Source: Sialis fuliginosa (Eukaryota; Arthropoda; Insecta; Megaloptera; Sialidae). Taken from it: a stretch of DNA of 64,000 nucleotides. A model generated the notes under the pieces. It was not told the origin of the DNA and did not search any database. It saw only the letters and a program-made list of their open reading frames with translations. Where the stretch lies: NCBI GenBank assembly GCA_961205875.1, contig OY540810.1:23498001-23562000 (forward strand). Direction: 5' to 3'. The position numbers and the translations under genes were made by a program. Positions 1 to 64,000 of this stretch are shown piece by piece. The stretch's first letter is position 1, and every line of letters begins with the position of its first letter.

Positions 1-230
1 TCCGGATTATATTTAACATAAAATCATATGCAACTTTCTCTGTCAAAAATATAATTGAAATTTGAAATTACTGAATTTTATAATTCGTTACAGCAATAAA
101 AATTTGATACCATTAATTTTAATATAATTTAAGTATGTTGTTAAATCTGATATAAAAATTAAAATATGATTAACATTTTTTCAAAATTTCGTATAATCTT
201 GAATATTTAGCTAATATAAAAAAGTGATTT

Positions 231-491
231 CCCGGGAAATTTTTTTAAGATCTAAAGTGATCAAATCAGATCTTGAGACAAAATCATAGTTGTTCACTGG
301 TTTTTGATCTGTGGAGACCTGCAAAGATCTACAACGATCTACTTCTACAAAGATATCTGAAGATCGTTGTAGATCATTGTAAATCTTCGCAGGTCTCCAC
401 AGATCAAAAACTAGTTAATAAATATGATTTTTTTCAAAATGCAGATTTATCAAGATCTGATTTGATCACTTCAGATTTAATTTTTTCCCTG
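231..491. mobile_element. Foldback (hairpin) MITE
   Basis: The two halves of this stretch are near-perfect reverse complements. GATCAAATCAGATCTTGA near 259 pairs with the complementary copy ending near 470, and TTTTTGATCTGTGGAGACCT near 300 pairs with its complement near 390-410. Only a short loop remains around 340-355, giving a stem of about 100 bp. The outer edges (cccggga on the left, tccctga on the right) are also complementary. It carries no coding capacity; a 110-residue open frame that runs through it is a by-product of the hairpin. I infer a non-autonomous inverted-repeat element. No clear TSD was found, so the superfamily is open. Confidence 0.7.
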
Positions 492-1505
492 ACAATTGCA
501 AATATATTTAAAAACAAATTTTTTTTTATGGTGCACCAAATAAATACAAATCATAAAAAATTTCGTAGTATTGTTGAATTATTTAATCTGGCTACAATAA
601 AATGAATTAATGTTTCGTTTTTCTACATTTTAAACTGACCGAAATATGCGAAAAAGTGTGAAAGCTATATATTTTTATATGCATTTGCATATAATCCGAG
701 CTTTAATTATTAAAAATGGAAGTCAATATCAATCTTCTGTCACGGAAGATTATATTTTACATAGTTTATCAATAAATCGGGCTCAATTTTAAATACAATG
801 CAATATATAAAAATGTAGGTATATGTATGTATAACGTAACAACCTTTATTACTGTAAATTATAATACTTATTGTTTGTGTATCTTCCTTGGGAGGAATAT
901 TGAACTAATTATTTACTGTGAATGACTAACCCAAAAATACATTAATTTTATTTATTTGTGAAGAATCATAGTTGTTTTATTTAGATTACGATTATAATAT
1001 TATTATTTAATTTTATATGGGATTTTTCAAATGAAATGATATTATTTAAAAAATGAAAGGTTTGTGTTTGTATGTTTGCTAACGATAATCTCGGAAAATA
1101 CTGAATCGATTGAGATGAAACTTGCACTGTTTCTTATTCTAAATATTATACCACAGAGTTAATACAAAAAAATTTGACGTAAGCCAAAGAAAAAAACGGT
1201 CAGTTCACATATAATGCAATACGCTGGCAAAAATACCAGATACATATATATTATTATCAAAAGTATATATAGGTATTCTATTATTTGGTATAGTCTCTCA
1301 AGATTTAGCGATATTCATACGTCTATAAAGCAACGCTGGGTATAATAAGTACTATAAAATTATAATTTTCAAATGTTAAATTATATTATTTGTATTTTTA
1401 ACATACATACAAAAATAGTCTATTATATTAATTGTTTGGTTTATCAAATTTTCTGTGCGATGTATATTTATATATTTAAATAGAATTTTGAGCTGGAAGG
1501 CTTAC
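492..1505. other. AT-rich non-coding DNA, left edge; intron side of the BTB exon
   Basis: No coding exon is visible. The segment lies inside the first intron following the minus-strand BTB exon, because the rest of the BTB domain is not found here and must be beyond the left edge. Around 1055-1150 there is a fragment containing a 'ctgaatcgattgagatgaaact' type phrase. It resembles the phrase in the repeats at 12256 and 49480, so it is probably another decayed copy of the same dispersed family. Confidence 0.5.
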
Positions 1506-1658
1506 CTTGTGCGCCGTGAATGATCTTCCGTCACAGGCGAGAGTAACATCAACGAAATCTTCATTATCTCTGAGATGTCTGAACGACGACAGCATACTCG
1601 TCTGGAAGTCGTTCCATCGCAGCGAATATTGCTGCTCAGGCCCCGTTTCTCCACCCAT
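1506..1658 (-). CDS. ab: BTB-domain transcription factor, first coding exon (abrupt-like)
   Basis: This minus-strand exon encodes 51 residues beginning [19 protein letters not shown] and ending [19 protein letters not shown]. It covers the first part of a BTB/POZ domain: the YSLRWNDF strand, the SSFRHLRD helix, the DVTLACDG strand, and the AHK that in the family precedes V-L-S-A-C-S-P-Y-F. The frame ends exactly at a codon boundary at 1506, followed by a consensus donor GTAAGC (complement of 1500-1505). The ATG at 1656-1658 is chosen because the preceding in-frame stretch has no other ATG before a stop at about 1734-1736. Among insect BTB proteins, [18 protein letters not shown] followed by SFTAHK is closest, from memory, to Abrupt, a BTB zinc-finger repressor controlling dendrite, muscle-attachment and wing-vein patterning. 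Broad and Tramtrack have different residues here. The remaining BTB residues and zinc fingers lie off the left edge. The BTB call is firm; the paralogue is probable. Confidence 0.85.
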
Positions 1659-2320
1659 TGGGGAACCGTACCCCTCTGCCACGCAATTTATTCTGACCAC
1701 CGTGAAAGATTTCCTAACCCTCTCCGACAATACCTAAACAACATTTGCTTCAACAAACTTGCACTACTTTTTTCACTCGCACTTTTTTTTTTTAATTTGG
1801 AATTCAACTATAAATTTCGTCGTTTTTTTCCTTGTCGACAGTAAAATTTAAGCAACATTTGCTAAATTTTCACACTCTCTATTTGTAAACATCTAACTTA
1901 AATAGCATTAACACACTTTTTATTCCTTCGTATTTGCTCTATTTTAAACTTTTTTGCAAACGTATTAAACTTTTTTTTTGAATCGTATACGAGTATTTCA
2001 TCTGGCACTTTAAATCCGATAGTTTACTTTTGAATTTTTTGTAGTATCCGTTATAACGACATAAATCTATATAGCGTATACGTAATTTAACATCAACAGC
2101 CTATTTTTAAGTCTTAACTAACTCGTATAGCTTAGTGTTTTTTATTTTATTTATTTTCAAAAGAAGTATCACTTATCAATTACGATTTGGCGTATACGAT
2201 TTGGTAGCAACAATATTTAGGCAATACGGTTTGTTTGAGTGGGATCAGCCAAGTAAATTTCTTCTTTGTCTTCTTCTTGTGTTAAATATGTTGGGATAGC
2301 TTCAGTCACGTGTTACTTGT
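1659..2320 (-). other. Candidate 5' UTR part of the abrupt-like exon
   Basis: Upstream of the ATG on the minus strand the sequence is non-coding and AT-rich, with an in-frame stop near 1735. Reading upstream, the first good splice acceptor is ATATATATTTTCAG (complement of about 2321-2334), which would start a 5' UTR-plus-coding exon at 2320. This is an inference from one acceptor-like string. A nearer acceptor or a transcription start inside this stretch is possible. Confidence 0.3.
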
Positions 2321-4207
2321 CTGAAAATATATATGTTATATATTAATAAATAAGATTTATTTATGTAAACATTAAAAAATAAAATGTCTATTTTGTTGAA
2401 AATTAGAAATAAATACTATACAAAAATAAAGGTTAAAATGGGGATTATTTGTTATATGTATGTGTATTCGCCGAAGCAATTTGGCCCTTTATCTAGAAAG
2501 GTTGCACAGGTCTAGTGTGTGCAATTTCAGTTAACTTATAAATGTTAATTATAAATGTCACCTTATTTAGTTGATAAATACCTCTTATACAAGTTATTTT
2601 ACTTAAAGTATACCTTTAATAACTTGCCGAAGATACTGTTTTTTTTTGTATTATCTAATTAATTTGTCATTTGTTTATTTATAAATATTGTATTACGAAC
2701 ATATTTAAAGTACCCGCGTTCTAATGTTTCTCATAAAATAAAAATAGCTAAACACACTTCATGAATGTTGTTTACAAGACTTATTTAAAAATAAATTAGA
2801 GTAGGTACTGTGTACTAGTGGAAAAATATTCTATACATTTGTAAAAATAGACACAATAGTTAATTATTCTACGGATCTATTTCTATCGATACATTCTTCA
2901 TTTGTTTCAATACATTACTTTTACTTATTGTAATTTCACTTGTTATTGCCAAAGTTTTTTTATATGTAACCTTGTTTTTAAAAATAAGTGTATTTAAGTA
3001 ATTAAAGGGAGACGTTCAGTTATGCGATACTAAAATTGTTTAAATTTTCAGTATTGAATCAAAAATAATCCAATGTCTTATATTATATGTACCTATGTCA
3101 AATTTTATAATTATTTATAGCCCAAATTTTGATCCATCGACCCTAATTATTAGTAATAACTTAATACGTGCATTAAAATCCATAAAATGCTTTCTGAATT
3201 GAAATAAAATTATTATAAAGTTAAACAGAAATACATATATATAAATTATTAAGTTATAGAATAAAAATATCATTTTGCAATCGCATTCTATGTTAGAGAT
3301 ACGAAACAATTTTTTTAGAAGGTATATATTTCAAATTTTAAATAAGTAAAGAGATAGAAAGAAAGAGGAATCATAAAATAATGAAGATCTTACCGATTTA
3401 GAACTATGTTGAAACTAATTTTAAAACATTGAGAAATACTCCTCGTCTTAAGAAATATAAAAATACTTTATTTTAGATTATCATTTTTGAAATATATTTT
3501 AATTGTTACGACAAAATTGTTGGTACGGCTCTGATTTAAATAAAACAATCATTATTTCAATTACAGATAACATAAATGTATACATTTAAATTACAGAAAT
3601 CTAAGAACATGTAAAAAAATATGTTCGTATTTATAGAAAATTATTTGCATGATACAAAATAAATGGAATAATTGTAATTTACTTGTAAACAAAACAATGG
3701 AGAAAAAAGAAAAAAAATGTATACATGTATACACCTGAGAGAAACGAACTTAAAACGGCTGAGAAATTTCATTGGTTCTCGATAATTATGAAATCAATAC
3801 AATGCAATTTAATTGATCAAACAATACAGGCGGGAACGTCGAATCAGACTTGCCAAAGCAGAACTGTTGTACGACACGCCGCGCGTTTTCAATCAATAAT
3901 AAACTCAATGAGCGTTTTTTTGCATTTTATTTATGTTGGTGGTGGTGTATTTACATCGATGCAATATGCACATTGTTTACTTTTCGAATTTCAGCCGAGG
4001 TACTTTTTTGTTTTAGTTTAAATATTGAACTGTTTATTTTGTTTAGATATAATTTGTATATTTTTCTACTATAATATAAGTTATCTTTATTTTTTAATAA
4101 TACATGATATTAAAAAAATGACTGTTTTTCTTTGCATGCATTTTTGTATTGGCGTGGATGAGTGCATTTTAGCAACATCGAAAATATTTAGTTATTATTA
4201 CACGTTC
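2321..4207. other. AT-rich intergenic or intronic DNA
   Basis: No exon, RNA gene or well-bounded element is visible. The open frames here (for example 3115-3309 and 3725-4021) lack coding character and splice context. If the abrupt-like gene has an upstream non-coding exon, this stretch is its intron. Confidence 0.5.
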
Positions 4208-4215
4208 TCGAAATT

Positions 4216-4518
4216 CAGGACCGGATCTGCCCATAAGCAAAATAAGCAGTTACTTAGGGTCTCAGCTTAGTCCCCCCCCCTCGCTAATTCATCGAAATCT
4301 TGCGAATTTTGTAACTAAATTCGACCTTTTTAATTTGGAAAAAAAATAATACCCTAATAAGTTAAATAAAGTGAACGATATCAATTTTAATAATAAATTC
4401 AATGAATGTATCCAACAGTCAAAAATAAATAAATAAGCTTAGGTTGAATTATTTCTAAGGTTAAGGGACCCTCCTATAACTACTGCTTAGGGCCCTTGCA
4501 AATATAAATCCGGCCCTG
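4216..4518. mobile_element. hAT-type MITE with 8-bp target duplication
   Basis: The element begins CAGGACCGGATCTG and ends AATCCGGCCCTG, an imperfect terminal inverted repeat of the CAGGGCCGGATTT type. It is flanked by TCGAAATT (4208-4215) and TCGAAATA (4519-4526), a 7/8-matching 8-bp TSD, which is the hallmark length for hAT. The 303-bp body contains C-runs and no transposase, so it is non-autonomous. Confidence 0.85.
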
Positions 4519-4526
4519 TCGAAATA

Positions 4527-5995
4527 TTTTTATTTTATTTTATACTTTGTTTACTATTTTTGTAACAATGTGGTGATTGTTTATACAGGTATTATATCAA
4601 ATTTGTAATTCGCGAGACTGTATTTTTTATATTCCAAAATAATTAATTAATAAAAGATTAATTGTAGTACTCAAAAAATAAGTACATTTTATTTATAGAA
4701 TGTTCTTTTGTAAATATACAAGAATGTTATTTTTAGAAGTAAAATACGATTTTTTTTTACTTTTAATAGGAATTAGAATAAATTATATAGAGATTTTTTT
4801 TTAATGAAATTGAATGTTTGTATGTGATGAATATATACCTATTATGAAAATAAAATAAATATATAAATAGGTACTGTTTTTTTATATTTTTCTTGAAGTT
4901 ATTAAAATGTACTTATGTAATTAAATACCTACTTATATATATTTTAAATGTATTGTACGACCGCTTATAATTTAGTTATTTGAAAAGTTATTATTTAAAG
5001 AAAATCCTGATTTTGACAATTAGTTTGTTATTTTTTACTCTCCAATATCTACTCACTTATATTCTTTGATCTATTTTTAAAGCACTTATATTATTTTTAT
5101 AAAGTAGGTATTTAAGAAGTTAATTTCAATATTTATTTTTATTATGCTTCATTTTGTATTTTGAGATTTATTATTATTTATAATTTGGCAATTTCTCAAA
5201 CCTAGAAAGTGACAAATGCGCGATAGAAAAATTACATTTTGAAATAGTTTTCAGGGTACATGCAGGTAGACATGACTAAGAATATTATAGGTACCTCAAT
5301 GTTCTTTATAATTGATATAAAAAGCGTATACAGGTATCTTACTTATGAATGAAAAAAATTCTAAAAATCTATCACGTGTTTTGATTATGTCACATGTTTA
5401 CGCTATTTTGAGTATTTATTTTTTCTGTCATTAAAAAATACGTTATTTTTATTTTTACACGTTTATTTATTTTGAAGATATGTGTAAATTAATAAACATA
5501 TTATAGGTTTTATTTTGTAATTTTTATTTTGCATCACATCTTTGAAAAAATGTATACAAAGATGCAATAATTATTGAAAACTATATAACTTCTGCATAGG
5601 TAGTAATCTAGTTTAAGGAATTATTGTATATTTTACCTTTTCTATAAAATAACAATATGACAAATTGAATATTATTACTAAACATTAGTTGATAATTAAT
5701 GTACAGAGCTTTGAATCATTAATTTAAACAATATACCTATAAGAAAACTATAATATAATCACATACCTATAAATAATAAAATATTACACAGTCACACATA
5801 TATCACAATTATAATAATTATAACAACAATCCACCACACGCATAGAACCAAACCAAACTAAAACTGAACAGAAAATAATATTATTCGCAACTCTGAATAC
5901 TTAAAAAATAATTAAAAGAATATTTCACCCACTGAATGCGTAATAATGATAATAATAATAATAATTAAAAAGAAAATAATAAAATCACATTATAA
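4527..5995. other. Very AT-rich spacer
   Basis: Long runs of A/T with short simple repeats such as (ATA)n around 5945-5970. I see no exon or bounded mobile element. Confidence 0.5.
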
Positions 5996-6014
5996 ACATT
6001 ATGATCATTATCAT

Positions 6015-6800
6015 CATATCATATGTAACGCGCGCGCACGTGTGTCTCTCAACGAACACAAAATATGACTGAGAACAAAATGCGATATGTCCGCAAATCG
6101 GCTGGCCACATGTAGTACCATACAGTGAATCGACAATATTCCCCGATTGTTGTACAACAAATATAGAGTGCGCCCTTGTGCGACAGAGAAGACGCGAGCG
6201 GGTGTGTGTGTGTGCGCCGAGCGCGCGCGTGTGTGTGTGCGGCGCGAGAGAGAACGCTAGCGGTCAGTACAATAGTGTTGACGCTACTACGGACATAGAC
6301 GCCTACTATGTTATGACCCAGTGCTTGGCATAGCTCACTTAGCATCATGGCTGGATAGGACTCTATACACATCACTTCCCCCGCCCCCTGCACCCCCTCA
6401 AACAGCGAAAAAAGCGGCCATGTCGACTGATAGTGGACCGAGTAGCATTGCTACTACCTACGTACACACACAAACACAGGTACAGACACACACACAGAAA
6501 TGCGCGCGCATTGAATGCAACCAAGAAGCACAAAACACAATTGGCAAATTGTATCCTGTGTCGGCTGTCTCTTTTCAAATATCTGTCTGTCTCGTTCCGG
6601 CAACTATCGGTTATCTCTCTCTGTCACAGTTCTTTAGATTTGCACAGTCCGTCTGTCCATCCGTCCAACAAAGGCGTTGTTGATGTTGCTGAGATATTGT
6701 TGCACCTCTTGCAGGCGATCTGTTCCTCTCTCTCACACTCTGCGCTTTTGATGCTGTATATCGTTTCCGGCAACATATGCAATCATTACGTCGATGTCCT
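6015..6800. promoter_or_regulatory. GC-richer island with GT/CA microsatellites and an E-box
   Basis: Base composition changes abruptly from AT-rich DNA to a segment with many CG dinucleotides. It includes CGCGCGCACGTG with a CACGTG E-box at 6037-6042, GT repeats near 6200-6240, CA repeats near 6465-6500, and CT-rich tracts near 6570-6740. Overlapping open frames on both strands reflect GC content rather than coding. A TCAGTAC initiator-like site lies on the plus strand near 6259-6265. It may be the promoter or non-coding first exon of the minus-strand abrupt-like gene 4.5 kb away, but no decisive start signal fixes the strand. Confidence 0.4.
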
Positions 6801-8100
6801 TACGTCACGGATTTTTTAAGGGAAAGTGGATAGGGTTGTTTATCGGAATTTAATTGAGTTCGTATAGAACTCATTGTTAGTATTTTAAAATAAAGGACTA
6901 AATAATTGCATTTCAATTGATAATTAATTAAATACCAGATGTCCTTTACTCCTCTTAATACATATGAAAATAGAAATATACCTATTGGCGAATAAACTAA
7001 ATATAAATCTTAATTTATAGATGCACGTTGCTTTATATTCACCGTTTGGTCAACGTTTCTTCAAAAATGGCAGTGAAAATTAAATAGGCCCCCTTATGTC
7101 CCCGCTAAAATATACAATACATTTTTTTTTATAAATAACGAAATATCTGAACATAGAAATGTATCTTTCCTATTCGATTTAAAACAAAGATTTATTTATC
7201 TTTAATTGATTTTTACAATTTTTATGTACATACGAGTATAAGTTTAATGAATCATTTCTTGAAAATGTTTTAATAGAAATTTTAAATCTTGGCACACGTT
7301 TGTGGGACAAATATCAAATAGTGAAGACATTACATTGAATTAGTCATCGAAATGTTCGGTGATGAAATACATTTAACATAAGTACAAATAAAATAGATTC
7401 TACACTAATTAATTTAAAAAAACACTCATTATCTTTTAAGAATATTGACTTTTTCATTTTTAAGGCACTCCTGTGTAAGGGCATACCAATCTTTATAGTT
7501 TATAGGCGGTAAAAGCAGTGGCGCGTTATGATAATCGGGGGATTTAGACAGAATAAATATCCCCCCCCAACCTTTTTTGTGGAATAAATAAAATTTCAGT
7601 ATATACCGACATTAAAAAAAATCTTCAAACAATATCTGAAGACCATTTTTTCCTTCTTCAATTCATCCTGGGTTTGATTTGAAAAGAAAAAAAGTCTTCA
7701 AATATTTTATTCCTTTAGCTCTCCCTCCCCATATAATTATTTTTAAATAAAAAATCGGTTGAAGATAATTTCAGTATTTCTAGTTTATTTGACTACAAAC
7801 TATGATACAATGTTTACAAAAAAATTAAAGGGAGAGGGGTAATGAAAATTAAGGACTATATTTTATTTTTATTGAATAAAGTTTTTTTTTGGGTATAATG
7901 TGTAAATTTATTGGAAGTGATATTTTTGAAATTTGATAGTCCTATTCAATAGAGCTATATTCTTTATTTTTCACTTCAAATATCATAATATCATATCAAA
8001 TTCCGTAAAAAACTTCGCAACAAATGCGTGATAATTGGCCCTAAACAAATATCACCTGAAAACCGACATCAGTATTTTTACACGACAAAAGATCAATCAG
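6801..8100. other. AT-rich spacer with a solitary transposon end
   Basis: No gene is seen. A CAGTGGCG string at 7517, followed by a C-run near 7561, looks like one end of a hAT-type element whose partner end is not evident. Confidence 0.4.
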
Positions 8101-8109
8101 AGAGATTTG

Positions 8110-8275
8110 CACTTCCTGTGGGAAGCTGTGACGACGGCGTCTCGACGCCTGCGGGGGGTGGTGCGGGGGCCGGTGCACAACGCGCATGCGTCGCGTGACG
8201 TCACACACGCCCGCTGTGTGCGTACGAAAACCGCATCTGTTTTGTAACGTTGGCAACGTGTGCCTCTATTCTTGT
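8110..8275. promoter_or_regulatory. CpG-dense island with adjacent NRF1-like and CRE palindromes
   Basis: About 160 bp are strikingly GC- and CpG-rich compared with their surroundings. GCGCATGCG at 8182-8190 matches the core of the NRF1/Erect-wing site, and TGACGTCA at 8196-8203 is a perfect ATF/CREB palindrome, separated by 5 bp. Such paired sites are typical of TATA-less promoters, so an unannotated start of transcription is likely. No open frame here has coding character, and I cannot assign strand or gene. Confidence 0.5.
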
Positions 8276-9170
8276 CGAATGCAATGCCCGCAGATTGATT
8301 ATCGGCAAATTTCCTTTCGTGGAATTATTACACAGGAAGTCATTTCCGAATAGTGCACGTGTTTTATTGTTTTTTCTTCTGCATTAAAGAAAATTGTAAT
8401 TAAGATTTTCGGAAGCAAAAATTACTAATTTATGTTTTTTGTGAAAACATTTTTTTGAATACGAAAAAATATTTTATACCAATATACATATATGTATACA
8501 TATCATCTCAGAATTAGTCAGAAGAAACATTTGTTTTTATGTATTTATTCTTATATTATAAAAATTACAAATGTAATTACAATTACATTTGTATTTATGA
8601 ATGTTCTCAAGTAAATATATTAATAAGTGATTAAGGGTGCAAAATTATCAAGTAATTCTCAGATGTTTATCAGATGTTTATCCAGCGTCGTCAGGGGCGT
8701 ACGAAAAAAAATTACCAAGGGAGGATAAAACTTGTAGACAAATTATCATATTAAACATTTTTTTACAAGTAGGTTACAGAATACAGTATTGCATCGACTT
8801 ACTTGATCCCAGGGAGGGACAAGTGCCATCTGTGGACGTCCATAATGAACATAAATAGAAATGAAACATATATCACGTCCTTACTTTTTTTACTATTTAA
8901 TTACCAGTTTACTGAACTCTTACAATCAAAAATATGAAAAAGGAAATTCCTCACAGGTTGTCGGAGAAATCCCGTAATAGCTGAAAAGTGTTCGGGAGAA
9001 AAACAGAAGATTTTTGGAGCACGGGATTGAAAAATGAACACTCCTTCATCGCCCTCTACCTTGTTTTATTATTTAAAAAATATTTTTATTCAAAAAAATA
9101 TTTATTAAGATAATTATTGTGATAATTATCATTTTTCACCGTGAATAATACATTTCAGTAAGTATATAAC
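8276..9170. other. AT-rich spacer
   Basis: No gene is visible. A short GC-richer patch at 8680-8850 (cagggg-cgtacg to cccagggaggg) resembles transposon-end sequence but no paired termini were confirmed. Confidence 0.35.
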
Positions 9171-9494
9171 CATGGGCGCCGGCAGAATTTCTTCCAGGGG
9201 GGTGCATCTAGATATATAAAATTAAAAATTTAAAAATAATAATTTTGTAATAATAATAAACTTGTATTCCATTTAGCATGACTAAAAAGAAAACAAGGTC
9301 TTCAGTTTTTATTTTTCCTTATCTAAATTTATAAAATTACAGAGTGAACATGAAGCGACCAAAAAAAAGGTCCTCACTTTTATATTCTGTCCTGAATTTT
9401 AAATTAAAAATTGTATTTCTTAATATTTTCGTTTTTTCATTTTTGCCAAGGGGGTGCAAGTGCACCTCCTTGCACCCCCCTCCCGACGCCCATG
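9171..9494. mobile_element. hAT-type MITE, CATGGGCG family
   Basis: It begins CATGGGCGCCGGCAG and ends CTCCCGACGCCCATG, which are inverted complements. Flanking TATATAAC (9163-9170) and TACATAAC (9495-9502) form a 7/8 TSD. The subterminal G-rich and C-rich tracts (ggggggtgca, tgcaccccc) repeat the architecture of the two larger CATGGGCG elements at 30345 and 40630, though the inner sequence differs. It is 324 bp long with no coding capacity. Confidence 0.85.
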
Positions 9495-9502
9495 TACATA
9501 AC

Positions 9503-10389
9503 ACAAGTAGGTAGTACAGCTCTGCTTTTATTACAAACTTATCGATTATTTCAGTTATCTAGTTAATAATATTGGTTTTTAATTAATTAAATTATATTTC
9601 TCAAGTATTCTAGTAAAATAATATTTGATGATTGAAAATACCTAAATTCAAGGTTTCATGAACTTTTAAACATTTATAACAAATAAAGGAGTAGAGTTAC
9701 AGTTATGAGTGTAAGGATGATATAAAAAAAATTGATTTCAAAAACAATATTCGACCAAGGTACCGATTGGCACCTTGTACTTTTATAATCGGCCCTACCT
9801 CCCTAATAAGATAAAAACAAAAAATTCAATCGAAATAATTTCCCGAACGACTGTGCTATTATGTTCTGGTTTATACGTTTATAATTAAGGATTTAATATG
9901 TCTATGTAGTTACTTTTTTACTACAATTTTCATCGAATTTCAATTATTGTAAATAGGATGTTATGACTCATATCATTTTATATATATTTTTATTCAATTC
10001 CATAGGTATAATGTTTTATTAATTTACAGTCTTGAATGTAGTAAAATCGTATAATTAAGGTAATATATTTCCATATAATGTTTAATTATTGATTTTTTTA
10101 ATCCACAATTAATCGAGATTGAAGATATTTTATTTTATCTCTCCACATATCCTTGAGTTGAGTTTTTTTCCATAAAAAGTGTATATGCATATAAAATTAT
10201 TTTGTCAGCGTTACTTTCAAATTACTGAACATTTATATAATTTATCAAACTAATTTGTACTGTTATATACTTACTCTTGAAAATTTTTGTACTCCTATTA
10301 GGGTTGAACTTTTTTTCTGAAATTCGCCCTTATAATATGTAAATGCAGTTAAACTTACATAATAAAAAAGTTTACCCCCCACCCCTTAG
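9503..10389. other. AT-rich spacer
   Basis: No exon or bounded element was recognised. Confidence 0.4.
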
Positions 10390-10856
10390 GAGTTGAATTT
10401 TGGAAAATGGTTTCTTAATGGGTGCTCACGTCTAAAAGAAAGACGCTCCTGGAATTTCACGTTTCAATGCGGGCGGGTCCCGCACGAAAGGGCCCCCCGG
10501 AAAGACAGAAAAAAATACGTAAACACATAAAAAAATAAAAATAACACAAATAAATTAATAAAAATCTTATTTAAGAAGCACTTTGTCACAATCCTGTCTT
10601 AAGGCCCTTGATGTACTTATTGTTAGTATAGAACATGAACGTACTGAAATACTGAAAATATTAATTTGGACGAAATAGTTTCAGAGTAAAATAAGATGTA
10701 GTTTGTAAATAAATTTTGTTAATAGAAGTTTTTATTTAAACAAATGCTAATTATTGTTAATAAGAAGAACACATCATTGCAATGGAAGTCTACGGAGACT
10801 TAATTTTTTTTTTAATTTTGCGAGCCGGTCCCCGTTCTCTTAGCTACGCCACTGAT
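10390..10856. mobile_element. Fragment of a hAT-like element (one end)
   Basis: A patch containing GGGCCCCCCGGAAAG near 10490 and ending in TAGCTACGCCACTG at 10843-10856 resembles the right terminus of CAGTGGCGTAGC-type hAT elements that are common in insect genomes. The matching left terminus is missing, so the boundary given is approximate. Confidence 0.4.
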
Positions 10857-11099
10857 TGGAAATATGTCAATTAAACAAAATACTACATTTATTATCCTCT
10901 GTAGGCGTTCCATTTCAGATAGCTGCAAGCATGTAGTACTGGTCAACATATAATTCATAAACCCTAAATATTACATAAAATTCACCCAAACATTCATAAC
11001 TAAACGGTACCATTCTTTATGCCCATTTTGACACAGTAACTTACTAAGACGCAGAAGAAAAAAGGCTGATAATATAATCCTGAATCCCATTCAATCATT

Positions 11100-11400
11100 T
11101 TCCCCTGTGATAAATAGCGTCCACGGAAGTTGGCACGTCATGAAGATATTAACATTCCTTGCACGTATATCTTTCTTTCCTCCCATCTCCCCAATCCACA
11201 ACTGTGGATGTCAGCAAAGTCCGCCATTCCCAAACCCTCCGCCGTATTCAACGTCTTCCGCGCAAACAAACGTTTTGCGGAATGTTCAGTGCGTACGTGT
11301 CTATGTGTGTGTGTGTGTGTGTGTGTGCATGGGTGTGGGTGTGTTGAATGTATGTAGCCTCCCAGGTTCTTTAGATCTTGGACATTGAAAATCATTCACT
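11100..11400. promoter_or_regulatory. GC-richer island with a (GT)n tract
   Basis: A 300-bp segment of balanced composition containing a GT microsatellite at about 11303-11345. Several overlapping short open frames on both strands cross it, as expected for GC-richer non-coding DNA. It may be a conserved regulatory segment; there is no splice-flanked exon. Confidence 0.25.
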
Positions 11401-11604
11401 GTACAAATGATGTATAAAGTCCGACTTGTTTATTTGGGCTTTTAAAATAGCTGAGAGAAGGTTTCTTTTATGATCTATATTTTGAAAATTGGGTAAGAAA
11501 AAATAATAAAATATACATACGATATGATTACATGTGTACATATGTATGAAGGTAGAATATATGAATTTTAAGAAATTCATCTGCATACTGATGAACTGAT
11601 GTAG

Positions 11605-12060
11605 GTTGTACTACGGGCTTCAGAAGTCGTATGCCACCCTAGAGGTCAGAATCGCTTATAACAGATTCGAAAATATTAAGACAAACATCATAAGATAGGT
11701 TATATACTATATAGTTACATCATTTTAAATAAAAACACAAATATTCGTCCTTTTCATTAATTAATTTTATATCAAGTTTAACATATTTAAATACTAAAAT
11801 TCGGAATATAAAATATTTATTGCCACTAAATTTACTGATACAATTTTCAATAGATTACATAATAATTTAATCGCACAAATATACCTATATGAGTACTTTA
11901 AACGAAGAGTACTTCTTTATCTAGCAAATGAGTTTGTTTGGTACATGGAGAAATGGTTTAAATATTATAATAATAAAATGGGACGAGCCTACTAAGTTTG
12001 TGATAACTGAAATTGAATGAAAACTGGTCGACCACTTCTACATGCGACTATACATAGGAA
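11605..12060 (-). repeat. Dispersed repeat, inverted copy of the 56.3-56.7 kb repeat
   Basis: The order of landmarks here (ACGGGCTTCAGAAGTCGT, GGTCAGAATCGCTTATAACA, AAACGAAGAGTACTT, CTAGCAAATGAGTTTG, ATGGAGAAATGGTTTAAATA, GAAAACTGGTCGACCACTT) is matched as the reverse complement, in mirrored order, at about 56376-56665. It is therefore a second copy of an interspersed element. Here the terminal CCCGGTATTAT repeats seen at the other copy were not found. Confidence 0.75.
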
Positions 12061-12249
12061 GAAATACTTTTTCATCTAAAACTAGATATTTTCATGCAAA
12101 CTCTATTTGACTGTATTCGTCCTGACTTGCTCATTTCTTTTGATTTTAGCTCTAATTAGTTCCTGATGTATATATCCAATACCTACTAATAAAATAAATT
12201 TATTTTAAATAAATTAAATATGTACAATGTAAATATTTTTGTTTTACAT

Positions 12250-12527
12250 AAAAAAATGCCTGTCTGTTTATTCCGACAAACACGAAAACTACTGCACCGA
12301 TTTTGATGCAATTTTCAGTTAGAAATCTTAAGTCCCTAGAATTAGTTTTGATTATATGATTATTGATTCATCAAGGCTCGTATTAAGGAGATTTGCAATT
12401 GATACTGATTTTAAGAAAAATGTATAAAAATAAATTTGTAATGCTGTTAATGATTTTTAAGAAAGGCTAGTAAAGTAGGTTTTGAAATACACACGGGTGA
12501 ATCCGCGGGAGAATTCTAGTAAAATAA
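12250..12527 (+). mobile_element. Helitron- or SINE-like fragment
   Basis: The segment starts with 'atgcctgtctgtttattccgacaaac', continues with an 'actgcaccgattttgatgc' phrase, and ends 'aatccgcgggagaattctag'. These phrases recur in many insect genomes in short non-coding dispersed elements that end in CTAG(T), which suits a non-autonomous Helitron. Class assignment rests on memory and is uncertain. Related phrases occur near 1080 and 49480. Confidence 0.45.
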
Positions 12528-14470
12528 CATGCTCATGTAATATATCCACACACATAAAAAATAAAACAAAAGAATGCAAGAGAATAAAAAATCCAGAAGA
12601 AGTAAAGAAACCTCAATCCATTCATTTCTTCTTTTTCATCCACTTGATGTATGATCAGGAGCGGTTTACAACGAAAACATTCTTCCTCTTACTGTAATGT
12701 TTATGAGCGGAACCCGGAGATTTCAATTAAATTAATGCCCGATAAATCATCATAGCCATGTGCAGAAAGACCTGGTTACATTAACTACATAACAACAAGG
12801 CTGCTTAAAATCGATAAGGTTTGTTTTCAAGGGATACACCGGGAAATGAGACTGAAATGCCTTGATGGACGAGCCTTGCGTTGGTTTGAGGAGGGGGTAA
12901 ACTGTAGGGAGGGGGGGGAGGAAGCACTCACACAAACATTCGTACTTCGCAGAGAAGGATAGAGCAAGGGGTATTGTGAAACTAGTTGTAACTAGGTATA
13001 CAATTTCCTGATGAAAATAAAAATGCTCGAAATGCTTTATATCAGGGGTTATTGGAGTTGATGTTTTGGATTGTATTTCGTGACGTGTGTAATGTTATGT
13101 TTATTTGTTTTTTAAGGATATTACCAGGCTAGATGTTATTTGATTTGTTTATATTTTTTATTTCTAGAAAAATATGTCATTGCTAGAATTACAGTAATAG
13201 TTAAATAATGTATTATTCGTTATAAAATTGTTTTCAATATTCTTGTATTGCTAAAATTTACTAGTTATCCACAAAAATCAGAAGGTTGCTATTACTTGCT
13301 ATGTCTTTGATCGCTCCATTAATTATTATTTTTATTTATGTCAACATATGATAGAATAAATTAAAACAATTATTTTTATTATATTACTATGCCAAGTATT
13401 TTATTACTATGCGGTCAAAATAAGGAACAGTTATTTTCTTGCTTAAGGTAACAAGGAAAAAGTAATTATTTTATTTAATTTCTATTAAATATATTTCCCT
13501 TTAATTTTTAAAAAGCTGTTTTAGATTTAAATACTTTTGTGATGCCTTTAATGTATTATAATTATCTAGTCAAAAATATTCATAATTACTTAAATTATAT
13601 TATCCTACATGTGCCGTTCGGAATTATGATATTGGATGTTATAAGCTTATTTGTCGGAATTTATATCGAAACTAATATGCGATTTATTTGTTTTCTAAAA
13701 AAATAATCACCGATAAAGTAGGGGGGTGGGAGGAGGCAAGACAGTGTACGCTTAAGTTGTACATAACTGAAAAAAAAGATTTGTTATTATTTTAACAATT
13801 TAACTACTGAAGACAAATATTAATTTGATATAAAAATTTGTTTATTCTAAAATATGACTGATTTTAATTAAATATTTAAATATAACACGTCTTACTTCCC
13901 TCTTGGGATAAGATAGGATAATTTTTGGTGTGAGTTGGGTACATATATTTTATAATAATAATTGCATATAATCAAATTTGCGCTTTAACATTTGTATTGC
14001 CATTTTTACAGGACATAAAAAGTACGTAAGACCACTATCTGGTAACCATCTGGCAACCCATCATTTTGGTTACCATTGCATTAATATATAAAATAATGTT
14101 CCAACTTTTATTATCCGTAATACCTTTTACTCCAATTTTTAGTTTCTATCAAAATATTCAAAAATAAATAAATATAAATCATTGAATATTCTTCAATAAA
14201 ATTGCAAAATAGGATCAAGAAATGAATATATGCAATTTTGTTATTTTCGAATTTCAGGAAAAAAAATGTAGACACGTCAATATAACAATATATATATTCC
14301 GCATTTTACCCTATATTCCCTTACTTTTGATTAAAATTAAAGATCTTCAAATATTGAAGCCATTAGTTTTTCTTCCTAACAGTTTTTGTACAATAAAATA
14401 AAAACACTTGCTTAGTTTTGTACATTTATCTAAATTACAACAAACATATTAAAAAACAATTGAAGCATTC
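12528..14470. other. Non-coding DNA
   Basis: Mostly AT-rich, with one GC-richer purine-rich patch at about 12830-12960 (GAGGAGGGGG and similar). No exon with splice context was found. Confidence 0.4.
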
Positions 14471-14479
14471 GAAAGCCAA

Positions 14480-14690
14480 CGAGCGGGCAGTGGAATATGC
14501 GAAGCTCGCTTTGTGCGTGCGCGCCGGTGTATGTGTGTGTGTGTAGTTATTCCGGTGTCCGGAGTAGTCCGGTCTCAGTGCGCAATCACGGGAATGTCTT
14601 TCTAGCTCGCCCGTCTCTCGCAGGCGCTCTCTGGCGCCGCACCGTGAGTTTCTTGACGTATGAGTTATGTATGTGTACGTATCTTTAGCT
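14480..14690 (+). promoter_or_regulatory. CpG-rich promoter with Inr and DPE-like site
   Basis: This short CpG-rich island carries a TCAGTG initiator with the predicted start at A14577. The string AGCTC at 14604-14608 falls exactly at +28 to +32, where the downstream promoter element (RGWYV) sits, matching four of five positions. No TATA box is visible, as expected for an Inr/DPE promoter. A consensus splice donor GTGAGT follows at 14644. The direction and position would suit a distal 5' UTR exon of the plus-strand acidic-protein gene whose coding exon begins at 27900, but that link is inferred. Confidence 0.5.
14577..14643 (+). other. Candidate non-coding first exon
   Basis: The exon would run from the predicted Inr start to the ACC|GTGAGT donor. 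It has 67 nt, no ATG-initiated frame of note, and would be spliced to an acceptor downstream, for example the one at 27899. A transcript sequence spanning the junction would be needed to confirm it. Confidence 0.35.
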
Positions 14691-15009
14691 CCTCTATTGT
14701 AGCCAGTGGCGTACAAGTACCGATGTTTTATTATGTAATAAAGTTACATCTTGGATGTTTTGAAATCCAAAATGACAAATTATATAAAAATGTTGTTTCT
14801 TTTTTTGAAATAAACTTACACTGTTAAAAAAGATATATACAGAAAAAAATTGAATTGCTTCAAGAAAATTGTTGTTTATATGTACATACATATAACAAAA
14901 ACAGCATTATCTTAATGTAAGAACATGTTAATAAAACTATAATTTTTGGTTCTCTTTAGAACAGTATTGTCGAATTGAAAGTAAATTTTCTGTTTTTAAA
15001 TAAATTTTA

Positions 15010-15117
15010 CTGTTCACTCTCAGTATTACGTATAAGAAAGTCCCATGGTACATATGGCAAACACGAACACTGTTCAATCTCTGTAATACGTATAAGAATG
15101 TCCCATGACACTCATGA
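15010..15117 (+). repeat. Short tandem duplication
   Basis: The phrases CTCAGTATTACGTATAAGAA and CTGTAATACGTATAAGAA, each followed by a TGTCCCATG-like string and about 61 bp apart, are two diverged copies of one unit. A third related fragment (actgcgtataagaaagtttcgtgg) lies near 53195. Confidence 0.6.
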
Positions 15118-16391
15118 CAGATATTTCTTCTCTGTTATGAACCATTTGAAACACAATTTTAAATTATTCTTTTCGAAAAATAGTTTTTTTTTTTTTAATA
15201 AATAAAAAGAACATAAAATCGATAAAATATTACAAATTTATTAATTACAATACATATATGTAATATATTATAATTTTTAGCTTGACCATTTTTCCGTAAT
15301 TCACACCGTTTAAAAAATAATTAGAAAAATTAAAAAATGAGATCAATATCCGATTAATGATTGTTTTCAAAAAGTGGAAGTTTTTTTCTCAGAAAAAACT
15401 AATCTTATATATAAAATTTCATCTTTCTTTGATTTGTCGTATTGGAGTTACAGAACTTACCTACAGACGGACCGATACACAGACATCATGACGAATATAG
15501 AATCGATTTAGGGAAAATCAAAATGGATAATTCCATCAAAATCCGAATTTCGAAAAAAGTCAGCTTTACTATACTTCTTATTATATTTCATATACATATA
15601 GGTATAAGAAAGTAAAAATTCAATTAAGGAATCTATAGGGTATGGTAGTAGAGTGTTATAGCTTCATGAGGGCCTAGGAAAATTTTAATCCCCCCTTCGT
15701 ACATTGTTGAATTCAGAAATTTATTCTTTGGGATTTTTTCTATGACTTTTTATCAGAGTTATTGAAATTTTTTAGCTAAAAATGATATTTTGTGTGAGTA
15801 ATTCTTACTCTCGATCACTCACGCCTTGTATTTTTTCTCAGGCCCAGTAACGTTTATGACACAATTTAATATAAATTATGTTATAAATAAAATTTTTAAA
15901 TATATTTGAGGGGATATTTCTATAAAAACTTGAAATTAGAATCATGAAATTTGACAGAATTTTTTAGGTTTTCAATTTTGTTAAGAGTATGTTTGTTTTA
16001 TAGAAAACCCGAGTCGAAAAATAAAACCTAGTTAGATTTTTTAAATCCTAAATTCCTTTGTTGTTCGTTTAACTGCTTAAAAATGGAACGTGTAGATGTT
16101 AAACGTGCTGTTGAAACTCGTCTATAACGCACAAACTCTATTTATGACTATATTCATATATACTTTTAAAAGTAAAATAAAATATTGCAAAAGCCAATCT
16201 AAAAATATTTATGAGTGAAATATAGGAAAAGTTGTTAAATTGATTAAAAATACTTTGACAAATTCATTATTTTACGATTATTATTTAAGAATGGAAAATG
16301 GATTCAATTGTATTTGAATATAAAGCACAAAAAACTAATAAATAATTATACAATATATTATTAGAGATAACACATATTTCTGAATTAAAAT

Positions 16392-16650
16392 CAGGGCCGT
16401 AACTACCACCGGGGCAGCCGGAACAGTGCCCCGGGCCTCCCGAGCATAGAGAAGCCCCGCAGCAGCGTGAAAATTGGGGGCGGCAAGATTGAGGCAGCAA
16501 AAAAGGCCATTAAAATTAGTAACAAGCGTATGGTGGATTGAGGTAGCAACGAAAAAAAGGTTTCAGTTGTTTTATTTTGTATATATTGTGGGAGGAGGGC
16601 CCCTCGATCACTTGCTGCCCCGGGCCCCAAAGCCTCTAGTTACGGCCTTG
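16392..16650. mobile_element. Nested hAT MITE in the left foldback arm
   Basis: It has termini CAGGGCCGTAACTA and TAGTTACGGCCTTG, and is GC-rich inside. ATTAAAAT lies on the left and ATTACAAT on the right, a 7/8 8-bp TSD typical of hAT. Short open frames across it are not genes. Confidence 0.8.
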
Positions 16651-19540
16651 ATTACAATATATTATGTAGGTAAATTTATTAATTTATTTATGAATATAAC
16701 TTCATAAATAAGAAAACATGTGTTACCGATAATAATATATAAATAATATATAAAATCAACGTTTGAACGAGAGGTAACCTAAATATATATTTCCTCTCGT
16801 TTACATATATTAACATCTATTTATTACAAATATATGATATTTTTCATAATTTTCATATTATTTTTTACCCCGACTAGTAATGGATTAATAAAAGAATACA
16901 AAAGAGATATTTTTATTATTAAATTTTAAAGATTAAACATAATAATCTTTAAAATTTAATAATAAAAATAAATAAAGATTATAAGAATACAAAAATTTTA
17001 TTTCATAAAATAATTTTCAGACGTAAAAATTTTAACGACAGCTAGATTACAAACAATTAATCATAATATTCATTATTTTATGTTTTTTATTGAACAATGA
17101 AGAAGTAATTCAATTATTTTAATACAGAACCCAAAATAACTACAAAAAATCCTGGTTATTCATAAATTAGTTAATTATTGATTGATTAATATGTACATAC
17201 TAATTGTAAGTGAAGTAAATTTTTTAATTGATAACATAAGTCTTTTAAAGAAGTAAATATTTACATTTATTTTACTGTATTTCTTTTTGCATGTTATTCA
17301 AATTTATTCTTACGTATAAATAAGCATTTATGTTTATTTCGACGCATAAAGTGATCAAATTTAATATGAGATTGTAATGGCTACAAAATCGCATCGTATT
17401 ATTTTATAAATATACATAAAAAGGTGCAAATCGTATGCTATTATTACATACATTTTTAACACAAGTTAACTCTCATTCGCAAGATGTTTTAAGATTCAAT
17501 CCTTATATACAAGATCTTAGAGAGAGAAAACAAACAGTAAGTTACAATATACTTATTTAATTTGTGTTAAACTACACATCCATTATATACGTATTTAGTT
17601 TCAGATCTACCAGTGCAACTAGAAGAAACATGAAGAGAGAGAAAAGAGGTGTTGTGTTTGTGTATGTATTATATGTATGTGTGTGTATGTCGTTTGTGTA
17701 TGATGATGACAATGGTGTGTCCATTGCTGCTGAATAAAGATGGGTAGAGTAGACTTGTCTCTCAACAAATGTTTTTATAAATTTTTATGCGATTTTAAGA
17801 TTTGCTGGTTGAAAATAGAATTCTTGAGACCGATTTGGACTTAAACTTGCTAAAAGCGGACAAATCTGTTATGTTTAGGTTTGAATTGAGTTTTGTTTAA
17901 CATACAATCTCCATTGCTACAAAAACTATTTACACCTACAAATCATTATTTAAAGCATTCAAGTTCAAACAAGGTTTTATATTTCGACTCGGGAATAGAA
18001 TGAAAAATGAAATTTTCAAATTGTAGATCAATATTTCAAATGGTTATCGAAATATTGCTTCCCAAAGTTTCAATTTTTCAAAATTTTGAGGAAAAATGGT
18101 TGTAACCGGTTGTCAGAATTGATTTTAGCTAACGGATTGTTTAATTTAGACGCGAACACTGTAAATATTCCATAAAATTGATAAATTACCCGAGTCGAAA
18201 TATAAAACCTTGTTTGAACTTGAATGCTTTAAATTAAGATTTGTAGGTGTAAATAGTTTTTGTAGCAATGGAGATTGTATGTTAAACAAAACTCAATTCA
18301 AACCTAAACATAACAGATTTGTCCGCTTTTAGCAAGTTTAAGTCCAAATCGGTCTCAAGAATTCTATTTTCAACCAGCAAATCTTAAAATCGCATAAAAA
18401 TTTATAAAAACATTTGTTGAGACAAGTCTACTCTACCCATCTTTATTCAGCAGCAATGGACACACCATTGTCATCATCATACTCACGACATACACACACA
18501 TACATATAATATACACAAACACAACACCTTCTCTCTCTTCATGTTTCTTCTAGTTGCACTGGTAGATCTGAAACTAAATACGTATACATATAATGGATGT
18601 GTAGTTTAACACAAATTAAATAAGTATATTGTAACTTACTGTTTATTTTCTTTCTCTAAGATCTTGTATATAAGGAATGAATCTTAAAACATCTTGCGAA
18701 TGAGAGTTAACTTGTGTTAAAAATGTATGTAATAACAGCATAAGATTTGCACCTTTTTATGTATATTTATAAATACTTGTATTTATAAAATAAACGATGC
18801 GATTTTGTAGCCATTACAATCTCATATTAAATTTGATCACTTTATGCGTCGAAATAAACATAAATGCTTATTTATACGTAAGAATAAATTTGAATAACAT
18901 GCAAAAAGAAATACAGTAAAATAAATGTAAATATTTACTTCTTTAAAAGACTTATGTTATCAATTAAAAAATTTACTTCACTTACAATTAGTATGTACAT
19001 ATTAATCAATCAATAATTAACTAATTTATGAATAACCAGGATTTTTTGTAGTTATTTTGGGTTCTGTGTTAAAATAATTGAATTACTTCTTCATTGTTCA
19101 ATAAAAAACATAAAATAATGAATATTATGATTAATTGTTTGTAATCTAGCTGTCGTTAAAATTTTTACGTTTGAAAATTATTTTATGAAATAAAATTTTT
19201 GTATTCTTATAATCTTTATTTATTTTTATTATTAAATTTTAAAGATTATTATGTTTAATCTTTAAAATTTAATAATAAAAATATCTCTTTTGTATTCTTT
19301 TATTAACCCATTACTAGTCGGGGTAAGAAATAATATGAAAATTATGAAAAATATCATATATTTGTAATAAATAGATATTAATACATGTAAACGAGAGGAA
19401 ATATATATTTAGGTTACCTCTCGTTCAAACGTTGATTTTATATATTATTTATATATTATTATCGGTAACACATGTTTTCTTATTTATGAAGTTATATTCA
19501 TAAATAAATTAATAAATTTACCTACATAATATATTGTAAT

Positions 19541-19768
19541 CAAGGCCGTAACTAGAGGCTTTGGGGCCCGGGGCAGCAAGTGATCGAGGGGCCCTCCTCC
19601 CACAATATTTACAAAATAAAACAACAGAATACGCTTGTTACTAATTTTAATGGCCTTTTTTGCTGCCTCAATCTTGCCGCCCCCAATTTTCACGCTGCTG
19701 CGGGGCTTCCCTATGCTCGGGAGGCCCGGGGCACTGTTCCGGCTGCCCCGGTGGTAGTTACGGCTCTG
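19541..19768. mobile_element. Nested hAT MITE in the right foldback arm
   Basis: This is the reverse-orientation counterpart of the insertion at 16392. Its termini are CAAGGCCGTAACTA and TAGTTACGGCTCTG, flanked by ATTGTAAT and ATTTTAAT. Because both arms carry it at the same internal place, the insertion predates the duplication or spread of the arm sequence. It is about 30 bp shorter than the left copy. Confidence 0.8.
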
Positions 19769-20557
19769 ATTTTAATTCAGAAATATGTGTTATCTCTAAT
19801 AATATATTGCATAATTATTTATTAGTTTTTTGTGCTTTATATTCAAATACAATTGAATCCATTCTCCATTCTTAAATAATAATCGTAAAATAATGAATTT
19901 GTCAAAGTATTTTTAATCAATTTAACAACTTTTCCTATATTTCATTCATAAATATTTTTAGATTGGCTTTTGCAATATTTTATTTTACTTTTAAAAGTAT
20001 ATATGTATATAGTCATAAATAGAGTTTGTGCGTTATAGACGAGTTTCAAAAGCACGTTTAACATCTACACGTTCCATTTTTAAGCAGTTAAACGAACAAC
20101 AAAGGAATTTAGGATTTAAAAATCTAACTAGGTTTTATTTTTCGACTCGGGTAGTGCAAAAAAAAGAATAGACATATAGACCGATAGATTAACAAAATTT
20201 AAAGTAAAACTGCCAGTAAAACAACGTACCTATGGACTCAAGAATAACATGTTTTCTACAGATTTATATACATACATATATTAACATTGATTTACTTCAG
20301 TAATTTCTTCATTAAAATTATATTGACATTTGAATATTTCGGTTTCATTGAAATTAAGGAAAAAGTAATAACATTAAAATGGCTGAACCAGTGGTGTCGT
20401 AAAACATTCTTCTCGCAGTATTTTCTATCCATTTATCTACAAGAATTGCCGAAGTAATATATAGGTTTTCCAAAAACAAGAAAATATATATAAAAATAAA
20501 ATAAACGTAGATACTATAAAAAAATAATTTTGTTTAAAACAAGGTAATGAAGAATGC

Positions 20558-21215
20558 TTAAGGGGAAAGCCACTGTGACGGGTCAAAAAATTGCCAATGT
20601 TTGGAAATTTTTTCACAAGTATTACTAATTATTTTAAGATCGAGTAGAGAACATTTTATTAAGTATATATTCAACTTATTCAATACCAATAGTTATTGAA
20701 AAATATAAAAAAGTTATGAGTCTCGATGTGACGACCAAAAAAAAATGTTTGTCCATGGTTACATCGAAATTTCGGGGAAAAAATAAATAAATATTTTATC
20801 AATATCTACGTGAATGTATTAATTTAATTTTTAATTTAAATTTAATTTTTTCAAAAAATTGCGAGGGTTTGAATTTTTATTTTTAACACCTTTTTTTAAT
20901 TCAAGCTGTCTTAAAAAATATTAAATTTCAAAAATCGGCTACGTACAAACTTAGCCACTGTAATTACGAAAGTTTATAAAAAAAAATTGATCAGTTCATT
21001 AGTCTTTGAAGAATCGCTAGAACCAGGTCGAAAAAAGAAGTTTCGAGAAAAACGCGTTTCAAGTTTTCATAAGCGGCCACGTTATTTGCTCTCACTAAAT
21101 TGACTAATTTTCGTAATTTTAACATAAATTTTCTTTACATATTTTTGAATATGTATTCTTTTAAAAATGTATTAAAAAATCGAATTTTTCCGTCACAGTG
21201 GTTTCCCCCCTTTAA
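20558..21215. mobile_element. piggyBac-like MITE with TTAA ends
   Basis: TTAA at 20558-20561 is followed by GGGGAAAGCCACTGTGACGG. At the other end CCGTCACAGTGG and a C-run precede TTAA at 21212-21215. The inverted termini (CCACTGTGACGG) are perfect and the TTAA target is the piggyBac signature. The roughly 650-bp interior is AT-rich without a transposase frame. Confidence 0.75.
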
Positions 21216-21279
21216 AATTAAATAAAACTGTCAAATTATATTTGTAGGTATATCAAAACCATTTATTTCCATTATATTC

Positions 21280-21675
21280 ATGCCTGTAAACGCACCGTTA
21301 GAAAGTCATATGGAAGCCACACTAAAACAAGAAGTGAGGACACAGAATGGCCCTCCATTTCGACAGATATATGTGATAGATTTTATACGAGTTCCAAAAC
21401 GCGAACACAAAATAAAATATCCCATTTGGGGTAATCAATACCTCTTTATATATCCTCCGAATGCTTTACGCGATCTACGAAAGATAGTATTAGCAAGGAA
21501 AGAAAATCCTTCAGGACATCGGCCATGTGCGAGTAATGGTCCTTGCAGGTGTCCTTCCACCATCTACCACCCTGTACCCTTCCCCAGGACTAGTAATAGC
21601 AGTTCAATCAATCCCGCATTTGCAATGCAGTCAAAAAGTTTTATGCCCATTTTTATGGGCACATATTTTTTATGA
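21280..21675 (+). CDS. Orphan 131-codon open frame, function unknown
   Basis: An ATG-initiated frame of 131 codons starts 65 bp after the piggyBac-like MITE. It is GC-richer than its neighbourhood and encodes a mixed, fairly protein-like sequence with basic patches (VPKREHKIKYP) and a Cys-Pro-rich stretch (CASNGPCRCPS). I recognise no domain and no transposase, reverse transcriptase or signal-peptide features. A short perfect hairpin (TGCCCAT-ttt-ATGGGCA) falls inside its 3' end. It could be an intronless small gene, an exon of unknown origin, or a chance open frame. Confidence 0.2.
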   Translation: MPVNAPLESHMEATLKQEVRTQNGPPFRQIYVIDFIRVPKREHKIKYPIWGNQYLFIYPPNALRDLRKIVLARKENPSGHRPCASNGPCRCPSTIYHPVPFPRTSNSSSINPAFAMQSKSFMPIFMGTYFL

Positions 21676-24578
21676 TTTACTACTTGTTTTTTTATTTTCA
21701 TAGCTCAGTTATATTGTTTTATCTGTATTTTTTTATATTAATATCTCTACACACTTGGAATTATTTTTAGCATATTGTTGTTTTGTAGAGCGTAACTAGA
21801 GAAAAATCGTTCCAATATAAAGCCATTTTAATATTTCATATTCTTGTAGACTCGTACTTGTTTTTTTCCTTCTAGCTTCATATCAGATATTGTATTTTTA
21901 TTAAATTTATTGCTATAGCAAAGCAGTTTTTTTTAAGTTTTATATTTTAAACCATTGTAACGATGCCTGTATTGAGATTTATATCAATTTTGAGACCCTC
22001 CACGGGGCCGTGATAAATATTTTTGACCGAATTTAATGAATGACATGGATCAGACTTTTCTCTTAAATTTTTGTTTTGTATCGCCATATGACTATTTTTG
22101 ACTGAGTTATTTGCGATCCAAGCAAAAAAAACATTTTAGCTTTGAATGCTTGTAATTAGGAAAATGATCAACTGGAAAACAGAGAAACTGTAGTTTTTTA
22201 TTCACAAAAATTAAATACGTAGTGTACAAATGTACACACAAGAAGTGCTCATAAGGAGCCTACAAGTAGGGATATTTCATTTAGAACATTTTGAGACATC
22301 GCTTATGTACGTGTATCCAAAAATACTTAGCTTAAAAAAAGAACAAACTTACAAATTAATGTGAAGTAATATTACTTAAGTTATTTAACTTTTTAAATTG
22401 GTAACTCTAAATGAGTTAATATTTGAACATATTTTATTTATTAATTTACTCGGCGCTTTTGCATATACTGCCACTGTACATATTGATGGCATGACTCATT
22501 TTAAATGTTTATTTACGTCATATGAGCAGCAGTAATCTGGCGCAGTAATTGTAAAATAATCAGCCGATTGTTCCAATGCTTAAATATTTTCAAGACAATA
22601 AATTATGTTATTATTAAATAATAAATTATCAATTGACATTTTGTATTATTTATATGAGAGAATTTATATATATTAATAATGGTTTATTTACTTTTCTAAT
22701 TTATTTTAATAATGAATATTTAATTCGCATGTAATAATTTTATATATTAATAATAAAACAATTAAAACATATATACATATGTATTTAGTCTGATTATCTA
22801 GTTTTAATTATAATAAATTGGAGATACTATGATATATTTTTCGAATATAAAAAATTGATTATTTATTTTACTGCCATAAATGTAAAAACTGTATATCTAA
22901 CTTCATGAAATAAAGAACCGGAAAAATAATTACGATATTTTGACCATTTTTAGTGTTCCGCACCAAAATCGGAAAAATGGAACACATGGAATCAACGCTA
23001 CGTCTGTCTATCTGTCTGACTATCTACTAAACAGATCAACCTAGAAAGCTGAGATCTGACGTGATTAAATAGCGAATGTTCGACAAATAATAGACCTAAG
23101 TTATAATAATAAAATTTAAATTTTTTAGCACTGTTTGAGGGGGGAAATAGGTTTACCAGCGAGTGGGGTATCAAATAAAAGCCGACAGTGCAAAGAATTC
23201 AAATATGTAAACGTTTTGTTATTATTCAGTTCTTCGTCTATGCAAATTATATATATATCTTGGAAAATAATAGTGAGAAAAATGTAAACAATTATCACTC
23301 ACCGCATTTTTTTTGCTAGATATTAAATATTTAATAGTGCGCGTTTTATTTGTTCTCTTAAATATTTACACATGTATTAATTAAAATAAGAAATCAACAA
23401 ATACAAGCAATAGATTTCAAAACAATTTAGTACACAATTAAAGATATTTATTAAAATATAAAAGTATATTTAATTCCTCAAATACAAATCTATAAGTATT
23501 ACAAGTATATTAACTATATAAAAATATTTATTATATAAACAATATTTCGTTAAGAGTGTTAATTAATAATAAAAGAAACATATTAACAGTGCGTATGAGC
23601 AATACTTTGTTGAAATAATACAGCAATAAACAAAATATTAGAAGTATTTCATACCTATATTAAAAACCAGTTTTATTGGAACATTAATAAATGACATTAA
23701 TAAATGCGATTCAACGACAATTGCTTTATTTTATTACCAATCACAAAATATTTTATGTCACATTCAATCTGATAAGCAAAGGAGGCTTCTAGGATAAGCG
23801 GGGACGATTTTATGATATAAATATTGATATATTGCGACTATCAAGTTCGTTGATACGTAAAGATCTAATTTACTTTTTTGTATTCCTGTACGAATGTCTT
23901 GAATGAGACAGGAGCTTGAGACGAATGGGATAGAAGATCGCAGAGGCCGCGGAATAGCAGAGGATGGACGATAGTCAGTGTTTTTCTCTCGCAGGAGTGT
24001 AGAGTATCTAGACACGTAACTTTTCTGGCGCCTGGGTTACTTCTCGTTCGTATATTTCACCGAACCGACAAAAATAAAGTGACTTATCTTCTTAGCATGT
24101 AGAACGGAAAACATCCTCCCCTCAAACTATCCTTGTTTTGTCCCTTTCCATTGAAACAAGGTCAACCTGTACATCCGTGGTTCTGATCTATGGTCATTGT
24201 TAAATTTCAAGTGCCGTTTATGAAGTACAATTCAATCGATTTATCATGCCGATATTTTAACGCTTTGCTATATGACAATAACAATATCTGTACCGTTGTT
24301 TAGTGCGATGCAGTAATATATAATATATGGCATTGTGCAAATCATGGGTATGGATATGATAGCTCGCAACATATAATTCATATTTAAGATATATGAACAG
24401 ATAATTATTGCCAGTTAAAGATATTGTATTGAAATTTTGACTTTTAATTAGTTTTGTCTACAATTATTTACAATAACAGTTCCCCAACTTGTTTATCACT
24501 GAACTCAGTTTTTCAATAATTGTGGAATCCTAACAATATTTATTTATTAATTTATTTATAAAAAAAAACAAAACATTA
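21676..24578. other. Non-coding DNA with repeat fragments
   Basis: No exon was identified. Around 22940-23060 the phrase 'tagtgttccgcaccaaaatcgg' followed by CTGTCTATCTGTCTG resembles a dispersed insect repeat that usually reads 'agggttccgtaccnaa'. A moderately GC-richer stretch at 23890-24060 contains TCAGTG near 23974, which could be an initiator, without other promoter signals. Confidence 0.35.
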
Positions 24579-24884
24579 ATGTCCGGTATTATAAAAAATA
24601 TCTCTTGAGGAAGAGTTAAGCTAATGCTATCGGCGAGGTATTAAATTGTTATGAATTTTCTCGAGATTTTAGAGCAGTAGTTATACATATACATATGTAT
24701 AATACTGCAATTGCTATACATGATGTATGTCATTGCTTTTAAATTTCTGAATTCTTCTTAATGCGAATGCGTTAAGGTAATTCAAATAAACTATACTATT
24801 GATAAAAACTGTCAGTTGGTTGTCATTTATATTTAATATCTCGTAGATAGAGTTAGAGAGCAAATTGTTTATAATACTGAACAT
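24579..24884. mobile_element. MITE, CCGGTATTATAAA family, copy 1
   Basis: It begins ATGTCCGGTATTATAAA and ends TTTATAATACTGAACAT, and carries the family's internal phrase 'gctaatgctatcggcgaggtatta'. The termini and the interior match the element at 25028 with moderate divergence. Confidence 0.75.
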
Positions 24885-25027
24885 ATTCTAGCGAAGTTAA
24901 CCCATTGTATATCGCACCACGTATGCTTTAATTTACTGGTATGATTTAAACGTCGTCAAAGTAAGCAAATCAGGAGTTATTTAAAAAAAAATTTCAACTG
25001 CAAATACCTTTTTTTTTCTCTACACTT

Positions 25028-25326
25028 ATGCCCAGTATTATAAAAAAATTGCTTGAGTTCAAAAGCAAATTAGCTTCCAGCTAACGCTATCTGCTAGGTG
25101 TCAAATTATTTTGAATTGCTTGATATTTTAAAGAAGTGGTAATAAACGTATAACAATGTAAATACTATACATTTTATGAGGTACACTTTGCAGCACTTAT
25201 TTTGAGTCACTTATTATACTTATCGTGTATGCATCAAGGTTATCATATGTACGATTTCAGCAGATAACGTTAGCTTGAAGCTAATTTGCTTTTGCACTCA
25301 AGTAAATTATTTATAATACCGAGCAT
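25028..25326. mobile_element. MITE, CCGGTATTATAAA family, copy 2, intact ends
   Basis: Termini ATGCCCAGTATTATAAA and TTTATAATACCGAGCAT extend into long complementary arms (GAGTTCAAAAGCAAATTAGC on the left is mirrored on the right). TACACTT occurs directly on both sides (25021-25027 and 25327-25333), a perfect 7-bp repeat that is likely the TSD. No coding frame. Confidence 0.85.
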
Positions 25327-26319
25327 TACACTTTTTTATATTTTTCTTTCTACTTGCAATTTTTCAACTACAGAAATTAGTTTTTACAACTGCAGTTTTC
25401 ATTTTTGGAACTGTAGAAATAAGCTATAACTACAAACTAAAATAACTCCTGAAGCAAAGAAACACCAAAAAAACACGCAGAACCTCTGAATTTTTCATTA
25501 AGAAACACTGATTTACATTGATCAATATTTAAATAAATTGAAAACTTAGAATACACATTTTCTTTGATATTTATTTTTATTTGAAATTGCAATTTCTTAT
25601 TACATTATATTATTTTACATATATAAATTTTCAAGAACACTGAAATAATGCGAAGTCTTATAATGTTGAAGTAGCGTGTTTTTAAAAACACATATACCTA
25701 ATCTACATAAGAATACTTTTGTGAAATATCTTTAATATTTACTTTTTCTAAATAAAATTATATACTTTGAAATATTTTTTGTTCTGAAAAGGTTAAACAA
25801 AGTGTTATGTTGTAAACAACTTAATTATTGATAAATTAGCGATAGGTGCTGTAAAAATAAATTTGAAAGTGATATTGTAAAACATAACGGATCATTTATA
25901 AGTATCTAAAGATTATTTTTAGAATATGATGATTGCACATCAAAATTATAACTGCAGGACATACATACATATTTGAAATGGAAAATGTTATGAATCATAC
26001 TAGTTTATTTAGATAGCGGTTACCAAACTTACTTTGTCGCGAAGTCCTTACAACGTTTATTTTTTAAATTGCAGAACCCGAACCATATTTACATTTTACT
26101 TATCCCAATTTTAATAAAAAATTAAACAAAAGTTTTATTGATAGTAATACATTTTCAAGTGAAGTTTAAACGTTTAAAAAAAAGCAAATAAATACCAAAA
26201 AGATTTTTTCTGTGGTACCTACTTTGGAAAATGTTGATCCATTTAAATAAAGAATTAATATAGATCTTGGATTCTGGGTGTAAGCCGCGTCGATTTTGTT
26301 GTTTTGTCGGTCAAAGAAG

Positions 26320-26710
26320 AAAGTGCACTTTCACTAGAGCCTTGAAGATATCCACTGCAGTGTGCGACAATTTTGGCCGATAGAACGACCAAATTGATGC
26401 AGCTTATACCCAAAAGTCAAGATCCATATGAGGATTACCGTGAGAGCCTAAAAGATTATAATGAATAAATAGTTCAATTGTAATGACGTAGTAATTGTAG
26501 TATGACGAATCAAAAACTTAAGTGCACTTTCACATCTGAAGATGTCCACTGTAATGTGCGACAATGTTTGCCAACAGAATGACCAAATTGATGCAACTTA
26601 TGTATATCTAAAAGTCAAGATCCTTATGACGATCACCGCGAAAGCCTAAAAGATTGTAATGAATAAATAGCTCATCTTCGGTTGTTATAAGTATGACGAA
26701 TTAAAAACTT
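26320..26710 (+). repeat. Two tandem copies of a ~200-bp repeat
   Basis: Copy A (26320-26519) and copy B (26520-26710) share, in order, AAGTGCACTTTCA, GAAGAT(A/G)TCCACTG, ACCAAATTGATGCA, AAAAGTCAAGATCC and a tail 'aatgaataaatag'. A third, diverged copy stands alone at 35483. The recurrent phrase 'gatgtccactgcaatg...cgaaac' is also known to me from tails of dispersed elements in other arthropods, but I cannot name the family. Confidence 0.75.
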
Positions 26711-26779
26711 ATTAATAAATTAAATGTATAAAAATTTTTCTTCATGGTTTATGAATATACATTCTGCAATCAAAATACA

Positions 26780-27190
26780 AAAATTCGTTGACATCAACAA
26801 GGTCACCGGCTCCCTGCACCGGTTTTGGTTCTGATCCCGGATCGCAAGCCGGGCGATTGCCGGGCAAACACACTCCAGGTCAATCGATAGTACACAGTGA
26901 CGTACGTCGCGACGCCACCCGAATAGTTCCGGGAATCACCGACGACCGCAGGTGGTAGTATGGTGGTTCACAGTTGACGTGATCCTTACATCTCTAAATG
27001 AAATATTTCAACGAAATTATGTCGTCGGGTGTGTGAACCGTCCACGGGTCACCAGTGGCACGCTGTTAACGGACCTGTGTAACGGGACGTCGCGCTTTTA
27101 TTATACCGGCGACGTTTCTGCTAACCGGTCAGCTGTGCTTGTGGTGGATGTGATGGTGCCGATATATATAGTTAAATATCTTGTACAATG
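26780..27190 (+). promoter_or_regulatory. CpG-rich island upstream of the acidic-protein gene
   Basis: About 400 bp are rich in CG dinucleotides (CCCGGATCGC, GTACGTCGCGACG, CACCGACGACCGC) in otherwise AT-rich DNA, ending abruptly near 27165. It lies 0.7 kb before the splice acceptor of the first coding exon at 27900. A promoter or alternative non-coding first exon for that gene is the simplest reading. A 79-codon open frame through it has no protein-like features. Confidence 0.45.
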
Positions 27191-27899
27191 ACTTTTAATG
27201 ATTGTCTTCGCTAGATGAAGACTTATTTCGATATTGAATATTTGATTACGGGGACTAGTTATGTAGTGATACTATGTATCGTCATATATCTTCGAAATAT
27301 ATCTGTTATATATGGTATACGACATAACCTATTTATATTGCCAACTGCAAAGTGAGTCCTATTATTCGATATTTTTTACGATATATATATACATATTATG
27401 GTATCATACATACATATATATGTATGTATGTTCATATATATTTAATATTTAATGATTTTACCCATATGTTATATCATCTTCATTTTTGGATTATTCCATT
27501 TTCATATTATATGATAAGTTTTTAGTTAGATAAGTAAAATAATGTCTTTTTAGTTGCATTTTGACATATAGAAATAACTGATAGACAATTTTAAATCTTT
27601 GTTCAGTTAGTTACATACAAGAAAATGCTTTTTAAAAGTTGTAGTTAGCATAATAGTTAATAATTGCGAATTCGTAGAAAGAGTTTTTGTCCATTGTATT
27701 TATTATAGTTAATATCAAATAGAAAGCAGCTAATGATGTTTACTAAATCTACATAGAATATTAGTCTTGTAATTGTAGCTCTTGTAATTTATTAGAAGTA
27801 TTACAGAAAACAATTAATAGCATTTATTCCAAACAGGTAAATTGTGGCGAATCCTTGAGAAACAAAACCAAAAAGCATATTTTCTTAATAACTTTTTAG

Positions 27900-28033
27900 G
27901 ACATACGAACACCAAAGAACAACAAGTGTGTGTGAGCAGTGCGTGTGTGTGTCAGTGTGTCTGTGCGTGCGTCGCACCCTGACAATCCGCGCGTGGTAGG
28001 AACATGATGGAGTAACTGACTAACACGGCGGAT
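27900..28033 (+). other. 5' UTR part of exon containing the start codon
   Basis: A good acceptor (TTTTCTTAATAACTTTTTAG, ending 27899) begins the exon. The 134-nt leader contains GT-repeat sequence at 27925-27968 and no extended frame. An in-frame TAA at 28013-28015 closes the reading frame upstream of the main ATG. Confidence 0.6.
28004..28015 (+). promoter_or_regulatory. Minimal upstream ORF (ATG ATG GAG TAA)
   Basis: A three-residue uORF with two consecutive ATG codons ends 18 nt before the main start codon at 28034 and is in the same frame. Such a short uORF close to the main ATG can lower or regulate re-initiation. Translational control of the downstream protein is inferred, not shown. 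Confidence 0.5.
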
Positions 28034-28327
28034 ATGACATCTTCATCCCGCCAATTCTCATCAGCTATTAGCCACATCGAAGAAATAGAAGAGGACAATT
28101 ACGAAGACGAAGAAGAAGAGGAAGAAGAAGAAGGTGAAGACCAAGAAGAGCATCAACAACTTGTCGTTGAAGAAGACGAGTACGAGGAGGACGAAAACGC
28201 GACTGGGTATCATCTTCACCCGCATCAGTTGATACAGTTGCAAGAGCAGGAAGTTGTCGAAGAGACGGAAGATTCAGCAACTGGACTTCCGTACGTTGCT
28301 GCAGTACCAACTGTCGCTGTCGGTCAG
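28034..28327 (+). CDS. N-terminal exon of an unidentified acidic protein
   Basis: The exon encodes 98 residues, MTSSSRQFSSAISHIEEIEE onward. Residues 16-55 are almost uninterrupted Glu/Asp (coded by GAA/GAG/GAC triplets), followed by a His/Gln stretch (YHLHPHQLIQLQEQE), a second acidic patch, and an Ala/Val/Pro-rich end (PYVAAVPTVAVGQ). It ends at a codon boundary at CAG|GTAGGT, a consensus donor. Acceptor, closed 5' frame, ATG with G at -3 and donor together support a real exon. No folded domain is visible, so this looks like a disordered regulatory N-terminus. It splices in phase to the exon at 42327. I cannot name the protein; acidic, Gly/Ser-rich N-termini occur in many scaffold, chromatin and synaptic proteins. 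Confidence 0.75.
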
Positions 28328-30336
28328 GTAGGTTTCGTAATGCGCATGGTTTGTTTCTCTTGTTTTTCCAGGTTTTCACGCTCGAGGCGCTGCTGATGAA
28401 TTCTATATAGTTAGGACGTTTACAATGTGTTTATATAGCTGATTAGTAGTGAAATAAAGCTTAAAATCGCAATTATTTAGATTTATACACTTTTAAACGC
28501 TAATAGTACTAGAAATAATGTATCGCTCATAATTTCTCATGTTAGATTTAGTTTAGCATTCTACATAGTTTTTTATTTATATAGTAAGTAGAAGCTTGTT
28601 ATTAAATATGAAAACCAATAATAACCATAATATTATCATACAAGGAACTTATTATTTAATAATGAAAGGTTTGATTATTAATATAAAATACATTGAATCT
28701 TCTTATAATACAATCTATACTAATATTTATGTTATATATATTTACACAGCTATTTTAAATCGGTCTTATTCTTCATACGGACCTTACCCCCCACCCTCCA
28801 TGAACAATCTAGACGCAAATAATCATGTATGTAATATACATGAACGAGTTTGTTGTATGTCAGCAATGGCTTCATGACTGATTTTTAATCAATACAAATG
28901 TCTTAAATATGATAACAGTATTTCCGTTTGTGATCTCGGTATTTGATAAGTAAAATATTCTTAGCTAATAATAACAGTTACTTTTGCTTATGTTTGATAT
29001 TATGTAAGATAAGATTGTGATAGAATATCTACATGTGTTTGTAGTGCATAGGCGAGCTATGAGGAATGTATTTCGGGAAATATGATACGTATTGACACAA
29101 GAACAAATCGTGTTTTGAGATATCACCGACTGAAACTTTTGTTTGAAATTATAAATAGCTAATAATAATATTTATGGACTATTACTACCATTATTTTGAG
29201 TTCTATTTCAAAAGCCATTCTGTAAATAAAACTAATTTTTTTATTGTATGTTTAATCTCTTATCTAATGTTCAGTAGGTACATTGTATCTTATGTATCTA
29301 CGTAGTTGCAATATCTATAAGCACATGTATTTGATATTCATATAATATGTTGATATTTGAATATGATTTAAATTTTTGGTAAGCTATATATTATATGATC
29401 TTTTTTTAAATATAAAACTAGCAAATTTGATTCAAAAAAGTTCAAGTCTTATTCTATTGCTTTCATCAGACCATAAGTTATATATTATAATGTATCAATT
29501 ATCAACCCACAAAAATATCATTTTTGAGTTATGTTTTCAGTTTCATTCAAAATAACATTTACAAAATTATAAAAAATAGATCATGCCTATTTAAATTATA
29601 ATTTAATAAAAACTTTTTTGTGTACTTGGTTGAAAAGAGAATGATTAAAATAGCAATGTTTTTAAATTGTATTGGAAATCAATCAAATGTAACAAAATCA
29701 CAAATGTATTTTTCTTTAGGTTCTTTATACACAGAGTGATCCAAATATTTAACTCGTTTTATAAAATACATTATTAAAGTTCATAAATAGATATAACCAA
29801 GTTCATACAGAATTCAAAACAAACCCTATATAAAAATGTGGCAATAAATTTGGAAACCCTTGCAATAATAGAACACTTTTATTCGAGATATATATAAAAA
29901 GTAATTATTTTGTTTGAACACCGATATTTCGTCGATATTTACGTATAAAATAGAACGAGAAGACCACATAGAACGTCAATATTAATAAAATAAATCCAAT
30001 ATATCGTAATAGTGGCACTTAAACCCAATACGTGTATATTTTCAACGTGAATTTCATTTTTATTGCAATATAATCTATTAAAGTTGGATCGTAAAATACT
30101 AAAATGTGTGTTTTGTTTTTATTTGTAACCAAAGCGTGACCAGAGGGAAAATTCTACTTGTCTACTTGAAGGAAAAGTCTTAAACATGAAACAAATATTA
30201 AGTGCTTGCGGTATAATTCTCATATAAGATATTATAATATTATATCAATTTTCTAAATTCGACTATAATAGTCGTACCTGTACCTACCTTCGTGTGATTT
30301 GACGTTTATTTTTAAAAATAGGGAAAATAATTAGTA
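28328..30336 (+). other. Intron, first part
   Basis: AT-rich intronic DNA with no additional splice-flanked coding segment. A mariner-end-like phrase (tacacagagtgatccaaatatttaac) occurs near 29729 as a solitary fragment. Confidence 0.5.
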
Positions 30337-30344
30337 CCTAAATA

Positions 30345-31331
30345 CATGGGCGTAGCCAGGATTTTGTTCAGGGGGGGGCAAAATTTTTTTTTTTAAACCG
30401 ATTGGTCGGTTTTTCCTAGGACCCCGAGGTAATGAGAGAGGGGGGAGCAAAAAAAGTTCTCACATTATTGTGGTAACCTTACCTAAAAAGTTTTATAAAA
30501 AAATTTTTTAATAAAAATATTTTCAATGGGCCTTAAATTTTTTTCGTCTGGGACCTCGAAATGTGTAAGAACGGCTCTGATAAATGGCCATTAATGTAAA
30601 CATTTGGTAAATCCTTTTTTTCTTAAATTTAATTCTATCGTTTCGTTGCAATTTGGAATTTTGGCTCGTGAAAATCCGTGATTTTCATTAACTTAATAAA
30701 TCAATTTTTTGGTGTGTTCTTGATTATCATCGAGGAATTGTAAAAGAGCTATGAAAAAATTAACATTTTCATTATTTATTAAATCTCTAGATAGGTGCGC
30801 AAAAAGTAACAATGAAAAGTCATTCTTTTTTTCATTTCTTCTTTTATTTTCGCCACATTTTTTTCAATCAATTAAATTTATATGTATGTGCATATCTTTT
30901 TGAAGACATAATCCTCTACACAAATGTACTCTACGTTGCTATTTTGGTGTTTTTTTTTATTTATAATTTTTTTTTAATGTAAAAATCGATCTAATTTGTA
31001 TTGATAATATACATGTATAGTTGAAATATCAAAAAAACTTTTTTTTTGTATAAAAAGGATAAAAAGGCAATGACATGAATAGTTTACCCGCTATAACAAA
31101 AGATTGCAATAAAAAAAATAATGATATTTAAATTTTCGAATCTAAAAATGTCAATATTTAGCCAATGAACTGATTCATTTGTTACTTTTAGTTCACGAGC
31201 TAGGGGGAGGGGCAAACTAGTCTAGAAATATCCCTGTTTGGACAATAATACTGATTTACTTATTACTTTTTGTCCACAAGCTAGGGGGGGGCAAGCGCCC
31301 CCCCCCCTGCCCCACCCTGGCTACGCCCATG
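30345..31331. mobile_element. hAT element, CATGGGCGTAGCCAGG family, copy A
   Basis: The TIRs CATGGGCGTAGCCAGG and CCTGGCTACGCCCATG are perfect complements. CCTAAATA flanks both sides exactly (30337-30344 and 31332-31339), giving an 8-bp TSD diagnostic of hAT. Subterminal G- and C-runs are present. The 987-bp body encodes no transposase. It shares large blocks with the copy at 40630. Confidence 0.92.
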
Positions 31332-31554
31332 CCTAAATACAGAAATCAATGGACTAAATTTATCTACTTAAAAAATGCAAAACTGATCGTTATCCATGGT
31401 AGAATAAAAATTGAGTTAGTATCACTACGATATTCTAGAGATTAATATTAGTAAGAGTTCGGTAACCCGAATTGATTTCTGATTGATTATTGTAGCCAAT
31501 TCTCACTCGCACAGCCGTATTTCTGATTTTATAAAGCAATATCATTATATAAGG

Positions 31555-32162
31555 TATAGTCGCCAAATTTCGTCCGCAATCCTAATTTCGTTCCTTTACA
31601 TATCTCTGAAAATAAACAATACCTTCTCAAATAAATTCTTGGAACTAAAAATATTTAACGTTTCACGGCCATTTTGGTAATTTTGAAGGTGACGGCTCAA
31701 ATCTACTTTTTTTTGTTATTTAAAAAAAAAATGTATTTATTTTCAAGTAGACTTGAGACCAGTACTCCTTGTAGAACCATTAACAACGTAGAAAATCCGG
31801 GTCCTAAGTTTATATGCTCTGCCTGCCCTTAAAGTCTTTTAAACCTGATCTGAAGTCTATTTTTCATAATAGTTTATATTGTTTTGTGATGATAATGATA
31901 AGATGATTATATGATAATGTATATAACCCTAATATCGTCCACGAGGACGATATTTAGTGCCCAAATATGTTTTTAGAAATATGACTTGTTTTTGTTTAAG
32001 CCAATTGTAAGCTTACAAAATATAACCAAACTGATTGATAAGTTTGATAACAATTTTAAAAAAAGGTATAAATCGTTGATACTGTCTTTTTATTTTTGAT
32101 ATGTATCTATAAATGTATGGAAAATATATAGGTTAAAAAAGGGACGGTATTTGGCGACTACA
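31555..32162. mobile_element. TIR element, TAGTCGCCAAAT family
   Basis: Left end TAGTCGCCAAATTTCGTCC and right end GGGACGGTATTTGGCGACTA are imperfect inverted complements about 600 bp apart. Inside is 'atcgtccacgaggacgatatttag', a small palindrome. The phrase 'ataaccct...gaggacgatattta' also occurs at 41495-41525. TSD is not clear; a TA or 2-bp target is possible. Confidence 0.6.
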
Positions 32163-33034
32163 TCTTATATTTTATTTTAATACATAATTTTCAACTATTA
32201 CTGGAGTATCTCTACGGTATTTAAAATTATTTTAAAAATAATACAGACTCACTATGTCAATATATTTTTTAGCATATCTCATTATATTCATGTTTTTTAG
32301 CATTCAAAATTGCCAGTACTCGTGATCCGCTAAAAGTCAAACTATCATTCATTATACGTAAGGCTTCTATTGGGAGGGGTGGGCCGTATAATCTTATAAA
32401 TCCATACGTGGGGAGAAGGAATTCCAAAGTGTTTCTTACGCAAGTTTCCTATTTCTAATTATTTATTTTAAAATACGTTTATTTTAACTAGAATTTTTTT
32501 GAATTGTATGCATAATTTTCATTTATTTGTTGTTTAGTTAAACCCCCATAGGCGTTAATTATTTTGTCAAATTATTATGACTATATTTTATACATACTTA
32601 TTACTTATTTTTGTACTTATTCCAAATTCTATAATAAATGTCATGTAACTACAAAAATAAATAAATAGCGGCTTATATTGAAAAATCAAAGGCTGTAAGG
32701 ATTGGTGATTAAATGTTTCACAAGATTAAAGACAAAAATGCTATAAAAATAAATAATTAAATTATAATTAAAAAACAATAAACTATACTTATCTATTATT
32801 TGTTCTATAATCACCATGCATTATTTTAAATATATAATCAAACAATAATAAGTAATGATATTTATTAAATCTTTAATTATTTGTTTATTAAACAATATAA
32901 CTTCATTAAACGGTATTAGATTGTTTATATACAACTATTGAATTTAAAAATATCAATTAATTATGAAATGAATAAGAATTTTAATTTTATACATACATAT
33001 ATGCGTCTTAGCTTTTTTATTTCTATATTTCGTC
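32163..33034 (+). other. Intronic DNA
   Basis: AT-rich, no exon seen. A GC-richer patch at 32365-32420 is too short to interpret. Confidence 0.4.
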
Positions 33035-33042
33035 CCTTATTG

Positions 33043-33514
33043 TTAGAGTCGATCCAGACTATCGAGTCGGTCTTATTATATTTACATTAACGGAGCCGCT
33101 CTCGGGCCGATCTCGCTTCAATCAAATCTTATGGTATTCACATTATCGCGCAAGTTTAGATCACGCTTTACTCGGTGATCAGTACTAGAATGATCGAAGA
33201 CGAACTGAAGTTCCTATTCACACTAAGGGTACAATCCATGCCAGGTTCGATTACGTTGCAGTAAAATATTCTTCGATACTATACTGTATCGAAGCGAGAT
33301 TGGACCGAGACTTGAGCGATACCTATAGTTTGAATGATTTCATTGTTTATTTATATTTGACTGGAGCGAAACCGGATCGAGACCGACAAGACAGCGGATC
33401 GATATAGTGGATCAAACCTATGTCAGGTTCGATCACACTCCAGTAAAATATTCTTTGCACTATACTGTATCAGAACGAGATTAGCCCGAGACCGGCTCGA
33501 TAGCCTGGATCGAC
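33043..33514. mobile_element. MITE with GTCGATCCAG termini and 8-bp TSD
   Basis: The ends GTCGATCCAGACTATCGAG and CTCGATAGCCTGGATCGAC are inverted complements. CCTTATTG occurs at 33035-33042 and 33515-33522 as a perfect 8-bp TSD, supporting hAT. Internally a unit around CAGGTTCGATTACG and AGTAAAATATTCTT is duplicated (about 33240-33310 and 33425-33495). No coding frame. Confidence 0.85.
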
Positions 33515-34660
33515 CCTTATTGCACTGGCATCTTTAAAGATATTTTGTATCAAAATAGTAAGAATTAGACAGGAAAAATTATGATTAAAAAAAAAAATTT
33601 TCCGAGAAATTGGTATAATTTTAAAATAAATCATATTAACTTTTTATGCATCAATTCCCAATAATCAGTAATATAATAATATTATCCAACTATCTACTTA
33701 ATATTTTCATACTCCATACAATCTGTTCGTTATACACCTATTGTAAAATAAAAAATAATATATCAGACTTGTTTCTATAGAATCTCATTTTAGCGTAAAC
33801 GGTATCGAAGATAAATATACTTGTTGTATAAATTTATACCCAGGTAAATAAAAAAGGCATTTCATTAGCAATGTTGCAGGTATTTTAGTACAGGGGTTGA
33901 TGTTCAAAAATTATTTCTTAGACAGGTTAACCGTTCTAAGGGATAGAATGACAGCCTCTTAAGTTACAGGTATATAGCACGTAGGAACAACACGTTTAAA
34001 GAAGATGAACATACGTTATAATATGAGTTTATCATATGTTCATCTCGTTCTATGAATATGATGTGGTGTGTAATGTATATTAATTTCCTTTGAGGAAAGA
34101 GAGGGAGTTAAAGGTATCACGTAAGGTGCACAATAGCGGTCCTTATTATACATACAGTATTTAATGTATTTATATATATTGACTCTTATCTACTCTTGCA
34201 TAACAACCCTAACTGAGAAATGTTGTTTGACATATTACATTTTTGGGTATAAATTCGTTTTAACTTTTCTCTCAGTGTTGACTTAGCAAGTGAACAGTGG
34301 CGTAGATAAAATATTTATGTAATTTATAATATATTTTTTTAAGGAAGAATCTCAACAGGTGTAAAAGTGTCCAACAAAAAATACGTAATAAATATCAAAA
34401 TGATGTTTTATTTATATATTTTAGATTAACATATTTATATGTCATTTTGAAACTTTCGATGGTTAAAAAGAAATATTAATTTGACTTATACTTGTCAAAA
34501 CTTAACTACAATTGGATTTTAAACTTTATTACAATTGCATTTTAATTATTTTGTTGATAATTTTCATGTGACCTCGGTATAACTTTTCCAAGTTTTTGTA
34601 GATTTTTTCGTTATTATTTTCAGAGATATGGGTAAAATATTTTAACGATTTGTTTGAAAG

Positions 34661-35285
34661 TTTTAGAACTGGGCGCGGGCCGTGAATTTTTCGGGTCACG
34701 ACGTGAGCATGAGCGATTTTCAAATCTTGAATCGTGAGTCAATGGAGAACAAGTGTACGTGATCGTGCGTGAGTCCATGAGTATATTTTAAATGTAATTT
34801 TTTTATATACTTATTTTATCTCTTTTTTTTAATATCTGAACTAATAATACATAAATATAATAACGTTTTAAAACGATTTTTTACATTAAAATACAGTATT
34901 AAAATAAATGCCATTTTTAGAAGAAGCACTTTCACATAGTCAGTATTGCCAATTCTACCTGACCACCAAAAAAACTCCAGATTTAAAAATGCATTGTTAC
35001 TTCATTAACGTATTGGATTGTTTGCTATTACTTGCACTATAAATGCAGTTTAAAAGAAAAAACGAATATAAAATATACACATATATTGCATGTTAAAAAC
35101 ATTAATTTCCATCATTTCAAAAATTAATTTACAACAGTTATATTAAATCGTGTCACGAGCGTGATCCGCCGTGCGTGATCGGGTATGAGTAAAGATATAG
35201 AATTCGTGAGCAAGCGTGACTAAAATTTTTTCGTTCGTAAGCGTGCGTTATTGTGAGCAAAAATTACTCACGCGCCCAGCTCTAC
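34661..35285. mobile_element. hAT-like element with CTGGGCGCG termini
   Basis: AGAACTGGGCGCGGGCCGTGA at the left and CTCACGCGCCCAGCTCT at the right are inverted. GTGAGC/GCTCAC-type motifs are repeated in both subterminal regions. Flanks TTTGAAAG and TTTGAACT match at six of eight positions, a possible degraded TSD. About 625 bp and non-coding. Confidence 0.65.
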
Positions 35286-35482
35286 TTTGAACTAGATAAA
35301 ATATCGCGCCGCATAACTTTAAAATCGCATAAAATAGATCCCCATAAAAAGAAACTTAAACTTAAACTATATATGTAAATATATGAAAAAAGAGATAATT
35401 AATACTGTCAATACTCAGCTAGTTGAATTTTTACTCTAAAAAATGTTTTATGTTGTTGAAACAGTGATCCAATAAGAATCAA

Positions 35483-35600
35483 ATGAAGATGTCCACTGCA
35501 ATGTGTAACGAAACATTGGCCAGTAACACGACCAAATCGACGCGGTTTATACCAGAATTTAAGATCCATACCAAGATCACCGCGGAAGCCTCAAGACTTG
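35483..35600 (+). repeat. Single copy of the 26.3-kb tandem repeat unit
   Basis: GAAGATGTCCACTGCAATGTG, ACACGACCAAATCGACGCGG, AAGATCCATACC and ATCACCGCGGAAGCCT parallel the landmarks of the tandem pair at 26320-26710 in the same order and orientation. This shows the unit is interspersed, not only tandem. Confidence 0.7.
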
Positions 35601-36118
35601 TATCAAATATATTATTCGTTACAATTTAATTGAATGAATCATCGTAGTTCATGTTGTATATTTAATAATTAAAATTAACAAATCGACAAAAAACTAGAGT
35701 GACTCATATAATAAACTATACCATAGATGTATAAGCTTGCACGTATTAATTAAACTATTTTTCGTTTATAATTCACGAAACAACCCGCCTATGTAGATGC
35801 CATCGATGAGATTGAATATTTTTCACATCTTGAGGGCGGGTCCATATTTTGGACAGATATATTTTATGATAATACTGTTATTTGTTGGGTGTTTTAGAAG
35901 TGCAATCCGCGTAGGTACCCTTGTCATGGCTCATTGTTTTGTAGCTCCGTCTTTTGTTAAATCAAACGTTAAATAATATCAACATTTTTTTCAGTACCTA
36001 CAAGAAAAAAGCTATTGTAAAGACTTCCATAAAAATAATAATATTTAATGACTTTTATATTTTTAGTTTTATGATAGTTAATGTATTTTATTTAAAATTG
36101 TTTTAATTCATCTAAACC

Positions 36119-36200
36119 AGTGGTTCTGAACCTTTTTGAAGTCACGGAACACTTTTGATTGTAAAAAAATTTGCGGAGCACTATCTCACTGAATCATTAA
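36119..36200. mobile_element. Solitary hAT terminus
   Basis: CAGTGGTTCTGAACC is a classic hAT terminal motif, shared with the complete element at 48358. The opposite terminus is not found nearby. Confidence 0.4.
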
Positions 36201-36952
36201 GTTCTTTAAATAAACAATAAAAATATGCAGAACATATTTTTTTATTAAAAACTACAGTTAGCGCATTAATTTTCGGTCAAATATAAAAAATATACATTCA
36301 TTAAAGCCTAATCAACATAATTCGAAAAAAGTAACTTTTGTAAAAATTTTAAATCAAATTTTGCAAATTTTACACAGAAATGTCAGGCCTAATATGCGAT
36401 AATGCTACCCTCATTTCTTTATCAATATTCCCAAGTCTTTCACTTTTTTAGTTTAAAAGTTCATAAATGTTGAAAAACCCAGTTCAAACTAGTCGACAAA
36501 CTAACTGTTCTCTTCATGATATGAAAATTCGTAATTCGACATTCGATAACTCCTGAAAATTTGTCTATATTTTTACAGGACACCATGTATATGTTTTTCA
36601 TAATCAATATTTTAATTTATGTAATTTAAAAAAAAAATTAATTCCCAACAAAATTATTACCATTATTATTATAATTGTTTTTAAAACAAAGAAAATACAT
36701 ATTAACAGATTTTAATTGACGATATAATTGTAATTCTGAGTAATTTAATGGTTATAGCGTGTATTTTACAGGTGTGGGTATTTTTGTAAATAAAACACCT
36801 GCTTTAATATATCTCTAAAATGCAACTATTATGATATTCATCCATATTAGTTTCGTTTCTTAATCTACATTTAAAACTATACCTACAATATTTTTACTAT
36901 TTCGAGTATTTTATTTATTTATCATTATTTGAGATTATATTAAATTTGCAAC

Positions 36953-37177
36953 CAGGGCAGGATTTAAATTTTTGCTACCAATAGACCCAGACATATTATC
37001 ATATTTCCACCCCTAATAAAAAAGGATTATATGAAAAGTATAATCACACGAAAATTCTACAAATTATATGTTATTTAAATATTATTGTTTGATACAATAA
37101 AACTAATTGCAAGCATTACCCACAAACTTTATAATTTCACCGCTCTAGGTCTGGACTTATTAGAAAATCTGATCCTG
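36953..37177. mobile_element. hAT-type MITE
   Basis: The 225-bp segment has ends CAGGGCAGGATTT and AAATCTGATCCTG, which are near-complements. Flanking TTTGCAAC (36945-36952) and TTTATAAC (37178-37185) match at six of eight positions. It has the same general terminal style as the MITE at 4216. Confidence 0.7.
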
Positions 37178-37989
37178 TTTATAACAATCAGCACAAACTG
37201 GTTAAAGAAGTATAAAATAGATAAAATTAAAATATAATGTAATGTTTTATCATATCCGATTGTCGTTTTTTTTCAACATACATTTCGATATCCTTTAATA
37301 CATAAATTCACATCTTTATCATAATGTAACAATTTATTACATTTATTTATTTATTATACTTTCATCGGTCAAATGCTAGGAAAGAAGGTACATCGATTCT
37401 TTAAAAATTATCATATTCGTAAATTTTCATATGAGGTGCAATATAATATACATAAATGACTAGAAATAAACTTGAATTCATGAGATGAATCGATTTGTCT
37501 GAATTAAACTATCACAGATATAGAGAACCTTAAGTTACACAGTTTAGTATGGCAAGATTGATTGTACTGTTAAGTTTTAAAATTAAATTAAAACAACTTT
37601 TAATTTTAACTTTTTGTGACATTCAGTTACATAGTTAAATGTGTTTTTAATCATCCAGTATATATGATTTATTTAATGTAAAAATAAGCAAGATTAAGGT
37701 GGTATTGAACTTTAAAACGAATATTACAAATTTAAATTGTCTGCTATGTAAATTGTATTACCTCTGTTGGTATCTAGTGTTCTTTGATTTCTTATAATTT
37801 CTTGTTAAATTTTGTGATTTCTCTTAGAAAAATAATGCTGTTGAAATTTTCAATGAATGAACATATTAGTTATTCTTTTTATATTTTAATGTTATTTTTT
37901 TATTTATGGGTTTTTTTGTGTATTTATTTTTGTTCGTGGTTTATGCTTCTTTAAGAGTTATTTTTACTACAACGTATGTTGATGATGTT

Positions 37990-38520
37990 GTATAATAAAA
38001 CCAGAATTAAAAATCTTAATATATAAAAACGTTGGTACGTATGTATGTACTGTCATCAGGCCTTAACCACTGGATGTATCGAAGCCATATTCGCACCATA
38101 TATTCGTTTGGTACTTCAATAAGTTTATAGAATTTTTGGAGCTGGTAGGTGGTGCTGGGGTCGAGATATCTCGAAAAATTGTATTTTTCCATATAAAAAT
38201 TTATCAAAAAGTTATAACGTTGGTATGTGAGATCATCAGGCTTAAACCACTAGACGTATCGAAGCCATATTGATACCATATGTTTGTTTGATGCTCTGTT
38301 TTTGGACCCGGTAGATGGCGCTGGGATCGAGAATGTGTATTTATGATCCGAATTGCCTCATAATCAGAATATATGTTAGTTACGTAGAAAGAAATATTTT
38401 TAGAAAAAAATGGATCCAGTAGGTGACGCTAAAGTCGAGATATTTATGAAATTGTGTATTTAAACTGATTTTTAAACAAATTATTTTCGGGAACAACAAC
38501 GTTTGCCGGGTCAGCTAAAA
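37990..38520 (+). repeat. Helitron-like dispersed repeat with internal direct duplications
   Basis: Near-copies of AACGTTGGTA(C/T)GT, ATCAGGC(C)TTAACCAC and TATCGAAGCCATATT occur at about 38030-38110 and 38216-38290. A GGTAGGTGGTGCTGG-type phrase recurs three times (38145, 38310, 38415). The 3' end reads GTTTGCCGGGTCAGCTAA, a terminus seen in many insect dispersed elements, often followed by CTAG. Class is uncertain (Helitron or SINE-like). Confidence 0.55.
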
Positions 38521-39059
38521 CAACACTTTATAATATTACTATATACTACTATATTTTATATTACTATATAATACTGTATTTTGTTTTTATATTTTACTTT
38601 TGGTTTATATAGGTTTAATTTCTTTATATGACATATTTCACACTGTACGAACAGTCTAAACGAAATTAAAAATCTATCTATCTATCTATTTACATATCTA
38701 TAACGTAATTCACATAGCGTCATGGGCTGCTCATTCTATATTACCATAATGTGTAAAATTTGATTCACAACGGTAAATATAGAATTCTAACTTATTTTTT
38801 TATGTTGATTCGATTTTCGAATTAGATGTTCATGCTCTGTCTATGACGTAATTTGACATACGAAATAAACCTACGTACATGCAATTTTTTTTAACTCTTG
38901 AACCGAAACCGTGCAAATCGAGGGTTATATTTACTTTAAACTGCGACATAAAACGTCCAATTATGTAACAACGAAAATCAGCAACCAAACAGAATACAAT
39001 AAGCTTTCAGAGCTCAACAAAAGAAGAATAAACATACATACATACATATATCGAACACT

Positions 39060-39470
39060 TACTATGCAAAGCATATACAAGTTAGAGCACCCCTCCCCCT
39101 CTTCACCGCGCCGTTGTCTGTAAAAGCCGTGGCCAGATGGAGATAAGCTAAACGCCGTTCTTCGTGCGACGTGTGGAATATGGCCTTTTGATATGACATG
39201 ACGACCAGGCCGGGCCATCTAAATCTCTTTTGTAATACTTCGGATCTGTTTTCTCACAAAGAATATCAAGTAGCTGCGAGCCCGCGTTCAGGAAATGTTT
39301 CCGAACAGTGTCGTTACGGATTTTTTTTCTTCTACGCCGCCACCACAGTTGTTGGCGTTGTTCCGGTTTCCCATTTTCAATGGTGGTATGCGTGTGCGTA
39401 CATTGACGCTGATAAGCATCGGAAAAATTGCAGTGATTTGATCCTTCCGAAGTGATCTTTGCTTTACCTG
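39060..39470. promoter_or_regulatory. GC-richer intronic island, possible regulatory element
   Basis: About 400 bp of balanced composition with many CG dinucleotides are surrounded by AT-rich intron. Open frames of 85-133 codons on both strands overlap each other here, which reflects composition. I found no splice-flanked exon. An intronic enhancer or alternative promoter is possible. Confidence 0.25.
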
Positions 39471-39516
39471 TAGTTACTGATGAAACTTTGGTGTCATTTT
39501 GCTTTTGAACTTTTAT

Positions 39517-39823
39517 ATCCGGTATTATAAAGAATTTGCTTTGGAGCAAAAACTAAGTTAACGCTATCCGCGGGGTATTAAATATAATTTACAACCCACA
39601 GATAATTCTTATCAATGCTATAGTTTATGTGATTGACCGTGATTCATGCGCGTTAAGTAAAATTCAACGATTTAAAAACAGCGGTGGCAAGTGTACCTCA
39701 TAAAATGCATAACATTTACATTATTATTTTTTCACCAAAATCCTGAGCAAAATCATAATAATTTGACACTTAGGGTCAGTTTAGCTTTTGTTCTAGAGCA
39801 AATTATTTATTATATCCAACATT
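39517..39823. mobile_element. MITE, CCGGTATTATAAA family, copy 3
   Basis: It starts TATCCGGTATTATAAAGAA, carries the family phrase 'taacgctatccgcggggtatta', and ends 'agcaaattatttattatatccaacat', the diverged complement of the start. Confidence 0.7.
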
Positions 39824-40629
39824 AGGGTGCAGTCATTATTACTTCAAATACTGTCCAATAATTTTTATGAAGAAAATGATTTCGGTGTTAAAATTTTACT
39901 GAAAAAATAAAATAATGTTATCAAAATTGTGTATTTTTTGAAACTGTAGTTATTAAAAGGAAAAATTATCATCGTTTGGTTTTTGTTTTTGCTTAATATT
40001 TTAATTTGTAACTAACATATGGTACGATACGAATCAATACCTATACAATAAATTGTAGAATATAAGATATTTATTTTCCATATTCAACGAAAATATATCT
40101 TGACCATTTTCCATCAAAACGACTTGAAATGTTAACTGTAACTTCTTAGATAGATTTTACATGGAAATACACGCGATTTTTACGATTGGTTTACAATTAC
40201 AGTTTTTATAAACAAGTTAAGGTCGTTTTTTTGTCAAAACGCGATTTTTTGTTCAAAGTGATACTACATTTACAAAAATCGATAGTTTTTTAATAATTGT
40301 GTGTACTTCGCTTAGAATACTCATGTAAATAACGAGAATTTTTGTTTGTTTTGGATGTTGATCCATAGAAGTTCTGTTTTCCGCAGTGGAGCACATAAAA
40401 AAAGATGCACTCAGTTTTATATTTTTCATTAAAAAAAATTCTTTTGTATGTTTTGAGACATGTACATTTGTACAATAAACCCTCAAAATTTCATTTGATT
40501 ACTTTTTTTATTATTCTATAAAAAAATCCTAAAAAAGTCTCATTTTCTGAAGTGACGATTAGATGTAACCCCTTAATATGGTTTGATGGTGTTTAAGAAA
40601 ACTGCTAAGCATTATACATATTCTATTGG

Positions 40630-41479
40630 CATGGGCGTAGCCAGGATTTTGTTCAGGGGGGGGCAATTTTTTTTTTTTGAAACCGATTGATCGGCGTGTT
40701 TTGCCTAGTATTGAAAAAATTAACATTTTCATTATTTATTATATCTCTAGATAGGTGCGCAAAAAGTAACAATGAAAAGTCATTATTTTTTTCATTTCTT
40801 CTTTTATTTTCGCCACATTTTTTTCAATCAATTAAATTTATATGTATGTGCATATCTTTTTGAATACAAAATCCTCTACAAAAATGTACTCTACGTTGCT
40901 ATTTTGGTGTTTTTTTTTATTTAATGTAAAAAATCGATCTAATTTGAATTGATAATATACTTAAAAAAAAACTTTTTTTTTGTATAAAAAGGATAAAAAT
41001 AGTTTACCCGCTTTAACAAGAGATTACAATAAAAAAAACAATGATATTTAAATTTTCGAATCTAAAAATGTCAATATTTAGCCAATGAACTGATTAATTT
41101 GTTACTCTTACTTCAGGAGCTAGGGGGAGGGGCAAGCGTCCCCCCTTGCCCATGCTTTTGTGGGTAGTTATTTTAACACAAAACACAGTTTTCACTATTG
41201 CCAATACTGCGACTTTTGCCTTTAGGTGTTTTTATTTTATTTTTTATTTTCCCTGATATTTTAGTTTACATGTAAAAATAAAAGATTGTGATTAAAAAAA
41301 ACTTTGATATTTTATTTTCTGGATCCAAAATATAAATTTACGTTCAAAAATTCAATGGACATCATAGAAGTCTAGAAATATCCCTGTTTGGACAATAATA
41401 CTGATTAACTTATTACTTTTTGTCCACAAGCTAGGGGGGGGCAAGCGCCCCCCCCTGCCCCACCCTGGCTACGCCCATG
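40630..41479. mobile_element. hAT element, CATGGGCGTAGCCAGG family, copy B
   Basis: The same terminal repeats as copy A are flanked by a perfect TCTATTGG TSD (40622-40629 and 41480-41487). Most of the interior aligns with copy A in the same orientation. Copy B lacks about 300 bp after the left end and has roughly 210 bp after 41125 that copy A lacks. It is 850 bp long and non-coding. Both copies lie in the same intron. Confidence 0.92.
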
Positions 41480-42326
41480 TCTATTGGTATATAGTTATAA
41501 CCCTGATTGAGGACGATATTTACATTTAATAGTCTTTGATCAAGTTTAAAATTTATAAGAAAAAAATTGTCTATACTTTGCAGCAGATTAAATATTTGCA
41601 TATATTTGAAATAACATTGATTTCCCTATGAGCATTATTTAAATTTACACCCTTATTTTTATAAATGCGAGAGATTATTATTTAAAATCAACTCTTGTGT
41701 ATAGTACATTTACTTTATATGAGTTTATCTTCATAAAAATTGAAAGAGATATTTTAATGATATTCCTCACAAGTGATTCATTCAAATGAAAAAAATTAAA
41801 ATACCATTATTTATAATTACATAACAAATACTTAACACACTGAGTCGATACTCGTATGCTTAATGGTCCAACTAATGTGTTAATCATTCAAAAAATGAAG
41901 AATACGTTACCTGATATTATACTTAAATATGTTTAAAAAAGATTAAAACTTCGTGGAGAGAGACACATGCATATTATATTACGTTTCTCTTATATACCCA
42001 TCACTTTTTTATTTGTTTAACTATGTTCTGAAAAAATTAACATACGATTTGTCATTCCGAGGAGCAAGACAAATATATGATTGAATCAGAACCGTCTATA
42101 TAGTTATTACTTTTTAACATACTTTGTAAAACAAATATAAGTACAATATGTTGCTACTCTATATAAGATAAAGATAGATCTACATCATAACAATGAATTT
42201 ATACATCCCTATCACTTTTATGTTTGTTTAAACATATTTTCTAAAAATCAAACTTCGTGAAGAGAGACAGGAAGATTGTACAACACAGCACGAGCATAAG
42301 TCTATCATTGTCGTGCTTGTTTCCAG

Positions 42327-42509
42327 TTGCAGAGTCACGTTGGATCGGAGACTAATATTATCGTTGGTGGGGCTGTCGGAGGCGCTGGCGGCGGGGGAAC
42401 GGGGGCGCCTCTTGCCCGTCTCAAACAGAAACATCGTCGTACCGGAAGTGCTCCAGGTCCAGCTTCCGGAAATCTCAGTGACAGCTCTTCGATCAGTGTT
42501 ATTCGACAG
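42327..42509 (+). CDS. Internal Gly-rich exon of the unidentified acidic protein
   Basis: The exon is preceded by a polypyrimidine acceptor (TTGTCGTGCTTGTTTCCAG) and followed by a consensus donor CAG|GTCAGT at 42510. It is 183 nt (61 codons) in phase 0 at both ends, matching the phase-0 end of the exon at 28327. It encodes SHVGSETNIIVGG, a Gly/Ala run, then a basic stretch (ARLKQKHRRTGS) that looks like a phosphorylation or targeting segment, and a Ser-rich end (NLSDSSSISVIRQ). No folded domain is visible. Its higher GC relative to the intron supports coding. A second CAG six bases in (42330-42332) could serve as an alternative acceptor that keeps frame. The protein family is not recognised. 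Confidence 0.75.
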
Positions 42510-42784
42510 GTCAGTTTCATTGTTGTCGATCTTTGTTGTTTTTATTGTTGTTGTTATTGTCGATGTTGTTTGACACTGGATTGTGGGGAAAGTACTTTTT
42601 TGAGAGGATGACAACAGAGTTTTTTTTCTTTTGGTGACCTAACGTCATGCGAGATACATGAGTTTAGAACGGATACGTATTACATCGTGACAATTATATT
42701 CTGATACAAATGAAAACGCTAAAATATTAAATTTTTAATAAAGTTTCAGTTAAGTTTTTATTCAATTCTTAAAGTAAACATTAT

Positions 42785-43518
42785 ATTGAAAATTTATAAT
42801 AAGTATTTGGGAATAACTCTTCCTTTAACTAGCTTCAATCTTCTTTCAGCTATTGCAAGCGGCACGCACTGTTTCCATTGGCATTTTGTCCCAAATTTTG
42901 ATAATAACATTCTTAAATTGCTGCAAATTTGGGAGTTTGTAATCTGGGAACTTAGACAACATACATATACGACCATACAAAATAGTCGGAGGATTGTAAT
43001 TAGAAGAGCTTGACGGCCATTCATTCTTCAACAAAAAATCAACCAAATTATCTTTACACCATGCTTGAATAATGTTTGCTGTATGGGAGGACTACATCTT
43101 GTTGAAATCAATAATAATCATCTCCAAATAAATTTTTGGAATTTAGCACGACATTTCTCTTCAATACTTCTTCCAAATAGTATTTTGCATTGATTTTTAC
43201 GCCTTTTTCGATAAAAATTAATGGTAATTTGCCTCTTAAGTTGATGGCGCCCCAAACCATGACCGACGTAGCATTCTGGAATCTTGAAACGTGTCTTTTG
43301 TCTTCCAGGATGTCATCAATCCTAGCAAACCAAACTGTCATTCTGGGAGTTGTGGGATTGCTCCAGAATAAATAACTTCTCATCAGAAAATATAAATTCG
43401 TCATCAGCGTGCCAAGCCATTTTTTAAATATTATTTCTCGATATACTTTCACGCTCGAAATTTTTATTAAGACTAATTTAAATTGCTTAATTGTTTTACA
43501 TGATATACTAGATAACAT
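42785..43518 (-). pseudogene. Decayed Tc1/mariner-superfamily transposase
   Basis: On the minus strand, 43108-43518 encodes NPTTPRMTVWFARIDDILED, VMVWGAINLRGKLPLIFIEKG and VKINAKYYLEEVL. These belong to the central DDE catalytic region of Tc1/mariner (IS630-type) transposases. The frame then breaks at about 43108, with FQQD-like sequence visible just after in another frame. It continues at 42846-43046 with NEWPSSSSNYNPP and FKNVIIKIWDKMPMETVRAA, the C-terminal part. At least two frameshifts and stops make it inactive. It lies inside the intron after 42509, antisense to the host gene. The N-terminal DNA-binding region is not visible. Confidence 0.85.
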
Positions 43519-43557
43519 AACGGTACTTTCAATTGTTTTTTGGTATAGAATGGGTTG

Positions 43558-43680
43558 CTAAAATAACGCCAATAACGATACATCTTCGATAAAGAGTTGT
43601 ATTAGAATATAATTGTCACAGTGTTTATCAGAAGGCAACAAAAATGGACATTTCGATGAATGCCACAATATTCTTGTATT
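43558..43680 (-). pseudogene. Possible BEL/Pao-type retrotransposon fragment
   Basis: A minus-strand frame reads KCPFLLPSDKHCDNYILIQL before a stop. The pattern (H/K)xPxLLPxxHxxxxLI is typical of the zinc-binding segment before the integrase in BEL/Pao retrotransposons. Only about 40 residues remain, and no second half of the motif follows, so the call is tentative. Confidence 0.35.
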
Positions 43681-46095
43681 ATTTTATTATCTATTTTCTT
43701 CTGCTTTCTGTGAACTTTACTACAATTAATACTTTCTTCATTTTTTCCATATGAATATGGTTGAAGAAATCACTATTTCAGTAAAAAATAATCTTTTCAT
43801 TTATTTTTATTGGGTACACAACATGAATGTGATCCTACGATATAATTTTGGTTTTTACATTTCGTTGTGGTTATTTGAATGTTTTAAAACATTTGAAAGC
43901 CTTCAAAGATTGGTTTTCTCTTCGACAAAATTGATACAGTTTAGTTGAAACACTGGTTAAAAAGATGTTCAAAATTCAAGATCAAGTATTAATAATAATA
44001 TACATGAAATTAAAAAAAAAATACTAGATTTTGTAAATTGAGAAGAAGAACTGAAATGTTATGTGAAATATTATATCAACAAAAACAATCTCTTAACCCC
44101 CTTTATTGTCACACCTATGGTTGTGTCCAACTTCTTTTTTGCTTATCTTCACGCATTGGTTTTTCTAGTTCTTTTTCTTATTCTTTTCCGATATAAGTTT
44201 TGTTGTTCTGTGATAAATTGTCGCTACTTTTTACTTCAGTGATATGTTATTTTATTTATTTTTTATGTCGAGTAAAGCATTTGAACTGATTTTTATAATA
44301 TAATTGTATTAGAAAACTTGGATTTCCGTTTTTTATCCACTATTAGTTTGGTTTTGTTATTTGTTATGAAATCATTTCAATTATAACATAAATTCAAATT
44401 ATTCTATCGATTACAGGATATATGGATTTAAGATTTTTATGACAAAAAAGGAAATAATAAAGGTAAGTAAATTTTAACCGAAATCTCAAAGTTCTGAAGG
44501 GCAATTATTATGGATATTTTATTTAATCTATGTGCAGCACAGATTTAAAAAAAGTGTTGTATACAAAAAAAATTGTATTGGGCCAAGACAATCCTTGTTC
44601 TTGATATTAGAATATAATCTTAATCCAAGTACTTATATATTGTTTCTTTTTAAAATAATATTGTCGAACGAAAACAATAAATGTTTTGTTTCGAAACAAT
44701 ATTTTCTCTTGCTTTAAGTAAACATTTTTATGCGTGATATGCAAAGTGAATGTTACTTTCAGTAAATTTAAAAAAGATACTTAACGCTCAAGTTTTGATA
44801 TTTTATAGACTATTAAAAAATACCACATAACACAGTTGTTAGTTTCAGTGGAAATAAAAATATGTTTTGTTACTTAAAACCACTGGTTCTTTCTGCCGTT
44901 GGAACATAATTTGTAATTATTTTTTTTTGTTGAATGCCAAAATGAAATATCTTAAAACTAACAATATAAATGTTTTAGTATTGCTTCCATACTATACATT
45001 ATAATGACAGAGAACAATGCATATATACATATACTCGTACATATATGTATGTATATACAATGAACTAAACATAAAAGATGATGTTGGTATACCTGTAACA
45101 GGTGTATTAGTGAGCCTACACTGAACAGTATTGTGACAACATGGGATTTGCATATTGAGACGTCGAGTCTGATGGCTGTCTATCGATTATGATTTATCTA
45201 AACGTTCACACTTTAACATCTCTATTACAATCTGTGACTCAGCCTGCGGGGGATAGTTAAACATTATGAATATCTTTTTAATGTGTCCAAATTATGAATT
45301 TGGAATACTTATTTATTGTAAATTAAATAGTAACATATGGATTTAATTATATAAATTATGTGGTTTAGTCGGATGGAATGTAATTAAATGTTTTTTTTTT
45401 TAAATGAAATGGTTTTTTTTAATATGGATAGTTAAAAACAATTTGAAAATTTCTATAAAGTCATCCGATACTTGGGAAATTTTGTACATGAGTATAATTA
45501 TTTATTATGAATATTTTTTCTCGATAAAATTTTGTTATAAGATAAATAGAAAAATCACCATTACTGAAGAAATATAAGTTTTTTTAATAATTATCAAGGC
45601 CTACTTGATTTTGAAAAATCAAAATTATGAATTTTTTTTCAAACAGGACTGTTCTTTCAAAGGACAAAACCTATTCTCTATAAAAAAATAGCAGATATGT
45701 TTAATTTACTATGCACTAAAAATGTATAATTAATGACCTGCTAATTAATTATTAATAGAACAAAATGAATAACTAAATTTTATAAAAAAATCTTGTTGGT
45801 ACCGTTAACAGCTGTCACTAATAATTCAAACTAATTGCTTTATTGAATAAAATTTCCACGAATTGATTTAACTGTAATCTAATTGACAGAAATCGATTTT
45901 CAGTTATTGGAATTATATTTGACGATTTGTGAAATTTCCTACTTCCTTATACAAGAGAAGGTCCCGAGGTGTTTAATCGATTTTACGTTTAAACCGGCAT
46001 GAAATTGTTCAAGTGCGTTTCTAAATAACACACATTTTCAAAGCCCTATTTTTTAAAATTTTAAAAATAGCAGCATAATAAAGTAAATAATCAAT
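43681..46095 (+). other. Intronic or intergenic AT-rich DNA
   Basis: No exon is visible. A modestly GC-richer patch at about 45085-45260 includes ATTTGCAT (octamer, POU-type site) at about 45148 and is the only segment that looks like possible conserved regulatory DNA. Confidence 0.35.
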
Positions 46096-46642
46096 AAATA
46101 ATCCTGCTCTGAAGACGAGACTTCTGTCAGTCTCAATCTCGAGATCGAGACCCAGGCGAGATTGTTATTAATTTGTACGAGATGGGATCGAGACGAGATT
46201 GGTTTAAATATGAACGATACGAGATCGTTTCCATCGAAAATTTCTTTTAGAGTCTAGGATTAAAAAGAGCATTAATAATAAGTAAAAATTTACTATTTGG
46301 TATTAATTATTATAATTAGGGGTGTACCGGAAATCCGGCCGAAATTTTTAAATTGAATTACTACTTTCTACTAATTGTAAGAAATTAATAAATAATATAA
46401 GTTATATTTGTTTAAAAAATCAAACAAAAAATTAATAATTATAAAATACTTAAGTAATAACATTTTATTAACAAAAATTTTAACGGAAACCATTATTTCA
46501 TAACACAAATGCAAAAAAACATTTTAATGTAAAATTATAACAATAATTGACCTTAAAATAAATAAGTAAAACTTTTTATACTAATATATTAATAAAAATG
46601 TCATTATATTACGATCATTGAACTGTTCAATTATAAATCAAA

Positions 46643-46768
46643 GATTTTCAAAAATTTCGGAATGTTATTGTGTAAAAGTTCGACTAGTTCTGCATTTTTT
46701 AATAATACTCTAACCCTGGACTTCCTTTCTTCAAAAACTTTTCTCGCCTCTGAGAATAACTTCTCCGA
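46643..46768 (-). pseudogene. hAT transposase C-terminal dimerisation domain remnant
   Basis: The minus strand encodes SEKLFSEARKVFEERKSRVR and then 22 residues ending NNIPKFLKI. This corresponds to the conserved hAT C-terminal (Dimer_Tnp_hAT) pattern SERLFSxAGxxxxxxRxRLxxxxxExLxxLxxN. The frame is open for about 42 codons only; upstream catalytic parts are missing, so it is a relic of the middle element of the nest. Confidence 0.75.
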
Positions 46769-47131
46769 ATGTATGGTTTATGATAATGCACCATGCATGC
46801 ACTATAGTGATGCATTGGTGTTTTAATTTCGAATATTAGACATTCCTTTTTTGTATACAAATGTATACCATCCTATCCGGGTGGTCTATTTAAATTGAGA
46901 CAAGTAAATATTTCGAAAACTAAAGAATTTGAGAGAAAATGTTTGGTACAAAAGTTGCAGGGTTAGGAGGGGGAAAACTAATGAATGTAAAAAAATTGAA
47001 CTTGAGTGTATGTTTTAAGGTCATTTTGAGTTCAACTTCATTTTTTTAAATGGAAATATATATATATATATTTTTGCATATTTGTATTCTACAATAAAAA
47101 GGAAATAACTTTTGTCTAAAAAGTTTTTTTG

Positions 47132-47251
47132 AAAACCTTCCTGTTGAAACCACATTCTTCTTTTTTCTTCATCAGTTAGCTTATGTAGTTCATATAGCGC
47201 TTGATCCAAAAAGTTTCGATATTTTACACCATTCAAGTTTCCATAACAACA
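47132..47251 (-). pseudogene. Mariner transposase fragment (second catalytic Asp region)
   Basis: Minus-strand GNLNGVKYRNFLDQALYELH followed by KLTDEEKRRMWFQQEG matches the mariner pattern LNGxxYxxFLxxxLxxLLxx...MWFQQDGAPAH. The catalytic Asp position is Glu here. The homology stops right after this motif, where the inverted arm begins. Confidence 0.75.
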
Positions 47252-47328
47252 ATTTATTTGGAAAGGCTTTCAGTTTTCCAATTTGGCTAGGCTTTCGAAT
47301 TATTTTGAAATATCTAATTATTATCATG

Positions 47329-47385
47329 TTGAAAAATGTATTGAAGTTGATGGTTATCACTTCGAATATTTATTATTTACATTAA
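47329..47385 (+). pseudogene. Mariner transposase C-terminal fragment, opposite strand
   Basis: Plus-strand VEKCIEVDGYHFEYLLF corresponds to the mariner transposase C-terminus (CIxxxGxHFExLL). Because it lies head-to-head with the catalytic fragment on the minus strand, the source transposase was broken and partly inverted. Confidence 0.65.
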
Positions 47386-48357
47386 TAAAACATTTTAAAT
47401 TTCCATTATTTTTAGTTTCATTTTTTCTAGAAGATTAATTTCAGATATTTTTAACAAAAAAAAAATTTTTTTTTTTATTAAAATTGGGATTTAAAAAAAA
47501 ACATTTTTAGACAAAAGTTATTTCCTTTTTGTTGTAGAATACGAATATGTAAAAAATATATATATTTCCATTTAAAAAAATGAAGTTGACCTCAAAATTA
47601 CCTTAAAACATACACTCAAGTTCAAATTTTTTACATTCATTAGTTTTCCCCCTCCTAACCCTGCAACTTTTGTACCAAACATTTTCTCTAAAAATTCTTG
47701 GTTTTTTAAATATTTACTTGTCTCAATTTAAATAGACCACCCGGTATATATTATTTCAATTATTATTAATTGCAATTTAATTTTTTTTGAGAATTCCGGC
47801 AATTCCGGTTCCGGCCGGAATAGAAAAATCCAGTTCCGGTATAGATTTGTTATATTTCAAAATTTTAATTACATAAAAATAAATCGAAAAATTATTTTTT
47901 GCAAAAAAAATCATACAAGACCGAGTTTTTTCTTGATCTCATCTCTGTCTCAAATACGAGACAAGATCGTGATGAGAGCAGCTTATTTTTTTTAGACGAG
48001 ACCGAGACGAATGTTTTCAATTTTCACGAAACGAGACTGTTAAATATTCGAGACCGACATGAGACTTAAAAAACGAGACATAACTGGTTCTCGTTTCGTT
48101 CGTGCGGAGCCCTGTTATCGCGGGAATTGTCGATAAAGGTATTTCAAAACATTTCATTTTAATAGATATATCTAAAACGAAATTCAAGCGATGAAATTTT
48201 CTGCAATTTGTTAATTATTTACAACCCAAAAATAAAATTATGATCTGATAATACATTTTGATCAAAATTTGAATTTTTAAAATAAAATCTATTTACGAAT
48301 TTTTTGTAATGTTAATAGAAGTACCTATGTACTTTATCTAAATTCTACAGCCTACAT

Positions 48358-48566
48358 CAGTGGTTCTTAAGTGAAGGCACCCAATGACCCAAATACAAAA
48401 TGTGTGCTTTTCAAGGTACACTGCTTTTATATATGTCACTATTTAGTCAACTTTTTGGCAAATGTGCATCAAACTTACGGCGTATGCATCATAAAAAACA
48501 CGCGGCACCCATTTCATTTGTTTCAGACATATCTGGATACTGTGGCACCCTGATTGAGAATCACTG
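48358..48566. mobile_element. hAT-type MITE, CAGTGGTTCT family
   Basis: The 209-bp element has ends CAGTGGTTCTTAA and TTGAGAATCACTG. GCCTACAT flanks it exactly on both sides (48350-48357 and 48567-48574), a perfect 8-bp TSD. Non-coding. Confidence 0.92.
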
Positions 48567-48574
48567 GCCTACAT

Positions 48575-50660
48575 GAACAAATAAATACCATAAAATAATT
48601 TGTCAGATAAATTAAATACATATAATTTTTTCCTTTTACATATTTATCTGCATTTTGTTAGCCCGTGGAAAATGTTCTAATTTTTTAACGTATAACTCAA
48701 TTTTACTCAAATTTATAAAAGCCGGTGTGCAATCATAACAACCAAGCTAACTGTGTATATATGTTTTTGTAATTTAATAATAAAATGTATAAAACAGGTA
48801 AATAAAATAAACATTACTTTTACGCGAGGCAAATTCAAAAATAATCAAAATAAATTATGATCATGTCAACCGTTTATGTATTGTATTATCATATTGGTGA
48901 AATTTAAGAAAATGTTACTTCTTTGATTTACATCAGTTGACTATAAAATTAGAAAGTATGTCTTATTTATGGATTACTCATATAGTTGATTTTTTGACAG
49001 ATTCATTCATAAAAAAAGTGTAATCAATTTAAAAGAAGATTTTTATTAGATTACGTATGTTAATTTCGTTTTTTTTTTTGCTTTAATTTATTTTTATATA
49101 AATGAAATTCTGTATGCATGTGAATGTGGCGATTTAGCCAAATAACTAATAACGGAATAAAGTATAGAATAAATTTGATAATTAATGATAATATCTGACT
49201 TCAATTACAGGACTGGACTTATATTTTTAATAATTATAATTTTTAAAACCAATTTTATAAAATGTAGATAATATCAATTTCCTCTTTATATTCTCATGCA
49301 GTATTACATTATTTAATATTATAGTGCATCATGTCTTTTGCTTCCTCATCATACGTAATGGATAAGGCAATTCCTGAAAAGCAGGAAAAAATTTATAATT
49401 GATTATTCCATTTTAGATCAAGACATACACTTTTCTGTGTGTGTTTGTCTGTCTCTCTCCTGAATCCTTGTCACACAAAACTTATGAACCGCTGAACCGA
49501 TTTTAATGAAACATTATATCTCAAGAATAAAACGTGTAACGTGAAAATTTTATAGCCTCTTTTTGTAGAGAATTAAATATTCTATAAAAAAGGCCATAAC
49601 AAATTTTGTAGTGAAATATTCCCTTACGAAGATATATCTCTTTGTACAGAATCTTGCATTCTACAATACTAGCCATAGTCAATTATTTGGATCCACGTGC
49701 TTTTTAAATTTTGAGTATAAAAATTAGATTAAAAAAATAATAATCAGGCACGTATTAAGAAAATTTTAGAGTTAATATTTTTATTAAAAATGAAAAGGTT
49801 TACAGATGCTAGATACATTTATCGGAAGTTATTAAAATTCTTCGTAATTTAACTCCCTTTATGAATTTAATACAAGGAAACACTGTGCAATTACTTGGCA
49901 GATGTTTTTTCTCAATTGTTCATTCTGAAATAAAAACATAAGTATAACAAGTTAAATTGCATTATTTATGTTTCCAATAATATTTATAAAATTATTAACA
50001 TATATTTTTTTTCATTTAGGTAGTTGAGATACATATATAAAAAAAGTTCAATTTATTTATACATCAAGAAATAACGTTTACTGATCTGGTTTCAGAATGG
50101 ATTAGACATAATAAAAGATTGTTACATTAAACATATTCTAGTACATGTACCAAGCAGTCTCCATACATAATATAAACCGGAATTTCTAATTTCAGATCTA
50201 CTCTTCGATAAATAATAAAAAAATTGCACTGGTATTCGTATAAAAAATAAATAAATAGTATGACATCTACGTGTTTGATATGATAGCCGCCTACGTTACA
50301 AACAACAAATGTAATTGTATACTTTTGTTTTGGATTGAAAGACAAACCAAAAGACAATTTCCATATCTTATATTTTGATACAATCCCACTTAAGTTAGTG
50401 TAACTAAGCTTAGGTACTTTATGTGTTAGATAATCATCTTAGAGCAATATATATTGTACAAGTTTGACACCTACGCAGATTTTAAAAGTATGTATGTGTA
50501 AATACGTATATATTTAAATAAGTATGTACATCAATTTAATACAGTGGCAGTCCAATAAAGTTGAATTTATTTGTTAATTATTTAAATATTCGTTTTGATG
50601 AAATTTTGAATATCCCCGCTAAAAATGTTTTTTGAGTTTTTCTCCTTATTTAATAACAGC
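48575..50660 (+). other. AT-rich DNA with a repeat fragment
   Basis: No exon is visible. At about 49425-49520 the phrase 'gtgtttgtctgtctctctcctgaatcc' followed by GAACCGCTGAACCGATTTTAA is a fragment of the same Helitron- or SINE-like family as 12250. Confidence 0.45.
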
Positions 50661-50666
50661 TATATA

Positions 50667-51140
50667 CAGAAAAGTGTTAAAACTAATCAGCTGTCATTTT
50701 CAAATGGATGCTGTTATTGAAAAAATAAAAATAGCATTGTAAAGAGAAAAGTCTTCAGTTTTTAATGGGTATAAATAAAATTTAATAAAATGTTTGTGTA
50801 TTAATTTATTTTACTGATGAAAAATATGCTAAAATTATATCGATAATTCTGTTAAAAATAACACGTTACGCACATGTTTAAATAACCTTTTTAGCGTGGT
50901 TTCATTATTAACTTTATGTATTTAATACGAAACTCCCTACAAAAACTGCCATACACTTTTCCTCTCGAAAAGAAGCACATTTTGAGAGTAAAAGTTAAAT
51001 TATTCATTTTGACGCGCACGTACTTCCGTCTACCATAGCCAGATTAAAATTACAGACTCTCCTCTTTTCAACGGTATTTTTGTATTTTCAATAACTGCAT
51101 CCATTTGAAAATGACAGCTGATTAGTTTCAATACATCCTG
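50667..51140. mobile_element. TIR element with TA target
   Basis: Left AAACTAATCAGCTGTCATTT and following AAATGGATGC(T/A)GTTATTGAAAA are repeated as the exact complement at the right end. CAGAAAAG... and ...CATCCTG form the outermost termini, with TA on both sides. TIRs are about 65 bp with few mismatches. TA target and a TACAGGATGT-like end suit Tc1/mariner-type MITEs. Confidence 0.8.
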
Positions 51141-51142
51141 TA

Positions 51143-54100
51143 TAAGAAAAAAGGTGTTAATATTAAAAAGAAAACACTAAGAATTTCGAAATATTTATTA
51201 ATATGACAATCAAGGGAATTTGCCCTTAAAATATTTTATTAATATTCGGAAAAATTTGCTTTATATTTCTGTCAATAAACAGATAGGTAAAGAAAATCTC
51301 CATGCTGTGTAAAATATCATTAAAACATAAATAAAATATATATATAAAAAGTTAAAATTTTTTAAACAGTAAAATGTGTTTTGGCCAAGCTGTGTTATAT
51401 TTTGGAATTAATCGTGTTGGCTTCTGAGTTATACATATAAACAAGTATATCATGAAATTATATCAGATCCAATGAAGCTGAGGTAAATGTTATTTTAAAT
51501 ATTAATATTAAAAACACCTGTGAAATTCATGGCCAAACATAATATAATAATAAAAACAAAAACAGGTAATTTATATGTACGTTTTTTTCTCTACACTTGT
51601 TTCTGCAAAACAAAGTAAATATATTTGCATTAATATCAATTATATTTAATGTATGGATATTCTATATGTGTATGGAAAAAGATTGTGTTTTTTCTAGATT
51701 TCTCTTGAATCAAAATGAATATTTAATTATGTCAAATATATTTACGAATATAAAATGCATTATTTGATTTTTATCAAAAGTTGATACGTAATAAAAATGA
51801 TAATTTGAAATGAAAGAATATGATATGATACTCTACGAATTATTTTTTAACCTCAATTTGTATATTTTTAGTTCAAATCAGTGGCGGAGAAATATTTTTC
51901 TTTGGAATATTGCATACGTAAATTAAATACCATACAAAAACTTAATTAATGTTACTTTAATCCTGACAGGTATAAAGTCAACTTTCGACTCCAAATTGAT
52001 GTCCCTATTATATGTAGGTTATATGTAACTGGTAGAGTACCAACTTGTGTGGTAGGGGGTGAACTAAAAGGGGGGCCTTAAAAAAGATATTTAATTTTTT
52101 TATTAGGGTTTAACAGTTTAAAATACTTTTTCTCCCTAGAACGCTACTGGAAAAACATAAAAGATTTTTTACTGACAAAAATTCATTAAAAAACAATAAG
52201 CTTCAATATTTTCTCAAATAAAATCCGTCTCGAATTACATAGGTTCCACTGTACACACCATAAATAAAATAACTACTCTTTTTAAGTTGTTTATTAGTTG
52301 GTTATACATGTATTAAATTTTATGTAAAAGGTATGTAAAATACTTATAAGTATTCTTATACCACCTGCTGATTTTCAGGCAACTATTATTGGTTTTTAAT
52401 TATTTTTGTAGACTTAAAACTATGTTTATTTGTGTACAATAACATATAAACCTATCAATAAGTGATTTTTTTTTGTTTTGGATAAACGACATTGTATTAA
52501 AAGAGAAGAAAGTTATTTTTATGTGTATTTGTCGATTCAAGAAATAATATTTATTTCATATTTTTTGATTTAGGATTTGTCATTCGATAAAGTGAAAGGT
52601 GAAGTTATAATTACTCTGTGTAAAAGTATTATATATGTATATTGTATATATATATTTGTTATTTGGTATTTTTTTACATATTGACATCAGATTTGTCTTA
52701 TTGCTTTCTTATACGGCCATATGTATGAAATACATAGATTTAAGTTAAGTTGATTTTTTTCGAACTCGAGATTTTGATGGAAATATCCATTTTAACATTC
52801 CCTAAATCCATTCTGGTCATTTTCTTCATAGTGTCTGTTGTTTTGACTGCTTGTAGATGCTATAACTCAAAAAACACAATACATATAAGACTAAAATTTT
52901 ATATTTTATATCAATTTTCATCTTATTATAACCAGAAACGAATGTTTGGTGTGTATTAGAAAAAAACGTTTTAGATTAATGTTGTAAAGAATATTATTAT
53001 CTATAATTTATATTTCATTCATTTTTCATAAATTTTTTTTTTAAGTTATATTTGAAACATGTTTATAATAGGTAAAAATTGTGGAGAACTTTATTTTCTA
53101 TAGTTTATGTACTATTCTTTTTTTCTATGTATATATTATGAGTTATTCAGAAATGTTTGATTTATATAATTAGACACACGCATCTACTGTAAATACTGCG
53201 TATAAGAAAGTTTCGTGGAACCCATGCAGCTTTTTTAATATGTAATTTCGGAGTAGTTTTTTGTATATTTGAAATATTGAAATGCCGATAATGAATTTAT
53301 ATTCAAAACTGTAACTAAAAATTAAGAATTCTTGAAGTAACAAATAGTTTTTTTATATTCTCAAATAAATAATAATGAAAAAATGATGAAATAAACCCAT
53401 AGAACAGAAAAAAATGATTTAAATAAAAACGAAACTGTACAAACTAAAATATTCTGTACTCATACTTTATATTTATTGCAGATTATACAAGATATGAAAT
53501 TAAGAAATATGTAAAATACTATGATAGCCGAAATAAATGATAAACATTAACTGTATGCTAATCATGGAACTTTGTTGTTTATGAAATTTCTAAACCAGTG
53601 ATTCTAATTTTTATGCCTTTAAGTAGTACTAAATCACGAAATAGTTTGAAAAATATGTAGCATTAATTCAATTAATAAAGAAATGTGAAAATAGAGAAAA
53701 TGTAAGATATACCTTTCAAAATTCTTATACAAATATTAAGTTAGTACGATTTACATATTGATTTTATAGATTTTATTTATGCTATTTTATTGAAATTATG
53801 CACCTTTACAGTGATATAAAACGTTCTTAGTAGGAAATAAATTAAATATTATTTGTCATAAATGTTTAAATAAAAAATATTTTATAGGAAACTAATAATG
53901 AAGACATATACTGTAATATATGATGACAATAAAACTACAGTTATTCAGTGTAAATTACAATAAAAAAGAAAAGTTTTATTAAAATAGAAAAAAATGTTTG
54001 ATAACATTATTACTTTTTTCTGTTTTTTTTTTTTTTTGTACACCAGAAAACAGACGATGTAAAAGTTATATTTTCAAATATTTTGATTTCCACGCACAAA

Positions 54101-56260
54101 TGTAAATATTAAGAAATACAACAGTTAAATATATTTCTATTTCATGGTAGTTTAAAAATTGTCATAGTTATTATTAGCAATTTGTTTTTATTTTTTACTA
54201 GATGTTAAATATTACAAAATATCAACGTTATTTAAAGATTGTTAAGTCAGCTTAAATATTATTTTATTTATATTGGCTTCAATTATAGAAAATAAAGATT
54301 GGTGAGATTAATAAATTATATATAAGGGGTGAAAGGGGCAAAATGAGACGGTTAATATATAAATTTAGTGATGTATGTTGAAAATTGTAATTTAAAAAAA
54401 AATAGTCACTTTGGGGATTAATTTAGATAAATAGATAAAACAACTGGAAAACTGTAAGAACCAGGTCCAAATTTTGTATGGTAAATTTGTCGGTAACATT
54501 ATGACGCACTAAAAGAATGGTAAAAAATACCACATATTATAGGTACTTTTGGAGAAAAATGTCATTTTCATTACAAAATTTAAAAAAAAAAAAAAAACGG
54601 ATAGCAAAACGGTAATATTGAAAAATTTGTTAGTTAATTACCTATGAAACTGCATTGCTCTAGTTATGTTACTTTGGAAGTTATGAGATAATCTTTGTTT
54701 GTAAGTACTACTTTGAAGGACTTTGTAAACATCTTGTAGCTCAGAGGGTGTTGAAGACCCCCCTTTCTATACAATTTTTTACTCAGTTCCTAAAATATTT
54801 GTATCTCAAACCGAACCACCCTGTATATAAAGGATTTTTAAATAGCTTTTTATATTCTAGGTCTCATATAATGTTAAGTACATTTCTTTTATTTTTGAAA
54901 AGCGTAAAATATAAAAATACTTCCCCTCTTATACCCCTATTCCTCCCATATATGCACAATGGAGGTGTAAATTAGAGGTATTCATAGTGAGAATTCTGAT
55001 AGCCCGATTTCTGATTGATTGTACTAGCCGTATTTTCTAATTTTATCAATCAACATTATTAAATATACTTCATATTATTACATTATGTTCAATTTTAATT
55101 TTATTTTTCTATGTTTGTTAAAAATAATACACACATTAATTTTTGAATAAATCGTGACACCGCCGGTTTGACTAAAAATTACGACGCTCTCATAACTCAC
55201 TCTGGAGTATCTATAAGTTTAATGGGAATGGCACATATAGGATCATAATAATATGTAATGTAACATAGTATATAACAGTTTAATAGCCACTGTATTAAAT
55301 CTAAATTTCTGTAACTTCATTATACCGCGTGTCATAATTAAACAAATTATTTATTGAATTACAAACATGTGTCCATAACTCATTCCTTTATTTTGTCTTC
55401 CAAGAGATGTGTCCGGCTAAGTGTACGCCATTTAGAGTTGATAATTTGTCATTGTATGGCTTAGCATATGCAGTCACTGTACTTATTAGAGAACTTGTTC
55501 ATCTAAAACAACTTTCACAGATAGAGTACATTATTACGCTTTATTATTCATACAACATATTACATTACCAAGTAAATCCGTGTGTCTGAGGCTTTGTGTG
55601 TGTGTAAGTTTTATTGCTCCGCCTAATCAGGTCCGTCTGAGTTTTTCGTTAGTAATTATTCTGTTCCGGTTACTAGGCGAATTTAAATATTTCCTTCAAA
55701 TAATAAAGTAAAAGTTATAAACGAATTGTTTGATTAAATTATTGGAATAAAGACATTTTTAGCAAACAAGAGAAGAATTTGTTAACTAACATTGTTACCA
55801 GTGTGCTCCAAAAAAATGTGCTCCGTAAAGTCAGTGGCAGTAAATATCAATTGTTCGGAATTATAAAATTAATGAATTATAAATATGTGTTTCATTGCCT
55901 TTAAAAGAATTTCAATGATAATTAATTAATAGAGAATCGCCTATTTGGAATCATCATTTCTTTTACGTAACAAATTCAGTCTGTAATTTATAGCATATTT
56001 TCATATTATTTTGACTTATTCTATAGTATACCTACTTTTGTAGTGATAAAGAATAAAATGTTTATTTATTTATTATAAATTTTTCACCGATGCAATGGAA
56101 TATATAATTGAAAATGACATTTGAAAAAATGCTGTTGTCAAGTTTTGATAACAATTTTGTGTAATAGACTAGATTTCTTGTTATGTATCCATAAACTTCT
56201 CTAATCCAAGATCTGTAATACCCTGTTACCATGACATGAGTTTAAATATAACTTGTTTTT
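51143..56260 (+). other. Long AT-rich stretch without recognised genes
   Basis: I see no splice-flanked exon. A mariner-like right terminus (ACCGAACCACCCTGTATA) occurs near 54814-54832. A patch at 54985-55060 resembles 31445-31540 (CCGATTTCTGATTGATT, GCCGTATTTCT), a shared dispersed repeat. A GC-moderate patch near 55150-55210 and 55405-55560 gives short open frames without coding support. Confidence 0.4.
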
Positions 56261-56263
56261 TAT

Positions 56264-56814
56264 ACCCGGTATTATCAACTAATCTCAAGCTTTTTTAGCG
56301 CTAAATGCTCATTTTACAAACGTGATTGAAAACAATATTTAGGCTCTCATTGTCAATGAAAAATGTAGTCACATGCAAAAGTGGTCGACCAGTTTTCATT
56401 CAAATTCGCTTATCGCAAACTTATAAGACTCCTCCCATTTGATTTTTATAATATTTAAATCATTTCTCCATGTATCAAACAAAGACAGATATTTTGAAAC
56501 TCATTTGCTAGATAAAAAAGTACTCTTCGTTTATAGATTTTTTTTGAAAATTGTATAAGTCCACTCTAGAAAAATATAACCGATGATGTTTGTCTTAATA
56601 TTTTTAAATCTGTTGTAAGCGATTCTGACCTTTAGAGTGTCAGACGACTTCTGAAGCCCATAGTACATTTAATATGCGTACATGATAATATGCGTTATAA
56701 AAACATAGCGCAGAAATTTAAAAATCCATTTCATTAAATTTATTATGCTTGGTTCTGTTGATAATATGACAATTAGTTAAAGGAGCATTTATTTAAACTT
56801 GATAATACCGGGCG
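56264..56814. mobile_element. TIR element with CCCGGTATTATCAA ends
   Basis: CCCGGTATTATCAA at the left is exactly complemented by TTGATAATACCGGG at the right. The interior (56376-56665) is the reverse-complement partner of 11605-12060. The terminus shares CCGGTATTAT with the smaller MITE family, suggesting this is a longer relative of it. Confidence 0.7.
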
Positions 56815-57544
56815 CTGGTATAGCAAGGTATCAAAAAACCAAGCTACCAAAGTAAAGAAAGCAGCACCAACCTTACGAAATAATTAATTCGGTTCTGTAT
56901 ATTCCATATACAGTAATTTTATTACTTTGCTTATACAATTTTATAACGCCTATTTACCGAAACCAAACAAAAATAATCTTTATATTGAAAGTTGTTAGAA
57001 GTGACTCGCATCGAACATGTATACAAAAACCTGTGTAAATTTGATACAGGTAATGATCGAATGTACTGAACATGAGATATATATCCGTTGTAAATAAATT
57101 GATTCTGATTTCGAAATATGATGACGAAATAATGTACGTACTTTGTACGAGGTAAATACATTTCAAAGTGACATTAATATATACGTACTGTACTTAAAAA
57201 ATATGTTGTAGGATTTTAGTTATTGTCTATTGAATTTGAAAACAATTTACTATATTTCAGTGACTTTTGCGATGGTATTTACATACATGCTTTTTTAATT
57301 TAACTAAGCATTAGTAGTCATTATGAATTATATATTACATGTAGGATGTATATGTGATTATATAAATGTCTTATGATTCGGTTTGTTAGTGAATATTTAT
57401 TTGTTATTACTCGTATAAGAAAAAATGAAATATGCATCAACATGTATCAAAAGGTTAAATTTTATTTAATTGTTGTGCAATTTTAACTGTGGGAGAATAA
57501 GGAATTTTTTTTTTGGTTTTGTATAAAAACTGAGTGAATTATAA

Positions 57545-57680
57545 TATTCAGTATTATAAAGAATTTGCTCGATAGCAAAAGCTAAACTGTTGCTATTTGC
57601 GAAGTATTAAATATAAATGACAACGCACTTTAACATTTGCACGTAAGTAGATATCAGCTATTTAACAAGTACAAGTGAAC
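57545..57680. mobile_element. MITE, CCGGTATTATAAA family, truncated copy
   Basis: It begins TTCAGTATTATAAAGAATTT and contains 'agcaaaagctaaac...gctatttgcgaagtatta', the family's left half. The right terminus is not present; a different repeat follows from about 57693. Confidence 0.6.
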
Positions 57681-57869
57681 CTCATAATATACAGGATATC
57701 TCGCAAATATATCGACAACTTTCAGGAGTTGTCTGCAAACGAGCCGTTTTAACAGTAGAGCAAAACAAAGGATTTCACAAGAATGCAATGAAGTTTACCT
57801 TTTGGTTGAAATTTTGTGTGGAAATGATAGTTCAAAGTATGCTGATCAAAAGTTGTAATGGATTCAACC

Positions 57870-58275
57870 TACGAAAATCCATAATTTCTGCTCCAGGGGG
57901 CATCGAAACATTTTATATTTAATATATAATTTCATGTTTATATGTATTTTTATGTTTATCTCCTGAAGGGTCTACTTTTAGAATTTGCAAAGAGTAACAA
58001 ATGCTTCGAATTGGTCAATGAATATAAATAACTTTTTAGAACATTTGGTGACATTTTTAAATTTTTTGGTTGGGTATTTTTTTAACAAAATTAATAAATG
58101 TTATAAATAATTCATAAAATAGTTTGTTTTTTATTGTTTGGCTAATTTTAAAAACTTTTCATCCTTTGCAAATTTTTCTAAAAGTTGATCCTTCAGGAGA
58201 TAAAGATAAAAATAAACATAAACATATAATGTTTGGACGTCCCCTAGAGCTGACATTATTGCTTTAAACCTTCAC
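57870..58275. mobile_element. Inverted-repeat (foldback) element
   Basis: Left landmarks GCTCCAGGGGGCATC, TTTATCTCCTGAAGGGTC and CTACTTTTAGAATTTGCAAA are mirrored as complements at the right (TTTGCAAATTTTTCTAAAAG, GATCCTTCAGGAGATAAA, GACGTCCCCTAGAGC). A short AT-rich loop lies near 58040-58130. TSD not determined. Confidence 0.65.
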
Positions 58276-59109
58276 CTCTCGACCCTTAAATACAGTAGCA
58301 TAGAAATTAATCAAATTTTTATAGAATTTTGTACATACAGGCGACCTTATTGTTATATTAATATTATATATTTTCTATAATTAAAAAGTAATGATTTACC
58401 TACTACATTATTATTTGCGGCACAAATATTACTGTGCCGGTGCCCTATTGTATCTTTTTTGGTTACTAAACAGTTCATATTTAGAATAATGTTGAAATGA
58501 CAATAACTCATACCCAAAATGAATTCTTGTATACAAAACAAATTACAAATAAAATACAACAAATAAAAAACATTTTAATACCTATAAAATACATTATATT
58601 TTTCCAGTTCGAATCTGTAAAAAAACAGTCTGTCTGGATGTTTAAAAAGAATAAACGCTCTGAGCATGTTTAACATAAAGATCATTTATACAGTAATTAT
58701 TATTTAAATTATCCGTTTACGTATAAATTAGATTCCATCAAATACAGCTCTCATTATCCTGTCACTCAAGTGGCGGGGGCATCGAATACACAGTCTTCTT
58801 GTGGGTATCTAACTGGTAACAGTGGATTGTCTTTATAGACATATATATTTTAAGGATGCTGTTTACATAATTTTAAAAAATCGTTGCTAGTTTTTTAATG
58901 TAATTTAAAAATATATTAAATATATCTTTTGTCAGTGAAATTTGGTAAATAAGAAAATACCACTGTAGAAAATGTTAAAAAGAATCACAACATTTATGTA
59001 TGCTGAGGCTAATTTTAGTAGTCTTACCAGTAATTTGAAAATGTGTTATACAGATGCATGTTCAGCTTACCTTACTTTTTACTATACACACCTTGTGTAA
59101 ATACACAAG

Positions 59110-59220
59110 ACAACGTGGTAACGGATATTGTCGAGGTAATTGATCGAGATTTGAACACAAAATATGCGTCTATCGTTGCACTGTTTGAAATCAGAGCAAT
59201 GAGCAATGCAAGAAGATCAG
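59110..59220 (+). CDS. Candidate internal exon, protein unknown
   Basis: An open stretch encodes NVVTDIVEVIDRDLNTKYAS and then IVALFEIRAMSNARRS, a protein-like amphipathic sequence, ending at a consensus donor CAG|GTATGT at 59221. A usable acceptor (ACACAAG, ending 59109) would give a 111-nt exon with phase 1 at both ends, but its pyrimidine tract is weak and acceptors at 59065 are also possible. It is on the same strand as the acidic-protein exons but its phase does not directly continue the phase-0 end at 42509, so at least one intervening exon would be needed, or it belongs to another gene. I recognise no domain. Confidence 0.35.
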
Positions 59221-60088
59221 GTATGTGTATGGTTGTAGTCTAATATTATTTTTATCTATTTGTTTAAACCGGTTTCAATCTCGTTTAAAATAAGTCACCT
59301 TTTATGTAAGTATTTATTAAAAAAATCCTCTGCCCCTCCCATAAAAAATCTGTATACGCGTCTGTTAACGACCATTCAATTGGCGCCATATCTTTTATAT
59401 ACTCGAGAAAAAAACTTTATACATATACGCCAAAAACGAACATTAGAAAATGGTAATAATAAAAAAATTATATATGGTAATAAAAAGATTTAACGTAATT
59501 GTATTTTTAATGAATCCAGTTAATTATTCATTACGTACAGACAAATAAATTATTACACAGTAAAAGTAAAATAAAGTCTGTACATACAGGTTTGCTTTAT
59601 GGACCTATACCTTTCTGAAATAAAAAACTTGTTATATTCTATTGTACGTACACGTGTCTTTATTTACCTTGTTTCAACACCTGTAAAGCTATCTCTCTCG
59701 TTTTTATTGTATTTGATTGTGATATTATATCGGCATATTTCACACGGTCGGTTTTAGTAATAAACTTAAATTATTCGTAGAATTTAGCTATAGTAATTTA
59801 ACTATTCAAACTGCATTTCTAATACAACTTATTTCATGATGTGATTTGTAAAGTAATAGCGGAAGATGGAGCTTCATGGGAGGTACGTGGATTTACGTCA
59901 TTAGTGATATAGTATGTGATCAGACGTGGCAAAACCCGAATCTGTATGATTTTAATACTAAATTAATTTATTTTATTATAGATTTTTGTTGCACATTTTG
60001 ATTTTTAAATCTTAATTAAAAATGTAAATTGGTGCTGCATTCACCGGAAATGTTTAGCAACTATACTACAATGTTTTATTATAATATT

Positions 60089-60374
60089 AGTCCTAGCTAA
60101 CTAATATTTGAAAGCTTACAAACACTTTCAAATGGGGTATCAAACTTATATGATAGTTCTCTTAGATTTTTTGATAGATAGTTATATGCGCAGTAATTTG
60201 GTTTTTACCGTTTTTTCTCAAGGTTAGTAAATACACTTTAGTAAATATACTTTACATACCTTTATTTTTACTTACATACATGCAACTCTATCAAAAACTC
60301 CAACAGAACTGTCAAATAAGTTTGATACTCCATTTGAAAGTGTTTGCAAGCTTGAAAATATTAGTTAACTAGGC
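60089..60374. mobile_element. MITE with ~100-bp terminal inverted repeats
   Basis: AGTCCTAGCTAACTAATATT, GAAAGCTTACAAACACTTTC and AAATGGGGTATCAAACTTAT at the left are all mirrored at the right (ATAAGTTTGATACTCCATTT, GAAAGTGTTTGCAAGCTTG, AATATTAGTTAACTAGGCT). Element of about 286 bp with no coding. TSD unclear. Confidence 0.8.
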
Positions 60375-60581
60375 TGTAATACCGGATATTAAAAATGCCA
60401 ACATATTAGATTTTATTTTTATTAAAAATGTAATGTAATGAAAATAAATTCAATATAAAAAATTTTAAATTTTAAAAAATATGCCATAGAGTCGAAAGAT
60501 TTTATATTATATTTTCCTACTTTTAGTAATTCAATTTGCTGAGTTTAAATATATACATATATTCTGATAATATAAAGATGA

Positions 60582-60865
60582 ATGTCGGGTATTATAAAGA
60601 ATCTATAGCAAACGCTATCTTCGAGGTGTAAATCGTTATTAATTTACTCGGGATTTTAAAGTAATGGTAATAAATGGATAATAATGTAAATGCTATGTAA
60701 GAGGTATACATGTCACCATTGCTTTTAGATCGTTGATATCTACTTAACGTGCGTGTGTCAGAATCATTCATGTAAACCACACCATCGAAAAAATCTTTCA
60801 TTTATATTTAATACCCTAGATAAAATTAGCTTAGTTTTTGCTCCAGACCAATTTATTTATATTTT
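60582..60865. mobile_element. MITE, CCGGTATTATAAA family, copy 4
   Basis: It starts ATGTCGGGTATTATAAAGAA, includes 'aaacgctatcttcgaggtgtaaat', and near the right end shows AATACCCTAGATAAAATTAGC, the mirrored family phrase. The extreme right terminus is degraded. Confidence 0.65.
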
Positions 60866-62460
60866 AATTTTTAAATATGGAAACTGTAATGTACTCTTTT
60901 AGAAAATATAAACTTGGATTGTTGAAGAAGTTAAAGAAATAATGCTCATTTTATTAACGTACATATGCAATTCTTTTTAGACCGAGAGCAAATCTACACG
61001 ACCATTCCCTAAACGACCGATGTTCGATCATCTTCATTTTTAAATATAGGTTGGGAGAAATTTTACTGTATATAATATATTTACGTATAAATATATTTCT
61101 TTAAAAAACTCGCCCGTGTGAAATATCCCAAACAAAAAAACGTATTATGATATAGATAGCGTGATCGAAACAAATTATTTATCAAATTTTAAATTTCAAG
61201 TTCGATTTTAAAGTTTATAAGCAATATATAAAATTACAAGCATACCATGCTGGGTATGTTTATACAATACATACCATATGTGTTTTACACAGAGCTGTAG
61301 TACTTAAAATATTGGGGGATTTATGATTTATACGTTTAACATTTGATATCTATCGAACGATACATAAAAATCTATGTACGTAATAAATAATATGTAATTT
61401 ATTTTATTTAATGCAAGTGTTATTGGCAAGGTCATTGTGTCGCACCTCTAAAATGTGTTTGGTGTATGTATTATTTGCGTGTTGGTTTTCTAGATATGTC
61501 GATGAAATTATAGGGCTCTAGTTTTCAATGAGAATTTCAAAGTGAAGCATGAATTATTTTAAATATTAAAAACTTTGCGATTGCTATTTTCAGAATGACA
61601 CACGTCATTTTTTCTAATATATATATGTATATACACGTTATACTATACATTTTTAGATTTATGTACATATTATTATCTTATATATGATTTGACATCTCTT
61701 TACTTATTATGAATATTGAGATTAAATTAACCAAAAATAGAATATATTATAATGACAAAGTGTATTTTAATGTATCTATAAAAAATTAAATGCTATACTT
61801 TTTTCTTATTTACGTAACTTCAGAATTTCACCCCTTTTCGTAAATATAAATTTATTTCAGCCTGTTTACTCTGTGTTAATTACTCTATTATTAAATAATA
61901 CCTACATGCAATTAGTTAAACAAGCTTATAAGACTCTATCTATCTAAGTTTTGTTCTATCTACTCCTGCACTACTGTGTGTTTACTCCTGACCTGACAGG
62001 TATAGATGCAAATTCCTTACTAAATTTATGTCGCGGTTCTATGCAATATGGTAATATTTCATCTTTTGACTGAATTTCTAAATCAAGTAAGTGCATAGCT
62101 AAGTGAAGAGAAGTATTGCAAAAATTGTGTTTCAAATTAATAAATTTAAACAACATACTAGCTGAAATAATTTTTTATTATATTTTTTTACATAATCCAT
62201 TTATATAGCATTTTTGTTGTTGTTGCAGAGTAAAATATTTCCTTGATTTTGAATTTGATCAGTTTCCTGGCATTTTTTTAAATATTACTGATAATAAAGA
62301 ATGTAAATAATAACTTTATATGGTGGAAACGAACATGATACATTTTTAAATTTATTATTTATTGTAGATACGTATTTATTAACTTTTTTATTTAACTTAA
62401 AGTATATTTATATTTTTTGAACTTGTAATATTTTATGATTCTTTACTTTTGTAGAAAATC
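60866..62460 (+). other. AT-rich DNA, nothing recognised
   Basis: No exon, RNA gene or bounded element was recognised. Confidence 0.4.
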
Positions 62461-62466
62461 TATGTA

Positions 62467-62598
62467 CAGTTGAACCTTGTTAGTACATTTTTGAAGGGAA
62501 AACATGTATTAACGAAAAAAAAACGTACTAACGAAATATTTTAACATGTCTCGAATGCCGGGACCTAAAAATAAAAACGTACTAAAGAGGATCGACTG
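62467..62598. mobile_element. pogo/Tc1-like MITE
   Basis: TA precedes CAGTTGAACCTTGTTAGTAC, and GTACTAAAGAGGATCGACTG precedes TA. The termini CAGT(T/C)GA(A/T)CC are inverted complements, and TA is duplicated on both sides (62465-62466, 62599-62600). These ends are typical of pogo/Tigger-type elements. Only 132 bp, with no coding. Confidence 0.85.
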
Positions 62599-62632
62599 TA
62601 GATCAAAATATTTAGCACAAAGAAAGTAAGTA

Positions 62633-63503
62633 GAGGAGAGTGGGGTAGTTACAAACACCTAAGAGAGAAATTAAATAAATTAAAATCTGAGTAATAAACC
62701 AATATTTGTACTGTTATTATTATTATTAAATAATCTATTAGTTATACAATTTCAGTATCAGTTTTAATCAAATATAAAGAAATAAAAAACAAAAATAAAA
62801 CCCTATGTGTTCGTGATTACCCGACTAGCATTGGGTAATCACGAACATTGGAATAATTAAACCTAATTAGTACAAAATTCGCCGCAAAAGCCTCTGGATG
62901 TACTTAGACCATTGGTACACTTATCATGTGACCATAAATTGTACTTGTAGTATATTACCTATAGTTTTCAACAGGAGGATTTTGATATTTTTCATTATAA
63001 TAACAAAAATAGTTATTTTATTTATCAACATCTTCGTTTCTTCTTCTTTTAGTTATTTTCTTTAAAATGACTGCGATTCCTTGCACTTTTTCCAGTTTTA
63101 GTCATCAGTCTTTTTTACAACGTTCGGAATTGCCCCATTTAATTTGTTCATCATTACCCCAAAAATAAAATAAACTTATTTTTTGAGGTTAGGATCATAT
63201 AATAAACAATACGGGTGACACCAAGTACTGTTTGATCGAGGTTAACTTGGGCATAATTTAATCATATTTATATTAATTACATATCATGACTTTTATTTTA
63301 GTAAAAAATTAGATGAAATATGATATAAAAATGGAATTAACATAAGCTTACTTTGTATTGTGAATTCTGACTGTTAACGGTCTGATACTAGACGTAGGCC
63401 CAACTGTCGGTAAGTGCAGAGAGAACATTAGCTTTCCTCTTCTAACATACTGAAACCACTGAATTCGCGATTACCCCGCATTCGTGATTACTCAACTTTC
63501 CTC
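62633..63503. mobile_element. TIR element with GAGGAGAGTGGGGTA ends
   Basis: Left GAGGAGAGTGGGGTAGTTAC and right ATTACTCAACTTTCCTC are related inverted ends, flanked by TA at 62631-62632 and 63504-63505. Internal 'ATTACCCGACTAGCATTGGGTAAT' forms a small palindrome. Phrases like 'gtgattacccga' recur near both ends. About 870 bp, no transposase found. Confidence 0.65.
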
Positions 63504-63619
63504 TACATGCAGAAAATAATCCAAGAGATATTTTATGAATTTTGTTTGAAGTCTAAGGTTGTATAGGAAATGATATCAAACAAATTATAAATTATCATTT
63601 AAAATTTTATCCTGCGTAT

Positions 63620-63850
63620 TGTTTTGAGTAAAAGGTCGCACGTGCTAGTTTCTGTGAGAACATTTTCGCGTTTCGGACGCTGCACCGCCGTACCCCGATG
63701 ATGTATCCCAATTAGAAAGATTCATTAGAGATGTGTATCATTCCGCCTATAAATCTGACCAGTAGCTATTGACGACAGTTGCTACGGTAGCTGATCTGCG
63801 GTCTTCTCTTTACAAATACCGAGGAACTCTCGTAACAGTGATGCGGATAC
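63620..63850 (+). promoter_or_regulatory. Core promoter with TATA box and initiator
   Basis: A GC-richer island near the right edge contains TATAAATC at 63748-63755 and a GACAGTTGC initiator whose A lies at 63777, placing the TATA box at -29, the canonical spacing. The downstream leader contains several short uORFs and no long frame before the window ends. It is likely the start of a plus-strand transcript running off the right edge, either an internal promoter of the acidic-protein gene or a separate gene. Direction and function are inferred from motif spacing alone. Confidence 0.5.
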
Positions 63851-64000
63851 GGTGTTCAAGAAAACATTTGTAAAAACAAATTTTATATGATTCTGGATTG
63901 AGTTATTAATCGTGTTAAAACAGTGAAACTTCATCAAATATGATTACCATGCAAAAAACGGTCACGCATGGAAGATATTCACGACTAGTCGTTTAAGAAA

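What the first reader, a model, noticed from the sequence alone, without database searches (positions are those of the whole stretch)
16008..20151. 4.1-kb foldback made of two head-to-head copies of an undescribed 2-kb TIR element
Each 1.97-kb arm has its own CCCGAGTCGAAA inverted termini, and the two arms are inverted with a 195-bp unique centre. The arms carry a shared nested hAT MITE and AT palindrome but differ by scattered substitutions and indels, so the palindrome is not a simple read-through artefact. It is either a giant foldback transposon or two adjacent insertions, and no transposase is present, so the source of mobility is unknown.
Basis: seen in the sequence. Interest (0 to 1): 0.75.

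Follow-up and report, generated by a model that had tools for sequence, protein, structure and literature searches.

The report
Two neighbouring insertions of one transposon
A long palindrome in an insect-like genome is not one giant hairpin transposon but two copies of the same small jumping element, without a recognisable protein gene, that landed 195 bases apart in opposite directions, which is an ordinary outcome of transposon movement.

Summary
Arm 1 (16008-17993, 1986 bp) and arm 2 (18189-20151, 1963 bp) are inverted copies, 98.7% identical, each with 29-bp CCCGAGTCGAAA termini. The foldback-unit reading fails. The 195-bp "unique centre" is mostly host repeat: with the arms and one 2-bp duplicate removed, an old dispersed repeat runs from the left flank across the arm-1 site into the centre without a gap at the junction. 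Each arm has its own 2-bp target duplication (AA; TA); the outer flanks do not match. The same duplication length flanks 9 of 10 related 5.5-kb elements and 10 of 13 short ones. The arms are two separate insertions, and the only full-length copies of this type among 50 reported matches (40 of 1871 candidates scored); a short local hop is likeliest. They belong to a family of at least 27 paired elements, 268 bp to 5.5 kb. CCC termini plus 2-bp duplications match animal CACTA-related (TRC) transposons, but no transposase gene between such termini was found, so that assignment is provisional. Ordinary; low interest.

The parts
16008..17993 (+). Arm 1: complete 1986-bp non-autonomous TIR element
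18189..20151 (-). Arm 2: complete 1963-bp copy of the same element, inverted
16008..16036 (+). Arm 1 left ('A-type') 29-bp terminal inverted repeat
17965..17993 (-). Arm 1 right ('T-type') 29-bp terminal inverted repeat
18189..18217 (+). Arm 2 T-type terminal inverted repeat
20123..20151 (-). Arm 2 A-type terminal inverted repeat
16006..16007 (.). Arm 1 target-site duplicate, left copy (AA); right copy at 17994-17995
   Evidence: checked against uninterrupted copies of the repeat
18187..18188 (.). Arm 2 target-site duplicate, left copy (TA); right copy at 20152-20153
15895..16007 (.). Left part of an old dispersed repeat interrupted by arm 1
17994..18138 (.). Right part of the same old repeat, making up most of the 195-bp 'centre' (17994-18188)
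16392..16650 (.). Nested hAT-type MITE in arm 1 (259 bp), 8-bp duplicates ATTAAAAT (16384-16391) and ATTACAAT (16651-16658), 7 of 8 alike; 'hAT' is a recalled label
   Evidence: the 5.5-kb relative L039 lacks it
19541..19768 (.). The same nested MITE in arm 2 (228 bp)
16908..16970 (.). 63-bp AT-rich palindrome inside arm 1 (mirrored at 19221-19283 in arm 2)

Best explanation
Two separate cut-and-paste insertions of one non-autonomous DNA transposon lie 195 bp apart in opposite orientation. SHOWN: each arm is a complete element with its own inverted termini; arm 1 sits inside an older dispersed repeat with a 2-bp AA duplication; arm 2 is flanked by a 2-bp TA repeat; the same termini, mostly with 2-bp duplicates, recur in a genome-wide family of elements of 268 bp to 5.5 kb. 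INFERRED: one arm arose from the other, or both from a neighbouring donor, by a short local hop; a transposase supplied in trans moved them; that transposase is probably of the animal CACTA-related (TRC) kind, because of the CCC termini and 2-bp duplications (about 0.55 by my judgement). After duplication the copies diverged by about 1.3%. The confidence below is for 'two separate insertions'.
For: Empty-site test: window flanks joined without the arms and without one 2-bp duplicate each align with no gap at the arm-1 junction to two copies of the old repeat, L061 (190/259 identical) and L060 (194/267); with the duplicates left in, the alignments are two columns longer (261, 269). Perfect 2-bp duplicates: 2 of 2 arms, 9 of 10 5.5-kb elements, 10 of 13 short elements; pooled 21 of 25 against about 9% expected, p about 1e-18. 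Outside that pool: the 3548-bp element is a miss (TT/TA), and a second family has 4 of 6. Outer flanks of the window pair are AA/TA. TIR 21-mer with up to 2 mismatches: 96 matches against 1 for the reversed control. Only two full-length copies among 50 matches reported. The arms are by far the closest of 27 paired elements. TRC termini and duplications: PMC1636069, passages.
Against: The TA repeat of arm 2 has no empty-site check: its right flank is unique in the genome. Two bases match by chance about 9% of the time each. A 9-bp register gives 6 of 9 at arm 1 and also 6 of 9 for the outer pair (p about 0.03 each, ten lengths tested), but 2 of 9 at arm 2. Only 40 of 1871 candidates were scored in the whole-arm search, so further copies may be missed. 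Other family ends also lie within 50 kb of each other, six cases at 7-37 kb plus the joined ends on C6 343 bp apart, so closeness is not unique to this pair. No transposase-coding element with these termini was found, so the moving enzyme is inferred.
Confidence: 0.92

Rival explanations
1. A giant foldback transposon: the 4.1-kb palindrome moves as a unit through its outer ends, with the 195 bp as its loop.
For: Near-palindromic 2-kb arms with intact outer ends. Outer flanks match 6 of 9 at a 9-bp register (p about 0.03, one of ten lengths tested).
Against: Most of the loop is host repeat continuous with the left flank. Outer 2-bp flanks differ (AA/TA) while the family's duplication is mostly 2 bp. 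No second copy was reported.
Confidence: 0.03
2. Two unrelated insertions from distant donors of a once larger 2-kb subfamily, close together by chance or because the site is attractive, rather than a local hop.
For: A diverged, truncated member with part of the same nested MITE exists on C6 (C6:5440225-5441391, main pieces 78-89% identical), so the subfamily once had more copies. Family ends cluster elsewhere too, notably on C12.
Against: The arms are much closer to each other (98.7%) than to any other reported copy. Two given random insertions fall within 195 bp with probability about 1e-6, i.e. about 3.5e-4 for any of the 351 pairs among 27 elements (my arithmetic); this ignores target preference.
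Confidence: 0.2
3. An inverted duplication made by replication template switching or DNA repair, or an assembly artefact.
For: Long inverted repeats are common products of such events (general knowledge).
Against: Similarity stops at the element ends on the outer and on the inner side of both arms, each arm has its own 2-bp duplicate, and the arms differ by 26 substitutions and 8 indels.
Confidence: 0.03

Closest known systems
TRC elements (animal CACTA-related transposons, SmTRC1 and its Tribolium and Aedes relatives; PMC1636069, passages)
   Same: Termini begin with CCC (Tribolium 27-bp terminus, Aedes CCCAGTCAAC); 2-bp target duplications, there in 7 of 14 SmTRC1 copies.
   Different: TRC elements encode a Transposase_21 protein; no element scanned here shows one. 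The genome's two reported Transposase_21 loci (C10, C14) show no pair of these termini in the 8.0-8.5 kb fetched around each.
Foldback / Galileo-type elements with very long inverted repeats (recalled; titles and abstract openings seen in the listing)
   Same: Long inverted arms around a short middle.
   Different: Here each arm is itself a complete element and the middle is mostly host repeat.
ISL2EU of the PHIS superfamily (PMC4482050, passages)
   Same: 2-bp target duplication.
   Different: ISL2EU duplicates AT within A|AT|T; here the two bases vary (AA, TA, GT, AT, TT, TC, AC, CA, AG, GA).

Membership tests
TRC / CACTA-related DNA transposon | Termini starting with CCC | tested here: met
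   CCCGAGTCGAAA at all four arm ends and 94 exact genome matches against 3 reversed controls; reference termini
TRC / CACTA-related DNA transposon | 2-bp target-site duplication | tested here: met
   21 of 25 elements, plus one miss outside the pool (L059); one paralogous empty site, for arm 1
TRC / CACTA-related DNA transposon | Transposase_21 (PF02992) gene in an autonomous member with the same termini | tested here: inconclusive
   Two PF02992 loci in the genome; no pair of these termini in the fetched DNA around them; their proteins hit only themselves and each other among all loci held; a look-alike end (CCCGAGACAAAA, L064) proved unique sequence
Foldback transposon (unit of two long inverted repeats plus loop) | Whole palindrome moves as one unit with outer target duplication | tested here: not met
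   Outer flanks AA/TA; most of the centre is interrupted host repeat
ISL2EU | AT duplication in an A|AT|T target | tested here: not met
   Varied 2-bp duplicates; definition
Tc1/mariner | TA target duplication (recalled) | tested here: not met
   Arm 1 AA; family duplicates include GT, TC, AC, CA, AG
piggyBac | TTAA target duplication (recalled; piggyBac termini also begin CCC, recalled) | tested here: not met
   No TTAA duplication at either arm or in the 23 other elements tabulated

The most novel reading that the evidence does not exclude
The CCCGAGTCGAAA families (2-kb, 5.5-kb, short elements, and a second family sharing only the first 12 bases) could be moved by a transposase lineage not yet described that makes 2-bp duplications of almost any sequence and hops over very short distances; no coding member was recognised in this genome with these tools.
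Probability: 0.12. Interest if true: 0.5.

Novelty: new member of a known kind. Interest (0 to 1): 0.2.

Why it matters
It removes a candidate 'giant foldback transposon' and shows how two complete elements can mimic one; such pairs could inflate foldback calls in repeat annotation. It also gives defined termini and a duplication length for a young non-autonomous family (ten 5.5-kb copies with 0-1 differences in each of 45 pairs over their first 240 bp) whose transposase could now be sought.

Tried and rejected
Rejected: foldback unit; inversion between the arms (worked out by hand from the flanks: exchanged duplicates do not match; no separate call); 7-9-bp duplications (6 of 9 at arm 1 but 2 of 9 at arm 2); PHIS groups with AT, CWG, ANT or TNA duplications. 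Led nowhere: Rfam (0 matches); TIR patterns in viral contigs and genome contigs (0 matches each); blastn to phages with arm 1 and to plasmids with the whole pair (no match); the 12-mer in papers (455 papers hold at least one of three strings; the listing ranks papers with more terms first, and its top rows hold only the two shorter strings); further paper searches for foldback, PHIS, head-to-head, 2-bp and local-hop elements, of which only PMC4482050 and PMC1636069 were opened, by passages. Pfam: 10 ORFs of the window, none in the arms; the two longest arm ORFs (no family); 5 ORFs of L039 and 5 of L059; 11 of L066. No transposase model was hit in these elements; weak hits to other models lay below their cut-offs. 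Not scanned by Pfam: the seven other arm ORFs, the short elements, L067-L071. The nine other 5.5-kb copies were read at their ends only. The single terminus C12:1043657 is a truncated end. The background stretches L001-L021 (205 kb) held no terminus within 5 mismatches of the 21-mer except one 5-mismatch match in L010.

Full report
OBSERVATION. The window lies at G000:C2:23498001-23562000 of a 392-Mb assembly in 20 contigs. A BTB-domain exon fits an animal, insect-like by my judgement; the species was not identified. The two arms are at 16008-17993 and 18189-20151 with 195 bp between them. They align at 98.66% over 1944 ungapped positions with 8 indels. Each arm has a 29-bp terminal inverted repeat, 26/29 identical, and the similarity between arms ends at the termini on the outer and on the inner side. 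Stop-free stretches in the pair are short: nine of 60 codons or more, the longest 78 in arm 1 and 95 in arm 2, most of them in or across the nested MITE; the two longest match no Pfam family.

WHAT THE ENDS ARE. The 21-base terminus with up to 2 mismatches occurs 96 times in the genome against once for the reversed control. From these, 27 plus/minus pairs within 10 kb can be read: ten elements of 5490-5562 bp, one of 3548 bp, the two window arms, and fourteen of 268-1149 bp. The exact 12-mer occurs 94 times against 3 for the control and reveals a second family that shares the first 12 bases and then differs. So CCCGAGTCGAAA is a true terminus, not an internal part of a longer repeat.

TARGET DUPLICATION. 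Perfect 2-bp duplicates flank 9 of 10 of the 5.5-kb elements (miss: C5, AA/TA) and 10 of 13 short elements with both termini recognised in the fetched DNA (misses: L036, L053, L058). The 13 are eleven of the fourteen short pairs plus L034 and L038; three short pairs were not fetched. The 3548-bp element is a further miss (TT/TA). In the second family it is 4 of 6 (misses: L066, L067). Random flank pairs in this window match at 2 bp about 9% of the time. Arm 1 is flanked by AA/AA and arm 2 by TA/TA; the outer flanks of the pair are AA/TA. The duplicated bases vary, so target specificity is weak. A 9-bp register fits arm 1 and the outer pair 6 of 9 each, but arm 2 only 2 of 9.

EMPTY SITE. Positions 8-145 of the centre match a dispersed repeat (44 matches reported, the self-match and second pieces of some copies included; 40 of 483 candidates scored). 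When the arms and one 2-bp duplicate each are removed and the flanks joined, the repeat aligns from the left flank (about 15895) across the arm-1 site to 18138 with no gap at the junction: 190/259 identities to L061 and 194/267 to L060; with the duplicates left in, the alignments are two columns longer. Arm 1 therefore entered a pre-existing repeat by itself, and most of the centre is host repeat. The repeat match ends 50 bp before arm 2, and the right flank of arm 2 is unique, so arm 2 has its TA duplicate only.

RELATION TO THE FAMILY. The whole-arm search reported 50 matches (40 of 1871 candidates scored, many of them hits to the nested MITE); only the two window arms are full length. Searches with each end alone gave 43 and 40 matches (40 of 152 and 40 of 54 candidates scored) and no further full-length copy. 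The 5.5-kb copy read in full (L039) shares only its ends with the arm: arm 1-384 at 72.7%, 640-769 at 82.6% and 1766-1986 at 83.7%, apart from pieces under 100 bp. It lacks the nested MITE and shows, by eye, a single ATTTTAAT where the arms have the two flanking 8-mers, so the MITE probably entered the 2-kb lineage later. A truncated member on C6 keeps part of the MITE and is 79% identical over arm 524-1067. The arms are thus each other's closest reported relatives. Among the 27 paired elements they are the only two closer than 50 kb; counting single ends, six other neighbours lie 7-37 kb apart, four of them on C12, and on C6 two ends are joined 343 bp apart. Two given random insertions would fall within 195 bp with probability about 1e-6. 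A short local hop before the 1.3% divergence is the simplest account; which arm came first is not known.

WHO MOVES IT. The 5.5-kb copy (longest stop-free stretch 90 codons), the 3.5-kb element (80) and six second-family elements up to 9.1 kb (longest 106) are short of coding frames, and the ORFs scanned (5 of L039, 5 of L059, 11 of L066) hit no transposase model; weak hits to other models were below cut-off. The animal CACTA-related TRC elements have CCC termini and 2-bp duplications, the latter in 7 of 14 SmTRC1 copies (PMC1636069, passages). The genome has two reported Transposase_21 loci with long frames (748 and 826 codons), but the 8.0-8.5 kb fetched around each shows no pair of these termini, and one look-alike end proved unique sequence. 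Membership in TRC is provisional, about 0.55 by my judgement.

VERDICT. Observation confirmed, foldback-unit reading rejected, two adjacent insertions supported. It is a new non-autonomous family of a known kind, as far as these tools reach, and ordinary in behaviour.

Noticed in passing
window 46877-47744: A second inverted pair (46877-47130 against 47495-47744, 92.5% identical) around a reading-frame piece at 47024-47269 (-) that resembles a mariner-type transposase by eye (recalled; the only Pfam hit was Neil1-DNA_bind, below cut-off).
   Followed up: no
window 43111-43557: 149-codon open stretch on the minus strand that looks like a mariner transposase fragment (recalled; no Pfam match).
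   Followed up: partly
window 1479-1733: BTB-domain exon on the minus strand (Pfam PF00651, E 3.2e-5, over cut-off); the only one of the ten window ORFs scanned there to pass a Pfam cut-off.
   Followed up: partly
G000 C12 (19.26 Mb): C12 holds 23 of the 96 terminus matches although it is about 5% of the assembly; possibly a sex chromosome or a low-recombination chromosome (speculation).
   Followed up: no
L022 425-1591 (C6:5440225-5441391): A T-type end fragment of one family member abuts the A-type end of another, both facing the same way, with internal tandem duplication: a self-insertion or aberrant joining.
   Followed up: partly
L066-L073: A second family sharing only CCCGAGTCGAAA at its ends, with 2-bp duplicates in 4 of 6 paired loci, up to 9.1 kb long.
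   Followed up: partly
L063 3038-5281; L064 2333-4810: Two Transposase_21 genes with uninterrupted long frames, 30% identical to each other over 572 columns; their element ends were not found.
   Followed up: partly
L060 210-804: The old repeat that arm 1 interrupted is itself, in this copy, a 595-bp palindrome (93% self-complementary).
   Followed up: no
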